From Streptomyces sp. NBC_01142 (GTDB lineage: Bacteria; Actinomycetota; Actinomycetes; Streptomycetales; Streptomycetaceae), in assembly GCF_026341125.1 (NCBI RefSeq), contig NZ_JAPEOR010000003.1:1426001-1490000 (forward strand): a stretch of DNA of 64,000 nucleotides. The letters are read 5' to 3'. The position numbers were made by a program, and so were the translations under genes. Below the pieces are notes generated by a model. It did not search any database. It was not told the origin of the DNA and worked only from the letters and a program-made list of their open reading frames with translations. Below, piece after piece: positions 1-64,000 of the stretch (position 1 is the stretch's first letter; the number at the start of each line of letters is the position of its first letter).

Positions 1-108
1 CGCATGAAGACCTGGAAGATCCTCCGCGACTGCCGCCTCAAGGGCGATGGCGTCCACCACGCCATGCTCGGAATCGCCCGCCTCCACAACCTCAACCTCG
101 CCGGATAG
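1..108 (+). pseudogene. IS5-type transposase, C-terminal fragment (cut by window edge)
   Basis: The first 36 codons are open from base 1 to a TAG at 106-108 and read as the tail of a DDE transposase of the IS5 type (KTWKILRDCR, then an HHAMLGIARLHNLNL helix typical of these C-termini). The rest lies outside the window, so I cannot tell whether the element is intact. The sequence after the stop runs into an IS-end-like stretch (about 150-172, with cattt and acgggacaag) that abuts the ISAzo13 element. This suggests the IS5-type element had already cut into the neighbouring AraC-type gene before ISAzo13 arrived. Confidence 0.7.
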
Positions 109-174
109 GCGGGCGGCCGGACCGGCCACCAGCCACGCCCGCACCCACCCAAGATCATTTACGGGACAAGCCTT

Positions 175-1876
175 AGGGCTTGCAGGGAATCAAGGTGTTG
201 CTTCCCGCCCTGAGGCTCGTTGGTGTGGTATGCGCATCCCGGATGAGACTCGTGACCAACTCGCCGTGAAGTTCGCGGTGTTGCTCCCGCAGCTGGACGA
301 GCGGCAGCGGCGGTTGTTGATGGCTGCGGAGGCCCGGGGCCTGGGGCACGGCGGTGTCCGGGCGGTGGCACAGGCCGCTGCGGTCAGCGAGACGACGGTC
401 CGCAAGGGCGTGTTCGAACTTGAGGCGGGTGAGGGGCCTCTGGGTCGGGTGCGGCGTCCCGGCGGGGGCCGCAAGCGGGTCGCGGATCTGAATCCAGGGC
501 TGCGGCCGGCACTGTTGGCGCTGGTTGAGCCGGATGTGCGGGGTGACCCGATGTCGCCGCTGCGGTGGACGGTGAAGTCCACCCGCACGCTTGCGCGGGA
601 GCTGACCCGAGCCGGGCACCGCGTCAGTGCCGACACCGTCGCCAACCTGCTGCGGGAGGAGGGGCTCAGCCTGCAGGCCAATGCCAAGACAATCGAGGGC
701 AGCCAGCACCCGGACCGGGATGCCCAGTTCCGCTATCTCAACGAGCAGGCCCGCGAGCACCGGGACGCCGGCCAGCCGGTCATCAGCGTGGATACCAAGA
801 AGAAAGAGCTCGTCGGCGAGTTCAAGAACAACGGCCGCCAGTGGCGGCCGTCGGGTGAGCCGGTGCCGGTGAACGTGCATGACTTCGCCGACCCGCAGCT
901 GGGCAAGGCCGTCCCCTACGGGATCTACGATCTGGCGGCGGACACCGGCTGGGTCAACGTCGGCACCGATCACGACACCGCCGCGTTCGCGGTCGAGTCG
1001 ATCCGCCGCTGGTGGCACGGCCAGGGCCGGGCTGCCTACCCGCAGGCGGCACGACTGCTGATCACCGCTGACGCGGGCGGCTCCAACGGCTACCGCACCC
1101 GAGCCTGGAAACTGCAACTGGCCCGGCTCGCTGCCGAAACGGGACTGACCATCACCGTGTGTCATCTGCCGCCGGGCACATCGAAGTGGAACAAGATCGA
1201 GCACCGGCTGTTCTCGCACATCACCATGAACTGGCGGGGCCGCCCGCTGACCAGCCACGAAGTCATCGTCCAGTCCATCGCTGCGACCACCACCCGCACC
1301 GGGCTGCGCGTGAGTGCCGCACTCGACACCAACACCTATCCCACCGGAGTCCGCATCGGTGACGCCCAGATGGCGGCACTGCCGCTGACCCGGCACGCAT
1401 TCCATGGCGACTGGAACTATGCCCTGCACCCGCAGCCCTGCCCTGCCGTCCCGGTGGCCCGGGCTCCGCATGCGCCGGCCCCGCAGTGGGAGCAGGCCCT
1501 GCTGTCCGATCCCGCCCTGACCGGCATGTCCCGGCAACAACTGGACGCCCTCACCAGGACTTTGACCCCCGACGGCGATGCCCGGCGCGGCCGTCCGCCC
1601 CGGCTCGCCTTCCCCGAACAGGTCCTGGCCACCGTGCTCCATCTGCGGGTCGCCCTGGCCGCGGAACCTCTCGCCGTACTATTCGGCAGCAGCCGCACCG
1701 CGATGCACCGCACCCTCCTGAAGAACAGGAGACTGCTCGAGGCACACGGCATCGTCATCCCACCCGCGACGACACCACCCGTCGTCCTCGCGGCCCTCCG
1801 AGCTCGGGTCCTCGCCCAAACCGGCGAGCCCAGCAACAAGATCAAGACGACGTGTTAATGATCTGCAAGCCCTTAG
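175..1876 (+). mobile_element. ISAzo13-family insertion sequence, copy 1 (1702 bp)
   Basis: Boundaries come from comparison with the second copy at 57831-59532, which has the same length. Left end agggcttgcag and right end ctgcaagcccttag are inverted. The flanks carry a 3-bp direct repeat, ctt at 172-174 and 1877-1879; the other copy has cta in the same positions. So the two copies are separate insertion events with their own target duplications. The element encodes one transposase. It separates an IS5-type remnant on the left from an AraC-type pseudogene on the right. Confidence 0.9.
230..1858 (+). CDS. ISAzo13-family transposase, copy 1
   Basis: Transposase of the ISAzo13 (Rhodopirellula-type DDE) family, 542 residues, which moves the element at 175-1876. 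The start is the ATG at 230 (MRIPDETRDQLAVKF), because it is inside the element and matches the second copy; an open frame further upstream runs outside the element. An N-terminal helix-turn-helix region (about residues 30-75) is followed by the DDE core with ISVDTKKKELVGEF and the HLPPGTSKWNKIEHRLFSH block, both hallmarks of the family. The copy at 57886-59514 differs at only a few positions (for example Gly versus Glu in the GE(G/E)PLG stretch and Thr versus Ala near the C-terminus). It appears intact. Confidence 0.93.
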   Translation: MRIPDETRDQLAVKFAVLLPQLDERQRRLLMAAEARGLGHGGVRAVAQAAAVSETTVRKGVFELEAGEGPLGRVRRPGGGRKRVADLNPGLRPALLALVEPDVRGDPMSPLRWTVKSTRTLARELTRAGHRVSADTVANLLREEGLSLQANAKTIEGSQHPDRDAQFRYLNEQAREHRDAGQPVISVDTKKKELVGEFKNNGRQWRPSGEPVPVNVHDFADPQLGKAVPYGIYDLAADTGWVNVGTDHDTAAFAVESIRRWWHGQGRAAYPQAARLLITADAGGSNGYRTRAWKLQLARLAAETGLTITVCHLPPGTSKWNKIEHRLFSHITMNWRGRPLTSHEVIVQSIAATTTRTGLRVSAALDTNTYPTGVRIGDAQMAALPLTRHAFHGDWNYALHPQPCPAVPVARAPHAPAPQWEQALLSDPALTGMSRQQLDALTRTLTPDGDARRGRPPRLAFPEQVLATVLHLRVALAAEPLAVLFGSSRTAMHRTLLKNRRLLEAHGIVIPPATTPPVVLAALRARVLAQTGEPSNKIKTTC

Positions 1877-1879
1877 CTT

Positions 1880-2242
1880 GCTGAATGCCCTGGCGGCAGC
1901 GAGAAACTCGGCGCGTAGGTGCGGAGAACGGACGACGGGTAGTTCGAAGTCGACTGTGGCATCGCCGGTCAGCGATTCCACCACCGTTGGCGGGACGTAT
2001 CAGCTCACGGCCGCGAAGGACATCTCGGGCGGGACCTGGGTGGTGCACGATTGGACCTGGCCGGGGTTGTAGATGGTGAACTCGTCCAGGCTCACGTCGA
2101 ATGAGGTGCGATCTAGCCGGACCCGCTCCAAGCCGCAGAGGTTGACGCTGATCACGTACTCGTCGTGGCTGTGCCGCGGGAACCCGCCCGACAGGGGACG
2201 CACTACCGCCAGCTGACCTCCGTCCCACTCCATGACCTGCAT
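1880..2242 (-). pseudogene. AraC-type regulator, N-terminal (cupin) part, nonsense-mutated and truncated
   Basis: Starting at ATG 2242 the frame reads a cupin-like AraC ligand-binding domain (FPRHSHDEYVISVN, then DEFTIYNPGQVQSC). After PPEMSFAAVS there is a TGA at 2000-2002, and the same frame continues as YVPPTVVESLTGD down to the element end at 1879. A TGG (Trp) to TGA change would explain this, since Trp fits the context. The DNA-binding half is missing because the gene is cut by mobile DNA at 1879. No function is expected. Confidence 0.75.
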
Positions 2243-2512
2243 CCATAGAGGCTACGGCAGACCGCGGGCCTGGCCGGATGGGGTAGGAACACTAGGAACT
2301 CTGGTCGTTCAGGCAAGCCCACTGATCGATACAACAACGGCTTCTAAGAAATGGCAAGAAAGAACTACTTGTCTAGCTGTCCGCTGTCCGTGATAAATCG
2401 TCGTTGCCGCCACGCGACGCCCTGACGTGGGCAGAGACAAAGTCGCGTGAGACGGTCGTGCCTTGAAGCCTCGCTTGATGTTGTCGGCCAGGAAACCCAG
2501 AGGTGCGGACGT
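2243..2512. other. Intergenic stretch, no gene seen
   Basis: About 270 bases between the AraC remnant and the hairpin at 2513. Open frames here are short and overlapping, without ribosome binding sites or recognisable motifs. Part of it (2335-2410) is less GC-rich than its surroundings. I see no gene. Confidence 0.5.
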
Positions 2513-2546
2513 GTCTCCTCCCCCGGCCAAAGCCGGGGGAGGAGAC
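2513..2546 (-). terminator. Perfect 15-bp hairpin, likely terminator of the CRISPR transcript
   Basis: gtctcctcccccggc (2513-2527) pairs with gccgggggaggagac (2532-2546) across the 4-base loop caaa. The array is inferred to be transcribed leftward from the cas2 side, and this hairpin lies about 260 bases beyond the last repeat. That makes it a plausible end of the precursor crRNA. There is no clear U-tract, which is common for terminators in high-GC actinobacteria. Confidence 0.6.
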
Positions 2547-2809
2547 CGGCTGCCCAGGTCGACATCATCGAGCGCACCTCAGAGGCTCAAGATCAAGAAG
2601 TTGCAGCCTTTGGGCTTACCTGGGTCAACCCCTCGAGGAGTGGCGAACGATGGCCACACTCCGCCGCGAGGAAGGCCCGCGGGGGCACGACGGCCGCGGA
2701 CGTGGAGCCAGATCAACTCCGTACCCCGCTGGTCCCCGAAGAAGTGCTTGCACTGGGGCCCGAAGAGGTACTTACAAACAGCCGTTGGCGGGAACGGGGA
2801 CTTCTACGG
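2547..2809. other. Trailer side of the CRISPR array, no gene seen
   Basis: This stretch between the hairpin and the leader-distal repeat has open frames but no convincing start, ribosome binding site or family motif. I looked for further degenerate repeats here and found none I would defend. Confidence 0.5.
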
Positions 2810-3568
2810 GTTGAGACCCCTCACAGGGTCGATGAGGACAAGCGTGCCGCCATCAGCATGGCCATCGGTGTCGTGTTGAGACCCTCACAGGGTCGATGAG
2901 GACGCGGCGGACCTGGTTGCCGGTGACGGTGCAGCGCGGGTTGAGACCCCTCACAGGGTCGATGAGGACCTCACTGAGCACCAGGAGTGCGACACCTGGT
3001 TCGAGTTGAGACCCCTCACAGGGTCGATGAGGACAACGATCGGCGGCGTCAATGTCGAGAGCAGGGGCGGGTTGAGACCCCTCACAGGGTCGATGAGGAC
3101 CATACGCGTCCCCGGCCCCGAACGGCGCCGCTTCACGTTGAGACCCCTCACAGGGTCGATGAGGACCTGCCTTCGTGAGGTAGCTGTCGAAGGGCAGCAC
3201 GTGTTGAGACCCCTCACAGGGTCGATGAGGACGGTGCTGCAGCGCCTCGCCGCCCAGGGCATCACCGCGTTGAGACCCCTCACAGGGTCGATGAGGACTC
3301 GAGGGGGAGCTCGTCATCTGGACTCAGTCCGACGAGTTGAGACCCCTCACAGGGTCGATGAGGACCCGAGGAGCCCGTCATTTGCGACGTGGTCACCGAC
3401 GGGTTGAGACCCCTCACAGGGTCGATGAGGACGCGACGTTGATGGCGGTCTGGGTGTCCTGGTCGACGTGTTGAGACCCCTCACAGGGTCGATGAGGACC
3501 GGCGTAGGGCGCCGAGTCCTGGCCTACGGCTACGCCTGGTTGAGACCCCTCACAGGGTCGATGAGGAC
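2810..3568 (-). CRISPR. Type I-B CRISPR array, 12 repeats and 11 spacers
   Basis: Repeats of 30 bases (plus strand begins gttgagacccctcac and ends gtcgatgaggac) start at 2810, 2875, 2940, 3005, 3071, 3137, 3203, 3269, 3336, 3403, 3470 and 3539. The repeat at 2875-2903 lacks one C and is 29 bases. Each repeat has a 5-bp stem (gaccc/gggtc) around ctcaca. Spacers are, from left, 35, 36, 35, 36, 36, 36, 36, 37, 37, 37 and 39 bases. The crRNA strand is inferred to be minus: on that strand the repeat ends in gtctcaac, resembling a type I 5' handle. The cas operon is also read leftward, and the degenerate repeat sits at the far end from cas2, as expected for the oldest part of an array. Confidence 0.97.
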
Positions 3569-3711
3569 CCCAGGGTAAAGGTGCAGGTCATGGACGGTCC
3601 AGCAAGGCATCCGGTGGGTACTTCTGCAGCAGACCTCCGGTTGTGCAGCTCAGCTCGGTGTGGCGCTGAAAAGTAGAGCTCCTTGTTGATCGACAACGGT
3701 TTAGCTCCCGT
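3569..3711 (-). promoter_or_regulatory. CRISPR leader between cas2 and the first repeat
   Basis: 143 bases between the cas2 stop (3712) and the cas-proximal repeat (3539-3568). By position and by repeat degeneration at the opposite end, this should hold the array promoter and the integration-guiding leader. The part next to cas2 is locally AT-richer (around 3665-3705, with gttgatcgacaac). No -10/-35 pair is clear enough to place. Confidence 0.6.
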
Positions 3712-3975
3712 TCACAGGATGTCGCTTGGAGCGGGCTCGACCGCGCCCCATTCGAGGCGCTGGGGCACCGTACCGGGCGGGAAGGTATAGACGAGGACAT
3801 TGTCGTAGGTCAGGTCGAGGGCGGTCTCGACGTCGGCCTGGAAGCGGCGGAGTTGGGCCTCGGTGAGGTGGCCTTCGAAGACACTGCGCTGCGCGTGGTG
3901 GAGGTACTGGCGGCAGGTCCGCAGGATTCTGGAATTGCGTTCGGCGAGGGTGTCGTACACGACGACCACGTACAC
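3712..3975 (-). CDS. cas2: CRISPR-associated endonuclease Cas2
   Basis: Cas2, 87 residues, forms the Cas1-Cas2 integrase that inserts new spacers at the leader. It starts MYVVVVYDTLAERN, the beta1 strand ending in the conserved YD, and continues with the ferredoxin-like fold (QRSVFEGHLTEAQ). Length is normal for the family. It is the last gene of the leftward cas operon, 7 bases after cas1, and its stop is followed by the leader and array. Confidence 0.96.
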   Translation of the reverse strand: MYVVVVYDTLAERNSRILRTCRQYLHHAQRSVFEGHLTEAQLRRFQADVETALDLTYDNVLVYTFPPGTVPQRLEWGAVEPAPSDIL

Positions 3976-3982
3976 GGCGTCG

Positions 3983-4963
3983 TCACCACCAGATCCGGAA
4001 CGGCTTGTACGGGGCGCCCTCCAGACAGTGGCGGGTCAGGGCTAGCGCGTCGAGGTAGAGCAGTTCGTCGTACGCGACGCTCCGACCGAGGCTCCGGTGC
4101 GCGACGGTAACAGCGAATTCGTCGCGCACGGTCTGGACCACCAGCTTGCGGCCTGCTTCGGCGAGCATCGCCTGGTTGCTCTCGCGGTCGAAGTGGTGTT
4201 CCTTGAGCTGGTTGCGGCCGGCCATGCGTAGCATGAGCCGTTCAGCGAAGAGCGGTTTAAACATCTCGGACAGGTCCAGCACCAGGGAGTGCCGCTGCCG
4301 TTCCATGCTGCTGTGGAGGAAGGCGATTCCGCTGTGCAGCGGGGTGAGGCGTACGGCGGTGAGCAGTCTCGCGTACGTGATGCCGTTGACGTAGCTGATG
4401 AACGCGTTGCCGGCGTTCTTCGGCGGTCGGCGGCTGCGGCCGCCGAGCTGCAGCCAGTCGGGGAGCTTGGTGTCCACGACTTCCCAGGCGGAGCGGCGGA
4501 AGGTGCCCTCCGCTCCCATGAGCTGCTCCGGGCTCCGGGCTCCGCCGATGGACTCCTGCAGCACTTTGTACGGACGGGCCAGGAGCTTGCGGTCGACGAC
4601 CCGGCGGACGTTGAACGCGCAGGAGTCCACGATGCTGCGGGCGATCTCCATGCTGGCCTTGGGGTCCTCGGCGGTTCTGGCCTGGGCGAGGACGGTCTCT
4701 CCGGAGGTGCTGGTCTCCGACGTGAGAAGTGAACCGGCGTAGTCGCCGTAGTAGCTGAGCAGGTGGACGTTGATGCGGTGCCGGTTGAGCAGTGAGACCA
4801 CCGAGGTGTTGATGTCGACCTCGGCGCAGGCGACGATGTCGCGGACGTCGGTGATGGGGATGTGGACGTTGTCGGCGTTCTCGCGCTCGATAATTAGCGA
4901 CTGATCTTTTCGGCGGATCCGGCAGGGGCTGGTAAGCCAGTACGTACGGGCAGCGGTGGGCAT
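3983..4963 (-). CDS. cas1: CRISPR-associated integrase Cas1 (type I-B)
   Basis: Cas1, 326 residues, the catalytic subunit of the spacer-acquisition complex. The N-terminal beta domain (YWLTSPCRIRRKDQSL) precedes the helical catalytic domain. There NAGNAFISYVNGITYA is the first metal-ligand region, GIAFLHSSMERQRHS carries the conserved His, and LVLDLSEMFKP carries the acidic residues. Cas4 ends only 1 base upstream and cas2 starts 7 bases downstream, so acquisition genes are clustered at the end of the operon. It appears intact. Confidence 0.96.
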   Translation of the reverse strand: MPTAARTYWLTSPCRIRRKDQSLIIERENADNVHIPITDVRDIVACAEVDINTSVVSLLNRHRINVHLLSYYGDYAGSLLTSETSTSGETVLAQARTAEDPKASMEIARSIVDSCAFNVRRVVDRKLLARPYKVLQESIGGARSPEQLMGAEGTFRRSAWEVVDTKLPDWLQLGGRSRRPPKNAGNAFISYVNGITYARLLTAVRLTPLHSGIAFLHSSMERQRHSLVLDLSEMFKPLFAERLMLRMAGRNQLKEHHFDRESNQAMLAEAGRKLVVQTVRDEFAVTVAHRSLGRSVAYDELLYLDALALTRHCLEGAPYKPFRIWW

Positions 4964-4964
4964 C

Positions 4965-5462
4965 TCATTCCGTCCAGCAGTAGTCGGTGAAGCTGCAGCC
5001 CCGGCAGGCAGAGCGGGCGAGCCGGTCTGGGGAGGCCGGTGATGTAGCCACGGCCAGGACTTCGGCGATGTCCGCTTCTGCCTGGGCCTCGGCTTGGGGG
5101 GTGTACGGGAAGCGCTGGGTGCGCCGGGTCTTCGGGTAGTGCAGGACGGCGCCCTGGGCTTCGATGCCTACGCGGCGGAGCCGGTGGCAGTAGTGACGGC
5201 CCTGGGCCTGGTCGGCCGGGCTGGGCCGGGAGGAGGACTTGATCTCGTGGACCCAGTGCGCACCGTCGATGAAGTCGAGCCGGGCAGCTTCAAGATCGAC
5301 GGGAGTGTTTCGGGTGTATGAGGCGTCGTGGACGGCCTCGCCGAGCTGGACGGTGGCGCTTAGGTGCTCGGGGCGGATTCCCCGTACGTACAGCCACAGT
5401 TGGCGTCGGCAGTGGTAGAGGTACTTGATGTGGACGCCGCCGACGTCTTCTGCGTCGATCAC
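4965..5462 (-). CDS. cas4: CRISPR-associated exonuclease Cas4
   Basis: Cas4, 165 residues, a RecB-like nuclease that trims prespacers and selects PAM. The GTG at 5462 is chosen because it overlaps the cas3 stop as GTGA and gives a normal family length; a much longer upstream open frame is only readthrough in another frame of cas3. Visible motifs: first cluster Cys in YHCRRQLWLYVRG, nuclease motif VHEIKSSSRP, and the C-terminal CRGCSFTDYC that completes a four-Cys iron-sulfur cluster. It sits between cas3 and cas1. Confidence 0.93.
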   Translation of the reverse strand: MIDAEDVGGVHIKYLYHCRRQLWLYVRGIRPEHLSATVQLGEAVHDASYTRNTPVDLEAARLDFIDGAHWVHEIKSSSRPSPADQAQGRHYCHRLRRVGIEAQGAVLHYPKTRRTQRFPYTPQAEAQAEADIAEVLAVATSPASPDRLARSACRGCSFTDYCWTE

Positions 5463-7891
5463 AGGACCTCCCCAGCCCGGTAGGTCTGCTGGGGCAGTCC
5501 GCGTACGGCGAGCAGGCCGTGGTCGGGGTCGTAGTCGCCTTCGATGATGCGGATCTTGAGGCTTCTCTCGTAGCGGGTGAGCGACCCGGCCCAGTGGGGC
5601 ATGGGGATGAGGTACTCGTCGGCGAGGAGGCGGCCGGCGGACTGGTGGTCGTGTCCGGCTTCGGCGAGGGCATCGGCGTAGTCGTCGCGGTCTTCGGCGA
5701 GGATGGCCTCGGTGCCGTCGAAGAGTTCGTCGAAGGTCTCGGACAGTGCGGTGCGGTCCTCGAAGGGGTAGCGGAACTGCAGGAAGGCGCGGTCGAAGCT
5801 GTCGCGGCGTTCCAGCACCTCGTTGCGCCACTGGGCACCCCAGTCCGTGGCGTACACCTCGTCCAGCCAGCCGGTAGCGTCCGACTCGTCGATGGCCCGG
5901 CCCTTGTGGCGGGTGAGGATGTGCCAGGTGCTCTCGACCGGTTCGCGTGGGTAGATGCCGTCGGCGTACTCGCCGGTTTGACGGCGCCGGGTGGTCCAGG
6001 CGGGGTGGTGGACGATCGCGTCTGCGGGCGGGCGGGCTCCGATGCGGTTGATCCGGCCGAAGCGCTGTAGCAGAGCCTCCAGCGGGGCCGCGCTGGTGAA
6101 CAGGACGTCGAAGTCGACGTCGAGGCTGACCTCTACGACCTGGGTGGCGACCAGCAGGCCGGGGAGGCGGGTGTACTGGGCATCCGGGGCTACGGTCCCG
6201 AACCGGCGGGCAATCTTCTTCTCGATACGGGAGCGGTCCATTCTGCGGAACCGCGAGTGCAGCAGGAGCGCGGCGTTGTCGCCGTGGCGTGCCCGGACGG
6301 CGGGGGCGAGCTCCTCGTACAACTCCAGGGCATGGGCGACGTTGTTGGCGATGACCAGGACGGACTCGTCCTGCGCCAATCGCAGGCGGATCTCTTCCAG
6401 CGCGGAGGGGTCGGTGAGGTGGTGGCTGCGGGTGCGCAGGAGATGACGGGTAGGCAGGCCGAGGTCGGGGGCGTCCAGCAGGGCAGTCCGTTCGGTGAGG
6501 GTCTCCTCGAACAGGCTGGCCAGGACACCCGGCAGGGTCGCGGACAGGACGGCGATCCGCCCGCCGAGGCGCTCCCACAGCCGGGCGCTGGCCAGGATGT
6601 AGCCGAGTCGGCGGGCATCGTAGGCGTGCAGCTCGTCCAGGATGAAGACGGAGTTCGCTGCGTCGACCAGGATGCCGGAGTGCGCTGGACCGGCCAGGGC
6701 GGCCCGCAGCAGCTGGTAGGGGGTGCCGACGCGGACGCTTTCGTGGAACAGCTTGGTGGCCGCGGCGCGCGACAGAGCCTTGGTGGCGGCGTCGACGCGG
6801 CACGGGGAGCCGTCCTCGTGTTCCTCGTCCCCGTCTTCCGCGGAGATCGCTGCGGCGAGGTGGTACGAGGCGGCGCGGGAGTGGGCGACACCGACCGCCG
6901 TGGGGTCGCCGAGTGTCTCGCCCAGCCGTTTGGCCATGGCGTTGATGGAGGACAGGTAGGGGAGAGTGAAGAAGACGCGCGGCACCCCGCCGTCGGCCGC
7001 CGCCAGAGCGGCGACTTGGCGAGCGGCCCAGAGCAGGGCGGCTTCGGTCTTTCCGCTGCCGGTCGGCCCGCGCAGCAGAAGGTGTTCGGTGATGTCCGCG
7101 GCCTGGAGTTGGTGCTTGCGCAGTGTCCTGCCGCGGTCGGCGAACTGCTTCTCCAGCAGGAGGCGGAAGGTGGCGTCCAGCGGCTGGACAGTGGACAGGG
7201 CCTGGTGGGCCGAGGATAGGTGGTCGGCCAGGGTGACGGCGCCCTGCAGGAGCACGGCGGCCAGGCCCTCCATGCGGCCCACGCGGTCGGCCCAGCGGTC
7301 GAGGACCTCCCCCAGCATTTGGTGGGCGGAGGTCACCAACTGGACGGTGGTGAGGCCGTCATGGTCCTGGGAGGCTGCCACCGGCAGCCCCGCCCGGCTG
7401 GCGGTTTCGCGCAGCCATGCCTCCAGGGCCGCGACGGCACGCGGGTCGACCGTACCGAAGCGGTCGGCGAGTTCTGTAGCGGTGACGCTTCCGTAGAGGG
7501 TCTCCAGGTCGTGTCCGGTCTGGCCGGTGAGCGCGCGGTGGTGGGTGGCGACCGCAGTGGCCACCCACGACAGGAGGTCGGGGTCGTTGATGAGGGAGGG
7601 CAGGAAGCCAAGTGAGGCGACTTCGTGGCGCTCGCCCCAGCTGCGGATCCGGCCGGTGAGCATCCTCTGGAAGCCCTCAGGGACCTTGCCTCCGTCGTGG
7701 GCGAGGCCGGCGAGCTCCACGGCCGTCCAGAAGCTGCCGTCGAAGATTTCCTCTGCCGCGTTCAGCCGACCCACACGCCGCCGCAGCTGGGCTGCGGCGG
7801 CGCGGGTGTACGCGAGGTGGGTGGTGAGGAGTTCGGCTGGGCGCTGCCGTTGGGCGCTCTTGGCCCGCAGCGTGGACAAGATGTCCGTCAT
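5459..7891 (-). CDS. cas3: CRISPR-associated helicase/nuclease Cas3 (HD-DExH)
   Basis: Cas3, 810 residues, the effector that unwinds and degrades DNA marked by Cascade. ATG 7891 (MTDILSTLRAKS) is the first sensible start, 50 bases after cas5. An N-terminal HD nuclease domain has H25, the AHDGGK motif (H65, D66) and a later ATHHRAL. The helicase has Walker A GPTGSGKTEAA near residue 270, DELH near 415, the VLSATLPG motif, and the motif V-VI block GLLVATQVVEVSLDVD then QRFGRINR. HD and helicase are fused in one chain, as usual in I-B. The stop overlaps the cas4 start. Confidence 0.96.
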   Translation of the reverse strand: MTDILSTLRAKSAQRQRPAELLTTHLAYTRAAAAQLRRRVGRLNAAEEIFDGSFWTAVELAGLAHDGGKVPEGFQRMLTGRIRSWGERHEVASLGFLPSLINDPDLLSWVATAVATHHRALTGQTGHDLETLYGSVTATELADRFGTVDPRAVAALEAWLRETASRAGLPVAASQDHDGLTTVQLVTSAHQMLGEVLDRWADRVGRMEGLAAVLLQGAVTLADHLSSAHQALSTVQPLDATFRLLLEKQFADRGRTLRKHQLQAADITEHLLLRGPTGSGKTEAALLWAARQVAALAAADGGVPRVFFTLPYLSSINAMAKRLGETLGDPTAVGVAHSRAASYHLAAAISAEDGDEEHEDGSPCRVDAATKALSRAAATKLFHESVRVGTPYQLLRAALAGPAHSGILVDAANSVFILDELHAYDARRLGYILASARLWERLGGRIAVLSATLPGVLASLFEETLTERTALLDAPDLGLPTRHLLRTRSHHLTDPSALEEIRLRLAQDESVLVIANNVAHALELYEELAPAVRARHGDNAALLLHSRFRRMDRSRIEKKIARRFGTVAPDAQYTRLPGLLVATQVVEVSLDVDFDVLFTSAAPLEALLQRFGRINRIGARPPADAIVHHPAWTTRRRQTGEYADGIYPREPVESTWHILTRHKGRAIDESDATGWLDEVYATDWGAQWRNEVLERRDSFDRAFLQFRYPFEDRTALSETFDELFDGTEAILAEDRDDYADALAEAGHDHQSAGRLLADEYLIPMPHWAGSLTRYERSLKIRIIEGDYDPDHGLLAVRGLPQQTYRAGEVL

Positions 7892-7941
7892 AGCGAGGGT
7901 GATCCGTCTCTGTGGCACGGGCCGGGGCTGGGACAGGTCTG

Positions 7942-8604
7942 TCAGAAGCGCAGGCCGGTATCGGGATGGGAGGTGGGCAGCAGGGTTACGGCTTGCCCGT
8001 CGGTTGTCGACCAACTGCCGGTGACGGGGTGTTCGGAGCGTCCGGAGGAGTCGAACCGGTAGGCGTCCCATTGGGTACGGTCCCGGCCGAGCGCGATCGC
8101 GGTGGGCAGCCGCAGCAACGTGCCCGCCGTACCAGCCCCGTCCGGCACGACCGCGGAACGCTGTGATCCGGGCGTTGTACGGAGCGAGATGCGCTCTATA
8201 CGGATGCCTACCAGATCCTGGCTGCGGCCCAGCCGAAGCGGCCACACCGGTCGGCGTAGCCTGCGCTGCCAGGCTTCGGGCTCGTCGAGCAGCCACACCG
8301 TCAGCACGGCGTCGGTGAGGAACTCGCGGTTGCGCGGGGTGGGAGATGCCTTCTTCCCGGAAGCGTCCAGAGGGTGGTATGTCTCGTAGTCCACTCCCTT
8401 GCCACCGGCGCGGAAGGCCATGGCGAAGCGCAGCCCCGGATCCACTCGTGTCCATCCACCGGCCGCGGCGGCGAGCAGGCCGCCGACGGTGGCCGGCGGC
8501 GGGCACGGCAGGGTGACCTGCACCCCGGCGTACAGGGGGTTGCGGAAGGAGACGACGGGCGCGGTGAGGGTGACCTCCAGCGCCGTGGTGTCCGTAGCGG
8601 TCAT
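7942..8604 (-). CDS. cas5: CRISPR-associated Cas5 (type I-B)
   Basis: Cas5, 220 residues, binds the crRNA 5' handle in the Cascade complex. Start ATG 8604 (MTATDTTALEVTLTAPV) overlaps the cas7 stop as ATGA, which fits the coupled starts along this operon. The RAMP-type N-terminus with VVSFRNPLYAGVQVTLPCPPPATVGGLL is the Cas5 signature (SFR...P..T..G). The operon order around it (cas8-cas7-cas5-cas3) supports the I-B assignment. Confidence 0.94.
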   Translation of the reverse strand: MTATDTTALEVTLTAPVVSFRNPLYAGVQVTLPCPPPATVGGLLAAAAGGWTRVDPGLRFAMAFRAGGKGVDYETYHPLDASGKKASPTPRNREFLTDAVLTVWLLDEPEAWQRRLRRPVWPLRLGRSQDLVGIRIERISLRTTPGSQRSAVVPDGAGTAGTLLRLPTAIALGRDRTQWDAYRFDSSGRSEHPVTGSWSTTDGQAVTLLPTSHPDTGLRF

Positions 8605-9629
8605 GCCGTGGGGTCCTCGAACCACGCGTCGTGGTCACCCTGCTGGATCTGTTCGGCCAACTGGTTCAGCAGCACGCGCGGGTGTTCCAGGAGCAGACGG
8701 CCCTCGTCGATCAGGTCCTTGAGTTCTCCTCGGACCTGCTCACGCTGCTCGCCGAGGAAGCCGGGGGCCCAGCCGAGCAGCACCGGGCCGTCCTCCAACT
8801 CGTCACTCCAGGCATGGAGCTCCTCGCGCAGTACGTCGGGGAGAAAGACCGGCTTCCCGTCGCGGGCTCCAAGGACGCGGGTGAACGGGTTGACGCCGCC
8901 CTTGAGGGGAGCGAGCAGGACCAGTGAAGGCGTGCGGTCCCCGTAGTGCAGCGCCTGCTTGGCGCCGCCGCGTACAGCGGCCAGGGTCTGCAGCAGGGTG
9001 GCGATCCGGCGGCGGCGCTCCGCGAGCGGCAACCGGACAGCTGCGGTGCCGCGCAGCGTGGTGGCCTCCGCGCCGGCGGCCTGGGCCTCCTCGGCGACGG
9101 TCTGGCTGATGGCCACCCGCAGGCCGTTGCCGTCGGTCTCGAAGACCCCGGCGCGCGGCAGGTCCAGCAGCAGATCCCCGGCGAGGGTGGCGCTGTAGAG
9201 CTCGTGGGAGTGGATGACGGGGTGCTCGCCGACCGGGAAGTCCCGGCTCATCGTGCCGAAGTCCATAGTGGGGCGTTGCGGAACCACGGAGACCAGTGTG
9301 CCGGTGGCCAACACGGTGTCACGCTGATAGTTCTCTTTCTTCACAGCGACCATGTAGCCGAAGAGGTCGTCGTCCAGGTGCCGGTCGGGGCGGCCGGCGG
9401 TGTACGCCTGCTGCTTGGCCCCCTTGCCGATGCGGGTGACCGCCGAGCGAGACTCCTCGAGCGGCAGCGAGTCGCGCACCCACCTGCGAAACGCTTGTGC
9501 GGAGACGTACGGGTATTCCTCGCGCCCGACCCTGAGCTTTTTGATCCGGCCGGTGTTGTCCTCGCCCTCCCCGTTGTTGGGAGCGCCTGCGACCACATCC
9601 AGCACGATCTTGCCCACCAGGAAACTCAC
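8601..9629 (-). CDS. cas7: CRISPR-associated Cas7 (Cst2/DevR type)
   Basis: Cas7, 342 residues, the backbone subunit that polymerises along the crRNA in Cascade. The start is GTG 9629, overlapping the cas8 stop as GTGA. The N-terminal RAMP strand and the NNGEGEDNTGRIKK and YPYVSAQAFRRWVRD stretches are typical of the Cst2/DevR branch, as is the central motif HSHELYSATLAGDLLLDL. Its four-base overlaps with cas8 and cas5 suggest translational coupling. Confidence 0.95.
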   Translation of the reverse strand: MSFLVGKIVLDVVAGAPNNGEGEDNTGRIKKLRVGREEYPYVSAQAFRRWVRDSLPLEESRSAVTRIGKGAKQQAYTAGRPDRHLDDDLFGYMVAVKKENYQRDTVLATGTLVSVVPQRPTMDFGTMSRDFPVGEHPVIHSHELYSATLAGDLLLDLPRAGVFETDGNGLRVAISQTVAEEAQAAGAEATTLRGTAAVRLPLAERRRRIATLLQTLAAVRGGAKQALHYGDRTPSLVLLAPLKGGVNPFTRVLGARDGKPVFLPDVLREELHAWSDELEDGPVLLGWAPGFLGEQREQVRGELKDLIDEGRLLLEHPRVLLNQLAEQIQQGDHDAWFEDPTA

Positions 9630-11059
9630 TGCTTGTCCTCCGCTTCGTCCGTGATGAACTTCTGGTCGACGGCGCCGAGTTCCTCGTCGTCCTTGTCGCC
9701 GTCCGCGTCCTCCTTGGCCTGCCAGCCGAGCCGGGACAATTCCTCCAGCACCCCGACCAGGAGCAGGTCCCGGTGAAACCAGGCTGGGTTGTCCGCACCG
9801 GGGGCGAAGAGGAGGGTGAAGGCCCGCTCGGTCGCTAGCGGTCCCTCGGAGCCCTTAGGCGGTTTGATCGCCCATTGCACCCCATGACTGGTCAGCCAAC
9901 TCCGCAGTTTGGGCGAGTCCTTGAGATCGGCACGGAACCTCCTGAGCTTGCCGCCGGAGGTCTCCTCGCTGAGCAGGCGCGCGATCCTGCCGGCGGTCAA
10001 CCTGATCTCGGACAGGTCCTTCTCATTCATCAGCGTCACCTCGGTGGTGAAGGAGTAGAGCAAGGCCGCCAGGTCGGCCACCCGCTCTCGGTCGGGGGCC
10101 GTGGTGGTCACCAACCCGCCCAGGTAGCGCACGCCACGGCCCAGGATCCGTGCCGGATCCCGGAAGGCGTTGCGCGCCAGGGCCACCACACCGGCGTCGG
10201 TCTTGGTGGCGTGGGCCAGCAGCAGGGCGGTGAATCCGCGTCGTAGCTTTGGGGCACGCGAGGTCATCCGCAGCCACTCGGCCAGGGGCTGTTCCAGAGA
10301 ATGGGCTTCCAAGGACGGCTTGCCGTTGAAGTTGTTGTAGACAAGGAGGTCAACTCCATCGGTGACCCGCTCGCCATAGCGACGCAGAGAAGTCAGCGCG
10401 ACGACCTCGCGGACATCGGTCTGACGACGGCTCGGATCGCCGGTCTCCGCAATGCGAAGACTGCGGTCCACTTGACGGGTCACGGCGCGCCTGAGGAAGC
10501 GCTCGTCCCAGCTGTGCACGGCTACGGAGGAACCGCCGGTCAGGTGGCTTCCGTACGGGAGCGCGTAGAAGCAGACATGACACGGACGGCACAGCGCCAT
10601 CCCCTCATGTCCTCGCGGGGTGGTGTTCCGATACGAGACGCTCTCAGCCAGGACCACATCACGATGGCCGAAGAAGTCCACAGCCGGGCGCCCGCACAGT
10701 ACACAGCTAACCCCAGGCCAGGTGGCCGGATCTGCGAGAGCGTGCCAGGTTCTGATGCGCTCACGGATTGCATCGTCACTTTTACGGCCGTTGCTGTTGT
10801 GGTTCATCGGCGAGTTGGGAAACAGGGAGAGACTGCACTTCAACCAGAACCCGTTAATGGCCTTGCTATCCCGCAACAGTGCTGCCTGGATCGCGTGCCC
10901 ATCTATCTGTTCCACTGCGTCGTTGAAGTCTTCAGGCGCAAGATCCTCGGGGCGATCACAATCGACCAGCGCGGCAAGCGCGTACGCCCCGATCCGCTGC
11001 AGCGGATGCGCGGTGAGTACCAGCCGGGACTGCGTGCCCAGATCGGGCGCGGCGTTCAC
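9626..11059 (-). CDS. cas8: CRISPR-associated Cas8 large subunit (Cst1-like, CXXC-CXXC)
   Basis: Large subunit of the type I-B effector, needed for PAM recognition and Cas3 recruitment, about 477 residues. GTG 11059 is preferred because it forms a GTGA overlap with the cas6 stop, as at the other junctions; an in-frame ATG at 11071 is the alternative. The zinc-binding pairs CVLCGRP and CRPCHVC identify the Cst1 (CXXC-CXXC) branch of Cas8. The C-terminus is acidic (EDADGDKDDEE). Large subunits diverge strongly, so the assignment rests on the Cys pairs and operon position. Confidence 0.88.
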   Translation of the reverse strand: MNAAPDLGTQSRLVLTAHPLQRIGAYALAALVDCDRPEDLAPEDFNDAVEQIDGHAIQAALLRDSKAINGFWLKCSLSLFPNSPMNHNSNGRKSDDAIRERIRTWHALADPATWPGVSCVLCGRPAVDFFGHRDVVLAESVSYRNTTPRGHEGMALCRPCHVCFYALPYGSHLTGGSSVAVHSWDERFLRRAVTRQVDRSLRIAETGDPSRRQTDVREVVALTSLRRYGERVTDGVDLLVYNNFNGKPSLEAHSLEQPLAEWLRMTSRAPKLRRGFTALLLAHATKTDAGVVALARNAFRDPARILGRGVRYLGGLVTTTAPDRERVADLAALLYSFTTEVTLMNEKDLSEIRLTAGRIARLLSEETSGGKLRRFRADLKDSPKLRSWLTSHGVQWAIKPPKGSEGPLATERAFTLLFAPGADNPAWFHRDLLLVGVLEELSRLGWQAKEDADGDKDDEELGAVDQKFITDEAEDKQ

Positions 11060-11784
11060 GCGGCTACCCATCCGAAGCCAGCTGCGTTCGCCTGACCGAG
11101 TCCCCAGCTCCACAGGGCTTGCAGGGTCTCCGGAGGACCGGCCAGTTCCACCTCCACAGCGGCGCCGGGCTTCAGCCCCTGGCCTACGCTGAACGACCGC
11201 TTCGGTCCGATCCAGGTGACGGATTCCAGCTCCACATCCGGGGCAAGCCCCAGGGTCTCGGCCTTACGGCGCAGGTTGCCCTGGAAATATCCGGCCCACT
11301 GCGGCTCGGTCGGCAACAGCCAGCCCTGCCGGGTGGTACGAACACCGTCCTCGCCGCGTCCGGAGCCCTTCATCACTACCGGCGTCGTCGTACGCAGAAT
11401 GGCCCGGCCGAAAGCGAAGTCCGGAGGGGTGAGCGCCGTGATACCGGTCAGCCGGAGCGCGACGCCGCCCCAGTCGAGCACGTCTCGCCCGGCGAAGCCC
11501 CGGCCGAGCGCTTCCATCACCTCCGGCATCGGGCTGCCGAACTCCACCACACCGCGTCCGCCAGCCGCGTAACGACCCGACTTGCGCCGCGCCGAGGCGA
11601 ACACTGGGGCGCTGTGGCCGAACGGCACCATGCCGTGCACCCCGGCACCCTTCTCGTGGAGTTGTCTGCCTAACTCGGGGGCTGTACAGGCCAGTACGTC
11701 GTAGACAAGGCCACGCCCCGGAGCCAGAACAGCCGCCCAGGGCAGCTCGGAGGCCATTGTTGTGACAGCTAACCTCAGTCTCAC
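11056..11784 (-). CDS. cas6: CRISPR precursor-RNA endonuclease Cas6
   Basis: Cas6, 242 residues, cuts the precursor crRNA at each repeat. It is first in the operon. GTG 11784 (reading VRLRLAVTTMASELPW) is chosen because Cas6 proteins usually begin at the first RAMP strand of this form; a start at ATG 11757 would remove that strand. The C-terminus has the glycine-rich loop GLGQANAAGFGWV that ends Cas6 proteins. With the chosen start, codon 5 is TTA (11770-11772), a codon read by the developmental bldA tRNA in Streptomyces. The catalytic His is not obvious by eye. Confidence 0.9.
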   Translation of the reverse strand: MRLRLAVTTMASELPWAAVLAPGRGLVYDVLACTAPELGRQLHEKGAGVHGMVPFGHSAPVFASARRKSGRYAAGGRGVVEFGSPMPEVMEALGRGFAGRDVLDWGGVALRLTGITALTPPDFAFGRAILRTTTPVVMKGSGRGEDGVRTTRQGWLLPTEPQWAGYFQGNLRRKAETLGLAPDVELESVTWIGPKRSFSVGQGLKPGAAVEVELAGPPETLQALWSWGLGQANAAGFGWVAA

Positions 11785-11916
11785 ACCGCTCACTCTCCGA
11801 AGCCTCAGCATCGATCGGGACGGGACAGCAGATACCGATCTCCCAAACGGTGCAGAGCCTAGAGCGCCCCACTGACAATCACTCCGGAAGCCTGATCAGA
11901 CGCTTATCTCCAGCGT
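11785..11916 (-). promoter_or_regulatory. Probable promoter region of the cas operon
   Basis: All eight cas genes run leftward with overlaps or short gaps, so the operon promoter should lie here, between cas6 and the IS30 remnant. I cannot pick a convincing -35/-10 pair. IS30 debris ends at about 11917, so part of the original upstream region may have been replaced. Confidence 0.4.
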
Positions 11917-12598
11917 TCATTCGCTATCTTGGCGACTGTCTTGTACCTGATGGCTGCCGGACGATGCGCGGCGCAGTTCCCCGCTGCCCTGGACGTAGAG
12001 GGCCTGATAGATCGTCTCGTGGACCACGTGCATCTCCGGCCGGTCGGGGAACCGTCTGCGAAGAGCCTGACAGATCTGTTCCGGGCTCCACCGCATCGCC
12101 AGGTGAGCCTGGATGAAGTCCCACAGCCCGGCGTCCTGGCCGATCTTGCTGGGCTTGGGCCGGGGCCGGCGGGCATCGGCCCGGCGCTGAGCGGCGTTGG
12201 GGACGGTAGGCCCATCGGGTGCGGTCGCCGCGCAGGGGTGTGCCATTGCGGCGTACTTCACGGCTGATCGTGGACGGGCTGAGGCCCAGCTCGGCGGCGA
12301 TCGCTCGGACGGACACCTTCTCCCGCAGCCGGGCGGCTGAGTGGATGCGTTCGTCTTCCCGCAGGTACCTCGTCGGCGAAGGCTCGGGCTCCTGCTCTGC
12401 CAGAGCAGGAGCCCGCCACCGCTTCGGGTCGGTCCGGCCGTTTCGCCATTCGCGGCCGGTCCGTTCATGAACGCCGACGCGTCGGCTTGCCTCTCGGTTG
12501 GTCAGCCCCATCTGCACGGGCCGGAAGTATTCCTCCCGCTCGGCTCGGAGCTTCACAGGCCCCTGAGCCTTGCGAACCCTACGGATCTCGAAGTCCAT
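11917..12598 (-). pseudogene. IS30-family transposase, frameshifted and 3'-truncated
   Basis: From ATG 12598 the frame reads an IS30-type N-terminus (MGLTNREASRRVGVHERTG, then LGLSPSTISREVRRNG). After GDRTRWAYRP it loses the family sequence, which resumes in another frame as GLWDFIQAHLAMRWSPEQI and PEMHVVHETIYQALYVQG. After GELRR the similarity stops, so the catalytic C-terminus is missing. An IS end lies just upstream at about 12605-12638 (minus strand gttctagtggtcgtcgcaac). The remnant sits directly upstream of the cas operon. Confidence 0.85.
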
Positions 12599-12639
12599 CG
12601 CACCCCTTGAGATGGGGTGTTGCGACGACCACTAGAACC

Positions 12640-13232
12640 GATGCTCCAGCCACTCAGGATCGTCGAGCCGGCGCAGCAACGTCACCACCAGTTGCGCAGT
12701 GAAGTCGAGGGGGTGTGAGGGACGGAGGCGTGCATTCCCGGCTTCTGGCAGGCGAGTTCGGCCCATGGCGGGGGCGTCTGGGTCTGGCGTGCGTGTGTGG
12801 TCGGTGAGTGCCGGGATTGTTGCCGCACATTGAGTGATGTGCATCACGTTGTGCGGGGCGCAGGCTTTTGGTCACCTGGCGTAGCGCAATTGGATTTTGT
12901 TGCTCCGCTAAGGATTTTGCGGCGCGCGTCTGCTTGCGCATGTATGCCTGGCCTTGCGGGCCGGTGGGGTTGAGGCGTAGTTGCAAGGTCGTTTGCGGGC
13001 GGATGCACGGGACTTGGCTAATGTGACGGTGTGTCACCTGCGGGATGGTTCGGGAGTGCGGGGAGTGGGCCCCCGGGTCGGGCATGTGTACGTATTTCTG
13101 TGGTTCAGGCCCGGTTGGGTCAAGGCTCGAGTTGTTGACGACGTCGGGTGAACAGGCGTTAACTCGCTGCGTTTGTGGGGATCTTGTGACTCTGGGGTGG
13201 GGACTGTGGGGTTTGGGCGGGGGAGTCTGCGT
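12640..13232. other. Long upstream region of the toxin locus, no gene seen
   Basis: About 590 bases without a convincing gene. A near-palindrome gtgatg-tg-catcac lies at 12834-12847 and could be an operator. A possible promoter is ttgacg at 13135-13140 followed by a taac stretch near 13160, about 70 bases before the LamG gene. Both are weak. The minus-strand frame at 12632-12847 looks like chance or remnant coding. Confidence 0.4.
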
Positions 13233-16200
13233 ATGCGTGCCTGCATGCGCGGTGGTGCCGCGGTCGTGACCGCGTTTGTGACGGTGTTCTCGGCGCTTGC
13301 GCTGCCTGCGGCGGCTGCCGGCGCTGCTGTGGGGGATGCCCCTGCCTTGTCGGAGGGGCAGCAGGCGCTGGCCCAGGCGGTCGAGTCCGGGAAGCGCGTG
13401 GAGGTTACGGGGGAGCGCTCCGAGCAGACCACTGTGTTCGCCAACCCTGACGGCTACACCTTCACCCTGGAGGAGTCGGCGGTCCCAGTACGCGTCGCGA
13501 CGCCGAACGGTGGCTGGCAGGCGCCGGATCCGACGCTGGAGCGGCGCTCCGACGGATCGGTCGGTCCGAAGGCAGCGACCGTGAAGATGACGTTCTCCGG
13601 TGGCGGGGACCACGATCCGCTGGTGCAGATCGGTGAGCTGGGCCAGTCGCTGGAGCTGAGCTGGCTAGGGCGCCTGCCGGAACCGGAGTTGGACGGCTCG
13701 AGCGCTCTGTACCGGGAGGTGCTTCCGGACATTGATGTGAAGGTCACGGCAACGGCCGAGAGTTTCCAGCATGTGCTCGTGGTCAAGTCCCCGAAGGCAG
13801 CATCCCGTCCGGAACTGAAGGAGCTCGAATTCGGACTGAAGGCGACGGGGCTTACGGTCCGCAAGGGCGCGGCGGGCAGCCTCGCCGCGGTGGACGGAGA
13901 CGGCAACACAGTGTTCCGGGCGCCGCCAGCACAGATGTGGAACTCGGCGGGCAAGATGCCCACGCAGCAGCCCCACAAGACACAGCGCAGCTCTGCATTG
14001 CCGGCTGCTGAGGGGCAGGCGGTGCCGGGGGACGCTTCCGAGAGGGCTGCGTCGGGCTCGGGCCTCGAGCCGGGCCAGGGCGACAGGGTGGCCCGGATGG
14101 ATGTGAAGCTGGGCGAGTACAGGCTGTCGGTGGTGCCGGACGCAGACATGCTGGCCACCACGGAGACAGCTGCCTTCCCTCTGTTTATCGACCCGACTGT
14201 GACCTGGGGAGAGTCCGAGCGAACCCTGTTGCGTTCGGACGGCTACGAGTCCTACGGCTGGGGCAACGGCGACGATGGCCAAGGCATGGGCGTGGGCAAG
14301 TGCGGCACCTGGAGCGGCTATTACTGCGGACCGGGCTATGTCCAGCGGCTGTACTTCGAGTTTTCGCCGGCAAGTCTGAAGGGCAAGCAGGTCCTGGATG
14401 CCACGTTCCGGGTGACGGAGCCGTGGGCGTTCCAGTGCGACCCGCGCTGGGTGGACCTGGTGCGCACGAACAACATTTCCTCGTCCACTTCATGGTCGTC
14501 GCGTCCCAAGGAACTGGACTGGATGGGCGACAAGAATGTGTCGGCGGGACGGGGGTCGCTGTGTGATCCGGATTCGCCCGAGGCGCCGATCGAGTTCCAC
14601 GACAACCTCCCGGACGAGCCGAACGAGAACCTCACCCCGACGGTGCGGGACTTCGCGGCGGGCAAGTTCTCGCGGCTCACGTTGGAGATCCGGGCGAACA
14701 ACGAGAGCGACCCCTCTGCGTGGAAGCGGTTCAAGAACGACGCCACTTTGGCTGTGGACTTCGTGGGCCTGCCGGCGAAGCCCACGGGCATTGGCCTGAT
14801 GACCGGTTCTGGCGCGGTGTGCGACACGTCCGCGTCCGATCCGGCCATCGTCTCGGATCCCACGCCGGCTATGACTGCGACGGCCCAGACGGCTTCTGGT
14901 GGTGAGAAAGACGCACAGCTGCGGGTCGCGATGGCTGTGGAGAAGAAGGCGTCCAACGGAACCTGGTCGAACGCGATCACCGAGATGGAGGCGCCGAGCA
15001 CCGGCTACGTCGGGGACAACATCAAGCTCTCCAAGGCGGTCCCCGATGCACAGAAGCTGAGTGAGGGGACGCTGTACCGGTACCGGTCGTGGACCCGCTC
15101 GTACTACAACGGCGGCAAGAGCCACCTGTCCGGGCCGTCGAACGCCTCGACGACGGGCTGGTGCTACTTCAAGGTCGACCCGTCCGCACCCCTGCCGCCC
15201 CAGATCACCATCGGCGCTCCGTACACCGCATGTACCGCCAGCGACTGTGCGCCCAAGGGTGGCCCGGGTGTGAAGGGAACCTTCACCTTCAAGCCGGCGG
15301 CGGGTGACACCAACGTCGTCGCTTTCCAGTACCGGCTCACCTCGGGCGGGTCCTGGAGCGATGCCAAGAAGGTCTGTGCCCCGAACACTCCGGCACCCAT
15401 GTGCGCCAACGCTGCGTCGACAGCCTTCTTTGTACTCGGTTGGCAGGCCGCCATCACTCCTGAGCGATCCGGCACATACCGGCTTTCTGTGCGGGCCAAG
15501 GACAATGTCGATCGGTTCGGCGCGCAGAACGTGGTGGACTTCCTGGTGGCTGCGGGCGACGGCCCGGTGGGCCGCTGGCACTTCAACGAGGCCGGCGGGA
15601 CCGCGGTCGACTCCGCCACGGGCGGTTCTGTCCGCCGCGATGCGACACTCGCCGGTGGAGCGGCGCGGGACGATCGAGGTCGCCGAGGTCTGATCACACA
15701 CGACAGCAAGGGCAACGTGCTCGAGGCGCCGGTGACGGACAAGGGCCTTTCCCTCAATGGCAGCACGGGTTACGCGGCCACGAGCGGCCCGGTGCTGGAA
15801 ACCAGATCGTCGTACACGGTTTCGGCATGGGTGCGCGTCGACCCGGACACAGCGAAGACGCTGACCGTGCTGAGCCAGACAGCCGAGACAACCAGCCCGT
15901 TCTCGAAGAAGTACAGCCCGCTGTATCTCTCATACGGAGGCGGCTCGAATACCTGGAGTATGCGGGTTCTCACCGGGGAGGGCACGTTCCAGGAGGCCAA
16001 GGCCAAGCAGCCTTCCCCGCGCGATGTATGGACACATGTAGCCGGGGTCCACGATGCAGTGGAGAAGAAGGTCAGTTTCTACCTCAACGGGCAGTTCCAG
16101 TCGTCGGTCGCCTGGGGAACGCCGTTCTCCGCAGACGGGCCGCTGCAGATCGGCCGCGTGATGTACGCCGATGCCTACAGGGACTACATGCACGGTTCCA

Positions 16201-16982
16201 TCGACGAGGTCGCGGTGTGGCAACGAGAACTGACGGAGAAAGAGGTCGCGGACGAGGCACGGCTGTTGACCTCTGACAAGTACGCGGGGGCGGAGCTTGT
16301 GGCGGACTGGTCTGCCTCCCGCGAGAGCGGCACCACGATTGCCGATTCCACCTCTGGCTACGGCAAAGCTCTCGCGCTCTCCGGCGGGGCTTCGCTGGAG
16401 GGCGAGGAGATCGTCCTGGACGGAGTCGACGGCGCGGCCACGGCCGCCGGCCCTCTGGTGGACGACACCGGATCATTCACCGTCACCGCACTGGCGGCCC
16501 TGGACGGCGCGAAGCTCCTGTCCAAGGACGTCGGCTACACCGGTCAGGTCCTCGGCCAGCGCACGGCGGATGGCTCCGCGTGGGGATTCTGGTTCCAGCT
16601 CACCGGCAAGAAGACAGTGCTGGACGGGGACATGGGCGAGGAGAAGACCGTACCGGCCGGCTTCTGGCACTTCGGCCGGCTGAACACGGACGGCACCTTC
16701 TCCTCGGTTACCTCAAGCCTGGAAGCGGCACTGGACACCCCAGTCCGTCTGACCGGCCTCTTCGACGCACAGGCCGGAAGGATCAGCCTGTATCTGGCAC
16801 ATGATCAGAACGGCGCTGATCAAGAGTTCACTGCGAAGGCTGGAGCGGGGGACTTCGCAATCGGCCGGGGTTTCACATCGGGCGGATGGAAGCACTACCT
16901 GCCGGGCCGGATCTCTGAGGTGCGGCTGTGGGCGGGGGCCATGGCAAGCCATACGCAGATCGAGAACAGCGTGGGCGACTGA
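13233..16982 (+). CDS. Secreted LamG-domain protein, partner of the Rhs toxin
   Basis: Large secreted protein of 1249 residues. ATG 13233 is chosen because ggggga lies 8 bases upstream and the product then begins with a signal peptide (MRACMRGGAAVV, a hydrophobic core, ALPAAAAGA). The middle is beta-rich without a family I can name; it includes a Cys-rich part (GKCGTWSGYYCGPGYV). Two LamG/concanavalin-like jelly-roll domains follow at about 775-1010 (VGRWHFNEAGGTAVDSATG; SSYTVSAWVRVD; GSIDEVAVWQRELTEKE) and 1015-1245 (ISEVRLWAGAM at the end). Such proteins commonly precede Rhs/YD-repeat toxins in actinobacteria, and the toxin starts 112 bases downstream. Adhesion or display of the toxin is inferred. 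Confidence 0.85.
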   Translation: MRACMRGGAAVVTAFVTVFSALALPAAAAGAAVGDAPALSEGQQALAQAVESGKRVEVTGERSEQTTVFANPDGYTFTLEESAVPVRVATPNGGWQAPDPTLERRSDGSVGPKAATVKMTFSGGGDHDPLVQIGELGQSLELSWLGRLPEPELDGSSALYREVLPDIDVKVTATAESFQHVLVVKSPKAASRPELKELEFGLKATGLTVRKGAAGSLAAVDGDGNTVFRAPPAQMWNSAGKMPTQQPHKTQRSSALPAAEGQAVPGDASERAASGSGLEPGQGDRVARMDVKLGEYRLSVVPDADMLATTETAAFPLFIDPTVTWGESERTLLRSDGYESYGWGNGDDGQGMGVGKCGTWSGYYCGPGYVQRLYFEFSPASLKGKQVLDATFRVTEPWAFQCDPRWVDLVRTNNISSSTSWSSRPKELDWMGDKNVSAGRGSLCDPDSPEAPIEFHDNLPDEPNENLTPTVRDFAAGKFSRLTLEIRANNESDPSAWKRFKNDATLAVDFVGLPAKPTGIGLMTGSGAVCDTSASDPAIVSDPTPAMTATAQTASGGEKDAQLRVAMAVEKKASNGTWSNAITEMEAPSTGYVGDNIKLSKAVPDAQKLSEGTLYRYRSWTRSYYNGGKSHLSGPSNASTTGWCYFKVDPSAPLPPQITIGAPYTACTASDCAPKGGPGVKGTFTFKPAAGDTNVVAFQYRLTSGGSWSDAKKVCAPNTPAPMCANAASTAFFVLGWQAAITPERSGTYRLSVRAKDNVDRFGAQNVVDFLVAAGDGPVGRWHFNEAGGTAVDSATGGSVRRDATLAGGAARDDRGRRGLITHDSKGNVLEAPVTDKGLSLNGSTGYAATSGPVLETRSSYTVSAWVRVDPDTAKTLTVLSQTAETTSPFSKKYSPLYLSYGGGSNTWSMRVLTGEGTFQEAKAKQPSPRDVWTHVAGVHDAVEKKVSFYLNGQFQSSVAWGTPFSADGPLQIGRVMYADAYRDYMHGSIDEVAVWQRELTEKEVADEARLLTSDKYAGAELVADWSASRESGTTIADSTSGYGKALALSGGASLEGEEIVLDGVDGAATAAGPLVDDTGSFTVTALAALDGAKLLSKDVGYTGQVLGQRTADGSAWGFWFQLTGKKTVLDGDMGEEKTVPAGFWHFGRLNTDGTFSSVTSSLEAALDTPVRLTGLFDAQAGRISLYLAHDQNGADQEFTAKAGAGDFAIGRGFTSGGWKHYLPGRISEVRLWAGAMASHTQIENSVGD

Positions 16983-17024
16983 CAGGCCACAGCGCGGGCG
17001 GCGGCCGGAGCAGCTGCCCGCACT

Positions 17025-17043
17025 GCGGCCCGTGGCGGGCCGC
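17025..17043 (+). other. GC hairpin between the LamG and Rhs genes
   Basis: gcggccc (17025-17031) pairs with gggccgc (17037-17043) in the 112-base gap between the two large genes. It could attenuate transcription or be chance in such GC-rich DNA. Confidence 0.3.
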
Positions 17044-17094
17044 ACGCACGACGTTGTGAACTTTTCTCTTGCGGAACTGGGTGGGGCAGAGCAG

Positions 17095-20000
17095 ATGGCG
17101 TTTGGCATAGGCACCTCAAGACGGCGTCGCGGTATAGCGCGGAGCTGGCACGGCCGACTGGTCTTGCAGTCACTGGCTTTGGCCATGGTGGTGCCCCTTG
17201 GCTTGGCACCTGTGGCGGAGGCAGAGGCGAAGCCGGGCGGGCTGGGGAGGCCTGATCTGCCGCAGCAGCGCGTGAGCAAGGTCAAGGCAGTCAACAGCCT
17301 GGGAGCCAAGAAAGCCCGGGAGAAGGTCGCCAAAGACGAGGCAGCCAACGCCGAGCTGGCCAGGCGCGCCCGGGCGGAGCAAGAGGCAGCCTGGCCAAAG
17401 CCGGGCACGGCAACCGTCAGACTCGTCAACGGCAAGGCGGGCAACGCGTCACCGGGCGGCATGCCGGTGACAGTAGGCCCCTTGCCGGCGAAGACGGCCA
17501 CGGCAGCCGACAGGCAGACCCAGGTCACCGTGCTGGACCAGAACGCCGCCCAGAACGCCGGCATTACCGGCGTGCTGCTGACCGCGGAGACGAACGCCGC
17601 GCACACAGCAGCCCTGAGCGTGGACTACAGCAAATTCGCCTCGGCCATAGGCGGCGGCTGGTCCCAGCGGCTCCGCCTGGTGCAGATGCCCGCGTGCGTG
17701 CTGAGCACGCCGGAGGCAGCCGCATGCCGCAAGCAGACACCGCTGAAGTCTGACAATGACGTCACCGGACAGTCCGTCTCGGCACACATCACCCTGCCCG
17801 AGGCCAAGAGCGGCGCGTCGACACAGCTGGCCCGCAGTCACAGCGGGTCCGGTGCGATGGTTCTGGCACTCACCGCCGCCGCGGCCGGCACGGGCCAGTC
17901 GCCCACGGGGTCGGGAGACTATTCGGCGACAGAGCTGTCCGCGTCCTCGGCGTGGGAGGCAGGCAGCAGTTCGGGATCATTCACCTGGTCCTACGGCTTC
18001 ACCATGCCGCCGGCGGCAGCCGGGCCGACACCGAACCTGTCACTGTCCTACGACTCCGGCACCATCGACGGCCGCACCGCCACCACGAACAACCAGGGCA
18101 CCTCGGTCGGTGAAGGCTTCGCCCTGTCCGAGTCGTACATCGAGCGCGCTTACGGATCGTGTGATGAGGACGGGCAGGAGGATGTCTTCGACCAGTGCTG
18201 GACGTACGACAACGCGCGCCTGGTCCTGAACGGCAAGTCGGACCGTCTGGTCAAGCACAAGGACCCGGGCAAGTGGAAGCTGGCCAAGGACGACGCCTCC
18301 CAGGTAACGCGCTCAACGGGGGCGGACAACGGCGACGACAACGGTGAGTACTGGACCGTCGTCACCGGAGACGGAACCAAGTACGTCTTCGGCCTGGACA
18401 AGTTGGACGGCGCCGGCACCCAGCGCACCAACTCCACCTGGACCGTACCGGTATTCGGTGACGACTCCGCAGAGCCGGGCTACGCCGAGGGCACCTCGTT
18501 TGCGGGCCGGTCGCTGACGCAGGCGTGGCGGTGGAACCTCGACTACGTCGAGGACACCTCCGGCAACGCCTCCACCTACTGGTACGCCAAGGACTCGAAC
18601 CACTACAAGAAGAACAAGTCCGAGACTGCCAACGCCTCCTACATCCGCGGCGGCTATCTGAAGGACATCAAATACGGCCTGCGAAAAGGAGCGCTGTTCA
18701 CCGACCAGGCCGATGCGAGGGTCACCTTCGGGTACGCCGAGCGCTGCACCGTCTCGGACTGCACAGAACTGACCAAGGACACGGCCGACAAATGGCCTGA
18801 CGTCCCCTTCGACGCGATCTGCTCCAAGGACGACGACGAATGCAACGCGGCCGGCCCGTCGTTCTTCACACGCAAGCGGCTCACCGACATCCACACCTAC
18901 TCCTACAACGCCACCAAGAGCGACTATGACCAGGTCGACGCCTGGGAACTGGAACAGAAATACGAAGACGGCGGTGACCTCGACGACACCTCGGACCATG
19001 CGCTGACGCTCAAGTCGCTCAAGCGCTGGGGCAAGTCGGCCAGCAGCCCTGCTCAGCTGAAGCCGATCTCCTTCACCTACCAGATGCGCCCGAACCGGGT
19101 AGACGCGGCAGAGAACATCCTGCCGCTGACCCGCCCCCGGATCTCCACGATCACCTCCGAGACGGGCGGCATCACCACGGTGACGCTGTCGTCGCCGGAA
19201 TGCCGCCGCGGCGAGGTCCTCGGCTCGGCGGAAGATGCCAACACCCGCTCCTGCTACCCGCAGTACTGGCACATCAACGGCGCCCAGAAGGCGTCCGTGG
19301 ACTGGTTCCACAAGTACCGGGTGCTCGCCGTAGTGGTATCCGACCCAACCGGACACAACGACGCGGTCGAGCACACCTACGACTACGCAGGCGCAGGCTG
19401 GCACTACAGCGACGAGCCGTTCACTCCCAAGGACGAACGCACCTGGTCCGACTGGCGCGGCTACCGACAGGTCACCGTCTACGGCGGAGCAAAGGACACC
19501 ACACGCTCCAAGACCGTCTCCCTCTACCTGCAGGGCATGCACGGCGACAAGAAGGCAGACGGCACCACCCGCTCCGTCACGGTACCGGCACTGGCCACCC
19601 CTGCCCTGGGCATCGCGGGAATCGAGGATGCCGGGCAGTACACCGGACAGCTGCGACAGCAAGTCACCTACAACGGCAGCACCCCGGTCAGCGCCGTAGC
19701 CAACGAGCCCTGGTCGACGGAAACGGCCCGCCAGGACAAAGTGCCCGACGCGGACGATCACGTGGCCCGCTACGTACGCACCAAGAAGTCCACGAACTAC
19801 TCGTACCTGACGGTGCCCAAGACCTGGCGCTCCCGCACAACCGACACCGACTACGACAGCTACGGCATGCCCTATCAGGCCGAAGACCTGGGCGACAACA
19901 CCAAGAGCGGCGACGAGACCTGCACCCGCACCTGGTACGCCCGCAACGGCGGTCTCACCAGCCTGATCTCCCGCAGCCGCACGGTGGCCAAACCATGCGC

Positions 20001-23000
20001 GGTGACTGACGCGAAACTCGACCTGCCGGCCGACGACACACGCCGGGGCGACGTGCTCTCCGACACCGCCGTCGCCTACGACGGCGCCACCTGGTCACCG
20101 ACGGCGGAACCGAAAGCGGGAATGGCGACCTGGACAGGACGCGCCAAGGCGTACACCGCCGCCGGAGCCGTCACCTGGCAGAAACGCTCCACCACCAACT
20201 ACGACGGCCTCGGCCGCCCGCTCAGCGTCACCGACGCCGCCGGCAACGCCACTTCCACCGCCTACACACCCACCGACGCCGGACCGCTGACCAAGACCAT
20301 CACCACCAACGCCAAGGGCCACCGCTCGGTCAGCTTCCTCGACCCCCGGCGCGGCCTGACACTGCGCAGCTACGACGCCAACCAGAAGCTGACCGAAGTC
20401 GCCTATGACGGGCTTGGGCGGCTGACCGACGTGTGGCTGCCAGACCGCATCCGCAGCAGCCAGAGCCCCAACAGCACATTCGCCTACCATCTCGACAACA
20501 CCAGTGAATCTTCAGTGGCGACCTCGACCCTGAAGCGGGACGGCAAGACCTACAACACCACCCACGGAATCTTCGACTCACTTCTGCGGCCCCTGCAGAC
20601 CCAGTCTCCGACCCCGCAGGGCGGCCGCCTGCTCACCGACACCCGCTATGACAGCCGAGGCCTGGCGTACGAGACGCACGCCGGAATCTTCGACAACAAG
20701 AACACTCCGAACGGCACATACACTCGAGCCGAATACGGCGAAGCACCCAACCAGACCCAAACTGTCTTCGACGGCGCCGGTCGTCCAACGTCCAGCACGC
20801 TGTACGTGTACGGGGCCAAGAAATGGTCCACCAGCTCCAGCTACACCGGTGACTCAACCGCCACCACCGCTCTCGCAGGCGGTTTGGCGTCACGCACCAT
20901 CACCGACGCCCGCGGCAGCACCGTAGAGAGCCGTCAATACGTCGGTGAAAGTCCCGCCGACGCAGAGTACGGCGGAGGCTTGGGCACTCTTTACGCCTCC
21001 ACGAAGTTTGCCTCCGCGCTGGACGGGCTGCAGACATCGGTCACCGGCCCGGACAAGGCGGAGTGGACCTACACCTATGACCTCTTCGGCCGTCAAGTAG
21101 TCGCTGACGATCCCGACAAGGGCAAAACGACCAGCGTCTACAACGATCTCGACCAGGTGATCAAGTCCTCTGACGCACGCGGCAAGTCTGTCCTCACGGC
21201 CTACGACTCATTGGGCCGTCCCACCGGCACCTGGTCCGGCTCCCAGAGCGACGCCAACCAGATCACCGCCAACACGTACGACACCCTCGTCAAGGGCCAG
21301 CCCGACACCTCCACGCGTTACCTGGACGGCAAAAGCGGCCAGGCATACACCAAGGCAGTCACTAAATACGACAGCCTCTCCCGGCCCGTCACCACTCAGC
21401 TCAAACTCCCCGCCGCCGACCCTCTGATCAAATCCGGCACACCGTCGATCTTGGAATTCAGCAGCTACTACAACATCGACGGCACCCTGCAGAACACCAA
21501 GGAACCCGCCCTCGGCGGTCTTGCATCCGAGATCATCGGATACGACTACAACGAACTTGGTCAGGTCACCGCAGTGGGTGGCTCCACCGGCTACCTCCTC
21601 GACACGGACTACTCGGCACTCAGCCAGCCCCAGCAGTTCACCATGGGCACCGCCAACACCGAGGATCACAAGAAGAGCTACGTCACCAACACCTACGAAG
21701 AAGGCACCGGCCGACTCACCCGCAGTCATGTCACCGACCAGACCCACCCGTACATGCTGCAAGACCTCAACTACGGCTTCGACCCCGCCGGCAACATCAC
21801 CTCCATCACCGACCCCACCACCCTCGGCGGAACCAGCAGCGCCGAAACCCAGTGCTTCTCCTACGACGGCCACCGCCGTCTCACCGAAGCCTGGACCCCC
21901 GCCTCCCAGAAATGCGCCGACCCACGCAGCCCGGACAACCTCTCCGGCCCCGCCCCGTACTCGACCAGCTACGCCTACAACACGGCAGGCCAGCGAACCA
22001 GCGAAACCCAGCACAAGCCCGCAGGCGACACGAAGACGACCTACTGCTACAAGGGCGACCAGCCGCACGCCTTGACAGGCACCAGCACCAAGGCCGACTG
22101 CGCCAAGCCCGACCGCCCCTACAGCTACGATGCAACGGGCAACACCACCAAGCGGCCAGGAAAGAAAACCCCCCAGGACCTCATCTGGTCTGAAAGGGGC
22201 GAGCTCACCAAGCTCACCGAGGACGGCAAGTCCACCACCTACATCTACGACGCCGATGGCACCCTGCTGATCCGCAGCACCGAGAACGGCGAACGGATCC
22301 TGTACGCCGGAACCACCGAGCTCCATCTCGAAGCCAACGGCACCACCTGGGCCCAGCGCTACTACACCTCCGGCGGCCGCGCTGTCGCTGCCCGAAGCAA
22401 TGAAAGCGGCACCCCCAAGCTCTCGTACCTCGCAGGCGACCACCACGGCACCCAGAGCCTGTCCATCACCGCCGACAGCTCACAAACCATCACCAAGCGC
22501 TACATGAGCCCCTTCGGCGCAGAGCGCGGCACACCGACGGGCGGCACCTGGCCCGACGACAAGGGCTTCCTTGGCAAGACCAGAGACGAAACCACCGGCC
22601 TCACCCACATCGGCGCCCGCCAATACGACCCGTCCATCGGCCAGTTCATCAGCGTCGACCCTCTCCTCGAGACGGACAAGGCACAAACACTCAACGGCTA
22701 CAGCTACAGCATCAACAACCCCCTCACCTTCACAGACCCCACCGGTCTCGGCCTCGCGTGCGGAGGAGCCGGCGGCTCTTCAGAAGCCTGCCCCACCCGC
22801 CCCGACGGCTCCAAAGGAAACGGCCGGCCCAACGAAGCCGTCGACTACAGCAAGCCCCGCCCCGAATACCCTTGCACAAGCGGTTGCGGTGAGAGCTCCA
22901 TTGAGGAAACGCTCCTCAACCTGATGTCGCGGGACGATGAGCGCTTGCCAATTCAGTGGATAGGGGTCTTCCACCGGGTCGACGGCGCAAGCTACTGGGA

Positions 23001-24030
23001 GGCCGCAGTCGGGGACGGCGACAGAACGGCCATGGCGTGCTTCGGTCGCGCTGGATGCCGTGAAGCGTACCGGCACCTCATGAAAACGGGGGACCTTGCA
23101 GCTGCGAAGAAAATTGCCGCAACCTACTGCCTCGTTCATACAGAGCAGTGCGCAAGTGAAGCAGCTGACTACCAGACAGCCCAAGAAGTCCTCGACATGA
23201 TTCCGGAGCTCCTTGCGACAGTATATGGAGTCCGGGTTGGGAAACTCTGTGGTAAGTGCTTCCTTGCCGGTACCGACGTCCTTATGGCCGATGGAGAAAC
23301 GAAGGACATTGAGGACGTTGAGATCGGCGACAAAGTCCTGGCAACGGACCCCGAGACAGGCAAGTCAGGGCCACGGGAAGTAACACGCCTCATCGTTACG
23401 CAGGGTGACAAGTACTTCAACAAGCTGTCAATCGCTACCAGTGACGGTATTCGGACTCTGACAGCGACCCACGAGCACCCCTTCTGGTCACCCTCCGAAC
23501 ACCGCTGGGTCGAAGCGGCTGAGCTCGCACCAGGAATGACCCTGCTCACTGACGACGGCCACACCGTCATCCTGACAGCGAACCATGCCTTTACCAGGCA
23601 CGCCAGAACCTACAACCTCACTGTCGATGACCTTCACACGTACTATGTGCTGGCGGGCGAAACGCCGGTGCTCGTTCACAACTCGAATTGCCCGGGAATC
23701 GGTCCTGGTTGGTTCCCGTATGGGAGTGAGAAAATACCGGGCGGCTGGTCTGGCCCCAATATGACGAGCAAATTCAGGAAAAATGCAAATAAGCAGGGCT
23801 TCGTGTGGCGCGCTCCGAAGGGGCAAGACAGTGTTCGTATCGACAGGGGGGATCCCAATTCTCAATGGGGAACCCAACAAGTTGATCACGTAGTGATTAA
23901 CTCTGGGGGAAGGGTCGTGGGTCGTGGCGGCGAGCTTCTGCCTCCCAATGCGCGAATACAGGATTACCCGGCGGAAGCTCACATCCCGCTCAGCGAGTGG
24001 CAGACATGGAGGAGCTGGAATGCCCCCTAA
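17095..24030 (+). CDS. Rhs/YD-repeat polymorphic toxin with Hint domain and C-terminal toxin
   Basis: Secreted polymorphic toxin of 2311 residues. ATG 17095 gives an N-terminus with an Arg-rich start and hydrophobic signal segment (LVLQSLALAMVVPLGLAP). YD repeats fill about 1000-1900 (for example YDGLGRPLSVTDAAGNAT). The Rhs core hallmark YDPSIGQFISVDPLL then YSYSINNPLTFTDPTGL lies near 1840-1880. A Hint autoprocessing domain runs about 2055-2197 (CFLAGTDVLMADGETKDI; ATHEHPFW; HTYYVLAGETPVLVHNSN). The last about 114 residues (FVWRAPKGQDSVRIDRG; QQVDHVVINSGG; AHIPLSEWQTWRSWN) are the releasable toxin. Its fold is not recognised; a nuclease is only a guess. The stop overlaps the next gene. Confidence 0.92.
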   Translation: MAFGIGTSRRRRGIARSWHGRLVLQSLALAMVVPLGLAPVAEAEAKPGGLGRPDLPQQRVSKVKAVNSLGAKKAREKVAKDEAANAELARRARAEQEAAWPKPGTATVRLVNGKAGNASPGGMPVTVGPLPAKTATAADRQTQVTVLDQNAAQNAGITGVLLTAETNAAHTAALSVDYSKFASAIGGGWSQRLRLVQMPACVLSTPEAAACRKQTPLKSDNDVTGQSVSAHITLPEAKSGASTQLARSHSGSGAMVLALTAAAAGTGQSPTGSGDYSATELSASSAWEAGSSSGSFTWSYGFTMPPAAAGPTPNLSLSYDSGTIDGRTATTNNQGTSVGEGFALSESYIERAYGSCDEDGQEDVFDQCWTYDNARLVLNGKSDRLVKHKDPGKWKLAKDDASQVTRSTGADNGDDNGEYWTVVTGDGTKYVFGLDKLDGAGTQRTNSTWTVPVFGDDSAEPGYAEGTSFAGRSLTQAWRWNLDYVEDTSGNASTYWYAKDSNHYKKNKSETANASYIRGGYLKDIKYGLRKGALFTDQADARVTFGYAERCTVSDCTELTKDTADKWPDVPFDAICSKDDDECNAAGPSFFTRKRLTDIHTYSYNATKSDYDQVDAWELEQKYEDGGDLDDTSDHALTLKSLKRWGKSASSPAQLKPISFTYQMRPNRVDAAENILPLTRPRISTITSETGGITTVTLSSPECRRGEVLGSAEDANTRSCYPQYWHINGAQKASVDWFHKYRVLAVVVSDPTGHNDAVEHTYDYAGAGWHYSDEPFTPKDERTWSDWRGYRQVTVYGGAKDTTRSKTVSLYLQGMHGDKKADGTTRSVTVPALATPALGIAGIEDAGQYTGQLRQQVTYNGSTPVSAVANEPWSTETARQDKVPDADDHVARYVRTKKSTNYSYLTVPKTWRSRTTDTDYDSYGMPYQAEDLGDNTKSGDETCTRTWYARNGGLTSLISRSRTVAKPCAVTDAKLDLPADDTRRGDVLSDTAVAYDGATWSPTAEPKAGMATWTGRAKAYTAAGAVTWQKRSTTNYDGLGRPLSVTDAAGNATSTAYTPTDAGPLTKTITTNAKGHRSVSFLDPRRGLTLRSYDANQKLTEVAYDGLGRLTDVWLPDRIRSSQSPNSTFAYHLDNTSESSVATSTLKRDGKTYNTTHGIFDSLLRPLQTQSPTPQGGRLLTDTRYDSRGLAYETHAGIFDNKNTPNGTYTRAEYGEAPNQTQTVFDGAGRPTSSTLYVYGAKKWSTSSSYTGDSTATTALAGGLASRTITDARGSTVESRQYVGESPADAEYGGGLGTLYASTKFASALDGLQTSVTGPDKAEWTYTYDLFGRQVVADDPDKGKTTSVYNDLDQVIKSSDARGKSVLTAYDSLGRPTGTWSGSQSDANQITANTYDTLVKGQPDTSTRYLDGKSGQAYTKAVTKYDSLSRPVTTQLKLPAADPLIKSGTPSILEFSSYYNIDGTLQNTKEPALGGLASEIIGYDYNELGQVTAVGGSTGYLLDTDYSALSQPQQFTMGTANTEDHKKSYVTNTYEEGTGRLTRSHVTDQTHPYMLQDLNYGFDPAGNITSITDPTTLGGTSSAETQCFSYDGHRRLTEAWTPASQKCADPRSPDNLSGPAPYSTSYAYNTAGQRTSETQHKPAGDTKTTYCYKGDQPHALTGTSTKADCAKPDRPYSYDATGNTTKRPGKKTPQDLIWSERGELTKLTEDGKSTTYIYDADGTLLIRSTENGERILYAGTTELHLEANGTTWAQRYYTSGGRAVAARSNESGTPKLSYLAGDHHGTQSLSITADSSQTITKRYMSPFGAERGTPTGGTWPDDKGFLGKTRDETTGLTHIGARQYDPSIGQFISVDPLLETDKAQTLNGYSYSINNPLTFTDPTGLGLACGGAGGSSEACPTRPDGSKGNGRPNEAVDYSKPRPEYPCTSGCGESSIEETLLNLMSRDDERLPIQWIGVFHRVDGASYWEAAVGDGDRTAMACFGRAGCREAYRHLMKTGDLAAAKKIAATYCLVHTEQCASEAADYQTAQEVLDMIPELLATVYGVRVGKLCGKCFLAGTDVLMADGETKDIEDVEIGDKVLATDPETGKSGPREVTRLIVTQGDKYFNKLSIATSDGIRTLTATHEHPFWSPSEHRWVEAAELAPGMTLLTDDGHTVILTANHAFTRHARTYNLTVDDLHTYYVLAGETPVLVHNSNCPGIGPGWFPYGSEKIPGGWSGPNMTSKFRKNANKQGFVWRAPKGQDSVRIDRGDPNSQWGTQQVDHVVINSGGRVVGRGGELLPPNARIQDYPAEAHIPLSEWQTWRSWNAP

Positions 24031-24397
24031 GGGTCATGACCTTCAGACGCCCTGGATACGTAGCCAGCTGATTGATTGGCTGGTCAAGCTAAGCGACAGG
24101 GAGTGGCAAGAGGAGAATTGGGCGAGTCAAGCCCCGGGGGCCTCTGACCTTGATGAGGCGCTAGATTTCTTCGATGACTCGGGTGTCTTGGCTGAGCCGA
24201 CCGGAAGGCTGGGGTACGTCCTTGTTGACGATGAGGAAGTCTCCGCAATGGCTGCACTGAACTCTTCGCTTGATTCCGTTTTGTCTTCTTCTGTATCAAG
24301 CGACGCAGAGATGATTCATTCCCAAGGGTGGGGTGATGTCGTTGCCGCGGCGCGTGAAGCCTTGAAGGCCATGGGAGACGCTCCGGGAGAGAGGTGA
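24020..24397 (+). CDS. Predicted immunity protein of the Rhs toxin (SCO4402-like)
   Basis: 125-residue soluble protein. ATG 24020 is preceded by ggagg at a good distance and overlaps the toxin gene by 11 bases, the usual arrangement for a toxin and its immunity gene. The pattern (TPWIRSQLIDWLVKLSDREWQ, an acidic middle, GYVLVDDEEVSAMAAL, and a C-terminal helix) resembles the SCO4402 family of Streptomyces. The family match is by eye. Its role as antitoxin rests mainly on position, size and acidity. A strong terminator follows. Confidence 0.75.
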   Translation: MPPKGHDLQTPWIRSQLIDWLVKLSDREWQEENWASQAPGASDLDEALDFFDDSGVLAEPTGRLGYVLVDDEEVSAMAALNSSLDSVLSSSVSSDAEMIHSQGWGDVVAAAREALKAMGDAPGER

Positions 24398-24475
24398 CGG
24401 ACGCGCAGCCGTTCCTGCAAGTGAGATCGCAGGTCTCTCGGCGATTCAGTTCGCATCTGTGAACGAGAGATGAGG

Positions 24476-24526
24476 AAGGGGGCCTGCGTGCCATGGAACT
24501 ACTCCCATTTGCACGCAGGCCCCCTT
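24476..24526 (+). terminator. Strong hairpin after the toxin-immunity genes
   Basis: aagggggcctgcgtgc (24476-24491) pairs perfectly with gcacgcaggccccctt (24511-24526), with a 19-base loop. It lies 79 bases after the immunity stop and is followed by a short T run, so it should end the toxin transcript. Confidence 0.8.
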
Positions 24527-24769
24527 TGACGGCAACGGCGACGGCAACGTCAGCGGACGGCTGCCACAGCGGGTGGGGGCGTCGGGGGCGTCGCCGATCG
24601 CCTACGGCGCCGCCAAGCGCCGCCTTCAGGTGCGTCATGGGCGCCGCCGCCTCGCCATCCAGAGCACGACCCAGTGACACCAGATTTCAGGTATCTGTCT
24701 TTCCGGAAGGCGGTGCTCAGGAAGAGGAATTGCAGGAAGAGAAATTTCGGGTACGGATGGTGCCTGTCA
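24527..24769. other. Gap before the IS5-family element, no gene seen
   Basis: Short overlapping open frames only, with no ribosome binding site or family motif. Possibly displaced flanking DNA cut by the IS at 24770. Confidence 0.4.
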
Positions 24770-25697
24770 GAGCGTGTCTGAGATCCGCCGTATCGGCTGT
24801 ATGGGTGACTCGTTGAGTGGTGTGTGAGTGCTGCTGGGGATGGTTACCCGTCTGATCTGACGGATGAACAGTGGGCGTTGATTGAGCCGTTGCTGCCTGC
24901 TCCAAGGACGGGTCGCAAGGGCGGGCGGCGGGAGAAGCACCCGCGTCGGCGGATCGTGGACGCGATCTTGTACTTGGCGCGGACCGGGTGCCAGTGGCGG
25001 TATCTGCCCAAGGATTTCCCGCCCTTCCAGACGGTGTACTGGTACTTCACCTGGTGGCACGACGACGGCACCGTGGAGCGCGTCCACGACGCGCTGCGGG
25101 TCAAGGTCCGCGAGGCCGACGGCCGTTCCGCTGAGCCGTCCGCGGGCCTGGTCGACTCGCAGTCCGTGCGGGCGGCCGACACGGTGCCGAAGTCCACCAG
25201 CGGCTTCGACGCGGGCAAGAAGACCAAGGGCCGCAAACGGTTCATCGTCACCGACACCCTCGGCCTCCTCCTGGCCGTGCACGTGCTGGCCGCAAGCGTC
25301 CAGGACCGCGACGGAGCCAAGCGCTCCCTGCTGTGGACCCGCCTGGACCACCCAACCATCGAGAAGATCTGGGCCGACCAGGGCTTCGCCGGCCGACTCG
25401 TCGAGTGGTCCTCTGCCGTCTTGCACCGCACGCTGGAGATCGTCCGCAAGGACCCCGGACAGCGCGGCTTCAAGGTCCAGCCGAAGCGCTGGGCGGTGGA
25501 GCGCACGTTCGCCTGGATCACCACACGCCGCCGCCTGGCCTGCGACTACGAACGCAACCCGGCCCACTCCGAAACCATGATCCGCTGGGCCATGACCGAC
25601 CTGATACTCCGCCGACTCACCCGAGGCCGACCCGCCACCCGCCAAGGACCCCGACCACTACGGAAAATCACCCCGTAACCCGATCTCAGACACGCTC
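24770..25697 (+). mobile_element. IS5-family (IS1031-like) element, copy A
   Basis: Terminal inverted repeats start gagcgtgtctgagatc and end gatctcagacacgctc. The element is flanked by the 3-bp duplication tca (24767-24769 and 25698-25700), which fits the TNA target of IS1031-like elements. Length is 928 bp. An identical-length copy in inverse orientation is at 26812-27739. Confidence 0.92.
24824..25678 (+). CDS. IS5-family transposase, copy A
   Basis: Transposase of 284 residues from GTG 24824 (MSAAGDGYPSDLTDEQW), the first start inside the element. The N-terminal SDLTDEQWALIEPLLP, the GLVDSQSVRAAD catalytic block, and the C-terminal WAVERTFAWITTRRRLACDYE (DDE-E motif) are typical of IS5/IS1031-type enzymes. 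The protein is identical to that of the inverted copy at 26831-27685. It appears intact in a single frame. Confidence 0.95.
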   Translation: MSAAGDGYPSDLTDEQWALIEPLLPAPRTGRKGGRREKHPRRRIVDAILYLARTGCQWRYLPKDFPPFQTVYWYFTWWHDDGTVERVHDALRVKVREADGRSAEPSAGLVDSQSVRAADTVPKSTSGFDAGKKTKGRKRFIVTDTLGLLLAVHVLAASVQDRDGAKRSLLWTRLDHPTIEKIWADQGFAGRLVEWSSAVLHRTLEIVRKDPGQRGFKVQPKRWAVERTFAWITTRRRLACDYERNPAHSETMIRWAMTDLILRRLTRGRPATRQGPRPLRKITP

Positions 25698-25756
25698 TCA
25701 GGCACTGCCCGAAGAGACAATGGAATCCACCCGCCCCGCCTTCCTAGGGTAGGCGG

Positions 25757-26350
25757 ATGACGAAACTGAAGACGATAGGCATAGGCATAGCCGCCGCCGC
25801 AGTGCTCGCCGGTGCCGCTCCCGCAAACGCCGTGCCCGAGCAGCGCCACAAGACCGTAGCTTCCTCGGTGTCTCAAGAAGAGCTGGCCGATATCCTTGGC
25901 CAGCTCCGAAGCAAGAACATCCCCCAGGGCGCCGGAAGCCTCACCGATCTCAAGGCACTAGCTGAGAGGTCGCCTGCGGCGAAGGCCAAACTGCCCAAGT
26001 GTCGAGGCACCTTCAGGCACGCGGTCGGCAAAGTCACCCTCCAGGAGTCCAAGAAATACGGCATCCCCTGGGGGCTGAAGCTGTCCAAGCGGATGGCCCC
26101 CCAGGGCATCATCCGCCTTAAGGCCCAGATCTTCGCGAACAAGCGAGAGGCCAACGTCTACCAACCCCACACCGAACCGTGGAACTACCATTTCCATGGC
26201 CCGCTTCCCCGGACGTTCAACCCCAAGGGCAAGGCGAAGAAGTACACTATCAAGCGCGGCGACGAAGTGTCCTTCCTATGGACCTGGAAGTCCGTCAGCA
26301 AGCCCAAGTCCGGGGGGGCCCGGTTCGTCAACTGCCGATTCAGCGCCTGA
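25757..26350 (+). CDS. Secreted protein of unknown function (IS-flanked cargo)
   Basis: 197 residues from ATG 25757, preceded by gggtaggcgg. The start is a clear Sec signal peptide (MTKLKTIGIGIAAAAVLAG, cleaved near PANA-VPEQ). The mature part has an early helical stretch (SQEELADILGQLRSKNIP), then a basic C-terminal half with two Cys (LPKCRG and FVNCRF) that could form one disulfide. I do not recognise the family. It lies between the two inverted IS5 copies, 18 bases before the next gene. Confidence 0.75.
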   Translation: MTKLKTIGIGIAAAAVLAGAAPANAVPEQRHKTVASSVSQEELADILGQLRSKNIPQGAGSLTDLKALAERSPAAKAKLPKCRGTFRHAVGKVTLQESKKYGIPWGLKLSKRMAPQGIIRLKAQIFANKREANVYQPHTEPWNYHFHGPLPRTFNPKGKAKKYTIKRGDEVSFLWTWKSVSKPKSGGARFVNCRFSA

Positions 26351-26368
26351 TCCACCCGGAGGGTCCCC

Positions 26369-26764
26369 GTGCCGCTGTCCCCTGAAGAAGTATTCGCCCC
26401 TCTCGCCCATGACCTGGAGGTCTGCGGGCTCACCAGCCGCCTCCTCCACGGAGCACCCGGGGTGCAGAACCCTGACGCCTGGAGGGTGCTAGTCGTCAGC
26501 GGGGTGAAAGTGGGGACACTGGAATTCGATGAGGAACTGAGCACGGAAACCCTGGGCATGGCCCTTTGGCCGGTCGCCTTCGCCACACAGGCGGCCATCC
26601 TGGAGAACGCCCAACTCCTGTCCGGCGCCGTATGGCCGAGATGCCACACCGGCCACCGTCATCCCATGGAGCTGTCCCAGGAAGGGGAGCACGACTGGCC
26701 CGCCTGGAGCTGCCCGAAGAACCCCCCCTACCGGCGCCCGGTAGGGCAGCACCCAGGCCCGTGA
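26369..26764 (+). CDS. Small protein of unknown function (IS-flanked cargo)
   Basis: 131 residues from GTG 26369, with ggaggg a few bases upstream. It begins PLSPEEVFAPLAHDLEVCGL and has a hydrophobic centre (MALWPVAFATQAAILENAQ). A possible metal site near the end includes Cys and His (PRCHTGHRHPM, then WSCPKN). It may be cotranscribed with the secreted protein 18 bases upstream. No family recognised and no function proposed. Confidence 0.65.
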   Translation: MPLSPEEVFAPLAHDLEVCGLTSRLLHGAPGVQNPDAWRVLVVSGVKVGTLEFDEELSTETLGMALWPVAFATQAAILENAQLLSGAVWPRCHTGHRHPMELSQEGEHDWPAWSCPKNPPYRRPVGQHPGP

Positions 26765-26811
26765 ACCACCTCAGCCATACAGGAGAAAGTCCACTGGGAA
26801 GAATTTTCTCA

Positions 26812-27739
26812 GAGCGTGTCTGAGATCGGGTTACGGGGTGATTTTCCGTAGTGGTCGGGGTCCTTGGCGGGTGGCGGGTCGGCCTCGGGTGAGTCGGCGG
26901 AGTATCAGGTCGGTCATGGCCCAGCGGATCATGGTTTCGGAGTGGGCCGGGTTGCGTTCGTAGTCGCAGGCCAGGCGGCGGCGTGTGGTGATCCAGGCGA
27001 ACGTGCGCTCCACCGCCCAGCGCTTCGGCTGGACCTTGAAGCCGCGCTGTCCGGGGTCCTTGCGGACGATCTCCAGCGTGCGGTGCAAGACGGCAGAGGA
27101 CCACTCGACGAGTCGGCCGGCGAAGCCCTGGTCGGCCCAGATCTTCTCGATGGTTGGGTGGTCCAGGCGGGTCCACAGCAGGGAGCGCTTGGCTCCGTCG
27201 CGGTCCTGGACGCTTGCGGCCAGCACGTGCACGGCCAGGAGGAGGCCGAGGGTGTCGGTGACGATGAACCGTTTGCGGCCCTTGGTCTTCTTGCCCGCGT
27301 CGAAGCCGCTGGTGGACTTCGGCACCGTGTCGGCCGCCCGCACGGACTGCGAGTCGACCAGGCCCGCGGACGGCTCAGCGGAACGGCCGTCGGCCTCGCG
27401 GACCTTGACCCGCAGCGCGTCGTGGACGCGCTCCACGGTGCCGTCGTCGTGCCACCAGGTGAAGTACCAGTACACCGTCTGGAAGGGCGGGAAATCCTTG
27501 GGCAGATACCGCCACTGGCACCCGGTCCGCGCCAAGTACAAGATCGCGTCCACGATCCGCCGACGCGGGTGCTTCTCCCGCCGCCCGCCCTTGCGACCCG
27601 TCCTTGGAGCAGGCAGCAACGGCTCAATCAACGCCCACTGTTCATCCGTCAGATCAGACGGGTAACCATCCCCAGCAGCACTCACACACCACTCAACGAG
27701 TCACCCATACAGCCGATACGGCGGATCTCAGACACGCTC
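26812..27739 (-). mobile_element. IS5-family (IS1031-like) element, copy B, inverted
   Basis: Same 928-bp length and ends as copy A but in the opposite orientation. It is also flanked by tca on both sides (26809-26811 and 27740-27742). The two copies face each other across a 1.1-kb cargo. The right-hand tca supplies the stop codon of a prepilin-peptidase remnant. Confidence 0.92.
26831..27685 (-). CDS. IS5-family transposase, copy B
   Basis: 284-residue transposase from GTG 27685, with the same sequence as copy A, including the LVDSQSVRAAD and WAVERTFAWI catalytic blocks. The perfect identity of the two proteins implies recent duplication or gene conversion. Either copy could supply enzyme to mobilise the outer ends as a unit. 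Confidence 0.95.
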   Translation of the reverse strand: MSAAGDGYPSDLTDEQWALIEPLLPAPRTGRKGGRREKHPRRRIVDAILYLARTGCQWRYLPKDFPPFQTVYWYFTWWHDDGTVERVHDALRVKVREADGRSAEPSAGLVDSQSVRAADTVPKSTSGFDAGKKTKGRKRFIVTDTLGLLLAVHVLAASVQDRDGAKRSLLWTRLDHPTIEKIWADQGFAGRLVEWSSAVLHRTLEIVRKDPGQRGFKVQPKRWAVERTFAWITTRRRLACDYERNPAHSETMIRWAMTDLILRRLTRGRPATRQGPRPLRKITP

Positions 27740-27929
27740 TCAGATGGTCGTGAGCGATACGGCGAGCGCCCCGATGGCCATGAAGGGGCCGAAGGCGATC
27801 TGGCTGCGACGGTCGCGTCCGGCGGCGGTGCCCCACCACACGTTGGTCCAGCTGCTCCAGCCCAGCAGCGCGCCGATGGCAGGGGCGAGTTTGACGTCTC
27901 CCAGGCCCATCCCGGTGAAGATCGCCCGA
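27740..27929 (-). pseudogene. Prepilin peptidase (A24), C-terminal fragment
   Basis: The frame reads FTGMGLGDVKLAPAIGALLGW and FGPFMAIGALAVSL, the conserved GDVK aspartate loop and last membrane segments of type IV prepilin leader peptidases. The N-terminal half is absent: upstream the frame passes into unrelated coding debris. The stop is made by the target duplication of the IS at 27739. A scar, not a working gene. Confidence 0.7.
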
Positions 27930-28080
27930 GGCCGGGCAGCTGCGCGTCGACCTCCGCCGCGATCCTTGCCCGCCGGGCCCGCCGGCGGTGGATCACGTTG
28001 CCGCAGTTGTCGCACTCGCCGCCGGTGTCCAGGCGGATTCCGTCGCCGCACCGCCGGTCCGAGCAGGCTGGCCGCTGCAC
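27930..28080 (-). pseudogene. Zinc-ribbon-like coding fragment fused to the peptidase remnant
   Basis: This frame reads CSDRRCGDGIRLDTGG, then ECDNCGNVIHRRRARR: two CxxC-like pairs as found at the ends of some actinobacterial mobile-element replication or HTH proteins. It stops making sense where the prepilin-peptidase fragment begins in another frame. This looks like a deletion joint between two former genes. The family is uncertain. Confidence 0.4.
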
Positions 28081-28149
28081 CAGGCCGCGGTGGGGCAGCC
28101 TGTCGGCGTACGGTCCAAACTCCCCAACTGCGTACGCTCGAACGGGCTC

Positions 28150-28345
28150 TGTCGCTGATCTTGTGACGATTGATGATCTTCTGATCAGTCAGGGCTCACA
28201 TACTTCGCGGCCGGCGAGATGGGCTCCGAACTCCCTGACGCGGCCTACTACCGCGAGTCCCGGCTCCACGGCGGGCTCGCCTACACGCCGGAGTCACTGC
28301 GCTGGATCTTCTCAGAACTGACGGAGATCGAAACTGCGCCGCATG
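28150..28345 (+). pseudogene. Coding remnant of unknown family
   Basis: The plus frame reads YFAAGEMGSELPDAAYYRES and then GGLAYTPESLRWIFSELTEI, which looks like protein under selection. It lacks a plausible start with a ribosome binding site and drifts into low-complexity sequence after 28345. ATG 28219 lies inside it. It is probably a fragment of a longer gene. Confidence 0.35.
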
Positions 28346-28479
28346 CACGACGAGCCAGCCCAGTCCTCGGACTTCGGCGAGTCTTTTCTGTGGGCTGCCT
28401 GTTCCGCAGTGCCTGCCAGGCTCCCGCAGACGGCTCACGTACGGAGCCATAACCGAATTGCCGCGGTGGTGACGATGCC

Positions 28480-28600
28480 GTGGAACATCCGCTCCGCCCC
28501 ACGCTCTTTGGCAGATGTGGCTCCAGCCGAGCCCACTCGTCACCTGAGAGATCATCCGCCCCACATCGACCGGAACGATCCACAAACGCCCAGTCACACG
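28480..28600 (-). pseudogene. IS5-type transposase, N-terminal scrap
   Basis: The minus strand reads DLSGDEWARLEPHLPKS, the N-terminal block of IS5-type transposases. A frame change follows and the rest is missing. It is a short scar, distinct from the IS5-family copies at 24.8 and 26.8 kb. Confidence 0.55.
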
Positions 28601-29179
28601 ACCCGTCGGGACACGCCCGAGTCATTGCAGCCAGGCGGGAATCGTGGCCCGGGCCTGGGCACATACCACTTCGGGTGGCGGTCCTTCGTGAATGTGCTTG
28701 GGGGTAGGGCGGAGGGTGGTCGCATCCGGTGGGGATGCGCCACCCTCGAGGGCGCCGCGCTGGAACGCGGTGGTGCCCGGTCCCTGTTTCATGGTGCAGC
28801 CACGACGCCAGGGGAGTTCCCGGTGTGCCCGGGAATCAGCGTTACTAGGAGAGTGTCACTGCCGATGCTTCCTCGGCAACGGTCCCATGGACGGAATTGA
28901 ATCAACGGGCGGGTTTAATTCTGCTGACCTGCACGCTCGCTGTGCGGATGCTGATGCTCGACCACCCGTTCGCCTGCACCAAGCCACGGCGGCTCGGACG
29001 TGTGCGTATCAACTGCCGTGCCCCCAGGGGCAACTCGTTGTGATGGTCGCATTACCGGTGAGAGGATCTCCTCGGTCGGCGGGCAGGTCTGGAAGCCTCC
29101 GTCGGCTTCAACTGTGCAGCCACACCATCGCGCCTTGTACGGGGTGCTGATACGCCAACATCAAGGGAGTGGAACCATC
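28601..29179. other. Gap with no gene seen
   Basis: About 580 bases with only short overlapping frames. A small hairpin (ttcccgg/ccgggaa, 28817-28835) is visible. The last part should hold the promoter of the small membrane protein at 29180, but no clear -35/-10 pair was found. Confidence 0.45.
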
Positions 29180-29407
29180 ATGCGTTTCAAGATCATGCCG
29201 CCGAGCGGTGGGGATCGGTCCAACGGTGCTCTGACCACCGGTGAAGTCATCGTGGTCCTCGTCGTTGTACTGGTGGCCGCAGGCCTCGCCCTCCTCGGCA
29301 TGCCGATCTTCGGCGTCGGAGAGTTCATCGCGGGCGTCCTCGTGGTTGCCGTCCGCGCGGTCAAGGGCATGCGGGTCGGGCAGCCGACGCCCGCCGAAGG
29401 CATCTGA
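29180..29407 (+). CDS. Small single-span membrane protein
   Basis: 75 residues from ATG 29180, with agggag upstream. A polar N-terminus (MRFKIMPPSGGDRSN) leads into a long hydrophobic stretch (TGEVIVVLVVVLVAAGLALLG) and a second hydrophobic part (FIAGVLVVAVRAVKG). It is probably a small inner-membrane protein. The HTH gene starts 10 bases after its stop, so the two are likely an operon. No function recognised. Confidence 0.7.
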   Translation: MRFKIMPPSGGDRSNGALTTGEVIVVLVVVLVAAGLALLGMPIFGVGEFIAGVLVVAVRAVKGMRVGQPTPAEGI

Positions 29408-29417
29408 CCGCTTCCCC

Positions 29418-30575
29418 ATGGGACGGCGCGAGAACGCCGTCGCCGCTGGAACACGCCAGCTAGAGGCGCTGGCGCTGTGGCTCCGGGCACAGCGCCAGCG
29501 CAAGGGCATCAGCTACGCGACGATGGCGAAGACGATCGACTACCAATTCACAGCGTCGGTGCTCTCACGCGCCGCCAACGGACACACCGTCCCCTCGTGG
29601 CGCCTCGTCGAGGCATACACGAGCGCATGCGACGCCGAAGCCGACACCACCGAGGCACTGCGCCTGTGGAAGGCAGCCCGCTGGGCCGAAGAGAACCGCC
29701 GCCGCCGCGGAGGAACTCCGCAGGACTTCCGGGACCTGGCCGCCACCGTCGACTCTGCCCTCACCCACCCACAACTCATTGAAAGTTTCGGCCAGTTACG
29801 GCACGCCATGATCCAGCTGCGCGCCAAGGAGGGACAGCCGTCCCTCAGCGCCTTGCAGCACAAGGCGGGCAGGACTCCGAACGGACGGCATCACCGCCTG
29901 CCCAAGAGCAGCCTGAGCGCCATCCTGCGAGGCGAAGCCATCCCCTCAAGGGAACACGTCACCGCCTTCATGGAAACCATGGGTCAGTCCCGGCGCAAAG
30001 TGCAGCGCTGGGAAATGGCCTGGGACCGCATCGCCGAGAAGGACACGGCCCCACCACCAACCCGCACCTCCCGCAGGCACCTCGTGCCGCACGAGACGAC
30101 ACCCCCAACGCACACGGCCCGAACACCCGAAGCCGTCGTCATTCGCATCCAGGAGGCTCCCATCACCGCACACAGCACGCCGGGCGCACGAGCCGCGGGC
30201 GACCTGACATTGAAGTTCGTGACCCCTGGGGACTTCGGTTACCTGCGGATTCACGGTCCGCAGACCCGCAAACGCGCCCGGCTCACACGCACCTGGCTCC
30301 GCCCGCAGCCGCCTCTCCCGCCGGCGGGATACACCCGCGCCGGACTACCGATCCGCAATCCCCGGCGCTACGGACCCGCGTTCACGGACAACACGCAACC
30401 GCCAAGCCTGACCCCCGCCACGCCCCATGGACCGGGCGTCCCCGTCCCCGCCTTGGTCAAGCCCCCCGCGGTGGACACCATCCCGGTCAAGCACGTCCGG
30501 CAACGCCGCCTCACGCCTGCGACCGAACCAACCGGTGGGCCGCTTCCCAGGCCGGGGTACGCCACTCGTCGATGA
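29418..30575 (+). CDS. Helix-turn-helix regulator with a long Pro-rich tail
   Basis: 385 residues from ATG 29418, 10 bases after the small membrane gene. Two XRE-like HTH segments are visible: about residues 15-70 (LRAQRQRKGISYATMAKTI, then SVLSRAANGHTVPSW) and 130-200 (KSSLSAILRGEAIPSREHV). The C-terminal half is Pro/Thr/Arg-rich and probably disordered. Codon 127 is TTA (29796-29798), so translation may depend on bldA. The role is likely transcriptional control; targets are unknown. Confidence 0.75.
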   Translation: MGRRENAVAAGTRQLEALALWLRAQRQRKGISYATMAKTIDYQFTASVLSRAANGHTVPSWRLVEAYTSACDAEADTTEALRLWKAARWAEENRRRRGGTPQDFRDLAATVDSALTHPQLIESFGQLRHAMIQLRAKEGQPSLSALQHKAGRTPNGRHHRLPKSSLSAILRGEAIPSREHVTAFMETMGQSRRKVQRWEMAWDRIAEKDTAPPPTRTSRRHLVPHETTPPTHTARTPEAVVIRIQEAPITAHSTPGARAAGDLTLKFVTPGDFGYLRIHGPQTRKRARLTRTWLRPQPPLPPAGYTRAGLPIRNPRRYGPAFTDNTQPPSLTPATPHGPGVPVPALVKPPAVDTIPVKHVRQRRLTPATEPTGGPLPRPGYATRR

Positions 30576-30617
30576 GTCGCGGCACCAGCTGAAACGAACT
30601 TATCGCGTACTTTTTAC

Positions 30618-30654
30618 TCCCTTTCCCATGCACTTTCAGTGCATGGGAAAGGGA
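30618..30654. terminator. Perfect 17-bp hairpin after the HTH gene
   Basis: tccctttcccatgcact (30618-30634) pairs with agtgcatgggaaaggga (30638-30654) around a 3-base loop. A run of T's lies just to the left (30611-30615). It is placed to end the HTH transcript and could act in both directions. About 200 bases without a gene follow before the LysR gene end. Confidence 0.75.
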
Positions 30655-30850
30655 TACCGGGTCCCGGCAGTAGGCGGGTCAAGCCGCGCCGGCGATGCTG
30701 TCCGGTCCCGGCGATGTGTAGGCAGTCCCGGTCATCTGTAGGCAAACGGACCCTGTCCTGTCTCCTCCCCCTGCCTCGTCAGCCGGTCGAGGTGGAGGCC
30801 GGTTCGGCTGAGGACTTCATCACCCGGGGCCGACACCCCGGGATGCCCGA

Positions 30851-31801
30851 TCAGCCGGGTATCGCTCTCCTGGGATCGGCCGGAGCCATGTCCCGTGCGA
30901 TCTCGCCTGCTGCACGGGCGAAGAGTTCTATCGCCCGGTTGCCGCCGTCGGACCGCCACATCAGGCCGTATCCAAGGGGCTTGTCTCCCTCCACCGGGAT
31001 GTAGGAGATGCCGGGACGGCCGTGGTAAAGGGCAATGTGGGCCCCTGACAGCAAGGCTCCCTTGCCGCCGGCGACGAGTGTCAGAGCCTCCTGGAAATTG
31101 GTGACGGACGGCCCCTGACCGATCAGCCTGCCGCTGGGTGTGCGCGTCGGCAGTTGATGCTCCAGCCAGTACTCCGGGATGTCTCCCGCGATCGTCAGCA
31201 ACGGCACACGGGCCAGGTCCTCAAGCGTCACCGTGTCCCGTCCGGCCAGGGGATGCCCGGCCGCGACAGCCAGCACCCTGTCCTCGGCGAGGAGTGTGGG
31301 GCCGCGGGTCAGGTCGTCCTCGCGCACGGGGAAGTCCGTCAACTGGAGGTCGAAATCGCCTTTTCGTAGCATCCCGTACGGATCGGAGAGCGGCACCTCG
31401 CATACCTCGACGGCGAGTTCGGGATGAGTGATGCGCAGCTTCTCGATCGTCTTCATCACCATCTCGCCGGCCAAGGGCGTGGAGAAGCCGACGTGCAGGA
31501 CTCCTTCGATGCCGCGTGCCGAGGCGACGGCACGCACCAAGGCGTTCTTGATGCCGCGGTAGTGCGGTTCGAGGTCGTCACGGAGGCGGTCGCCCAGGCT
31601 GGTGAGGGCCACACGTCGGCTCGTGCGCGTGAACAGAGATGCTCCGACGCGGCGCTCCAGCTTCTGGATGAGCTGACTCACCCGGGCGCGGGAGAGATGC
31701 AGGCGGGTGGCGGTACGGCCGAAGTGCAGTTCTTCGGCGAGTACGAGAAAGCATTCGAGCTCGTTCTGGTCCACGTACATCTCCGGGATCGCATGGCACA
31801 T
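30851..31801 (-). CDS. LysR-family transcriptional regulator
   Basis: 316 residues, or 309 if ATG 31780 is used (MYVDQNELECFLVL). The N-terminal winged HTH (LEECFLVLAEELHFGRTAT-type, here LECFLVLAEELHFGRTA, then RVSQLIQKLERRVGASLF) and the periplasmic-binding-like effector domain (VGFSTPLAGEMVM; FDLQLTDFPV) are typical. It is divergent from the MFS exporter with 115 bases between starts, the classic layout for a LysR protein controlling its neighbour. The inducer is unknown. Confidence 0.9.
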   Translation of the reverse strand: MCHAIPEMYVDQNELECFLVLAEELHFGRTATRLHLSRARVSQLIQKLERRVGASLFTRTSRRVALTSLGDRLRDDLEPHYRGIKNALVRAVASARGIEGVLHVGFSTPLAGEMVMKTIEKLRITHPELAVEVCEVPLSDPYGMLRKGDFDLQLTDFPVREDDLTRGPTLLAEDRVLAVAAGHPLAGRDTVTLEDLARVPLLTIAGDIPEYWLEHQLPTRTPSGRLIGQGPSVTNFQEALTLVAGGKGALLSGAHIALYHGRPGISYIPVEGDKPLGYGLMWRSDGGNRAIELFARAAGEIARDMAPADPRRAIPG

Positions 31802-31916
31802 GGATTGGTAAGCCTGGCTTTCCGAACGTTGCGATCATCGCTGTTGTTCCCGTCCGGGGCGTGGCGAAAGCTTGAGGCACCACCAACTCCCACCACTCCG
31901 GAAGGAGTGCATCGTC
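31802..31916. promoter_or_regulatory. Divergent LysR/MFS control region
   Basis: The intergenic region holds the perfect palindrome gcgat-c-atcgc at 31831-31841, within a longer partly symmetric stretch (aacgttgcgatcatcgctg). That is a reasonable LysR binding site for control of both divergent genes. Promoter boxes are not clear enough to place. Confidence 0.5.
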
Positions 31917-33368
31917 GTGAGTGCCTTGAGTACTTCGAGCGGGCTGAGCGCACACAAGTGGGGCATCCTGCTCGTGCTGTGCGGCGCGATCTTCCTCGAA
32001 GGCATCGATGTCGCCATGCTCAATGTGGCGCTGCCGTCGATCCGCGCCGACCTCTCACTCTCCACCGGTGAGCTGCAGTGGGTCATGAGCGCCTACGTAC
32101 TCGGTTACGGCGGCTTCATGCTCCTCGGCGGGCGGGCGGCCGACCTGTTCGGACGCCGTCAGATGTTCGTCTTCTGGCTCATCGTTTTCCTGCTCTTCTC
32201 CGGGCTCGGCGGATTCGCCACCGAGGGATGGATGCTGATGGTCGCGCGGTTCATCACGGGCGTCGCCGCAGCCTTCATGACCCCGGCGGGTCTGTCCATC
32301 ATCACCACGGGCTTCGCCGAGGGCCCGGAGCGGAACAAGGCCCTGCTCATCTACTCGGGTACCGCCGCGGGAGGCTTCACGATCGGCCTGGTCGCCGGCG
32401 GGCTGCTCACCGCCATCGGCTGGCGGTGGGTCTTCTTCGCCCCGGTCGTGCTCTCCTTCCTCATCCTCATCGCTGCCCTCGCGTTTGTCCCCAGGTCGGC
32501 ACGCCCGGACAGATCCGGTAAGCACGTCGACGCCGCCGGCGCGCTCACCGTCACCGCGGCCCTCGTGCTGATCGTGCTGGGCGTCGAGCGTGCGGCCCAC
32601 GCAGGAATCACTGCCAGCGCCGGAACGTTGCTGGCCGGGCTGGCATTCTTCGCGGCCTTCCTCGTCATCGAACGGCGCTCCCCCGAGCCCCTGGTACGCA
32701 TGGGCATCTTCCGCAACGGCTCCCTGGTGCGGGCGAACCTTTCGGCGATGCTGTTCGCCGCCGGGTTCTTCGGCTTCCAGTTCCTGGTCGTGCTGTATCT
32801 CCAGGAACTGCGCGACTGGTCGACGCTGCAGACGAGCTTCGCGATGCTGGTCATCGGAGTCGACGCGATTCTCTCGCCGACCCTCACCCCACGGCTGGTC
32901 AACCGCTTCGGCATCGCCAAGGTGATCTTCGGGGGACTCCTGCTCGCGGTGCTCTCCTACGGACTGTTCCTCCCGCTGGGTGCGGACTGGGGCTACGCGG
33001 CGATGTTCCCGAGCCTGATCACCCTCGGCCTCGCGTTCTCCCTGGCGTACGGCCCGCTCACCATCGTGGCCACGGAAGGGATCGCGGAGGAGGAGCAAGG
33101 ACTCGCGGGCGGCCTTCTCTACACCGCCTTCCAGTTCGGTGCCGCCCTCGGGCTCTCCGCAGTCACCGCCGTCAGCGTGGCCGCCACGCACGCGGAGACT
33201 CGTGACGCACTGCTGGACGGTTACCGGGCCGGCCTGCTCGTCCCGTTCGCGGCGGCGGTCGTCGCCGCTGTCATCAGCGCGTTCGGCCTGCGCACCCGGC
33301 GCGGCGGCGAGCCCTCCGCCGCGGTGGACTCTGCCGCTGAGCGAATCAACGTCCCAGTCTCCCGCTGA
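31917..33368 (+). CDS. MFS drug-type exporter (DHA2-like)
   Basis: 483 residues from GTG 31917, with ggaagg at a proper distance. About 14 hydrophobic segments are visible. Motif A is YVLGYGGFMLLGGRAADLFGRR, split over loop 2-3 (key part GGRAADLFGRR), and motif C-like sequence follows in TM5 (GTAAGGFTIGLVAGG). The N-terminus GAIFLEGIDVAMLNVALPSI is typical of DHA2-type proton antiporters. It is probably an efflux pump under control of the divergent LysR gene; the substrate is unknown. The PNPOx-fold gene starts 19 bases downstream. Confidence 0.92.
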   Translation: MSALSTSSGLSAHKWGILLVLCGAIFLEGIDVAMLNVALPSIRADLSLSTGELQWVMSAYVLGYGGFMLLGGRAADLFGRRQMFVFWLIVFLLFSGLGGFATEGWMLMVARFITGVAAAFMTPAGLSIITTGFAEGPERNKALLIYSGTAAGGFTIGLVAGGLLTAIGWRWVFFAPVVLSFLILIAALAFVPRSARPDRSGKHVDAAGALTVTAALVLIVLGVERAAHAGITASAGTLLAGLAFFAAFLVIERRSPEPLVRMGIFRNGSLVRANLSAMLFAAGFFGFQFLVVLYLQELRDWSTLQTSFAMLVIGVDAILSPTLTPRLVNRFGIAKVIFGGLLLAVLSYGLFLPLGADWGYAAMFPSLITLGLAFSLAYGPLTIVATEGIAEEEQGLAGGLLYTAFQFGAALGLSAVTAVSVAATHAETRDALLDGYRAGLLVPFAAAVVAAVISAFGLRTRRGGEPSAAVDSAAERINVPVSR

Positions 33369-33387
33369 GCCTCGAAGGGACAGACTC

Positions 33388-33930
33388 ATGACCGACACCG
33401 TCAGCGAGTTCTCCGAGATCCAGGACTCCTTCCTCGACTACATCCGCGACATCAAGTACGCGACCATGATCACTGTCGACCGTCAGCACCGCCCGCGCGC
33501 TCGTGTGCTGCTGCCCGTGTGGGAGATCGTGGACGGCGTGCCGGTCGGCTGGCTCGCCGCGTACCGGACCCCCGTCAAGAGCGCGCATCTCGCGGGCAAC
33601 CCCCACACGACGTACGCGTACTGGAATCCCCGTCAGAACGCGGTCTTCGTGGACAGTGTCTCCACCTGGGCCGACGACGAGGAATCCAAGCTTCATGCGT
33701 GGGACCTGTACAAGCGTGGCGGCCCGCCGGGTGTGGGCTACGACCCGGTCCACTACTGGCGCGGCGGTCCCGACGATCCCGGCTACCACGTGCTGCGGAT
33801 CGACCCCTGGCGCATACAACTCGTCCGCGGTTCCGATCTGCGCAGCACGCTGTGGCGTGCGCAGGACCCGGCCCCGGCGATCACCTCGTCCGCTGCCCCG
33901 AGGAACTCGGCCAAGGTGGCCTTCTGCTGA
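33388..33930 (+). CDS. Pyridoxamine-phosphate-oxidase-fold flavin/F420-type protein
   Basis: 180 residues from ATG 33388, with gaaggga upstream. The split-barrel pattern FLDYIRDIKYATMITVDRQ, RPRARVLLPVWE and then SAHLAGNPHTTYAYWNPRQ fits the PNPOx-like superfamily, which binds flavin or F420. It lies 19 bases after the MFS gene and ends at a strong terminator, so the two form a transcription unit. It may modify the compound that the pump exports, but this is inference. Confidence 0.8.
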   Translation: MTDTVSEFSEIQDSFLDYIRDIKYATMITVDRQHRPRARVLLPVWEIVDGVPVGWLAAYRTPVKSAHLAGNPHTTYAYWNPRQNAVFVDSVSTWADDEESKLHAWDLYKRGGPPGVGYDPVHYWRGGPDDPGYHVLRIDPWRIQLVRGSDLRSTLWRAQDPAPAITSSAAPRNSAKVAFC

Positions 33931-33936
33931 ATCCTC

Positions 33937-33988
33937 GTGAGAAGGACGGATGACCCCCGCTCCGACGGGGGTCATCCGTCCTTCTCAC
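33937..33988 (+). terminator. Perfect 22-bp hairpin after the PNPOx-fold gene
   Basis: The arms 33937-33958 and 33967-33988 pair completely (gtgagaaggacgg at the base, ccccc/ggggg at the top) around an 8-base loop. It begins 7 bases after the stop codon and should end the MFS-PNPOx transcript. Confidence 0.85.
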
Positions 33989-34712
33989 GCGTGGGTCCCG
34001 CTCCGAGGCCATGGGGCCGGTGGTGTCACGGCCGTGATCACGGCTGCGGCGGGTCCAGGACAGTCCGAAAGCCGCACCGGGAACAGCTCGAGACTTGTGG
34101 AGGGGAGAGGATGCGCCGTCCCCTCCGTAGGAAATGACGCGTTCGTGAGACAGAACCCGCCGGCCAAGCCGTGAGACACCGCAGAAGCCGCAGGTCACGG
34201 CAGCGCTCTAGCCGCGAGCAGCGAGACCCTACACTGCGCGCCGCCGTACTCGTTTGCTCGCACCATGACGAGCCTTCCGAACAGCCGAACAGCCGGCGAT
34301 CAGCACTCCTCTGCTTCTCGGGGCGGAGATCCGAACCATCCCGTTCCCACCTGCGGTTCTGCTAAGCCGACAAGGGACGCACCCTGCCCACCTGGCACGT
34401 CGTCCAACGACACCGACGAACAAGACGCTACCGGCTGCCCCATCTCCGGCCTCATCGACGAAGCAGAAGCTCGCCTCGCCTGCGTAGCGGTCACCCGAGC
34501 CCGAGCCCCAGCCCGCCTCGACGTCGGCGGCTTGTCCTGGATCAGCGGCCACCCAGCCGCCTGCCCCCAGGCAAGCAGTCACCAGTGAAGCCGAAGCGCA
34601 GCAACTCGGCGGCAGGATCGAATCGTTCCTGCGGTGAACTCACACCCCCGACCGGGTGAGCAGATGCTCGACAAGCCGCAACAGCAAGGGCTCAAGCGAT
34701 ATCAACTCGCTT
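33989..34712. other. Long stretch with no convincing gene
   Basis: Over 700 bases. Open frames on both strands at about 34229-34588 overlap each other, lack ribosome binding sites, and show only Ala/Pro/Ser-rich composition typical of GC-rich shadow frames. I see no family motif. The end of the stretch presumably holds the promoter of the secreted nuclease gene. Confidence 0.4.
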
Positions 34713-35381
34713 GTGATCAAGAACTTGCTGCGCGGCTTCAGCGCGCTCGCCCTCGCCCTCGCCCTTGTCCCCCTTACCGCGCCCGCACCGGCCCAGGCAG
34801 CGGAAGTGACCACGCTCGCCGACGCGGTCGGCTTGCTGCCGGTGGTGGCGGAGGACCGCACCGGTTACGCCCGTACCTCCTTCAAGCACTGGAACTCCGG
34901 GGAAGTCCTGACTGACGGCTGCAGCACGAGAAATGAAGTCCTGATCGCGGAGGCGGTCGTCGTCCCGACCGTCGGCGCAGGCTGCCGACTCACCGGCGGC
35001 ACGTGGGTGTCCTATTACGACGGGCAGGAGGTCTCCGACCCCGGCGCGCTCGACATCGACCATATGGTCCCGCTCGCTGAAGCGTGGGACTCCGGCGCCT
35101 CCGCTTGGACCGCGGCCCGACGTGAGGCGTATGCGAACGATCAGAAGGCGGCCACGTCGCTGGTCGCGGTGACCGCGCGGACGAACCGGTCCAAGGCGGA
35201 TCAGGATCCGGCGGAGTGGCTGCCGCCGGCCGCGGAGGGGCACTGCCGGTATGTGGGGGAGTGGGTGGCTACCAAGCTCCGCTGGCAGCTGGGCGCGGAC
35301 TCCGCCGAGTTGGAGGCCTTGAAGGTGTTCGCCGAAGGGCCGTGCGAGGACACGGTCGTCCAGTACACGCCCGCACCGTAG
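34713..35381 (+). CDS. Secreted HNH nuclease (DUF1524/GmrSD C-terminal type)
   Basis: 222 residues from GTG 34713. The start is chosen because it gives a clean signal peptide (VIKNLLRGFSALALALALV, cleaved near AQA-AEV); an upstream ATG at 34656 would bury it. The ribosome binding site is weak. Catalytic HNH region: ALDIDHMVPLAEAWDSGAS, followed by YANDQKAATSLVAVTARTN, SKADQDPAEWLPP and a final YVGEWVATKLRW. Cys residues (DGCSTRN, GAGCRL, GHCRYV, GPCEDT) may form disulfides outside the cell. It is probably an extracellular DNase; no obvious operon partner. Confidence 0.85.
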   Translation: MIKNLLRGFSALALALALVPLTAPAPAQAAEVTTLADAVGLLPVVAEDRTGYARTSFKHWNSGEVLTDGCSTRNEVLIAEAVVVPTVGAGCRLTGGTWVSYYDGQEVSDPGALDIDHMVPLAEAWDSGASAWTAARREAYANDQKAATSLVAVTARTNRSKADQDPAEWLPPAAEGHCRYVGEWVATKLRWQLGADSAELEALKVFAEGPCEDTVVQYTPAP

Positions 35382-35423
35382 AGACAGTCCGCCCGAACGG
35401 GTTGGTGTGGAGCCCCGGTGGTC

Positions 35424-35647
35424 TCAGGTGTCGAGGCTGCCGGGGCGTCGTACGTCGGCGTAGACGCGCACGCTCACGCCCGCTCGCCGGGCCGGCAGCG
35501 GACGGGACTGGTGCCGGAGGTGGCCCAGCACTGCTCCAGGTCGTGCATGACGGCGATCGCGGTCGCTTCATCAGCGGCGGTGAAATCGAGGACGACAAGG
35601 CCGGGCTCGGCGACATGCGCCAGGTCAACAGATTCCATGCCCGGCAT
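35424..35647 (-). pseudogene. DUF6207-like gene with a one-base frameshift
   Basis: From ATG 35647 (second ATG at 35638) the frame reads SVDLAHVAEPGLVVLDFTAA, DEATAIAVMHDLEQCWATSG and stops after RCRPGERA. The family C-terminus, VRVYADVRRPGSLDT, follows in the next frame and ends at 35424. One missing G in the PGER-GV region explains this. Pattern and size match DUF6207 proteins, small Streptomyces proteins without a known function. A sequencing error is possible. Confidence 0.6.
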
Positions 35648-35768
35648 GACGCTTGCTACCCGGGCACGGGTTCGGCGCGAGGGTCACGGTTCGCCTGGAC
35701 GGGCGACACCTGAACCCCTTGCCAGTGCGGGGCGTTGACGGTCGCGGCCGGGGCAGACGGACCGATGA

Positions 35769-35805
35769 GGGCTCCTGCCGTGTTCCCCCGTCGCGGCAGG
35801 AGCCC
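35769..35805. terminator. Hairpin, 12-bp stem
   Basis: gggctcctgccg (35769-35780) pairs with cggcaggagccc (35794-35805). It lies between the DUF6207 remnant and the coding debris at 35943, and may terminate transcription from either side. Confidence 0.5.
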
Positions 35806-35942
35806 CCTGCTCCCCGCACTCTTGTACGAAGCCGTCCCGGATCAGCTCCCACCGGATCGGCCGGGTGATCGAGCCGCCAAGGGCCGGCCAGCCAGCCGGG
35901 CGGGGCGTCGCCGGTCAGTACGCGGATGCCGCAACCGCGCGG

Positions 35943-36150
35943 TCACCTCTTGACCAGCCGCATCTGCAGGAGCCGCTCGTACCGGCCCAGCTGCTGGGCC
36001 TTGCGGACCACCCACGCCCGCGAGGAATCGACGTACGCCTCGACGTCGCCGAGCGCGTCGGTGGCGAGGTAGTACGTCCGCGTCGCTTCGACCGGGTCAC
36101 CGCCGCAGCGACCTTGCCCCGGTAGTCCCTGCCACAGGCTCGGGAACGCG
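35943..36150 (-). pseudogene. Small coding remnant, probably frameshifted
   Basis: The minus strand reads DPVEATRTYYLATDALGDVE and AWVVRKAQQLGRYERLLQMR to a TGA at 35943. Upstream, a protein-like stretch (CGRDYRGKVAAAVTRS) is in a different frame. It looks like one small gene broken by a frameshift near 36090. Family not recognised. Confidence 0.4.
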
Positions 36151-36344
36151 CCTGGACCGTGAGGGGGGGTGGAGCCGTCGCAACCGAAGCTCGCTCAGGA
36201 CGCCCTCAGACAACGTCCCCAAGTAACCGAAGGCCGCCGGAGGTTGCTGCGAACGATGAATCAGGGTTCGCGCAGTCGTCGACGTCCTCCGACTGCACCT
36301 TCCAGATTCCTGCCCCTCCTGACCTGGTCGATCCGCACGTCACG

Positions 36345-36848
36345 TCAGGCGCTGACGTCCGGACGTTCGGGAGCGGAGATCGTGAGGAGTCGGGCTGCGG
36401 CGGCTTCGAGATCAGCGCGGGGGACCGGCTGACACTCGAGTGGCGCGCACACCTCGAAGGCGATGCCTTGCCTAGGCGTCTCGCCCGACGGGAGTACCTG
36501 CAGGTACTCGGGCCCACCGGCTTCTTCACGGCCCATCAAGATCTCGATAGTGAGCCGGGTACCGTCCGCGATCTGCCGTGATCTGCACTGTGGCTCGCCG
36601 TGAACCAGTATGAACTCCTTCTCGTACTGGACCTCGGGCGGGGGCGTCAGCAGCCACTGGGCGAACGCGGCGGCCCGGGGCGCGCCGCCGCGCAGTGTCA
36701 CGCGTCCGATGAAGTACGCGTCGAACCACCAGGTTCCGTCCGGGGCCTTGCCGACCGCCAGCCACAGGTCGTCAATGGACATGCCGGGGTAGCGGATGCC
36801 GCGCCAGCCGAGCCGAAATCCCGACTCATCGTGCTGACCGAGCGTCAT
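36345..36848 (-). CDS. Protein of unknown function
   Basis: 167 residues from GTG/ATG 36848 (MTLGQHDESGFRLGWRGIRY). Aromatic-rich strands (IDDLWLAVGKAPDGTWWFDA, YFIGRVTL) suggest a compact beta protein; there are two or three Cys and no signal peptide. It lies 75 bases downstream of the IclR-like gene in the same direction and may be the last gene of that unit. I do not recognise the family. Confidence 0.6.
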   Translation of the reverse strand: MTLGQHDESGFRLGWRGIRYPGMSIDDLWLAVGKAPDGTWWFDAYFIGRVTLRGGAPRAAAFAQWLLTPPPEVQYEKEFILVHGEPQCRSRQIADGTRLTIEILMGREEAGGPEYLQVLPSGETPRQGIAFEVCAPLECQPVPRADLEAAAARLLTISAPERPDVSA

Positions 36849-36922
36849 CGAGCCTTCTTTCTACGCGGGATCCGAACTGTCATTGTTCCGGGAGGACAAG
36901 CCAGATGGAAGTCCCCGAATGT

Positions 36923-38671
36923 TCATGCGTGAAACGGCCGTCGGGCTTCGAGCGCCTCCAGCTGCCATTCCTGCTCGCCGGGGGTGCCGGTGGGCGGCAG
37001 CAGGACTACGGCCTGATTGCCGGCGGTCGTGTCGTCGGTGAGGAGATGGGCGAGCAAGATGCCAGTCGCACGCCCACTGAGTGAGCGGGCCGCGCTGATG
37101 AGCCGCGGATGCTGGTTGGCTGGCAGGGACAGGGCGATGCTCGAGGCCCTGCCGGGCAGGCCGAGGGAGTAGGCGACGCAAACCTCCGTGCGGGAGTATT
37201 CCAGAAGATCGAACTGGGCAGCATGGGGCCCGTGTCCGTCGAGTTCCTCGACCAGGGCACGGGGGTTGGTGATGGTGCGCTCGGTGAGCTGAATCGAGGG
37301 ATAGCGGGCCAGGTGATCCATCCGGGAGTCGAAGTCGAGCTGGGCGAGAAGGCTCTTGCCGACGGCGCTGGCATGGCCGGTGTCCGTGAACGGCGCCCAC
37401 TCGTCGACTGGGGGAGCCGTGGAGCTGTGTGCTGCCTCGTGAATGTGGATCTCTCCGCTGGTGTAGCTGCTGAGGTAGATCGCGGCGTCGAGATCATCGC
37501 GTAGGTCGGCAAGGGTTCTCTGGAGCAAGTCACGGTCCGCGCCGGTGGCCAGCTTCATGAGCGGCCCCGGGTGGTGGGTGCCGCGGATGGTGTCGACGAG
37601 TTGCTGAGCGCGCAGCCACTCCAGCAGCCTGACGGTGGAGTTCATCGACATCTGTCCTCGCTGCGCGAGTGTGCGGGTGTCGATACCGCCCGCCTCGTGG
37701 ATGAGGTGGAGAAGGTCTCTGGCTCGTTGCGTAGCCTGCCACTTCCCCGGAATCGGCGTTGGAGTGGGACAGCGCCGTGCCATGTCAGTGAGCACCGCTG
37801 GCCTCAGGGCATGCGCAGACCACCACGGTTCCTCCCTGGCCTGACTGCCGGCGTCGGCGGACAAGGCAGACGAGCTTGCAGCGTCGAGGCGCAGATCCGG
37901 AAGGACGAGTGCGGGGATGGATCCCTCAGGAGCCAGGAAGGCGGACAGCCGGCGGCGGTCACGGTCGGCGTGCCCCCGTGGCAGCCCCGGACGCCTGGGG
38001 CTGTACTCGGTCGGCACTGGGGGAGCGGGAACCAGAAACAGTTGTGGCTGTCCCTCCTCAAAGGCACCGGCAGTGCCTGTCGTGGCAGCGTTCTCGGACA
38101 GGTATGGCCCCCCGGCGCCGTCGGAGACCCCGTCATCCGGAACCAGTATCTTCTCAGGGATGCCCAGACGAACGCGGGCCTCCTCGAAGTACTGGACATC
38201 CTCGAGCATGACGGCGCCGGCTTGCGGGTCCGGACGGCGGTGGCCGAGGGCACGCAGCAGACGGGACGCGTCACCATGCCCGAGACGCGCCGCCTCCGCG
38301 ACCAGGAACTGCGCCTCGTGCGTCCAGTCTTCTCCCGCCCGCAGAGCCACGACGACCAGGCGGAACAACGCCCCCGGGTGTCCACAGGACGCAGCCTCCC
38401 CCAACCAGTCCGCTGCATCCAGCAGTTCATTGCGGCCCAGCGCTTTCGAACCCAGCCGATACAGCGAGTTCGCCCGCTGCCGCTGAGTGCGGTCCGGCTC
38501 GAGAGTCTCGCCCAGCACACCGAAGTCCCCGTCCGGGCGATCCCAGAAATCGGGCGGCCCGGACAGTGCGCTCATCAGCTTCACGAGCCCGACAGGAGTC
38601 ACCGGCGCCCGGCGATTGCCACTGTCCTCGTTGAAGCGGCTCACACCCGTCACCTGTCCTTCTTCAAGCAT
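36923..38671 (-). CDS. Sel1/TPR-like and IclR-type fusion regulator
   Basis: 582 residues. The N-terminal part (about 65-150) has helical repeats resembling Sel1/TPR units (GSKALGRNELLDAADWLGEA, then AEAARLGHGDASRLLRALG). A Pro-rich linker follows. A winged HTH lies near 315-370 (IHEAGGIDTRTLAQRGQMS, STVRLLEWLRAQQLVD). An IclR-type effector domain covers about 375-560 (AVGKSLLAQLDFDSRMDHLA, TERTITNPRALVEELD, VAYSLGLPGRASSIALSLP). The start overlaps the sigma-factor gene by 22 bases; GTG 38653 with a GTGA overlap is an alternative. An unusual fusion encoded with a sigma factor. Confidence 0.82.
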   Translation of the reverse strand: MLEEGQVTGVSRFNEDSGNRRAPVTPVGLVKLMSALSGPPDFWDRPDGDFGVLGETLEPDRTQRQRANSLYRLGSKALGRNELLDAADWLGEAASCGHPGALFRLVVVALRAGEDWTHEAQFLVAEAARLGHGDASRLLRALGHRRPDPQAGAVMLEDVQYFEEARVRLGIPEKILVPDDGVSDGAGGPYLSENAATTGTAGAFEEGQPQLFLVPAPPVPTEYSPRRPGLPRGHADRDRRRLSAFLAPEGSIPALVLPDLRLDAASSSALSADAGSQAREEPWWSAHALRPAVLTDMARRCPTPTPIPGKWQATQRARDLLHLIHEAGGIDTRTLAQRGQMSMNSTVRLLEWLRAQQLVDTIRGTHHPGPLMKLATGADRDLLQRTLADLRDDLDAAIYLSSYTSGEIHIHEAAHSSTAPPVDEWAPFTDTGHASAVGKSLLAQLDFDSRMDHLARYPSIQLTERTITNPRALVEELDGHGPHAAQFDLLEYSRTEVCVAYSLGLPGRASSIALSLPANQHPRLISAARSLSGRATGILLAHLLTDDTTAGNQAVVLLPPTGTPGEQEWQLEALEARRPFHA

Positions 38672-39252
38672 CGTGTTCTGTTCCGATGCTGATCCCTGAT
38701 GAACTTGACCAGCACAGTCCGCAGCTCCACCACCGCCTTGTGTCGCTCCCGGTGAACTCGGTCGGCGCGAACGCCGAGAGCGGCTGCTATCTCGATATCC
38801 GTCAGCCCGTGGCTCTGCAGCCGGACAACCTGCCGACGCATGCTCCCAGGCATGGCCTCGATGGCCGGCAGGACCAAGTCCTCCAGCAGATCGACCTCAT
38901 TCGCCACCGAATCGAGCCTCTGCTCCGGGGCCGACGAGCGCAGGACGTCTTCGGCGAGCTCAAGACGCCGCTCGCCGCGCAACCGGTCGCGGGCCAGATT
39001 CCACGCAGCGGTCTTCAGGTAGGCCCGAACATTGACACATTCCTCAAGATCACCGGCCTGGAACCGGCGCGCCACACTGAGAAACGCCTCCTGGGCGACG
39101 TCCTGACAAGCATGGAGAGACAGTTTCTTGTCCGTCCTCCTCCGCAGCGAAGGAGGCTCATGAGCCATGAACGCCTCGTAGCAGTCGACCAGTTCTTGGC
39201 CCACATTGCCTTCGGCGGCGACTCTGCTCGTGCGAGCTTCACCACCTACCAC
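38650..39252 (-). CDS. Sigma-70-like (ECF-type) sigma factor
   Basis: 200 residues from GTG 39252, overlapping the upstream small gene by 7 bases. Region 2 is visible (ACQDVAQEAFLSVARRFQA, then VRAYLKTAAWNLARDRLRG). Region 4 follows (LPAIEAMPGSMRRQVVRLQS, GLTDIEIAAALGVRADRVHRE). No anti-sigma gene is recognisable, though the small membrane protein upstream is a candidate. It is cotranscribed with the IclR-type fusion. Confidence 0.88.
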   Translation of the reverse strand: MVGGEARTSRVAAEGNVGQELVDCYEAFMAHEPPSLRRRTDKKLSLHACQDVAQEAFLSVARRFQAGDLEECVNVRAYLKTAAWNLARDRLRGERRLELAEDVLRSSAPEQRLDSVANEVDLLEDLVLPAIEAMPGSMRRQVVRLQSHGLTDIEIAAALGVRADRVHRERHKAVVELRTVLVKFIRDQHRNRTRCLKKDR

Positions 39253-39542
39253 GGGGCGCGCTCCTTCGCGGTCGACTGGGCGACAGCGGCGGGTCCCTTC
39301 ACCACACTGATGGTGACGATGTCACCCTGCGCCGGGGTGATGGCGATCCGAACCGACACGCCCGTGCGCTCTTCAGAGTCCGACGACTCCTGAGTCTGCT
39401 GCCCGTCACCTGCAGGGATGTGCCGAGCTCGCTGGGAGATCCTCCGCCGTTCCAGGTACACAGGAACCAGCGCGGCAAGCAGGGGAGCTGTCCCGCTCAC
39501 CATGACCGAGGCGAGCCCGGCCCACTCGAAGGACGGCGTCAT
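39246..39542 (-). CDS. Small membrane protein upstream of the sigma factor
   Basis: 98 residues from ATG 39542. One hydrophobic segment near the N-terminus (GLASVMVSGTAPLLAALVPV) is followed by a basic stretch (YLERRRISQRARH) and a soluble tail. The stop overlaps the sigma GTG. It may tether or sense for the sigma factor, but no anti-sigma motif is visible. No family recognised. Confidence 0.65.
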   Translation of the reverse strand: MTPSFEWAGLASVMVSGTAPLLAALVPVYLERRRISQRARHIPAGDGQQTQESSDSEERTGVSVRIAITPAQGDIVTISVVKGPAAVAQSTAKERAPW

Positions 39543-39981
39543 TTTGAGTCGATCTCCATCTGTTCCCGTTGGACGCGGATCGCGCCCTCACCGTCTAGAC
39601 GGCTGACGGCGGCGAGTTCTCCCTCCGAGATCGCAATCAATCAAAAACTGACCATGCTGGATCGAACATGAACGCTGTGGGTCCGCCAGCCGGTGCGACG
39701 ACGCCGACCGAAGGAGCGCGGGTCCCATGGACTTGAGGATCAAGGGCTGGCTCAGTGGGCAGGTCGAGAGGGGAGCCGCCCGCGTGCTGACTGATGAGGA
39801 GGCCCTGGCTGCCATATGTCGGGACCTGCTGGACCGAGGCGAGACAACTGGCACGCTGGATCATCCGAGTGCCATCAACCGGCCCTGCCCTGCTGTTCCG
39901 CGGCCCGCTCGGCAGCCGTTGTGCCGTCGCGGCACCAACGCGGGTGGCCGTGTCGTGCCGTCTTCGCCGTGCGGGTGTGGG
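39543..39981. other. Gap with one possible gene start, otherwise empty
   Basis: An ATG at 39727, with gaaggag 14 bases upstream, starts a protein-like stretch (MDLRIKGWLSGQVERGAARV, then EEALAAICRDLLDRGE) for about 50 codons. After that the frame becomes low-complexity. It may be a truncated gene. The promoter of the leftward sigma operon should lie near 39550-39650. Confidence 0.35.
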
Positions 39982-40487
39982 TCAGGTGGGCAGGGTGATG
40001 CCGAGGGCGGCGGCGCGGGCCTGGACGGCAGTCACGCTCTCGCCGCCGCGGAGCCGGCGGCTCGCGTACTGGCCGTCAAGCATGATGTCCATGGCGGCCA
40101 GGCCGACGCCCAGGCGGCGGCAGGTCGCGGCGAGGCCGGTGCCGTCCGCTCCCAGGGCCCGGATCCACGCTTCGGTCTCCTGCGGCCACGTGCCAAGGCG
40201 TGCCCACGCGGCGGCCTGCGCCCGCAGGACGGACGTCCGGGTGCGCGGCGACCCGGCCCGAAGGGCACGGAGGATGTGGTCCTGCAAATCTCTGCGGTCG
40301 TGCTGACGGCTCCGGCGCGTCGGCCGTGCCGGTGCCGGTGTACGCCGTCGCACGTCTGCCAGGCGGCGGCGAGGTCAAGCCCTTCGTGGGCGGCGACGGC
40401 TTCGGCACCGGCTGGCCGCGGCCGCACGGCGGGGGCGAGGAAGTCGTAAATGGCCTGCAGTTCGGGGTCGTGGAGGCGTGCGGGCAT
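39982..40487 (-). pseudogene. Unknown gene with a frameshift
   Basis: From ATG 40487 the frame reads MPARLHDPELQAIYDFLAPA and AHEGLDLAAAWQTCDG. The sensible continuation (DLQDHILRALRAGSPRTRTS, RLGVGLAAMDIMLDGQYASR) is in another frame and ends at 39982. A shift near 40350 would join them into one protein of about 168 residues. Either a real mutation or a sequencing error. No family recognised. Confidence 0.5.
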
Positions 40488-40733
40488 GGCTGTCTCCAAC
40501 CTGGAACGGGGAAGAGGGCATGCGAAAGGCCCCTGCGGCTCGGCGACGGGGCCTTCGTGGGACTCGGCCGGGGGCGTGCCTCCCGGAACGACGAAGGGGC
40601 GGCCGACGGTTGCCCCTGGAAACAGAGCAGGCACGCAACCCGCTCAACAGCGGTCAGCATAGCCGGAATTCAGTTCGCATAAGGCCGGATCGCTGCAATC
40701 TGCCGGCCACGGCCGCGCATCCCGTGCCGTCGC

Positions 40734-41234
40734 TCACTGCAGGGGGAGAGCGTGGTACTCCGGTTCGGGCGGGCCGAAGGCCAGCCCGTTCTCGTCGAGC
40801 GCGTTGTGGACTGTGACCCGGCCGTGCGCGAGGACGATGCTCACCGCGACCATGCCGCGTGCCATGTCTCGCCCGCGCCATTCCAGCAGCTCGACCGCCG
40901 AGACCGACTCGCCCGGCCCGGCAACGAGGTTGTTGCGCCAGCGCAGCGTGAAGCCCGTCCAGGTGAAAGGGTTTGTGTCAGGGGTGACCGTGTGCCACGT
41001 CAGGGAGAGGTCGTCGAACTTCCGGTGCTGGATCTCCAGCTGCTCGCCCTCGAAGTCGAGCAGGACCGGCGCGTCGGCGAACCACTCGTCGTCGTCGACG
41101 TCCCAGAGCAGCCAGGCGTGCGTCAGGGTCCGCCCGGTGAGACGGGCCAGGCGCTCGCCGTGCACAGCAGCGGCATCGCGACCCGGCTGCCAGAGGGGCC
41201 GGTAGTCCCGGATGCCGAAGTAGTCGTCGCCCAC
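40734..41234 (-). CDS. Protein of unknown function
   Basis: 166 residues from GTG 41234, chosen because aagggg lies 8 bases upstream and the sequence before it is low-complexity. Strand-rich sequence (THAWLLWDVDDDEWFADAPV, LTWHTVTPDTNPFTWTGFTL, HGRVTVHNALDENGLAFG). No signal peptide or membrane segment. No family recognised. Confidence 0.6.
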   Translation of the reverse strand: MGDDYFGIRDYRPLWQPGRDAAAVHGERLARLTGRTLTHAWLLWDVDDDEWFADAPVLLDFEGEQLEIQHRKFDDLSLTWHTVTPDTNPFTWTGFTLRWRNNLVAGPGESVSAVELLEWRGRDMARGMVAVSIVLAHGRVTVHNALDENGLAFGPPEPEYHALPLQ

Positions 41235-41417
41235 GATCGGACGCCCCTTGCTGTCGGTCGAACGGTGAGGGTCGCCGCCCCCGGCACGGGAGGGGCGCAC
41301 TCACCGTACTGTCCGGCGACCCGCCCTTGGGGGGCCGGGTTCGCGTCCTGGATGCCGAACTCGCCGCCCGGCCCGATGCCATGGGCCCCGGCGTCGGCCG
41401 GTGCCCGGTCTACGTGG

Positions 41418-41912
41418 TCACCTGGCCGGTGGGCGGCGCGGCGGCGGGGACTGCGAGGGACAACAGGGCGTGGGCCTTCCCGCTTCCCAGGCTAGCGGGC
41501 CAGCCGGGGCCGGATCCGAGGGGCCCGGTGGCGCGGTGCTGCCCTGTGCGAGGAGGTGGTGGAAGTGACGGGCCTGTTCCTCGCGTTGCTGCCGGGCGTA
41601 CCAGTCGTCCTGGCGCCGCCGGTTGTCGGCGTCCTCGCTGCTGCGGGCGTCGTCCGGTCCGGGAGTGCTGGCCTGCCGGCTCTGGAGGATCAGGAGGATC
41701 CTCTCGGACAGACCGTTCTGGCGAACCCGCCGGGCAGTCTCAGGCCGAGGTTGGCCCGCTGCGCGGGGGAAAGCCTGGTCAAATCGCAGCGAGTGAAGGG
41801 GCGTTCCGCGGCGGGAGGTTGGTGTTCCGTCGTCCGGTCTCGGTACCGGAGGACCTGTGTGAGGCGCTGGCTCCGGTTGCACGGCTGTGGCGCAGATCTC
41901 CCGGTCGAGCAC
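41418..41912 (-). CDS. Doubtful small gene
   Basis: 164 codons open. The central part (SERILLILQSRQASTPGPDD, RRRQDDWYARQQREEQARHF) looks protein-like and helical. The ends are Pro/Arg-rich, and there is no good ribosome binding site. It could be real but degenerate. Confidence 0.3.
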   Translation of the reverse strand: MLDREICATAVQPEPAPHTGPPVPRPDDGTPTSRRGTPLHSLRFDQAFPRAAGQPRPETARRVRQNGLSERILLILQSRQASTPGPDDARSSEDADNRRRQDDWYARQQREEQARHFHHLLAQGSTAPPGPSDPAPAGPLAWEAGRPTPCCPSQSPPPRRPPAR

Positions 41913-42044
41913 GCGGACGTGGCTGGCAAACCTCGCGCAGGGCGAGGTCGGGCGGCTGCGGGGGCTAGGCCGTGTGTCGGAAGTGGGTCTTTCACGTCAG
42001 CTCAACTGAGGTGCCGTCGAACGAAAGGCGCTGTTCCGATGACG

Positions 42045-42186
42045 CATCACGTGGAGTGCGTCGCCATCCTTGAACCGGCCGCGAAGGGCTCCTGACCTGC
42101 GGTTTTGTGCGTGCGCATTATGTGCGGTGTGGGCGTTACGCGCGATATCTTGACGCTGAAATGACGCTCGTTCTGACGGGATGTCA
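42045..42186 (-). repeat. Conserved small element, copy A, with a 23-residue ORF
   Basis: This stretch is strongly similar to 62838-62999. On the minus strand both copies hold an ORF of exactly 24 codons from ATG to TGA (here 42118-42047, MRTHKTAGQEPFAAGS then RMATHST). The region upstream of the ATG (42119-42186) is conserved even better. It contains plus-strand tgacgct-type repeats starting at 42151, 42162 and 42174, about one helical turn apart. It may be a small peptide gene with its control region or a small mobile repeat. No known family assigned. Confidence 0.6.
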
Positions 42187-42242
42187 CCTGACTTACTGTG
42201 CAGGTCGTGCCGGGTGGAGGGCGCGTGCCCGCGGGCTGTCTG

Positions 42243-42279
42243 TGCAGGAACTCGAAGGAAACTAGGCCGAGTTCCTGCA
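42243..42279 (-). terminator. 12-bp hairpin after the truncated gene
   Basis: tgcaggaactcg (42243-42254) pairs with cgagttcctgca (42268-42279). It lies 41 bases past the stop of the leftward gene at 42320. Confidence 0.65.
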
Positions 42280-42319
42280 TGCCGTAGTTCGGCGGGTCGG
42301 ACGTTGGCGGAGCGGGCGC

Positions 42320-43640
42320 TCAATAGGTCGGTCCGTAAGGGCTCCAGTGCCCGAGGAAGGGCCTTAGGTCGTCGGCTCGCGGCTCTGGAACGTCGGGCAA
42401 CCGGGGTGGTGAGCTCAGCGGGTCGAGGCGCTCGACTGTGGCCGCTGCCCAGCAGATCCATGCTTCGGCGTCGGTTCTGACCTGCCCCGGCGGCATGGCC
42501 TCGACTCGCGCGCGCACGGCGCTCACGTACTCCGTCAGCCGAGTGGCGTGGCGCCAAGCCGCTTCCTGCGCTTCGAAGTGCCTGACGCGGTACGCCTCCG
42601 CGTACCGGATGCGGGCTTCTTCCATGGCGGCTTCCCAGCGGATGCGCTTCTGACGTGCCGCTTCGGCCTCGTCCTGGCGTCTGCGTTCGGCGGCTTCGCC
42701 GCGGAGCGTGACCTCTTGGGCGATCTCGGCGAGCTGCTCTTCGAGGGAGCGGCCCGGGGCGTCGGCCCATTCGCTCGCCCGGTGCGGCTGGCCGCCGCTG
42801 AGGACGAAGCGGAGCCGCTCGGACGGGGTGTAGTCGTAGCGGGGGATCCTGACCCAGGAGTCCTTCTTGGTCGCGGCGAGTTCCTTCTCGGTGGCGACGT
42901 GCTCGGCCCGGTCCTGTTCCTGGAGGAGAAGGAACCCCACGGTCTGGCCCTGTGCGGTCAGGGTGAAATGGGGAGATGCCCTGCGGCGGCGATGAGACGG
43001 GGGAGCGAAGCCGGGCCGTCCAGCAGAAGTGGAATGTCCTATGGCCTCGGCAGCGGTGATGAGCGCCTGGATGAGCCGGAGGGCACGTCCTTGGACGGGC
43101 TTCGTGAGGCCCAGCGGTTGGGTTTCGCTCTGCATGGCCTGTACCACGGTGTGCGGATGCGCGAGCCGCGCTGGCACAGGGACGGGTTCGAGGACGGCAA
43201 GGCGCCAGGCGGGGATGTCGACGAGCTTGATCTCGTACCCGCCACGGCACCAACCCCCGTATAGCTCCTTCGTCTCCGGGACCCTTCCGGACCTACGTGC
43301 CGCGGCGACGCGGGACGGCCACTTCTCCAAGTCCGGGCCGCTGCCGCTCTTGACGATCCTGCCGCCGGCGTCCGCAAGCTCCTGCAGCAGCTGTTCCGTG
43401 AACGTCATACGAGGCTGTGATGGAGGGCTTGACGTCCGCCCGGTGGCCGGAGTTTCGTGCGCTCGGGGGGACCGGGGTCGTGGAGCGGTGGCCTGGGTCT
43501 TGGGCGGGCGTGACCCGCGGGGAGGGTACGTGCCGTGCGCCAGGTAGTGCTGGCCTGCACTCGTCAGGGCGACGCTCCACTGCCCGGCCTTCCGGGAGAC
43601 CGTGACCAGGCCCCGGTTCTGCAGTGCCTGAGAGGTGGTC
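42320..43640 (-). pseudogene. Unknown Streptomyces protein, 5' end removed by IS701-type insertion
   Basis: The frame from ATG 43408 (MTFTEQLLQELADAGGRI) gives 362 residues. However, it stays open upstream to the IS boundary, reading TSQALQNRGLVTVSRKAGQW and ALTSAGQHYLAHGTYPP, a winged-helix-like segment that should belong to the same protein. The gene therefore lost its start when the IS elements at 43645-45896 entered. A long charged helical part lies in the C-terminal half (EAERRRQDEAEAARQKR-like, RYAEAYRVRHFEAQEAAWRH). A shorter product from 43408 may still be made. Family unknown to me. Confidence 0.6.
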
Positions 43641-43644
43641 TTAG

Positions 43645-45042
43645 TACTGCAACGGTCTTTGCTCTGATGGTTTGTTGGCTTCTGGTGGTGTGTGGCCGCG
43701 TCGTTTGTAGTGGCTGATGCGGGCTTGGTGTTGTCGTCTGCGGCGCCAGTGTGACCAGTGCAGGACGTGGTCGGTGCTTGGGCGGGGTCGAGTGAGGCGG
43801 GTGATCAGGCGTCTGAGTTCGGGGAGGGTCAGGGGTATGAGCTGGGAGGATCCGTTTCTGCTTTCCCGGTGTCGAGTTCACGGGCCCGCAGGACGGTGAG
43901 GCAGGCGTGTGCGGCCATGGCCAGGGTGATGTGGCGGTGCCAGCCGTCGTAGCGGCGGACCTGGTAGTCGTCCAGGCCGCACTCCTGCTTCGCGGTCTGG
44001 AAGCACTCCTCGACCGCCCACCGGCTGCCCGCGATGCGGATCAGCTCGTCGAGTGTGGTGTCGGCCGGGCAGTAGGCGATGTAGTAGGAGATCTCCTCGG
44101 GCCGGCGGACACTTCGGCGGGCGATCACCCAGTGACGACGGTCCTCGCGGTGCCAGGGACGGACCTCGACCCTCGCCCAGTCGTAGACCCTCGGGCCGTG
44201 GGCGCCGTTGCCGCAGGAACGGCGCTTCCACTTCTGCCGGGACAGCCCGGGAAACAGATCGTGAACGGGGTGGTCCATGGCCCAGCGGGTGACGACGGTG
44301 TCATGCCGGGTGGTGGCCATCACGTGGAAGACATCCGCCCGCTCCAGCTCAGAACGCCAGCCCTTGGAGAAGCCGTAGGCGGCGTCGGCGGTCACCCACC
44401 GGAACGGGATCCGGTCCGTGATCGCCCGGCGGACCATGGCCTTGGCCATCACCACTTTCGTCTCGAAGGCGACCGTGTCGTCGATGCCCGCGGCCCGGCA
44501 CCGGTCGCGGTCATCGGTCCATGAGGTGGGCAGATAGAGGCGGCGGTCGATCAATGTGCGGCCGCGTCCGCCGGCATAGGCGAGGAAGACCCCGATCTGG
44601 GAGTTCTCCGTCCGGCCGGCGGTTCCGGAGTATTGGCGCTGGACCCCGGCCGAGCGGATGCCCTTCTTCAGGAACCCGGTGTCGTCCACGATCAGCACCG
44701 CATCCGGATCGCCGAGGTGCTCGACGACGTAGTCCCGCACGTCGTCCAGGACTTCGTCCGCGCTCCAGTCGATCCGGTTCAGCAGCCGGTGGATCCGGTC
44801 CGGGCCGCCATGCCCGGCCTCCTCGGCAAGCGTCCAGCCGTTCTTCCGCTCCAGCGGAGCTATCAGCCCCCGCATATAGGCGAGAGCCGACTCCCGCGGC
44901 TCCGACCTGGAGAAACGGTGCACGAACCGCTCGTGCAAGGCCTTCAGTTCACCGGCCCACGACCGGGCATCAGCAAGTTCCCCACCCATGACCTGATAAA
45001 CGACCGACCTGCCCAACCGTCACGGCAAGCACCGTTGCAGTA
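43645..45042 (-). mobile_element. IS701-family element (1398 bp)
   Basis: Ends tactgcaacggt and accgttgcagta are inverted repeats. The 4-base duplication ttag flanks it (43641-43644 and 45043-45046) and fits the YTAR target preference of IS701-type elements. The right-hand ttag is made of the target duplication (tta) plus the first base of the adjacent IS5-type element, so this element jumped into that junction. Confidence 0.85.
43829..44989 (-). CDS. IS701-family transposase
   Basis: 386 residues from ATG 44989; a TTG at 45016 is the alternative. The DDE-type features are visible: AVLIVDDTGFLKKG (first Asp), WVTADAAYGFSKGW (second), and ISYYIAYCPADTTLDELIR then SRWAVEECFQTAKQECGLDD (Glu region), with HRHITLAMAAHACL at the end. 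These match IS701-type enzymes. It appears intact. Confidence 0.92.
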   Translation of the reverse strand: MGGELADARSWAGELKALHERFVHRFSRSEPRESALAYMRGLIAPLERKNGWTLAEEAGHGGPDRIHRLLNRIDWSADEVLDDVRDYVVEHLGDPDAVLIVDDTGFLKKGIRSAGVQRQYSGTAGRTENSQIGVFLAYAGGRGRTLIDRRLYLPTSWTDDRDRCRAAGIDDTVAFETKVVMAKAMVRRAITDRIPFRWVTADAAYGFSKGWRSELERADVFHVMATTRHDTVVTRWAMDHPVHDLFPGLSRQKWKRRSCGNGAHGPRVYDWARVEVRPWHREDRRHWVIARRSVRRPEEISYYIAYCPADTTLDELIRIAGSRWAVEECFQTAKQECGLDDYQVRRYDGWHRHITLAMAAHACLTVLRARELDTGKAETDPPSSYP

Positions 45043-45045
45043 TTA

Positions 45046-45896
45046 GAGGGTGTCTTGATTGGCGATCGCTCGTTGCTCTGGGCATGGACATGGTTGTGCG
45101 CCTGGTGCCGGACGGGCTGTGGGAGATCTTCCAGGATGTGGCGCCGGAGCCGCCGGTACGCGCCCAAGGTGGAGGCCGCCGGAGGTGCGATGACCGCGCG
45201 GTGCTGGCCGCGATCATCTTCGTCGCTACTTCGGGCTGTACCTGGCGGCAGGTGCCACCGGTCTTCGGGGCCTCCTGGCAGACGGTCCACCGCCGTTTCA
45301 CTGATTGGTCCGCGGCCCGGGTCTGGGCCAAGCTGCACCGCGTGGTCCTCGACCGGCTCGGCGCGAACGGCGAGCTGGACTGGTCGCGCTGCGCGATCGA
45401 CTCGGCCAGTGTCCGAGCGGTCAAAGGGGGCCCCTGACCGGACCGAATCCGACCGATCGCGGCAAGCTCGGATCGAAGATGCACGTCATCTGTGACCGCA
45501 ACGGACTGCCGATCTCGGTGGGTATCTCCGGCGCCAACCTCCACGACAGCCAGGCCCTGATCCCGCTGATGCGCGGCATCCCGCCGATCCGCTCCCGCTA
45601 TGGACCCCGGCGCCGCCGCCCGGCCAAACTCCACGCGGACAAGGGCTACGACTTCGACCACTTGCGAGGATGGCTGCGCCGTCGGCAGATAGTGCCGCGC
45701 ATCGCCCGCCGCGGCGTCGAACCGTCCGGCCGCCTGGGCCGGCACCGCTGGGTAGTCGAGCGCACAATGTCCTGGCTGAACGGCTGCCGTCGCCTGCACC
45801 GCCGCTACGAGCGCAAGGCCGAGCACTTCCTCGCCTTCGTCGGCTTGGCCAGTGTCCTGATCTGCTACCGGCGCCTCAACCGATCAGGACATCCTC
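45046..45896 (+). mobile_element. IS5-family (IS427-like) element
   Basis: Imperfect ends (left gagggtgtcttgat, right atcaggacatcctc) are flanked by tta (45043-45045 and 45897-45899). Length is 851 bp. It was present before the IS701-type element, which uses its left junction as target. The transposase is split over two frames. Confidence 0.8.
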
Positions 45897-45913
45897 TTAG
45901 TGTTGCGCACTGA
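45084..45913 (+). CDS. IS5-family transposase, two ORFs joined by a -1 frameshift
   Basis: The first ORF (ATG 45084 to TGA 45437) reads VPDGLWEIFQDVAPEPPVRA and ends SVRAVKGGP. The second frame supplies GPNPTDRGKLGSKMHVICDR, ISGANLHDSQALIPLMRGI and RWVVERTMSWLNGCRRLHRR, with the catalytic residues. The slip site aaaggggggc-like run (tcaaaggggg at 45421-45430, then cccc) allows a -1 shift, as in IS427-type elements. The second ORF runs 17 bases past the element and stops in flanking DNA. Confidence 0.85.
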
Positions 45914-45933
45914 TCGCTGCGTCACCTCGAAAG

Positions 45934-45960
45934 CGATACGATACGATACGTCTCGTCTAG
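45934..45960 (+). promoter_or_regulatory. Tandem cgata repeats upstream of the hydrolase
   Basis: gcgatacgatacgatacgtc is a tandem of a 5-base unit, 27-50 bases before the hydrolase ATG. Such ATACGATACG-type sequences are common operators for TetR regulators. No TetR gene is present in the window. Confidence 0.35.
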
Positions 45961-45986
45961 TGTTGGTCTCGCCCTGGAGGAGCACC

Positions 45987-46859
45987 ATGGAACGCTTCAT
46001 CGACGCAGCACCTGGTGTACGCCTGTGGACTGAAGACCGGGGTGCCACCGACGCGTCTCCGGTGCTGCTGATCATGGGAGCGCAAGCACCCGGCCTGGGC
46101 TGGCCGGACGAACTGGTGGACATGCTCACCTCCCGCCATCGCGTGATCCGCTACGACCACCGCGACACCGGTCGCTCCACTTGGGCGTTCGACCAACGGC
46201 CCTATCCCCTCAGCCAACTTGCGGAAGACGCCCTCACGGTGCTGAACGGCCTCGACGTCGAACGCGCCCACATAGTGGGCATGTCACTGGGCGGCATGCT
46301 CGCCCAACTCCTCATCGCCGACCATCCCGACCGGTTGCTCAGCGCGACGCTGATCGGCACGAGCGCGCTCAGCACCGTCCCGTACATCCAGCCGGACGGA
46401 ACCCGGATCCCGCCTGAGGAACTCCCCGGTATCGCCCCCGGCCTGCTTGAGATGTGGTCCCGTCCCGTTGTGGACCTCGGCCTGGAAGCGGAGTTGGAAC
46501 GGCGGGTCGAGCATTGGCGGATCCTGGGTGGCAATCAGCTTCCCTTCGACGCCGAATACGCCCGCGCCCTGGAGCGAAAGGTCATCGAACACACCGGGCA
46601 CTACGCCACCAGCACCGCGCATGCCCGCGCCGACGCGTCCAACCTGGACCGCACCGAGCAACTGACAGGGGCCACAGTGCCCACCCTCGTCACCTCTGCT
46701 CCCGCCGAACCGGTCTCCCCGCCGCCCCATCCCCACCACCTCGCCCAGGCGATTCAAGGCGCATACATCATCGAGATCCCCGGCATGGGGCACGCACTCC
46801 CACCTGAGGTGCACACGCCGCTCGTCGCCGCGATCCTGGACCACACCACCAGACACTGA
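45987..46859 (+). CDS. Alpha/beta hydrolase
   Basis: 290 residues from ATG 45987, with ggagg at the right distance. Alpha/beta hydrolase fold: oxyanion-region PVLLIMGAQAPGLGWPDEL, RVIRYDHRDTGRST, nucleophile elbow GMSLGG (Ser100), and the late His in IEIPGMGHALPPEV. It is probably an esterase or epoxide-hydrolase-like enzyme with unknown substrate. It stands alone, with an IS5 element immediately upstream. Confidence 0.9.
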   Translation: MERFIDAAPGVRLWTEDRGATDASPVLLIMGAQAPGLGWPDELVDMLTSRHRVIRYDHRDTGRSTWAFDQRPYPLSQLAEDALTVLNGLDVERAHIVGMSLGGMLAQLLIADHPDRLLSATLIGTSALSTVPYIQPDGTRIPPEELPGIAPGLLEMWSRPVVDLGLEAELERRVEHWRILGGNQLPFDAEYARALERKVIEHTGHYATSTAHARADASNLDRTEQLTGATVPTLVTSAPAEPVSPPPHPHHLAQAIQGAYIIEIPGMGHALPPEVHTPLVAAILDHTTRH

Positions 46860-46950
46860 TGCGCAACCGGGTCGGAAAGTGGCCGGGGCCACGGCTCCCC
46901 GATCCAACTGAGACGACTTCTTAGTCCGTGAAGCGCCGAGGCACCGGCTG

Positions 46951-47145
46951 TCAGGAGGCGCCGAAGACCGGTGGGAGCTGCCGCCAGGTGCAGCGTGTCT
47001 TGGCAACACAAATGATCGCCCCGAGCTCTGCCCGGTCGTCAGCCCTCTGCCGGCCCAAGCCCTGAGAACGCACTGGACGCGTAGGAACGACCTGCTGAAA
47101 GATCTCCCACAGTCCATCAGGCACGAGACGCTCCGTCATCCCCAT
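46951..47145 (-). pseudogene. IS5-type transposase, N-terminal remnant
   Basis: 65 codons reading TERLVPDGLWEIFQQVVPTR and CVAKTRCTWRQLPPVFGAS, closely related to the N-terminus of the IS5-type enzyme at 45084. It ends abruptly with a stop, and the catalytic part is missing. Confidence 0.8.
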
Positions 47146-47184
47146 ACAGGTGGCAGCGAACGGATCACCGCCCGAGATTCGCGG

Positions 47185-47571
47185 TTACATGCCGTCGGGC
47201 GGGATGGGTGTGGCCTGGTGGTAGTACATCTGCCAGGTCGCGCCCGCACCCTGTTTGCGCCAGAGCGAACTCCGCCGTGCCCGGTTTCCATCAAACGTGG
47301 TCTCGTAGGTGAGATGCACCAGCCCAGGTGCCAGCAGGACGCCGATGAAATTTGAGGGCTCATAGCGCGGACCGCTTTCTGCCGCACCGCCCAGCTCGGG
47401 CAGCTCGGCAAGCATCTCCCCATACGTCCACTGTCGCCCCGAAGCGCCGACCTCTACGAAGTCCGGGTCCAGTAGCTGCCGGGCAAGCGAGCGTGATGTA
47501 CGCACGCTGGGGTCCATCAAACGCAGCTCGCCTGCGATCGCTTCGCGTACCTCATCTGTTTCTCGGTTCAT
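47185..47571 (-). CDS. DUF4440 / SnoaL-like (NTF2-fold) protein
   Basis: 128 residues from ATG 47571 (MNRETDEVREAIAGELRLM). The pattern of a first helix, RSLARQLLDPDFVEVGASGR, TYGEMLAELPE and late strands (HLTYETTFDGNRARRSSLWR, WQMYYHQATPIP) matches the DUF4440 NTF2-like fold. These are small enzymes or binding proteins of varied role. No partner gene nearby. Confidence 0.8.
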   Translation of the reverse strand: MNRETDEVREAIAGELRLMDPSVRTSRSLARQLLDPDFVEVGASGRQWTYGEMLAELPELGGAAESGPRYEPSNFIGVLLAPGLVHLTYETTFDGNRARRSSLWRKQGAGATWQMYYHQATPIPPDGM

Positions 47572-47815
47572 GCAGGCATCTTCACCCAGGTCACCCAGCC
47601 CATCGCAAACGAGTTGCCACCCGCAGAGCGCAGTTTGGCCGCCGAACTGGACTGCTCGCAGCCTATCGAGACGACCCCTTATAGGAGCTGGTCTCCCAAA
47701 CGCCGACAGGGCACCCTGCCCCCACCCACTGCAGCACTGACAGTTGCCGCTCATTGACCTGCCGCTCCAATGGCCCGCCTTCGACTTGAAGTTGACGTAC
47801 GACGGCGGCATGTTG
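47572..47815. other. Gap, no gene seen
   Basis: About 240 bases. Frames here are short and shadow-like; the region probably holds the promoter of the DUF4440 gene. Confidence 0.35.
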
Positions 47816-48046
47816 TCAGTTCCGTTGGTCAGCGACGGGCGGTTCGAAACAGTTCGCTCGAACGAGCTGGGGCTGACGCGGGCCGCGTGTACGCGGCGAT
47901 GGCGGCGTAACGCCGACCGGTGCGTGGCCGGCTCTTCGCCGAAGGAAGCGATGAGTTGCCATTGTGTGGGCGAACTGGATGCCCGTGCGGGCGTCGAATT
48001 CCGCCCTTGCCGTCACTTCGGCCTCCGTGAGCTGCTGGCGAGTCAC
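47816..48046 (-). CDS. Doubtful small gene downstream of the coiled-coil protein
   Basis: 76 codons from GTG 48046. The start is protein-like (TRQQLTEAEVTARAEFDART, GIQFAHTM), then it becomes Arg/Pro-rich. It follows the gene at 48070 by 23 bases in the same direction. It may be a real short gene or a frameshifted remnant. Confidence 0.3.
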   Translation of the reverse strand: MTRQQLTEAEVTARAEFDARTGIQFAHTMATHRFLRRRAGHAPVGVTPPSPRTRGPRQPQLVRANCFEPPVADQRN

Positions 48047-48069
48047 CCCGGGGGCTTCGGCCGGCGCCT

Positions 48070-48594
48070 TCAGCCACTGAGCTCCGCGCGCAACCGTTCG
48101 TTCTCCTTCTCCAGCGTCTTAAGGCGTCGTTCGAGTTCGGCTCGTGTCGGCTTCTTCGGGGGTGCTGGAGGTAGGGGCTCTGTTGCTTCCGGTGGCTCGC
48201 CACGCAGTCCGATGGGTTCGAAGGCCACGATTGTTTGCCGGTCTTTCCCACACTCAGAGCATCGCCTGCCGTATGACCCGGCCGAGAGGGGGTCGGGATA
48301 CGTGTAGTGCGCCTCCGTCTCGATGATGTGGCCGCAGTACAGCCGGACACGCCACCGCATGATCTCGTGGTCGGCCTTCTTAAAGGACTGCATCAGCTTC
48401 GCGACGTTCTCGAACGCCTGGCGACGACGCTCCGTCCTCTCCGGATCTGCACGGCACTTGGCGTCGTCCTCCTCGACCTGACGCCGAGCCCACTCGCTGA
48501 TCTCCTCGCTCTGCTTCTGACGGCGGTGGTCCCCGCGCGTGAGTTCATACTCCTCCAACGGAACCCCGCTGCTCCGGTACTCGACTTCGCGCAT
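48070..48594 (-). CDS. Coiled-coil protein with a zinc-ribbon-like centre
   Basis: 174 residues from ATG 48594 (MREVEYRSSGVPLEEYELT); an upstream in-frame start at 48651 is possible. A charged helix (SEEISEWARRQVEEDDAKCR) leads to a central CGHIIETEAHY and RRCSECGKDR, which could bind one zinc. The C-terminus is a heptad-like coiled coil (RAELERRLKTLEKENERL). No family recognised. Confidence 0.6.
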   Translation of the reverse strand: MREVEYRSSGVPLEEYELTRGDHRRQKQSEEISEWARRQVEEDDAKCRADPERTERRRQAFENVAKLMQSFKKADHEIMRWRVRLYCGHIIETEAHYTYPDPLSAGSYGRRCSECGKDRQTIVAFEPIGLRGEPPEATEPLPPAPPKKPTRAELERRLKTLEKENERLRAELSG

Positions 48595-48868
48595 GACGGC
48601 AAGCGTAGAAGCGGCGTCCACGCGGCTGTGGAGAAGATCGGTCTTGATCAACCAGCTCGCGGATTCTGCCCATGAGTGACCGCCGGAGTGTGTACTGGCC
48701 CAGAGGGCCGGGATGGTTGTTCGGATTTGCGGTCACAGGAATCGCTGCGGGCTGTCTGGTGAGTTCCCGCCATTTAGCCGGTTTTGATCAATCGGTGGCT
48801 CGGCACTGACGCTGTTGGGCAGTATGCCGTCCTGGGGCATTGTCGGTTGAGAGAACCGGAGGGGGAAC
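48595..48868. other. Upstream region of the GNAT gene
   Basis: About 270 bases without a gene. It should contain the promoters of the two diverging genes, but I cannot place clear boxes. A good ribosome binding site (ggaggggg) lies just before 48869. Confidence 0.4.
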
Positions 48869-50929
48869 ATGGCGATCAGAGTGCTGCCGGTGTCTGCGGA
48901 ACAGCTGGAGTTGCTGGACGCGGTTGTCGCTTTGGGCGACCGATACACGAAGTATCTGGGTCTGCTCACACCGCCTGCCTACCGTAGGCACGCCGAGGAC
49001 GGCGGCCTGCTGGTAGCTGTGGATGACGAGGAGGTCGTCGGTTACGCGCTCTTCGGGCTGCCTAAGCGGAGTCTGTATGTTCGTCTGGCTCATTTGTGCG
49101 TGGCCGAGGAGCATCGAGGCAGGGGTGTTGCTCGTGAGCTGATCGAGGCGATCCGCGCGCGGCATACTCATCGGCTTGGTATTCGTGCGAAGTGTCGGCG
49201 CGACTATGGGCTCAGCGGTATGTGGACCGCGCTGGGCTTTGTTCCCAAGGGTGAGAGCCTGGGGCGGGGCAAGGACAAGGAGACGCTGGACACCTGGTGG
49301 CTCGACCTTGGGCACGAGGATCTGTTCACCGAGGCCCAGAGTGATGCGCTGCTGGTGGTGACCGTCGACCATGGCGTGTTCGCCGGGCTGCGCGGTGCGG
49401 GTACGGAGCGCGCGGTTGCGGAGTCGCGTGCTCTCGAAGCGGGGTGGCTCGCCGACCTGATCGAGCTCGCGTTTACTCCGCAGCTTCTGCACGATGTGCG
49501 TGATGTCGAGGAGCGTGAGGCGCGCAACCATCAGCGTGCGGGGCTTGCCGAGTTGCGGTCACTGTCTCCCGACAGCGTTGCCGTGGCCATCCGCTTGGAG
49601 GAACTGGCCGCGGCGGTGAGAAAGGAGCTGCCTGATGTCCCCCTCGATGGCTGGCAGCGCGCCCGCTTGCGCTACGTGGCCGAGACGTCGTGTGCCGGGC
49701 TCCAGGTGCTGGTGACGCGCGATCCCGCACTGGCGGCTCTGGCGGACATCGCCTGGGATGTCGCACGGGTCAAGGTCGTCTCGCCGGCTGTGGTCACGCT
49801 GCATGTGGACGAACTGCGCCAGGCCCAGGTGTACCGTCCTGCGGATCTCATGGGCACTGCTTTCTCCGCCGAGGAGATCGCGCCAGGCGGTGAAGGAGAG
49901 CTGGTCGCCTTCTTCGACCAGGCCGAGGGCGACCGTGGAACGGGCTTCGCGGAGCGGCTGAAAAGCCTCGCCAATGACGGGGTGCTGTGGCGCAGGGAGT
50001 TGCTCCGGGACGGAGAGGGGTATCCGGTGGCCCTTTACGTCTGGGCGATGGACGGCCGCACGTTGAACGTCGCGTTCCTCCGTACGGCGTCGCACCTGCT
50101 GGAGGAGACACTTGCACGGCAACTGCTGTTCATGCTCAAGCGGCTTGGCCGGGAGCGAGGGGCGCAGGCGGTCCGTATCACCGATCCGTTCCTGTCGCCG
50201 ACGGCGATGGCGGCTGCCGGCGCCGACGGTTTCACCGAGGACGAGAGCGGCTTCACCGCACTCCTGGTCGACGTCTGCGGACCTGCTGAGGCGGTCTCGG
50301 AAAAGGCCGCGGAGATCGCGGGCCGGATGAGGCGGTCGACGCCACGGCTGGGTGATCGCGTGTCGCCCGAGATCGCGAGCATGGCCGAGCGGGTGTGGTG
50401 GCCGGCTAAACTGACCGACACGGCCCTGCCCTCCTTCATCGCACCCATCAAGCCGCGCTGGTCCACGGAGCTCTTCGACATTCCGGCCATGCTCGTTCCC
50501 CGGGACGACGTACTGGGCATCAGCCGCGAGCACGTCTACTACCGCTCGTCCGGACACCGAGGAGAAAGCGTTCCCGCCCGGATCCTGTGGTACGTCAGTG
50601 AGGGGACTTCCGGGCAGCAGGGCAAGATGGTCATCGGCTGCTCGCGCCTCGACGAGGTGGTCATCGACGACCCCGACACCCTCTTCTCGAGATTCGAACA
50701 CCTTGGCGTATATGGTCATGCCGAAGTGCGTGCCGCAGCCGATGTGTCGGGCAAGGCCATGGCGTTGAGGTTTTCGGACACGGAGATCTTTCCCGTACAG
50801 GTGACGCATGCACGAATGACCGCGTTGGCCAAGGGGCTGGGACTACGGTGGGTACCGCCGATGCAGCTGTCGAAGATCAGCAACACGCTGTTCCAGGCCA
50901 TGTACGAAGAGGGGCACCGAAAGACGTGA
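48869..50929 (+). CDS. GNAT - PIN-like - PUA/ASCH-like fusion protein
   Basis: 686 residues from ATG 48869 with a strong ribosome binding site. About 1-150 is a GNAT acetyltransferase (LAHLCVAEEHRGRGVARELI with the RGRGVA acetyl-CoA loop; YGLSGMWTALGFVPKGESL). About 165-330 looks like a PIN-type nuclease (VTVDHGVFAGL with an Asp, LVTRDPALAALADIAWD with an Asp, VVSPAVVTLHVDEL). Another acetyltransferase-like segment may lie in 330-480 (FLRTASHLLEETLARQLLFM). The last 150 residues (HVYYRSSGHRGESVPARILW; KMVIGCSRLDEVVIDDPDTL) resemble an EVE/ASCH/PUA nucleic-acid-binding fold. The stop overlaps the ASCH gene. A toxin or defence role is inferred. Confidence 0.75.
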   Translation: MAIRVLPVSAEQLELLDAVVALGDRYTKYLGLLTPPAYRRHAEDGGLLVAVDDEEVVGYALFGLPKRSLYVRLAHLCVAEEHRGRGVARELIEAIRARHTHRLGIRAKCRRDYGLSGMWTALGFVPKGESLGRGKDKETLDTWWLDLGHEDLFTEAQSDALLVVTVDHGVFAGLRGAGTERAVAESRALEAGWLADLIELAFTPQLLHDVRDVEEREARNHQRAGLAELRSLSPDSVAVAIRLEELAAAVRKELPDVPLDGWQRARLRYVAETSCAGLQVLVTRDPALAALADIAWDVARVKVVSPAVVTLHVDELRQAQVYRPADLMGTAFSAEEIAPGGEGELVAFFDQAEGDRGTGFAERLKSLANDGVLWRRELLRDGEGYPVALYVWAMDGRTLNVAFLRTASHLLEETLARQLLFMLKRLGRERGAQAVRITDPFLSPTAMAAAGADGFTEDESGFTALLVDVCGPAEAVSEKAAEIAGRMRRSTPRLGDRVSPEIASMAERVWWPAKLTDTALPSFIAPIKPRWSTELFDIPAMLVPRDDVLGISREHVYYRSSGHRGESVPARILWYVSEGTSGQQGKMVIGCSRLDEVVIDDPDTLFSRFEHLGVYGHAEVRAAADVSGKAMALRFSDTEIFPVQVTHARMTALAKGLGLRWVPPMQLSKISNTLFQAMYEEGHRKT

Positions 50930-51405
50930 GTGATCCGGAGCGCGCGATGCTGCTGTCCGTCCACCCTCGGTTTGCCACGGCGATCCTGGCTGGGACCAAG
51001 ACGGTCGAGGTTCGCCGGCAGCGCGTCGCCGCCCCACCGGGAACTCCTGTGCTCCTGTACGCGACCGCGCCCACGATGGCCATTGTGGGCATGGCGCGGA
51101 TCTCTTCCGTGCAGGTGGCCTCGCCGCGGGAGGTCTGGTCGGCCAACCGCACGAGCGCTGGGATCAGTCGGCGTGAGTACGACGAGTACATGAGTGGAGC
51201 GACCCAGGCCAGCGGTCTGTCTCTCGAAGAACCGATCACCTTCGAGGCCCCGGTACCGCTGGCCGCCCTGCGAGCCTCGGGATCGTTCCATCCGCCGCAG
51301 AGCTACCGGTACTTGACCGGTGAAGACCTCCGGAAGGTCGCTGAGGCGGCACCGGTGACCGGGGCGGCCCTTCAAGGCGCATGGAACGACCTGACACCGG
51401 CCTAG
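50926..51405 (+). CDS. ASCH-domain protein
   Basis: 159 residues from GTG 50926, overlapping the GNAT-PIN gene as GTGA. The N-terminal part is a clear ASCH/PUA-like signature: MLLSVHPRFATAILAGTKTV, EVRRQRVAAPPGTPVLLYAT, and MAIVGMARISSVQVASPREV. ASCH domains bind RNA or modified nucleotides. The overlap makes it an obligate partner of the upstream fusion protein: possibly an antitoxin, or the specificity part of a two-gene system. Confidence 0.8.
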   Translation: MSDPERAMLLSVHPRFATAILAGTKTVEVRRQRVAAPPGTPVLLYATAPTMAIVGMARISSVQVASPREVWSANRTSAGISRREYDEYMSGATQASGLSLEEPITFEAPVPLAALRASGSFHPPQSYRYLTGEDLRKVAEAAPVTGAALQGAWNDLTPA

Positions 51406-51836
51406 GCCGATTGCGACTCTTTAACGTGCGGGCGAGGTGACGCTGACGTCAGGGCGGCCGACGGGCGTTGGGGGCAGCTCAGGACTTGCGTTGAGCAGCA
51501 GGGCCAAGAGCGTTGCCACGGCCACGCCTGAGCCGATGGCGACCAGGTCTCCTGGTGAAGACGGTCCGTGGTGGGTGCGCGCCGGGATCACACCCCGACT
51601 CGCGGAGCCGGAAGCCGGCGGGTGACGCCTCGGTGGTTCCGGTTCCCGCGCGGCTTACTTCTCCTCATCCGATCGTCGCCGCGCTCAGAGACATGGAGGA
51701 GCGGCTCGTGATGCCTAGGCCCGTGATCCGCCGATTGCTGATGATCACCGCACGCGTCGAGTTCCCCACCACCCGACCATGATCAACCATCCAGGCCCGA
51801 CGTCTCATCGCCAACCGTGCACGAGCTCGTTGAACT
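51406..51836. other. Gap between convergent genes, no gene seen
   Basis: About 430 bases. Short frames such as 51437-51625 and 51513-51782 lack good signals. A short run (MEERLVMPRPVIRRLLMITA) looks protein-like but has no clear boundaries and may be a remnant. Confidence 0.4.
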
Positions 51837-51879
51837 TGACGTTCAACCCCGACTCATCTCGCGCTGGAGTTGAACGTCA
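51837..51879. terminator. 11-bp hairpin between convergent genes
   Basis: tgacgttcaac (51837-51847) pairs with gttgaacgtca (51869-51879). It sits 4 bases beyond the stop of the leftward giant gene and can end transcription from either side. Confidence 0.7.
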
Positions 51880-51882
51880 GGG

Positions 51883-54800
51883 TCACAGCAGGTACGAGAA
51901 GCGCAGTGCCCCGCCCTCCTCGCGGTAGCGGCCCCGGCCGCGCTTTCCGTAGGGGTTGGGGAGCATCTGGATGGCCATCTTGTGAGGGGTGAGGGCGTGT
52001 GTGACCACCAGAAGGCGCCAGCGGTCGTTGCCCGCGTGCTGGCGGGCCGCGCGGACCTCGCTTTCTCCCAGCTCGAAGCGGCCGCCTTCGCCTCCGGTCG
52101 CCTTCACCTCGTACAGGTAGGGCCGGCTGCCGGAGCCGACCCGGAAGTCGAAGCCGAGGCCGTCGTCGCCGGACGGGCCGGGGAAGGCTTTGCGGCGGTT
52201 GCCCGACACCCAGCCGGTCTCGTCCATGCGGTCCGGGTAGCACGCACACAGCCACTGGTACGCGTACCACTCGCCCACGTAGCCGATGGCCTCCCGCTGG
52301 GCCGTGGTCAGCCCGCTCTCCGTGCCGCCCCCGTACCGCCGCCCGCGCGTGTGACTGCTGGCCTGGGTGCGCCCGGTCTGGCGACGGGGGTCCGTGAAGC
52401 GGAGCGGCCCGGCGGCGGTGATGCCCGGCGCCGAGCCGCTCTGCATTACCCGGTCGAGTTCGCGGGTGAGGGCGGTGAAGTCGCCTGAGTGCACGTCGAA
52501 GTCGCGGCCGCCGACGGAGATCGACCGCCGTTTGCGCTCCCGTTCGCGGCGCTCGTGTTCCGCCGCGTTGCGCACCCGGTCCAGGTCGCCCTCGGACAGC
52601 CCGTGCCGTTCGGGATCCGTTGCCATCGCCATCCCGTCGGGCCACTGGCCGAGGGCCGCAAGCCAGCCGACGACGTCGGTGGGGGACAGGGGTCGGAAGT
52701 CCAGCGTGCCTGCGGCTTCCAGCCGCGCGGTGACCTCCTCGGCGGGCTCGACTCCGGTCAGGGCCGTGGGCAATGGGTGTCCGGCAGCCCTGACCAGGAC
52801 CGCGAGGTCGGCGGCCAGGCCGGTGATCGTACGGAGGTTCGCGCCGCGTACCTGGTCAGGGGCGGGCAGGCGTTCGCCTGACCGGGGCAACGGCACCGAG
52901 CGGCCCAGGCGCAGCGCCAGCTGCTCCTCCACGTGCGCCTCCAGGCTCCTCGTGTCGGCCGTGTCCACGGTGTACTCCCATGCCTCCGGCGCGGTGATCC
53001 AGTCCAGGGCCCGGACCGAGGGCCAGTCGGGCATCGGACGGCGCGCGTCGAAGTCCTCCAGCACCGCCCAGCGCAGCCGGTTGACGAGCTCCTTCTTGCG
53101 CAGGTCCAGGTAGGTGCGGAGCGCTTCCTCGTGCTCGGCGGCGTGGCTGATCGGTTCCAGTGGTGGGCTCATCGCGCGCAGGGTGTCGTTCAGCTCGGCG
53201 AATCCGATGCCCAGGTCGCGCCGCAGTTCGTCCGTACTGCGGGCCGCTCGGGCCCTGGCGATGAACTCGGGTACGGGGACCGGGAGCTCGGCGGCGTACT
53301 CCTCGAGGTGAGCCTGGAACTCCCGGGTGTCGCCCGGCGGCGGCAGGAACAGCGAGTTCGCCGCCTCCGTGCCGAGCAGGTGAACGAGGAAGGGCCGGCA
53401 GCGCTCTAGGACCACGCCGATGGCCCCGTCGATCCGGCGGCTCGTCTCCTCGACCTGGTGGACCGTGACTTCCAGGGCGTCGGCGAGTTCCTCCTGGCCC
53501 GGGTCGCGCAGGTCGGCGTGGCGGGAGGCGAGCTGGTGGGCGGCGAGGCGCAGCCGGTCGCCGAACTCCCGCCGTCCCAGCAGCTCGGCGAGCGCCACCA
53601 CGATGCGGGTGGTCTCGGGCCAGCCCGGCTCGCCTGCCGGGGAGAGGACGAGCGGATGCTTCGGATCGGGCAGCGGCAGCACTCCGCCGAGGCGGCCCGG
53701 CAACGTCACGGGCCGGCCGTCGAGCTCGATGTCCCAGGAGCGGTAACGGTGCAGACGTACGCTCCGGACCAGGGACGTCAGCTCGCTCAGCTCGGCCTCG
53801 CTCGCCCGGGGGCCGCGCGCCAGGTGGTCGCAGAGGACGCCCACGGCCAGCGTGAGCCAGGGCAGCTGCTGGACCAGTGGCTCTCCCATGGCCGCGTGGT
53901 CCACCCGTGCGCCGTCCACGGTCACCGTGAACGTCAGGTCGTCGGTGTGCCGGACGGTGGCGGGGTGTTCGGCCGCCAGCAGCTCGGCGGCCTCCGCCGA
54001 GACACCGGGAAGGGTGAGTAGGGGGCGCGCCATCTCCCGTACCAGCAGGGCCGTCAGGCCGTCGCGTTCACCGCTGACGTAGAGCACGGTCGTGGCATCA
54101 CCATCGCCATGGCTCTGCCCGCCGTCCAGGGCGGACAACGGTACGCTGATCAGCCGGTCCTCGGACTCAGCGAGCAGACTGGCGCCCTCGGGCAGTGCAG
54201 GACGGGGCCGCCGTACGAGGTGCCTCCAGGCACGTTCGTTGGCGCGCTGCGCGGCGGGCCGGTCCTCGGCCCCCAGCGCGCCCTCCGCCGCGAGCCGTCC
54301 CAGCGCGGCGATGAGGCGGTCGCTGTCCTGGGGGTCGTCCCAGGTCGGCAGCCGCATTTCCCGCAGGCGGTCGCCCGCCTTCCCGCGTTCCAGGAGGTGG
54401 CGCAGCCGATGGTCGACGGTCGGCGCGTACGAGGGCTCCTCCTCCAGCCCGGGCGGGCAGTGCCAGGCGTCGGCCGGCCGGACGAACCGGACGGCCCGGT
54501 CGCGGCCCCGCACCGGGAGCCACGGCTGCTCCCGGACGAAGGCTCCGAGCGGGGTCGGGACCTGTTCCGTGTCCGGGGAATTCTGGCTGCCGGCACTGGT
54601 CCAGACGCTGGTGAACCTCGTGTCGTTCCAGCTGGCCAGGCCGTGCAGGACGAGCCGTGCGTACGCCAGCCGGGCCTCCTGGTCGAGGCGTCCGACGACG
54701 TCCTGGCCGGGGAGCTGCCAGGCGGGGGTTCCCCGGTACGGCGTCCGGGGGTAGTAGGCACCGGACCAGTTGCGGACGTACGGCTCCCACTGCTCCTGCA

Positions 54801-57309
54801 CCTCGGCAGACACCTTCGCCATGCGGACCAGCTGCCGAGCGGTGAGCTCCCGGCCTTGGTCTACCCGGCTCAAGGCGTTGGGGGATCTGACCGGGACCAG
54901 CCCGTCGGCCACCCCAGCCTCCAGCAGGAACGCCCGCCACTCCTCAGTCTCGCCCCGCTTGGCGAACTCCTCGGGCGCGGCGAGGAGGCGTCCGGCGATC
55001 GCCTTGAGGCTCTTCGACACGTCCTGCCCGGCGGCGACCACCGCCGCCAGGTCCTCACCGACGGACGTGCGGCCCCAGCCCCGGCCGAAGACGGCGCCGC
55101 TCGCCCTGATCAGCCGGCCGTCCGCCGACGGTACGTACAGGCCGAGCGTGGAGATCTCCGTCCCGCCCAGCGAACGCCGCGGCTGCCACAGCCGGAAGAC
55201 GAACCGCAGGGTCTGGAGCCGCAGTCGGAGATCGGTGCTCGCGCTGAGCGCCTGCCGTACATGGTCCAGCAGGCCCCTCGTGTCGTACGGCCGGACGAGC
55301 CCCTCCTGCTCGAGGAAGGCGCGGGCGGCCCGCCCGCGCGTACGCTCGCCGCGGTCCTTCCAGACCAGCCCCGGGTGTAGGGAGAACAACCGCTTGCCGA
55401 GCAGGGCGGGGACGGACGGGGCCTCGGTCTGGTTCGCCTCCGTACGCACCGGCTGGAAGAACGCCTCGCGGCGGGCACCCTGACCGCTCGGCTTGCCCTG
55501 TGCACGCGTGCTTGTGCCCGTACCCGCCCTGTCGAGGGGACGGTTGGTGTGCCGCAGTGTGCAGTCCTCCGCGAGCAGCAACTGCCTGCCGTGCAGGACG
55601 TGCCCGTCGTCTTCGAAGAGGGCGGCCAGGTCCTTGTAGAGCGCGCTCCACTGCTCGGGGGACTCACCGGGCCGGGGGAGGGGAAGGCCCCCGACGATCC
55701 GTTCCACGTACGCGGCGAGGATCTCCGGGCCCGGCTCCCACGGGCACGCGAGGGCCTTGCACAGAGTGGCCAGCCGTTTCAGCCGGTCGCCGCCGATCTC
55801 GGGGTCCGCCACCACGATCCCGGCCTCGTGCGCGCGGTGTGCCGTGAGAACGGTCAGGTCGAGGTTCGGCCACAGGACCGCGCCCCGGGGCGGGGCCCAG
55901 CTCGTCTCCGGCGGGGCGCCGTTCGCGGCGAGGACGGGCACGAGCGGTACGTCGGCGAGTTCGCTCCCGTGCACGCGCAGAGCCGCCGCGCGGAGCCGCC
56001 CCGCCGAGCCCTTCTCACTCTCCCAGCTCATCAGGTCCGCGGCCAGCTGCCGCATTGACGGCTCGGGCACGGTGCGCAGCGCCGCGGCGGCCGCCAGACA
56101 GGTCTCGGCGACCGCGTCGAGCAGCAGCACGTTGAGGGGGTTGTCGGAGGGAAGCCCGGTGCGGTCGAACTTGGTGAAGAACGGGGCGTTCACGTGTCCC
56201 GGGAACGGCGCGGCCTGGTCCTCGCCCATCGGCAGGAAGGTGTAGATCTGCCCGCGTCGCGGTCGGCGCGGGGCGGGCAGCGGGAGCGCGACCTCGACGA
56301 CGGCGGACCGCTTCCACTCCTGCCACGTGTCGTCGAGGAGCCCGGAACCCACGGCCTCGGCGAGGGTGCTGTTCAGCCGTTCCTTCTCCACGGTGCCCCG
56401 GGCTACGAGAAAGGTGCCGGACGGCCCCAGGTCCACGGTCGCGCAGGAGACGGGGAGTCTGTGCCCGGCGCCGTCCTGCGCAACCGCGAAGCGCTTCTCG
56501 GAGCGGGTCAGTTCGTGCCGCTCGTGCGCCTCGTGGCGGTCGTCCAACTCGCCTGCCTCGCCACCGGCGGCCCGTCGTTCCAGCGTCAGGCCAGCGAGCC
56601 GGTCGAGGAACAGCATCACGGGTACCTTCGCCTCCGCGAGCTCGCGCATCCGCAGCCGGACCTCGGCCCGGGCGGCCTCGCTCAGCAAGGGCAGCCGGAC
56701 GATGGTTACGTACCCCTGGGCGGCGAGCTGCCGACAGGTCGCGGGCACATCGTCCAGCGGCAGGGGCGCCTGGAGCGGTGGATACTTGGCGGCCACCTCG
56801 TGGGCGTTGTCCTCACCGGCGAGGAACTCCTCCACGTCGACCTTCTGCGCGAAGCGGAAGCAGTACCCGTCCAATTCCGGGCCGAGCGGGCTGTCGGGGT
56901 CTGCGCTGTAGATCTCGGGTGCCTCGCTGATCAGCAGGATGCTGCGGAACCCGACGCCCTTGTTCCCGATGCCCTCGCCGACTTCCTTCGAGCTCTGTGC
57001 GAGCTCGCAGACCCGCTCGACGTCCCGCCAGGTGAAGGGCGTGCCGCCGTTGGCGACGTACAACGTCCCCCACTCGCCCTCCGCCTCGTCCAGCAGGAGG
57101 TGGACCCGTCCGTCGCGGCGGTTCCTCGGATGCGCGTCGTAGCCGTTCTGCAGCAACTCGAAGAGCGAGCGGCCGGCGTACTCCCGTGCGCTCGTGTACG
57201 ACACGGCGTTCACCTGCCGTGCCATGCGCAGGACTTGCTCCGACCGAGCCCCCTCCAGCACGGACCGGCCGTGCTCCCGCAGCTGCTCGGCCCGGGCGTT
57301 CCTCGCCAT
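51883..57309 (-). CDS. Giant GHKL-ATPase / DUF3883 (NOV) protein, candidate defence gene
   Basis: 1808 residues from ATG 57309, with gagggga upstream. The N-terminus is a sacsin/HSP90-like GHKL ATPase: RSLFELLQNGYDAHPRNR (N box), YVANGGTPFTWRDVERVC, and EGIGNKGVGFRSILLIS (G2 box). The middle (about 300-1600) has no domain I can name. The last about 150 residues form a DUF3883/NOV nuclease-like domain (AIGYVGEWYAYQWL; GLGFDFRVGSGSRPYLYEVK with the D...E-x-K pattern of restriction-type nucleases). Similar ATPase-nuclease proteins are often found beside restriction or anti-phage genes. It stands alone, convergent with the GNAT-ASCH pair. It is probably cytoplasmic; defence is inferred. Confidence 0.8.
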   Translation of the reverse strand: MARNARAEQLREHGRSVLEGARSEQVLRMARQVNAVSYTSAREYAGRSLFELLQNGYDAHPRNRRDGRVHLLLDEAEGEWGTLYVANGGTPFTWRDVERVCELAQSSKEVGEGIGNKGVGFRSILLISEAPEIYSADPDSPLGPELDGYCFRFAQKVDVEEFLAGEDNAHEVAAKYPPLQAPLPLDDVPATCRQLAAQGYVTIVRLPLLSEAARAEVRLRMRELAEAKVPVMLFLDRLAGLTLERRAAGGEAGELDDRHEAHERHELTRSEKRFAVAQDGAGHRLPVSCATVDLGPSGTFLVARGTVEKERLNSTLAEAVGSGLLDDTWQEWKRSAVVEVALPLPAPRRPRRGQIYTFLPMGEDQAAPFPGHVNAPFFTKFDRTGLPSDNPLNVLLLDAVAETCLAAAAALRTVPEPSMRQLAADLMSWESEKGSAGRLRAAALRVHGSELADVPLVPVLAANGAPPETSWAPPRGAVLWPNLDLTVLTAHRAHEAGIVVADPEIGGDRLKRLATLCKALACPWEPGPEILAAYVERIVGGLPLPRPGESPEQWSALYKDLAALFEDDGHVLHGRQLLLAEDCTLRHTNRPLDRAGTGTSTRAQGKPSGQGARREAFFQPVRTEANQTEAPSVPALLGKRLFSLHPGLVWKDRGERTRGRAARAFLEQEGLVRPYDTRGLLDHVRQALSASTDLRLRLQTLRFVFRLWQPRRSLGGTEISTLGLYVPSADGRLIRASGAVFGRGWGRTSVGEDLAAVVAAGQDVSKSLKAIAGRLLAAPEEFAKRGETEEWRAFLLEAGVADGLVPVRSPNALSRVDQGRELTARQLVRMAKVSAEVQEQWEPYVRNWSGAYYPRTPYRGTPAWQLPGQDVVGRLDQEARLAYARLVLHGLASWNDTRFTSVWTSAGSQNSPDTEQVPTPLGAFVREQPWLPVRGRDRAVRFVRPADAWHCPPGLEEEPSYAPTVDHRLRHLLERGKAGDRLREMRLPTWDDPQDSDRLIAALGRLAAEGALGAEDRPAAQRANERAWRHLVRRPRPALPEGASLLAESEDRLISVPLSALDGGQSHGDGDATTVLYVSGERDGLTALLVREMARPLLTLPGVSAEAAELLAAEHPATVRHTDDLTFTVTVDGARVDHAAMGEPLVQQLPWLTLAVGVLCDHLARGPRASEAELSELTSLVRSVRLHRYRSWDIELDGRPVTLPGRLGGVLPLPDPKHPLVLSPAGEPGWPETTRIVVALAELLGRREFGDRLRLAAHQLASRHADLRDPGQEELADALEVTVHQVEETSRRIDGAIGVVLERCRPFLVHLLGTEAANSLFLPPPGDTREFQAHLEEYAAELPVPVPEFIARARAARSTDELRRDLGIGFAELNDTLRAMSPPLEPISHAAEHEEALRTYLDLRKKELVNRLRWAVLEDFDARRPMPDWPSVRALDWITAPEAWEYTVDTADTRSLEAHVEEQLALRLGRSVPLPRSGERLPAPDQVRGANLRTITGLAADLAVLVRAAGHPLPTALTGVEPAEEVTARLEAAGTLDFRPLSPTDVVGWLAALGQWPDGMAMATDPERHGLSEGDLDRVRNAAEHERRERERKRRSISVGGRDFDVHSGDFTALTRELDRVMQSGSAPGITAAGPLRFTDPRRQTGRTQASSHTRGRRYGGGTESGLTTAQREAIGYVGEWYAYQWLCACYPDRMDETGWVSGNRRKAFPGPSGDDGLGFDFRVGSGSRPYLYEVKATGGEGGRFELGESEVRAARQHAGNDRWRLLVVTHALTPHKMAIQMLPNPYGKRGRGRYREEGGALRFSYLL

Positions 57310-57584
57310 GGTTCTCCCCTCACCTCAGCGTGATGAGGACGCTATCCCGCAGCACTGACATCGGGGGCGCGAGGGACCACCGTGTGGAGCGCGGCTCGGA
57401 GCTGCGCTTGACGTTTTAATCCGCCGTCGAGCGTGGCTCGAATTTGTTCAGGGTTTTGCCCCTGTTCAAGGTGTGTCCGGGAGGCCGGGGCCTGATCCTG
57501 CGAGGAGAGGTCGGCGCGGCGCGTAAAGGCCAGACCGCGTAACGGGTTGAGCACGGGGTTCAACGGGACGCGTTCGCGGCGGTG
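57310..57584. other. Upstream of the giant ATPase gene
   Basis: About 270 bases with no gene. The part at 57410-57470 is AT-richer (gttttaatccgcc, gaatttgttcagggttttg) and could hold the promoter of the leftward giant gene. Confidence 0.4.
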
Positions 57585-57827
57585 ATGGCGTTCCGGACCG
57601 AGTTGTACTCCTGCCTGCTTTCGCGCGGCGATGCCCTGTCCGAGCTGTGCGACGCGTTGCTGTGCACGGACGGTCCGGTCCGCACGCTCGTGGACCGGCG
57701 TGGACACGTGCCCTCTACTCAGGGCTGAACCACGGCCGGATCGATGTCGCTCGGCTGTGTCGGGCGCTGGTCGGGATGCCGTTGCCCCGGGCAGCCGACG
57801 GCCGCCTGCCACACCTTCGGCCGGGGC
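57585..57827 (+). pseudogene. Transposase remnant interrupted by ISAzo13 copy 2
   Basis: From ATG 57585 the frame reads MAFRTELYSCLLSRGDALSE and LCDALLCTDGPVRTLV, the N-terminus of an IS701-like putative transposase family common in Streptomyces. The continuation (ALYSGLNHGRIDVARLCRAL) is in another frame, and the rest is lost at the ISAzo13 insertion. Confidence 0.6.
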
Positions 57828-57830
57828 CTA

Positions 57831-59532
57831 AGGGCTTGCAGGGAATCAAGGTGTTGCTTCCCGCCCTGAGGCTCGTTGGTGTGGTATGCGCATCCCGGAT
57901 GAGACTCGTGACCAACTCGCCGTGAAGTTCGCGGTGTTGCTCCCGCAGCTGGACGAGCGGCAGCGGCGGTTGTTGATGGCTGCGGAGGCCCGGGGCCTGG
58001 GGCACGGCGGTGTCCGGGCGGTGGCACAGGCCGCTGCGGTCAGCGAGACGACGGTCCGCAAGGGCGTGTTCGAGCTGGAGGCGGGTGAGGAGCCTCTGGG
58101 TCGGGTGCGGCGTCCCGGCGGGGGCCGCAAGCGGGTCGCGGATCTGAATCCAGGGCTGCGGCCGGCACTGTTGGCGCTGGTTGAGCCGGATGTGCGGGGT
58201 GACCCGATGTCGCCGCTGCGGTGGACGGTGAAGTCCACCCGCACGCTTGCGCGGGAGCTGACCCGAGCCGGGCACCGCGTCAGTGCCGACACCGTCGCCA
58301 ACCTGCTGCGGGAGGAGGGGCTCAGCCTGCAGGCCAATGCCAAGACAATCGAGGGCAGCCAGCACCCGGACCGGGATGCCCAGTTCCGCTATCTCAACGA
58401 GCAGGCCCGCGAGCACCGGGACGCCGGCCAGCCGGTCATCAGCGTGGATACCAAGAAGAAAGAGCTCGTCGGCGAGTTCAAGAACAACGGCCGCCAGTGG
58501 CGGCCGTCGGGTGAGCCGGTGCCGGTGAACGTGCATGACTTCGCCGACCCGCAGCTGGGCAAGGCCGTCCCCTACGGGATCTACGATCTGGCGGCGGACA
58601 CCGGCTGGGTCAACGTCGGCACCGATCACGACACCGCCGCGTTCGCGGTCGAGTCGATCCGCCGCTGGTGGCACGGCCAGGGCCGGGCTGCCTACCCGCA
58701 GGCGGCACGACTGCTGATCACCGCTGACGCGGGCGGCTCCAACGGCTACCGCACCCGAGCCTGGAAACTGCAACTGGCCCGGCTCGCTGCCGAAACGGGA
58801 CTGACCATCACCGTGTGTCATCTGCCGCCGGGCACATCGAAGTGGAACAAGATCGAGCACCGGCTGTTCTCGCACATCACCATGAACTGGCGGGGCCGCC
58901 CGCTGACCAGCCACGAAGTCATCGTCCAGTCCATCGCTGCGACCACCACCCGCACCGGGCTGCGCGTGAGTGCCGCACTCGACACCAACACCTATCCCAC
59001 CGGAGTCCGCATCGGTGACGCCCAGATGGCGGCACTGCCGCTGACCCGGCACGCATTCCATGGCGACTGGAACTATGCCCTGCACCCGCAGCCCTGCCCT
59101 GCCGTCCCGGTGGCCCGGGCTCCGCATGCGCCGGCCCCGCAGTGGGAGCAGGCCCTGCTGTCCGATCCCGCCCTGACCGGCATGTCCCGGCAACAACTGG
59201 ACGCCCTCACCAGGACTTTGACCCCCGACGGCGATGCCCGGCGCGGCCGTCCGCCCCGGCTCGCCTTCCCCGAACAGGTCCTGGCCACCGTGCTCCATCT
59301 GCGGGTCGCCCTGGCCGCGGAACCTCTCGCCGTACTATTCGGCAGCAGCCGCACCGCGATGCACCGCACCCTCCTGAAGAACAGGAGACTGCTCGAGGCA
59401 CACGGCATCGTCATCCCACCCGCGACGGCACCACCCGTCGTCCTCGCGGCCCTCCGAGCTCGGGTCCTCGCCCAAACCGGCGAGCCCAGCAACAAGATCA
59501 AGACGACGTGTTAATGATCTGCAAGCCCTTAG
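57831..59532 (+). mobile_element. ISAzo13-family insertion sequence, copy 2 (1702 bp)
   Basis: Same length and orientation as copy 1 at 175-1876. It is flanked by cta (57828-57830 and 59533-59535). The two copies are nearly identical, so homologous recombination between them is possible and would delete about 57.7 kb (one IS plus everything between). Confidence 0.92.
57886..59514 (+). CDS. ISAzo13-family transposase, copy 2
   Basis: 542 residues from ATG 57886, with the same MRIPDETRDQLAVKF start, ISVDTKKKELVGEF core and PGTSKWNKIEHRLFSH block as copy 1. It differs from copy 1 in a handful of bases and at least two residues (GEEPLG; ATAPPVV). Intact. Confidence 0.93.
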   Translation: MRIPDETRDQLAVKFAVLLPQLDERQRRLLMAAEARGLGHGGVRAVAQAAAVSETTVRKGVFELEAGEEPLGRVRRPGGGRKRVADLNPGLRPALLALVEPDVRGDPMSPLRWTVKSTRTLARELTRAGHRVSADTVANLLREEGLSLQANAKTIEGSQHPDRDAQFRYLNEQAREHRDAGQPVISVDTKKKELVGEFKNNGRQWRPSGEPVPVNVHDFADPQLGKAVPYGIYDLAADTGWVNVGTDHDTAAFAVESIRRWWHGQGRAAYPQAARLLITADAGGSNGYRTRAWKLQLARLAAETGLTITVCHLPPGTSKWNKIEHRLFSHITMNWRGRPLTSHEVIVQSIAATTTRTGLRVSAALDTNTYPTGVRIGDAQMAALPLTRHAFHGDWNYALHPQPCPAVPVARAPHAPAPQWEQALLSDPALTGMSRQQLDALTRTLTPDGDARRGRPPRLAFPEQVLATVLHLRVALAAEPLAVLFGSSRTAMHRTLLKNRRLLEAHGIVIPPATAPPVVLAALRARVLAQTGEPSNKIKTTC

Positions 59533-59577
59533 CTAGCCACGGAAAGCACATCTGCTGGCCTACCTGGGTGTGCCGGT

Positions 59578-59757
59578 TCAGCTTCGCCGTGCCGCGTCTG
59601 CTTTCCGCACCATCTTCGCCGCGTGGTCAGCCGAGTCGGCCAAATTCCGGAGTACGCGGGAGACCCGGCTGAGGAACTCCACAATCTCGTAGCCCAGGAC
59701 GATGCCGTAGGCGCCGTTGATACGTACATCGAGGCGCGCGTGCCCATCGGCGGTCTG
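59578..59757 (-). pseudogene. C-terminal fragment of an unknown protein
   Basis: The minus frame reads DGHARLDVRINGAYGIVLGY, then EIVEFLSRVSRVLRNLADSA and ends in a basic helix at 59578. It looks like real protein, but there is no start codon: a TGA lies just upstream (around 59760). The N-terminal part was probably lost by mutation or when ISAzo13 inserted. Confidence 0.4.
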
Positions 59758-60088
59758 TCACTCGATGTCGGCGTGGAATCCGTGATCTTAGCGCCTCTAC
59801 CGATATTTGCAGGCGCTTATTGTTACCGGTGCGTCAATTTTGTCAGCTACGGCTACTGCGGTCACCCATCAGTCAAATGGCGACGGAGAAGATCCCAACC
59901 GGAGGGGCGACCCATAAATAGAGAGCTTGTTCGACTAAGTCGCCTTCTTCCTGAAGCTAGCGTGACACCTGCTATGCTCCCGTGCTGCTTGTTCGAGAGG
60001 GTGTAGTGGGGCCTCGTGGGGAGCTAGGTGCCACTGACCTAATTCGGCACTGGCCTTCGCGCGAAGGAAGTTTCGTACCAGGGGGTAC
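59758..60088 (+). promoter_or_regulatory. AT-richer upstream region of gajAB
   Basis: This gap is noticeably less GC-rich than its neighbours (for example 59800-59850 and 59915-59985) and precedes the Gabija genes. A tatgct at 59973-59978, with ttcctg at 59948-59953, is a possible promoter, though the 19-base spacing is long. No gene seen here. Confidence 0.35.
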
Positions 60089-61699
60089 ATGCTTTCCAAG
60101 ATCGTCATTCGCAACTACCGAATATTCCGGGACTTTACTCTCGACTTCGACCCCAAGATGAACATTTTGGTGGGGGACAACGACGCGGGTAAGTCGACGA
60201 TTCTGGATGCTATCGAGCTCGGCCTGACCGGTAAGCTGCGCGGGCGCCCGCTTTACCAGGACCTGTCGCCGTATTTGTTCCACCAAGATGCCGTTGCTGA
60301 GTGGATCGCAGCGTTGGAGGTCGGGCGCCCGGTTGTGCCTCCTGAAATCATCATCGACCTCTTCCTGGAAGCGTCCTCCGAGACGGCTGGCCTCAAGGGG
60401 ACTAACAACCTCCTGAAGGTAGATGAACCTGGCGTCCGTATCCGAGTCGCTTTGAACTCGGACTACGAGGCGGAGTACAAGGAGTTCATCAAGCGGCCTG
60501 ACAAGGTCCGACTGATCCCCACTGAGTACTACAAGGTTGAATGGCTTTCATTTGACGGGAACGGGGTCACGTTCCGCAGTATCCCGGCTACCGCTTCCTT
60601 GATCGATGCTGCCACCATCCACCTGCAAAGCGGTGTCGACTACTACATGCGACACATCTTGAATGACTATCTGGACGCAGACGAGCGCGTGAAACTGGCG
60701 CGGGCGTACCGCAGTCTTCGGGAGACCTTCGCAGAAGATGCTTCGATCGCAAGGATCAATGGGGACCTGCGAGGCGCCCCGAACGACGTCAGTGACCGCG
60801 AGCTGACTCTGAACATCGACGTCTCGCAGAAGTCGAGCTGGGAAAGTGGCATTGTGCCGCACCTGGACGATCTTCCCTACCAGTTCGTCGGCAAGGGCGA
60901 GCAGAGCACACTCAAAATCCTGTTAGCCCTCAATAAGAAGGTCGATGACGCGCATATTGTGCTCGTCGAAGAGCCGGAGAACCACCTCTCGTTCCCGAAC
61001 CTGGGCAAGCTGATCCGCAAGATCAGCGATAAGTGCAAGGACCGTCAGGTCTTCATCACCACGCACAGCTCCTTCGTGCTGAACAAGCTCGGACTGGAGA
61101 AGCTCGTCCTGCTGTCCTCCTCCGCAGGCGTCCGCCTTGATCGCCTTCCAGCCGGCACGCAGGATTACTTCCGGAAGCTTTCGGGATACGACACCCTCCG
61201 TCTAGTACTAGCGAAGCGGTCGATCCTCGTCGAGGGCCCGTCGGATGAACTGGTCATCCAGCGAGCCCACATGGACACGCATGGCGGCAAGCTTCCAGCT
61301 GAGAGTGGCATCGACGTCATCAACGTCCGCGGGCTCTCCTTCAAGCGGTTCCTTGATATCGCGATGCTGCTGCCGCAGAACATCGTCGCCGTTGTTACGG
61401 ACAACGACGGGAACGACGTCCGGGATGTACAGCAGCAGTACAGCCGGTATACCGCTCAACCCAACATCAGTGTCCACGTCGGCGAGGACGCGACGTACAA
61501 GACCCTGGAGCCGCAGCTGTTCAAGGTGAACGGACTCACTGATCTGAACGCCGTCCTCGGACAGAGCCACAGGACTGACACCGCCCTGCTCGACTACATG
61601 AGCAAGCACAAGACTGACTGCGCGCTGGCTATCTTCGAGAGCGACCAGACCATCACGATGCCGTCGTACATCACGGAGGCCATCGATGCGGTCTCTTAA
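60089..61699 (+). CDS. gajA: Gabija nuclease GajA (OLD-type ATPase with Toprim domain)
   Basis: 536 residues from ATG 60089, with aggggg upstream. N-terminal ABC-type ATPase: Walker A GDNDAGKST (29-37), then a signature region near YQFVGKGEQSTLKILLAL, and HIVLVEEPENHLSFPN as Walker B near 290-305. A C-terminal Toprim nuclease domain has SILVEGPSDELVIQRA (Glu) and NIVAVVTDNDGNDVRD (DxD-like). GajA assembles with GajB and cuts DNA when nucleotides are depleted by phage replication. Codon 279 is TTA (60923-60925), a possible bldA control point. Overlaps gajB by 14 bases. Lower GC suggests transfer. Confidence 0.92.
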   Translation: MLSKIVIRNYRIFRDFTLDFDPKMNILVGDNDAGKSTILDAIELGLTGKLRGRPLYQDLSPYLFHQDAVAEWIAALEVGRPVVPPEIIIDLFLEASSETAGLKGTNNLLKVDEPGVRIRVALNSDYEAEYKEFIKRPDKVRLIPTEYYKVEWLSFDGNGVTFRSIPATASLIDAATIHLQSGVDYYMRHILNDYLDADERVKLARAYRSLRETFAEDASIARINGDLRGAPNDVSDRELTLNIDVSQKSSWESGIVPHLDDLPYQFVGKGEQSTLKILLALNKKVDDAHIVLVEEPENHLSFPNLGKLIRKISDKCKDRQVFITTHSSFVLNKLGLEKLVLLSSSAGVRLDRLPAGTQDYFRKLSGYDTLRLVLAKRSILVEGPSDELVIQRAHMDTHGGKLPAESGIDVINVRGLSFKRFLDIAMLLPQNIVAVVTDNDGNDVRDVQQQYSRYTAQPNISVHVGEDATYKTLEPQLFKVNGLTDLNAVLGQSHRTDTALLDYMSKHKTDCALAIFESDQTITMPSYITEAIDAVS

Positions 61700-62720
61700 C
61701 AACCAGGCCATCATCGCGGCGGCCGGCTCGCGCAAGACCCAGCACATTATCGACCGGGTCCTCGGTGACCCGACGAAGCGGGTCCTTGTGACGACCTACA
61801 CCAATGAGAACCTCAGCCAGATCGTGAACAGGCTGAGCGAAGGCACCGGCATCCTGCCGAGTCACGTCACGGTCATGGGCTGGTTCACCTTCCTGATGAA
61901 CCAGTGCGCTCGCCCTTACCAGAGTTGCGTCCTGGGCGAGACCGGCCTGATGTGTGGCCTTAACTTCCTGGGGCAGCGGGCCCGGTTCACCCGCAAGGAC
62001 AAGCCGAAGCAGTACTACCTCGATACCGCTGGCGCCGTGTATCGCAATGAGGTCGCGGCCTTGGCGCACGAGGCCAACGAGCGAAGTGGTGGCAGGGTCG
62101 TGGACCGCCTTACGGGGATGTACGACCACATCTACGTCGACGAAATCCAAGATATGGCAGGGTACGACCTCGATCTACTGGACGCTCTGATGAAGTCGCC
62201 TGTCGGTCTCACGATGGTGGGTGACCCCCGACAGGCGACGTTCGCGACCAATACCGCCGCGAGGAACAGGCGGTACCGGGGAAGCGCCATCGTCGACTGG
62301 TTCAACGAGCGCGCGGACGTCTGCGTCATCGACAGCCGTGTGGAGAGTTTCCGCTGCAACCAGGCAATCTGCGACTTCGCAGACGACCTTTACCCGAAGC
62401 TGCCCCGCACCATCTCGAAGAACGCGGAACTGACAGGGCATGACGGCATCTTCGACATCCGAGGGTCGGACGTGCCGGGGTACGTAGCGCAGTACTCGCC
62501 GGTCGTATTGCGGTGGGACCGGCGTACCAAGACGGGCGATCTTGAGGCGATAAACATGGGTGCCTCGAAGGGCAGCACCTACGACCGGGTGCTCATCTTC
62601 CCGACGAAGCCCATGATCACCTACTACAAGAACCGCGACTTCAACGTCCTCAATGAGCAGGCGAAGTTCTACGTCGCAGTGACACGGGCGAGGCATAGCG
62701 TGACCTTCGTGCTGCCGTGA
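61686..62720 (+). CDS. gajB: Gabija helicase GajB (UvrD-like)
   Basis: 344 residues from ATG 61686, overlapping gajA. A short UvrD/Rep-type SF1 helicase: P-loop region IIAAAGSRKTQHI, in which Arg replaces the usual second Gly; Walker B YVDEIQDMAGYDLDLL; motif III VGDPRQATFAT; motif IV-like ESFRCNQAICDFA; motif VI VAVTRARHSVTF. The size is short compared with full UvrD proteins, as expected for GajB. Together with gajA it forms the Gabija anti-phage system. Confidence 0.9.
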   Translation: MRSLNNQAIIAAAGSRKTQHIIDRVLGDPTKRVLVTTYTNENLSQIVNRLSEGTGILPSHVTVMGWFTFLMNQCARPYQSCVLGETGLMCGLNFLGQRARFTRKDKPKQYYLDTAGAVYRNEVAALAHEANERSGGRVVDRLTGMYDHIYVDEIQDMAGYDLDLLDALMKSPVGLTMVGDPRQATFATNTAARNRRYRGSAIVDWFNERADVCVIDSRVESFRCNQAICDFADDLYPKLPRTISKNAELTGHDGIFDIRGSDVPGYVAQYSPVVLRWDRRTKTGDLEAINMGASKGSTYDRVLIFPTKPMITYYKNRDFNVLNEQAKFYVAVTRARHSVTFVLP

Positions 62721-62837
62721 ATAGGCTGGGTCGATCAGATCTGATGCAGCTGACCTCGCCTGACGAGTACGGTCCCGCTATGAGATACCAGGCTGTAGAG
62801 GGTGTCCAGGCGGTTCCGTGACAGTCCCCGGCAGACC

Positions 62838-62999
62838 CATCATGTGGAGTGCCTCGCGATCTCTGAATCGGCAGCTAAGGGCTCCTGAAATGCGGTTTTG
62901 CTCGTGCGCATTATGTTCGGTGTGGGCGTTACGGGCGATATCTTGACGCTGAAATGGCGCTCGTGACGCTCATTTTAAGCTCGTTCTGATTGGACGTCA
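62838..62999 (-). repeat. Conserved small element, copy B, with a 23-residue ORF
   Basis: Homologous to 42045-42186. The minus-strand ORF runs 62911 to 62840, again exactly 24 codons (MRTSKTAFQEPLAADS then EIARHST). Compared with copy A, 14 of 23 residues are the same, and the start and stop positions are conserved. The upstream part carries tgacgct-type repeats (plus strand starts 62944, 62955, 62964) and an extra stretch of about 20 bases. It lies between gajB and an ISAs1-type element. Confidence 0.6.
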
Positions 63000-63095
63000 G
63001 GTGTTTGGTTGTGCTGGCCAGGCGCACTATTGCCTACATGAGTGTGGCCGGGCGTTGAGCAGGGTCATTGCATGATCGAGATCTGTCTGGGTTCG

Positions 63096-64000
63096 TCATG
63101 TGAGGCCGAGGGTTCGTAGGGGCCGGTGGTAGTCGCGGCCGGTGTGGCGGAGGGCGGCGGCGATGTTGGTCTGGCCGTCCTGGCGGAAGACGCTGATGGC
63201 GAGGTTGCGCAGGGATGCCATGGCGCGGGGCAGGGTGCCGGTGCGGACCTTGGAGGCGTCCTCGCGGAACGTGCGGTCCCGCACGTGGTGCAGGAGGTTC
63301 TCGATTCCCCAGTGACCTCTGATCCAGGTGGCGAGCTCGGCACAGGTGGCGTCGAAGACGCTCAGGCTGGTGATCAGGTAGACGCGTTCGATGGTCAGCT
63401 TCCCGGTGCTCAAGTCGCGTCGCCTCCGGACGACTTGGATCGCCTGGCGGGCGCCGGGGTAGTCGAGGTGGCTGAACGCGGCGACCTTGAGCCGGCGGAT
63501 CTCGTCGCGGTGATGGGCATGGTCGCGAGTGCGGTGCCCGAGCGGCATGTCCCGCCAGGGCAGCTTCCTGACCTGGGCATACAGGCCCGGATGGTTCTTC
63601 TTCACGACGGCCACGTAGTGCGCGCCGCGGCTGGTCAGATAAGCCCCGTGGTCGTACTGGGTGTGCAGTGCGTCGGCGGTCACCACCGTGTTCTCCAGCT
63701 CGAGACCGTCCAGCAACGGCGCGAAGGAGGGGATCTCGTTGCTCTTCGAAGCGACCTGCCGCTGGGCCACGACCACGCCGTGGTGGTCCATCGCCGCCAG
63801 CAGCTGGATCGCCGCGGCCGTGGCGGTTCGCGATCCGCGGACCACCTTGCCGTCGACCGCGATCACCCGTCGCACCGGCCCTCCCTCCGCCTCCGGCTCG
63901 ACCGGAGGCGGCCTTCTGGCCTGCAGATACGCGCTGATCGCCGCGTCCAGCGCGTCACCGTCCACACGCTGCAGCAGGCGGCGCACGGTTGCGGCGTGCG
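63096..64000 (-). CDS. ISAs1-family (H-repeat-type) transposase, partial
   Basis: About 301 codons are visible; the N-terminus lies outside the window. Motifs of ISAs1/H-repeat transposases: [20 protein letters not shown] (first Asp), [37 protein letters not shown], then [20 protein letters not shown]. The frame stays open to the window end ([14 protein letters not shown]). The element end probably lies near 63055-63080. Confidence 0.9.

Follow-up and report, generated by a model that had tools for sequence, protein, structure and literature searches.

A GNAT–PIN-fold–GNAT-like–ASCH/EVE protein and its ASCH partner in Streptomyces: an enlarged relative of described GNAT/ASCH gene pairs

Judged by profile and fold comparisons, the two overlapping genes described here (A and B) are an enlarged relative of described GNAT/ASCH gene pairs, carrying an extra, intact-looking GNAT domain in front. 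The explanation we favour, to which we give a probability of roughly one half, is that they constitute a mobile toxin–antitoxin or abortive-defence module of the GevT/GevA kind, which would act by acetylation.

The window (the whole stretch of 64,000 nucleotides analysed) belongs to a 10.1-Mb genome, and the nearest proteins are Streptomyces-named. Gene A (48869..50929, forward strand) encodes a protein of 686 aa with the order GNAT, PIN fold, GNAT-like domain and ASCH/EVE-type barrel. Gene B (50926..51405, forward strand) starts with GTG and encodes an ASCH protein of 159 aa, homologous to GevA, PDC-M11B and ZmASCH. Both open reading frames and their GTGA overlap (50926..50929), reported previously for this DNA, were confirmed: the GTG of B begins at 50926 and the TGA of A occupies 50927-50929. 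The same overlap was present in 45 of the 46 Streptomycetaceae loci holding B, the exception (L096) being a broken A gene. Outside this family, a 4-base overlap was found in 9/34 loci, with the nearest in-frame start of B lying -11 to +22 from the stop of A (once at +117). The pair is a conserved two-gene unit, as had been anticipated: B adjoins A at 80/81 loci (L050-L130), the single exception (L098) having a shortened A, and further A genes that are broken or split occur at L067, L093, L096 and L100. When 200 genomes of the family were scanned with the PADLOC model for B, 13 copies were found (the genome of the window included), and A lay upstream in 13/13, as far as the flanks reach. A search for an inverted-repeat operator upstream of A returned weak pairs only. 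A gene at 42320-43408 was considered as a third component, being located near the pair in several close relatives; it was rejected, as it occurs in 85/291 Streptomyces genomes.

The N-terminal GNAT domain of A (residues 1-150; 48869..49318) scored above the Pfam cut-off (best 1.3e-9, residues 38-106) and combines the GNAT fold with the R/QxxGxG/A motif. In Streptomyces-type sequences this acetyl-CoA motif (R83-x-x-G86-x-A88) is well preserved (R83 in 63/64, G86 in 60/64, A88 in 62/64), and the domain appears intact. C109 and R110 are invariant in 48/48 sequences from several phyla; we know of no GNAT motif of the form Cys-Arg-x-Asp. The fold search with the full-length model gave a match list filled by GNAT structures, the best of which were N-terminal protein acetyltransferases; these matches do not settle the substrate. 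They bear on the idea that the pair is a nucleic-acid modification enzyme, whose GNAT would acetylate a DNA or RNA base selected through the reader domains, either to label self or to hinder an invader. Base acetylation was proposed by Iyer et al., as cited in the accessible text of Bell et al. 2020 (PMC7641849), and would suit both the presence of two reader-type domains in one unit and the McrBC genes, coding for a reader of modified DNA, downstream of the pair in cyanobacteria. No base acetyltransferase was seen among the structural matches, and with protein acetyltransferases as the best of them, even if not decisive, we regard this explanation as quite improbable.

The second part of A (residues 155-340; 49331..49888, forward strand) was recognized as a PIN fold from three lines of evidence: (i) PIN_3 matches 20/48 aligned relatives of A at E<=0.1, (ii) the alignment columns, and (iii) the order of strands and helices in the model, as read from the DSSP string. 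No PIN Pfam model matches A of the window itself, and no PIN chain was matched by the PIN profile among PDB sequences. Positions 167, 205, 266 and 285 are what we take to be the usual four PIN acids, placed by alignment; in the window they are D167, Q205, R266 and D285, so that two of the four are kept and the four-acid metal site of an active VapC-like PIN nuclease is incomplete. The proposal of a PIN-like nuclease with an acidic site at residues 150-340 thus holds for the fold, not for the full site. Among 31 sequences not of the Streptomyces type, 29 have E at position 205, and 19 have D and 4 have E at position 266. By contrast, none of 14 Streptomyces-type sequences has an acid at either position, and among the 64 sequences of a larger set, Q, R or Y always occupies position 205 (E205 in none) and at least 62 carry R, C, S, G or H at position 266, with D167 kept in 64/64 and D285 in 57/64. 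From these replacements, the PIN domain of the Streptomyces lineage is probably a nuclease no longer, although D196 and E272, both invariant in this clade (64/64), could rebuild a metal site.

This loss of E205 and D266 makes the 'recognise and cut' mechanism suggested in the initial annotation unlikely for the Streptomyces lineage, only D167 and D285 being left. A restriction-type nuclease, in which the PIN domain cleaves modified or foreign nucleic acid detected by the readers, would account for a PIN fold in the right place, for the invariant D196 and E272, and for the complete acid quartet in 17/19 non-streptomycete loci lacking McrB; given the replaced residues in the clade of the window, we consider it very unlikely.

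A second GNAT-like domain (residues ~331-480; 49859..50308, forward strand), overlooked in the initial annotation, emerged from a collinear match to the PIN-GNAT-EVE profile. The strand and helix order of the model fits such a domain, its consensus in the family lacks the RxxGxG/A motif, and as a lone query this part gave a weak, non-significant match; we describe it as degenerate. The first full-length model of A was poor beyond approximately residue 520, and residues 490-686 (50336..50926, forward strand) were remodelled using distant relatives. Model and fold search then confirmed a C-terminal ASCH/EVE-type barrel, structurally nearest to ASCH, with ZmASCH as the nearest fold. No Pfam EVE match was found in this region among 48 relatives, and the C-terminal profile produced only non-significant matches to PDB sequences, ZmASCH (E 0.8) being one of them. 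Apart from the missed domain, the earlier reading of the make-up as GNAT, PIN and PUA/ASCH was borne out.

The ASCH assignment of B is above the Pfam cut-off (2.2e-5). The ASCH signature motif is GxKxxExR, and B carries it as G23, K25, E28 and R30, the K, E and R being kept in 80/80 loci and the G in 67/80. B matches the PADLOC model PDC-M11B (1.8e-30) and ZmASCH (4.4e-16), and is 39% identical to GevA over 123 aa (E 2e-30). According to the accessible text of its description (PMC5615036), ZmASCH (ZMO0922, 5guq/5gus) binds nucleic acid and cleaves ssRNA in a Mg2+-dependent manner, with the involvement of Tyr47, Lys53 and Ser128. In the pairwise alignment of B with ZmASCH, Tyr47 is conserved in 80/80 B proteins, whereas Lys53 is replaced by Met in 44/46 Streptomyces-type proteins, and an RNase role of B is putative.

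The initial annotation knew of no named system with this make-up, but three are of the same kind, though lacking the additional N-terminal GNAT as far as they are described. The first is GevT/GevA, annotated as toxin and antitoxin in the record of Escherichia phage PhiR47_2 (GenBank PV340567.1; a record annotation only) and adjoining cI in this lambda-like phage. As in the window, the two genes overlap with the effector first, and the second encodes an ASCH protein. GevT, likewise combining GNAT with an EVE-type domain, matches the PIN-GNAT-EVE profile at 1.1e-34, and it is only through this profile that it is linked to A, since the direct comparison with the A profile was not significant (Prob 8, E 0.004). 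With 357 aa, GevT has no equivalent of the N-terminal GNAT or of the PIN part of A; the counterpart of its GNAT in A is the second, degenerate one, so that activity of the first GNAT cannot be transferred from GevT.

The second relative is the computational candidate PDC-M11 (PDC-M11A plus PDC-M11B), which B matches through PDC-M11B. A profile of A built from 45 sequences is collinear over residues 162-682 with PDC-M11A-type proteins (E 3.8e-14; 1.1e-9 with the C-terminal part as lone query), i.e. PIN-GNAT-EVE proteins of ~500 aa from a locus found via the PADLOC model PDC-M11A. Across 296 genomes of the phylum, that model detected only two full-length loci, and it had no match in the window's own genome. 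Compared directly with A of the window, it reached E 0.05 over residues 512-646 only; A falls short of the model, and PADLOC would therefore not call the pair.

The third relative comprises the (PIN)-GNAT-EVE operons with an ASCH gene, which the accessible text of Bell et al. 2020 (PMC7641849) predicts to be toxin–antitoxin systems and terms experimentally uncharacterised. Their settings are given there as prophage, restriction or CRISPR, the GNAT-EVE forms being the prophage ones and the PIN forms those close to restriction systems. The pair shares their defining features, namely PIN, GNAT-like and EVE-type domains in the same order and an adjoining ASCH gene in the operon. It differs in the additional, intact-looking GNAT in front and in a C-terminal barrel that is nearest to ASCH and has no Pfam EVE match; the portion of that text available to us contains no mention of 'Streptomyces' or 'two GNAT'. 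GNAT toxins acetylating aminoacyl-tRNA are known (PMC7595197, PMC9177977, from their accessible text), and AtaT, TacT and KacT resemble the pair as GNAT-fold toxins in two-gene units. Those type II toxins have antitoxins of the DUF1778 kind (PMC9177977, likewise), whereas the partner here is an ASCH protein and A has four parts. In the open-licence literature searched, no paper on GevT/GevA as a toxin or prophage pair and none on PDC-M11 was found, the text of the PADLOC web-server paper does not contain 'PDC', and a search for TmtA/DUF3883 gave unrelated words among the matches listed.

Analysis of the cyanobacterial loci revealed a further association. An McrB-like gene follows B at 15/20 of them (one gene intervenes at L116 and L128), and an McrC-like gene comes after McrB at 12; one representative of each was tested (McrB against 6hz4, E 1.6e-48; McrC, 6.9e-6). 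Of the 34 non-streptomycete loci, 15 have McrB, 14 of them with an incomplete PIN quartet, and 19 lack McrB, two of them with an incomplete quartet (Fisher p 1.6e-6, for loci that are related and not independent events). When the PIN columns were left out of a quick tree, only two changes of McrB state were seen and only 1-2 independent pairs were available, and thus the p value does not count independent events. The PIN losses differ among the McrB branches (266 to Q, L, Y, K or N; 285 to N or H; 167 to A), a pattern suggesting that constraint on this site was relaxed after McrBC joined the operon. The Streptomyces clade has lost a different pair of PIN residues, and has done so in loci without McrBC.

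The pair is patchily distributed. It was found in 19/295 genomes of the genus Streptomyces, with 64-95% identity within the genus. The best 80 of 191 confirmed matches in a scan of named genomes represent 78 loci, mostly from Streptomycetaceae (47) and cyanobacteria; these best 80 also include Kribbella, Sanguibacter, Marmoricola, Chloroflexi, Planctomycetota, Verrucomicrobia, Nitrospirae, Gammaproteobacteria and other assemblies. The full-length four-part form is present in three records of the plasmid collection (Nostoc, Calothrix and Prevotella). Phage records contained no full-length form of A, and B-like ASCH genes were detected in 27 of them. A core or metabolic role in RNA modification or ribosome work, outside any conflict, would be in keeping with the identity within the genus and with the many copies that adjoin dcd and a tRNA gene. 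The small share of genomes, the plasmid and phage relatives, the integrase that adjoins the pair where it lies at dcd, and a presence that, as largely seen already, tracks mobile elements rather than the species tree all argue against such a role, which we hold to be extremely unlikely.

A related tyrosine integrase was identified at 13/47 Streptomycetaceae loci (two are short fragments), and 12 of the 13 end no more than ~200 bases before the aligned start of A. A relaxase is encoded at 8/47 loci, and tRNA-Gly(CCC) lies ~0.2-4 kb after B at 15/39 loci scanned. Both the integrase (upstream) and tRNA-Gly (downstream) occur at 11 loci, an arrangement from which we infer integrative-element cargo, and the pair looks like mobile cargo. 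A grouping of the Streptomyces loci by their flanks, which placed 25/47 in one group, was set aside as B's own cluster had been counted in.

Downstream of the pair, the window contains a TmtA-type gene (51883-57309), transposases and then the Gabija genes gajA/gajB (60089-62720), which were confirmed. The placement of the pair between a CRISPR locus and Gabija proved loose, because cas1 (3983-4963) is 44 kb away. DISARM genes (drmMI or drmA) were found near two copies of the pair, and other loci lie near a type I methyltransferase, Wadjet, a type I REase, a DruE-type helicase or a second TmtA gene. For Streptomyces, we compared 14 pair regions of 20 kb (from 14/19 hit genomes, those with long contigs) with 14 control regions of the same contigs, scanning 179 neighbours (A and B excluded) and 202 control proteins for PADLOC families at E 1e-20. 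In the first half of the pair regions, the best 25 of 71 families included TmtA, Wadjet, type I REase, pAgo, PprDinG, DruE and PDC-S18; in the second half only TmtA (that of the window) was found, and 6/7 regions had no match at this threshold. With pAgo and PDC-S18 excluded, a defence gene was assigned in 5/14 pair regions (L131, L132, L135, L136 and the window's own L142). The control regions, pooled, gave DpdF, PsyrT, C3a193, BrxH, three mad3 matches and DinG. The defence neighbours in Streptomyces are thus suggestive, with no significant enrichment in a comparison too small to decide. The expected defence or mobile association accordingly held as regards integrases, plasmids, prophage relatives, McrBC, Gabija/TmtA, DISARM and Wadjet, and not as a statistical enrichment in Streptomyces.

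The same data bear on the possibility that the pair selfishly secures the maintenance of integrative elements, plasmids and prophages by addiction or stabilisation, with the same toxin–antitoxin chemistry and no anti-phage role. The integrase and tRNA-Gly flanks, the relaxases, the location of GevT/GevA beside cI, and the regions of the second half devoid of PADLOC matches would all agree with this, whereas Gabija and TmtA beside the window's copy, McrB at most cyanobacterial loci and the two copies near DISARM genes speak against it. We consider pure addiction unlikely.

The preferred reading, a mobile GevT/GevA-like module, draws on the homology of B and GevA, the link of GevT to A through the shared profile, the consistent pairing of A and B and their patchy spread. 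The kept GNAT motif beside replaced E205 and D266 also points to it, as does the toxin–antitoxin prediction in the accessible text of Bell et al. 2020 (PMC7641849); the initial annotation had already listed toxin–antitoxin as one option, which is supported. On the other side stand (i) the toxin label of GevT, which is that of the GenBank record, (ii) the correspondence of the GevT GNAT to the degenerate GNAT of A together with the non-significant direct match, and (iii) the missed PDC-M11A model, the conserved D196 and E272 and the non-significant defence enrichment in Streptomyces. Addiction without immunity would fit the mobile setting equally well.

If the pair is a GevT/GevA-like module, A would be the effector (toxin), and B, an ASCH protein translated together with it, the antitoxin or regulator. 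By fold or family, both B and the barrel at the C-terminus of A may serve as nucleic-acid readers, and either invading or wrongly modified nucleic acid or the loss of B would release A. The N-terminal GNAT of released A would then acetylate its target and growth would stop; the likeliest target would be the aminoacyl end of charged tRNA, as in other GNAT toxins. For the Streptomyces lineage, the loss of PIN residues suggests acetylation as the output, not cutting. Elsewhere, cutting could be supplied by the complete PIN domain of other lineages or, in cyanobacteria, by the adjoining McrBC.

A broader and doubtful extension is that of a modular immune system, in which a constant core that reads and acetylates (GNAT, PIN fold, second GNAT-like domain and ASCH/EVE barrel, plus ASCH) would be combined with an exchangeable destroyer. 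If so, the destroyer would be the protein's own PIN domain in most phyla seen, while cyanobacteria would have recruited McrBC and their PIN site would have decayed repeatedly; Streptomyces, having neither, would possess an acetylation-only defence.

As far as our searches of the open-licence literature go, three things are new: the four-part form with the phyla in which it occurs, the contrast of a conserved GNAT with a degraded PIN site, and the operons that include McrBC. Through the pair, a single family comes to include an annotated prophage toxin–antitoxin pair for which our searches found no paper, a defence candidate predicted computationally and an ASCH protein whose structure has been solved; a form missed by the PADLOC model is added to it. 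What acetylation does in such systems becomes testable through the conserved acetyltransferase, the degraded PIN site and the operons with McrBC.

Three genes in the vicinity of the pair (gene A and the ASCH gene B) have relatives near it in other Streptomyces. Immediately upstream of gene A, and divergent from it, lies a gene for a 193-aa protein (48070-48651, minus strand) with no match in Pfam, which also adjoins the pair at L053, L054, L098, L131, L132 and L143 (80–91% identity). Relatives of an uncharacterised 362-aa protein (42320-43408, minus strand) are encoded close to the pair at the close Streptomyces loci L053, L054, L060, L080, L098, L132, L133 and L143; even so, 85 of 291 Streptomyces genomes have it. 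The TmtA-type gene of the window (51883-57309, minus strand; 1808 aa, with weak matches to Sacsin and to NO VEIN C-terminal) has a relative in another Streptomyces (L132, 822-6266; 30% protein identity), located within 10 kb of the pair there.

Elsewhere in the window, two small ORFs (25757-26350 and 26369-26764) lie between inverted copies of a transposase gene (24824-25678, plus strand; 26831-27685, minus strand) that do not differ at a single nucleotide, a layout resembling that of a composite transposon.

In a Rhizobium etli plasmid (L173, 3530-6514) the gene order is reversed: an HTH-ASCH gene precedes and overlaps a 512-aa GNAT-annotated gene, which is followed by a small AAA ATPase gene. 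In a Calothrix plasmid (L051, 5799-13503) genes for a cytosine methyltransferase and an Eco29kI-type endonuclease directly precede an A-B-McrB-McrC operon; a methylating system adjoins a methyl-dependent one.

Within the N-terminal GNAT domain of gene A, a Cys-Arg-x-Asp motif occupies residues 109-112 (49193-49204). C109 and R110 were unchanged in all 48 relatives, drawn from several phyla, and the motif may have a catalytic or RNA-binding role.
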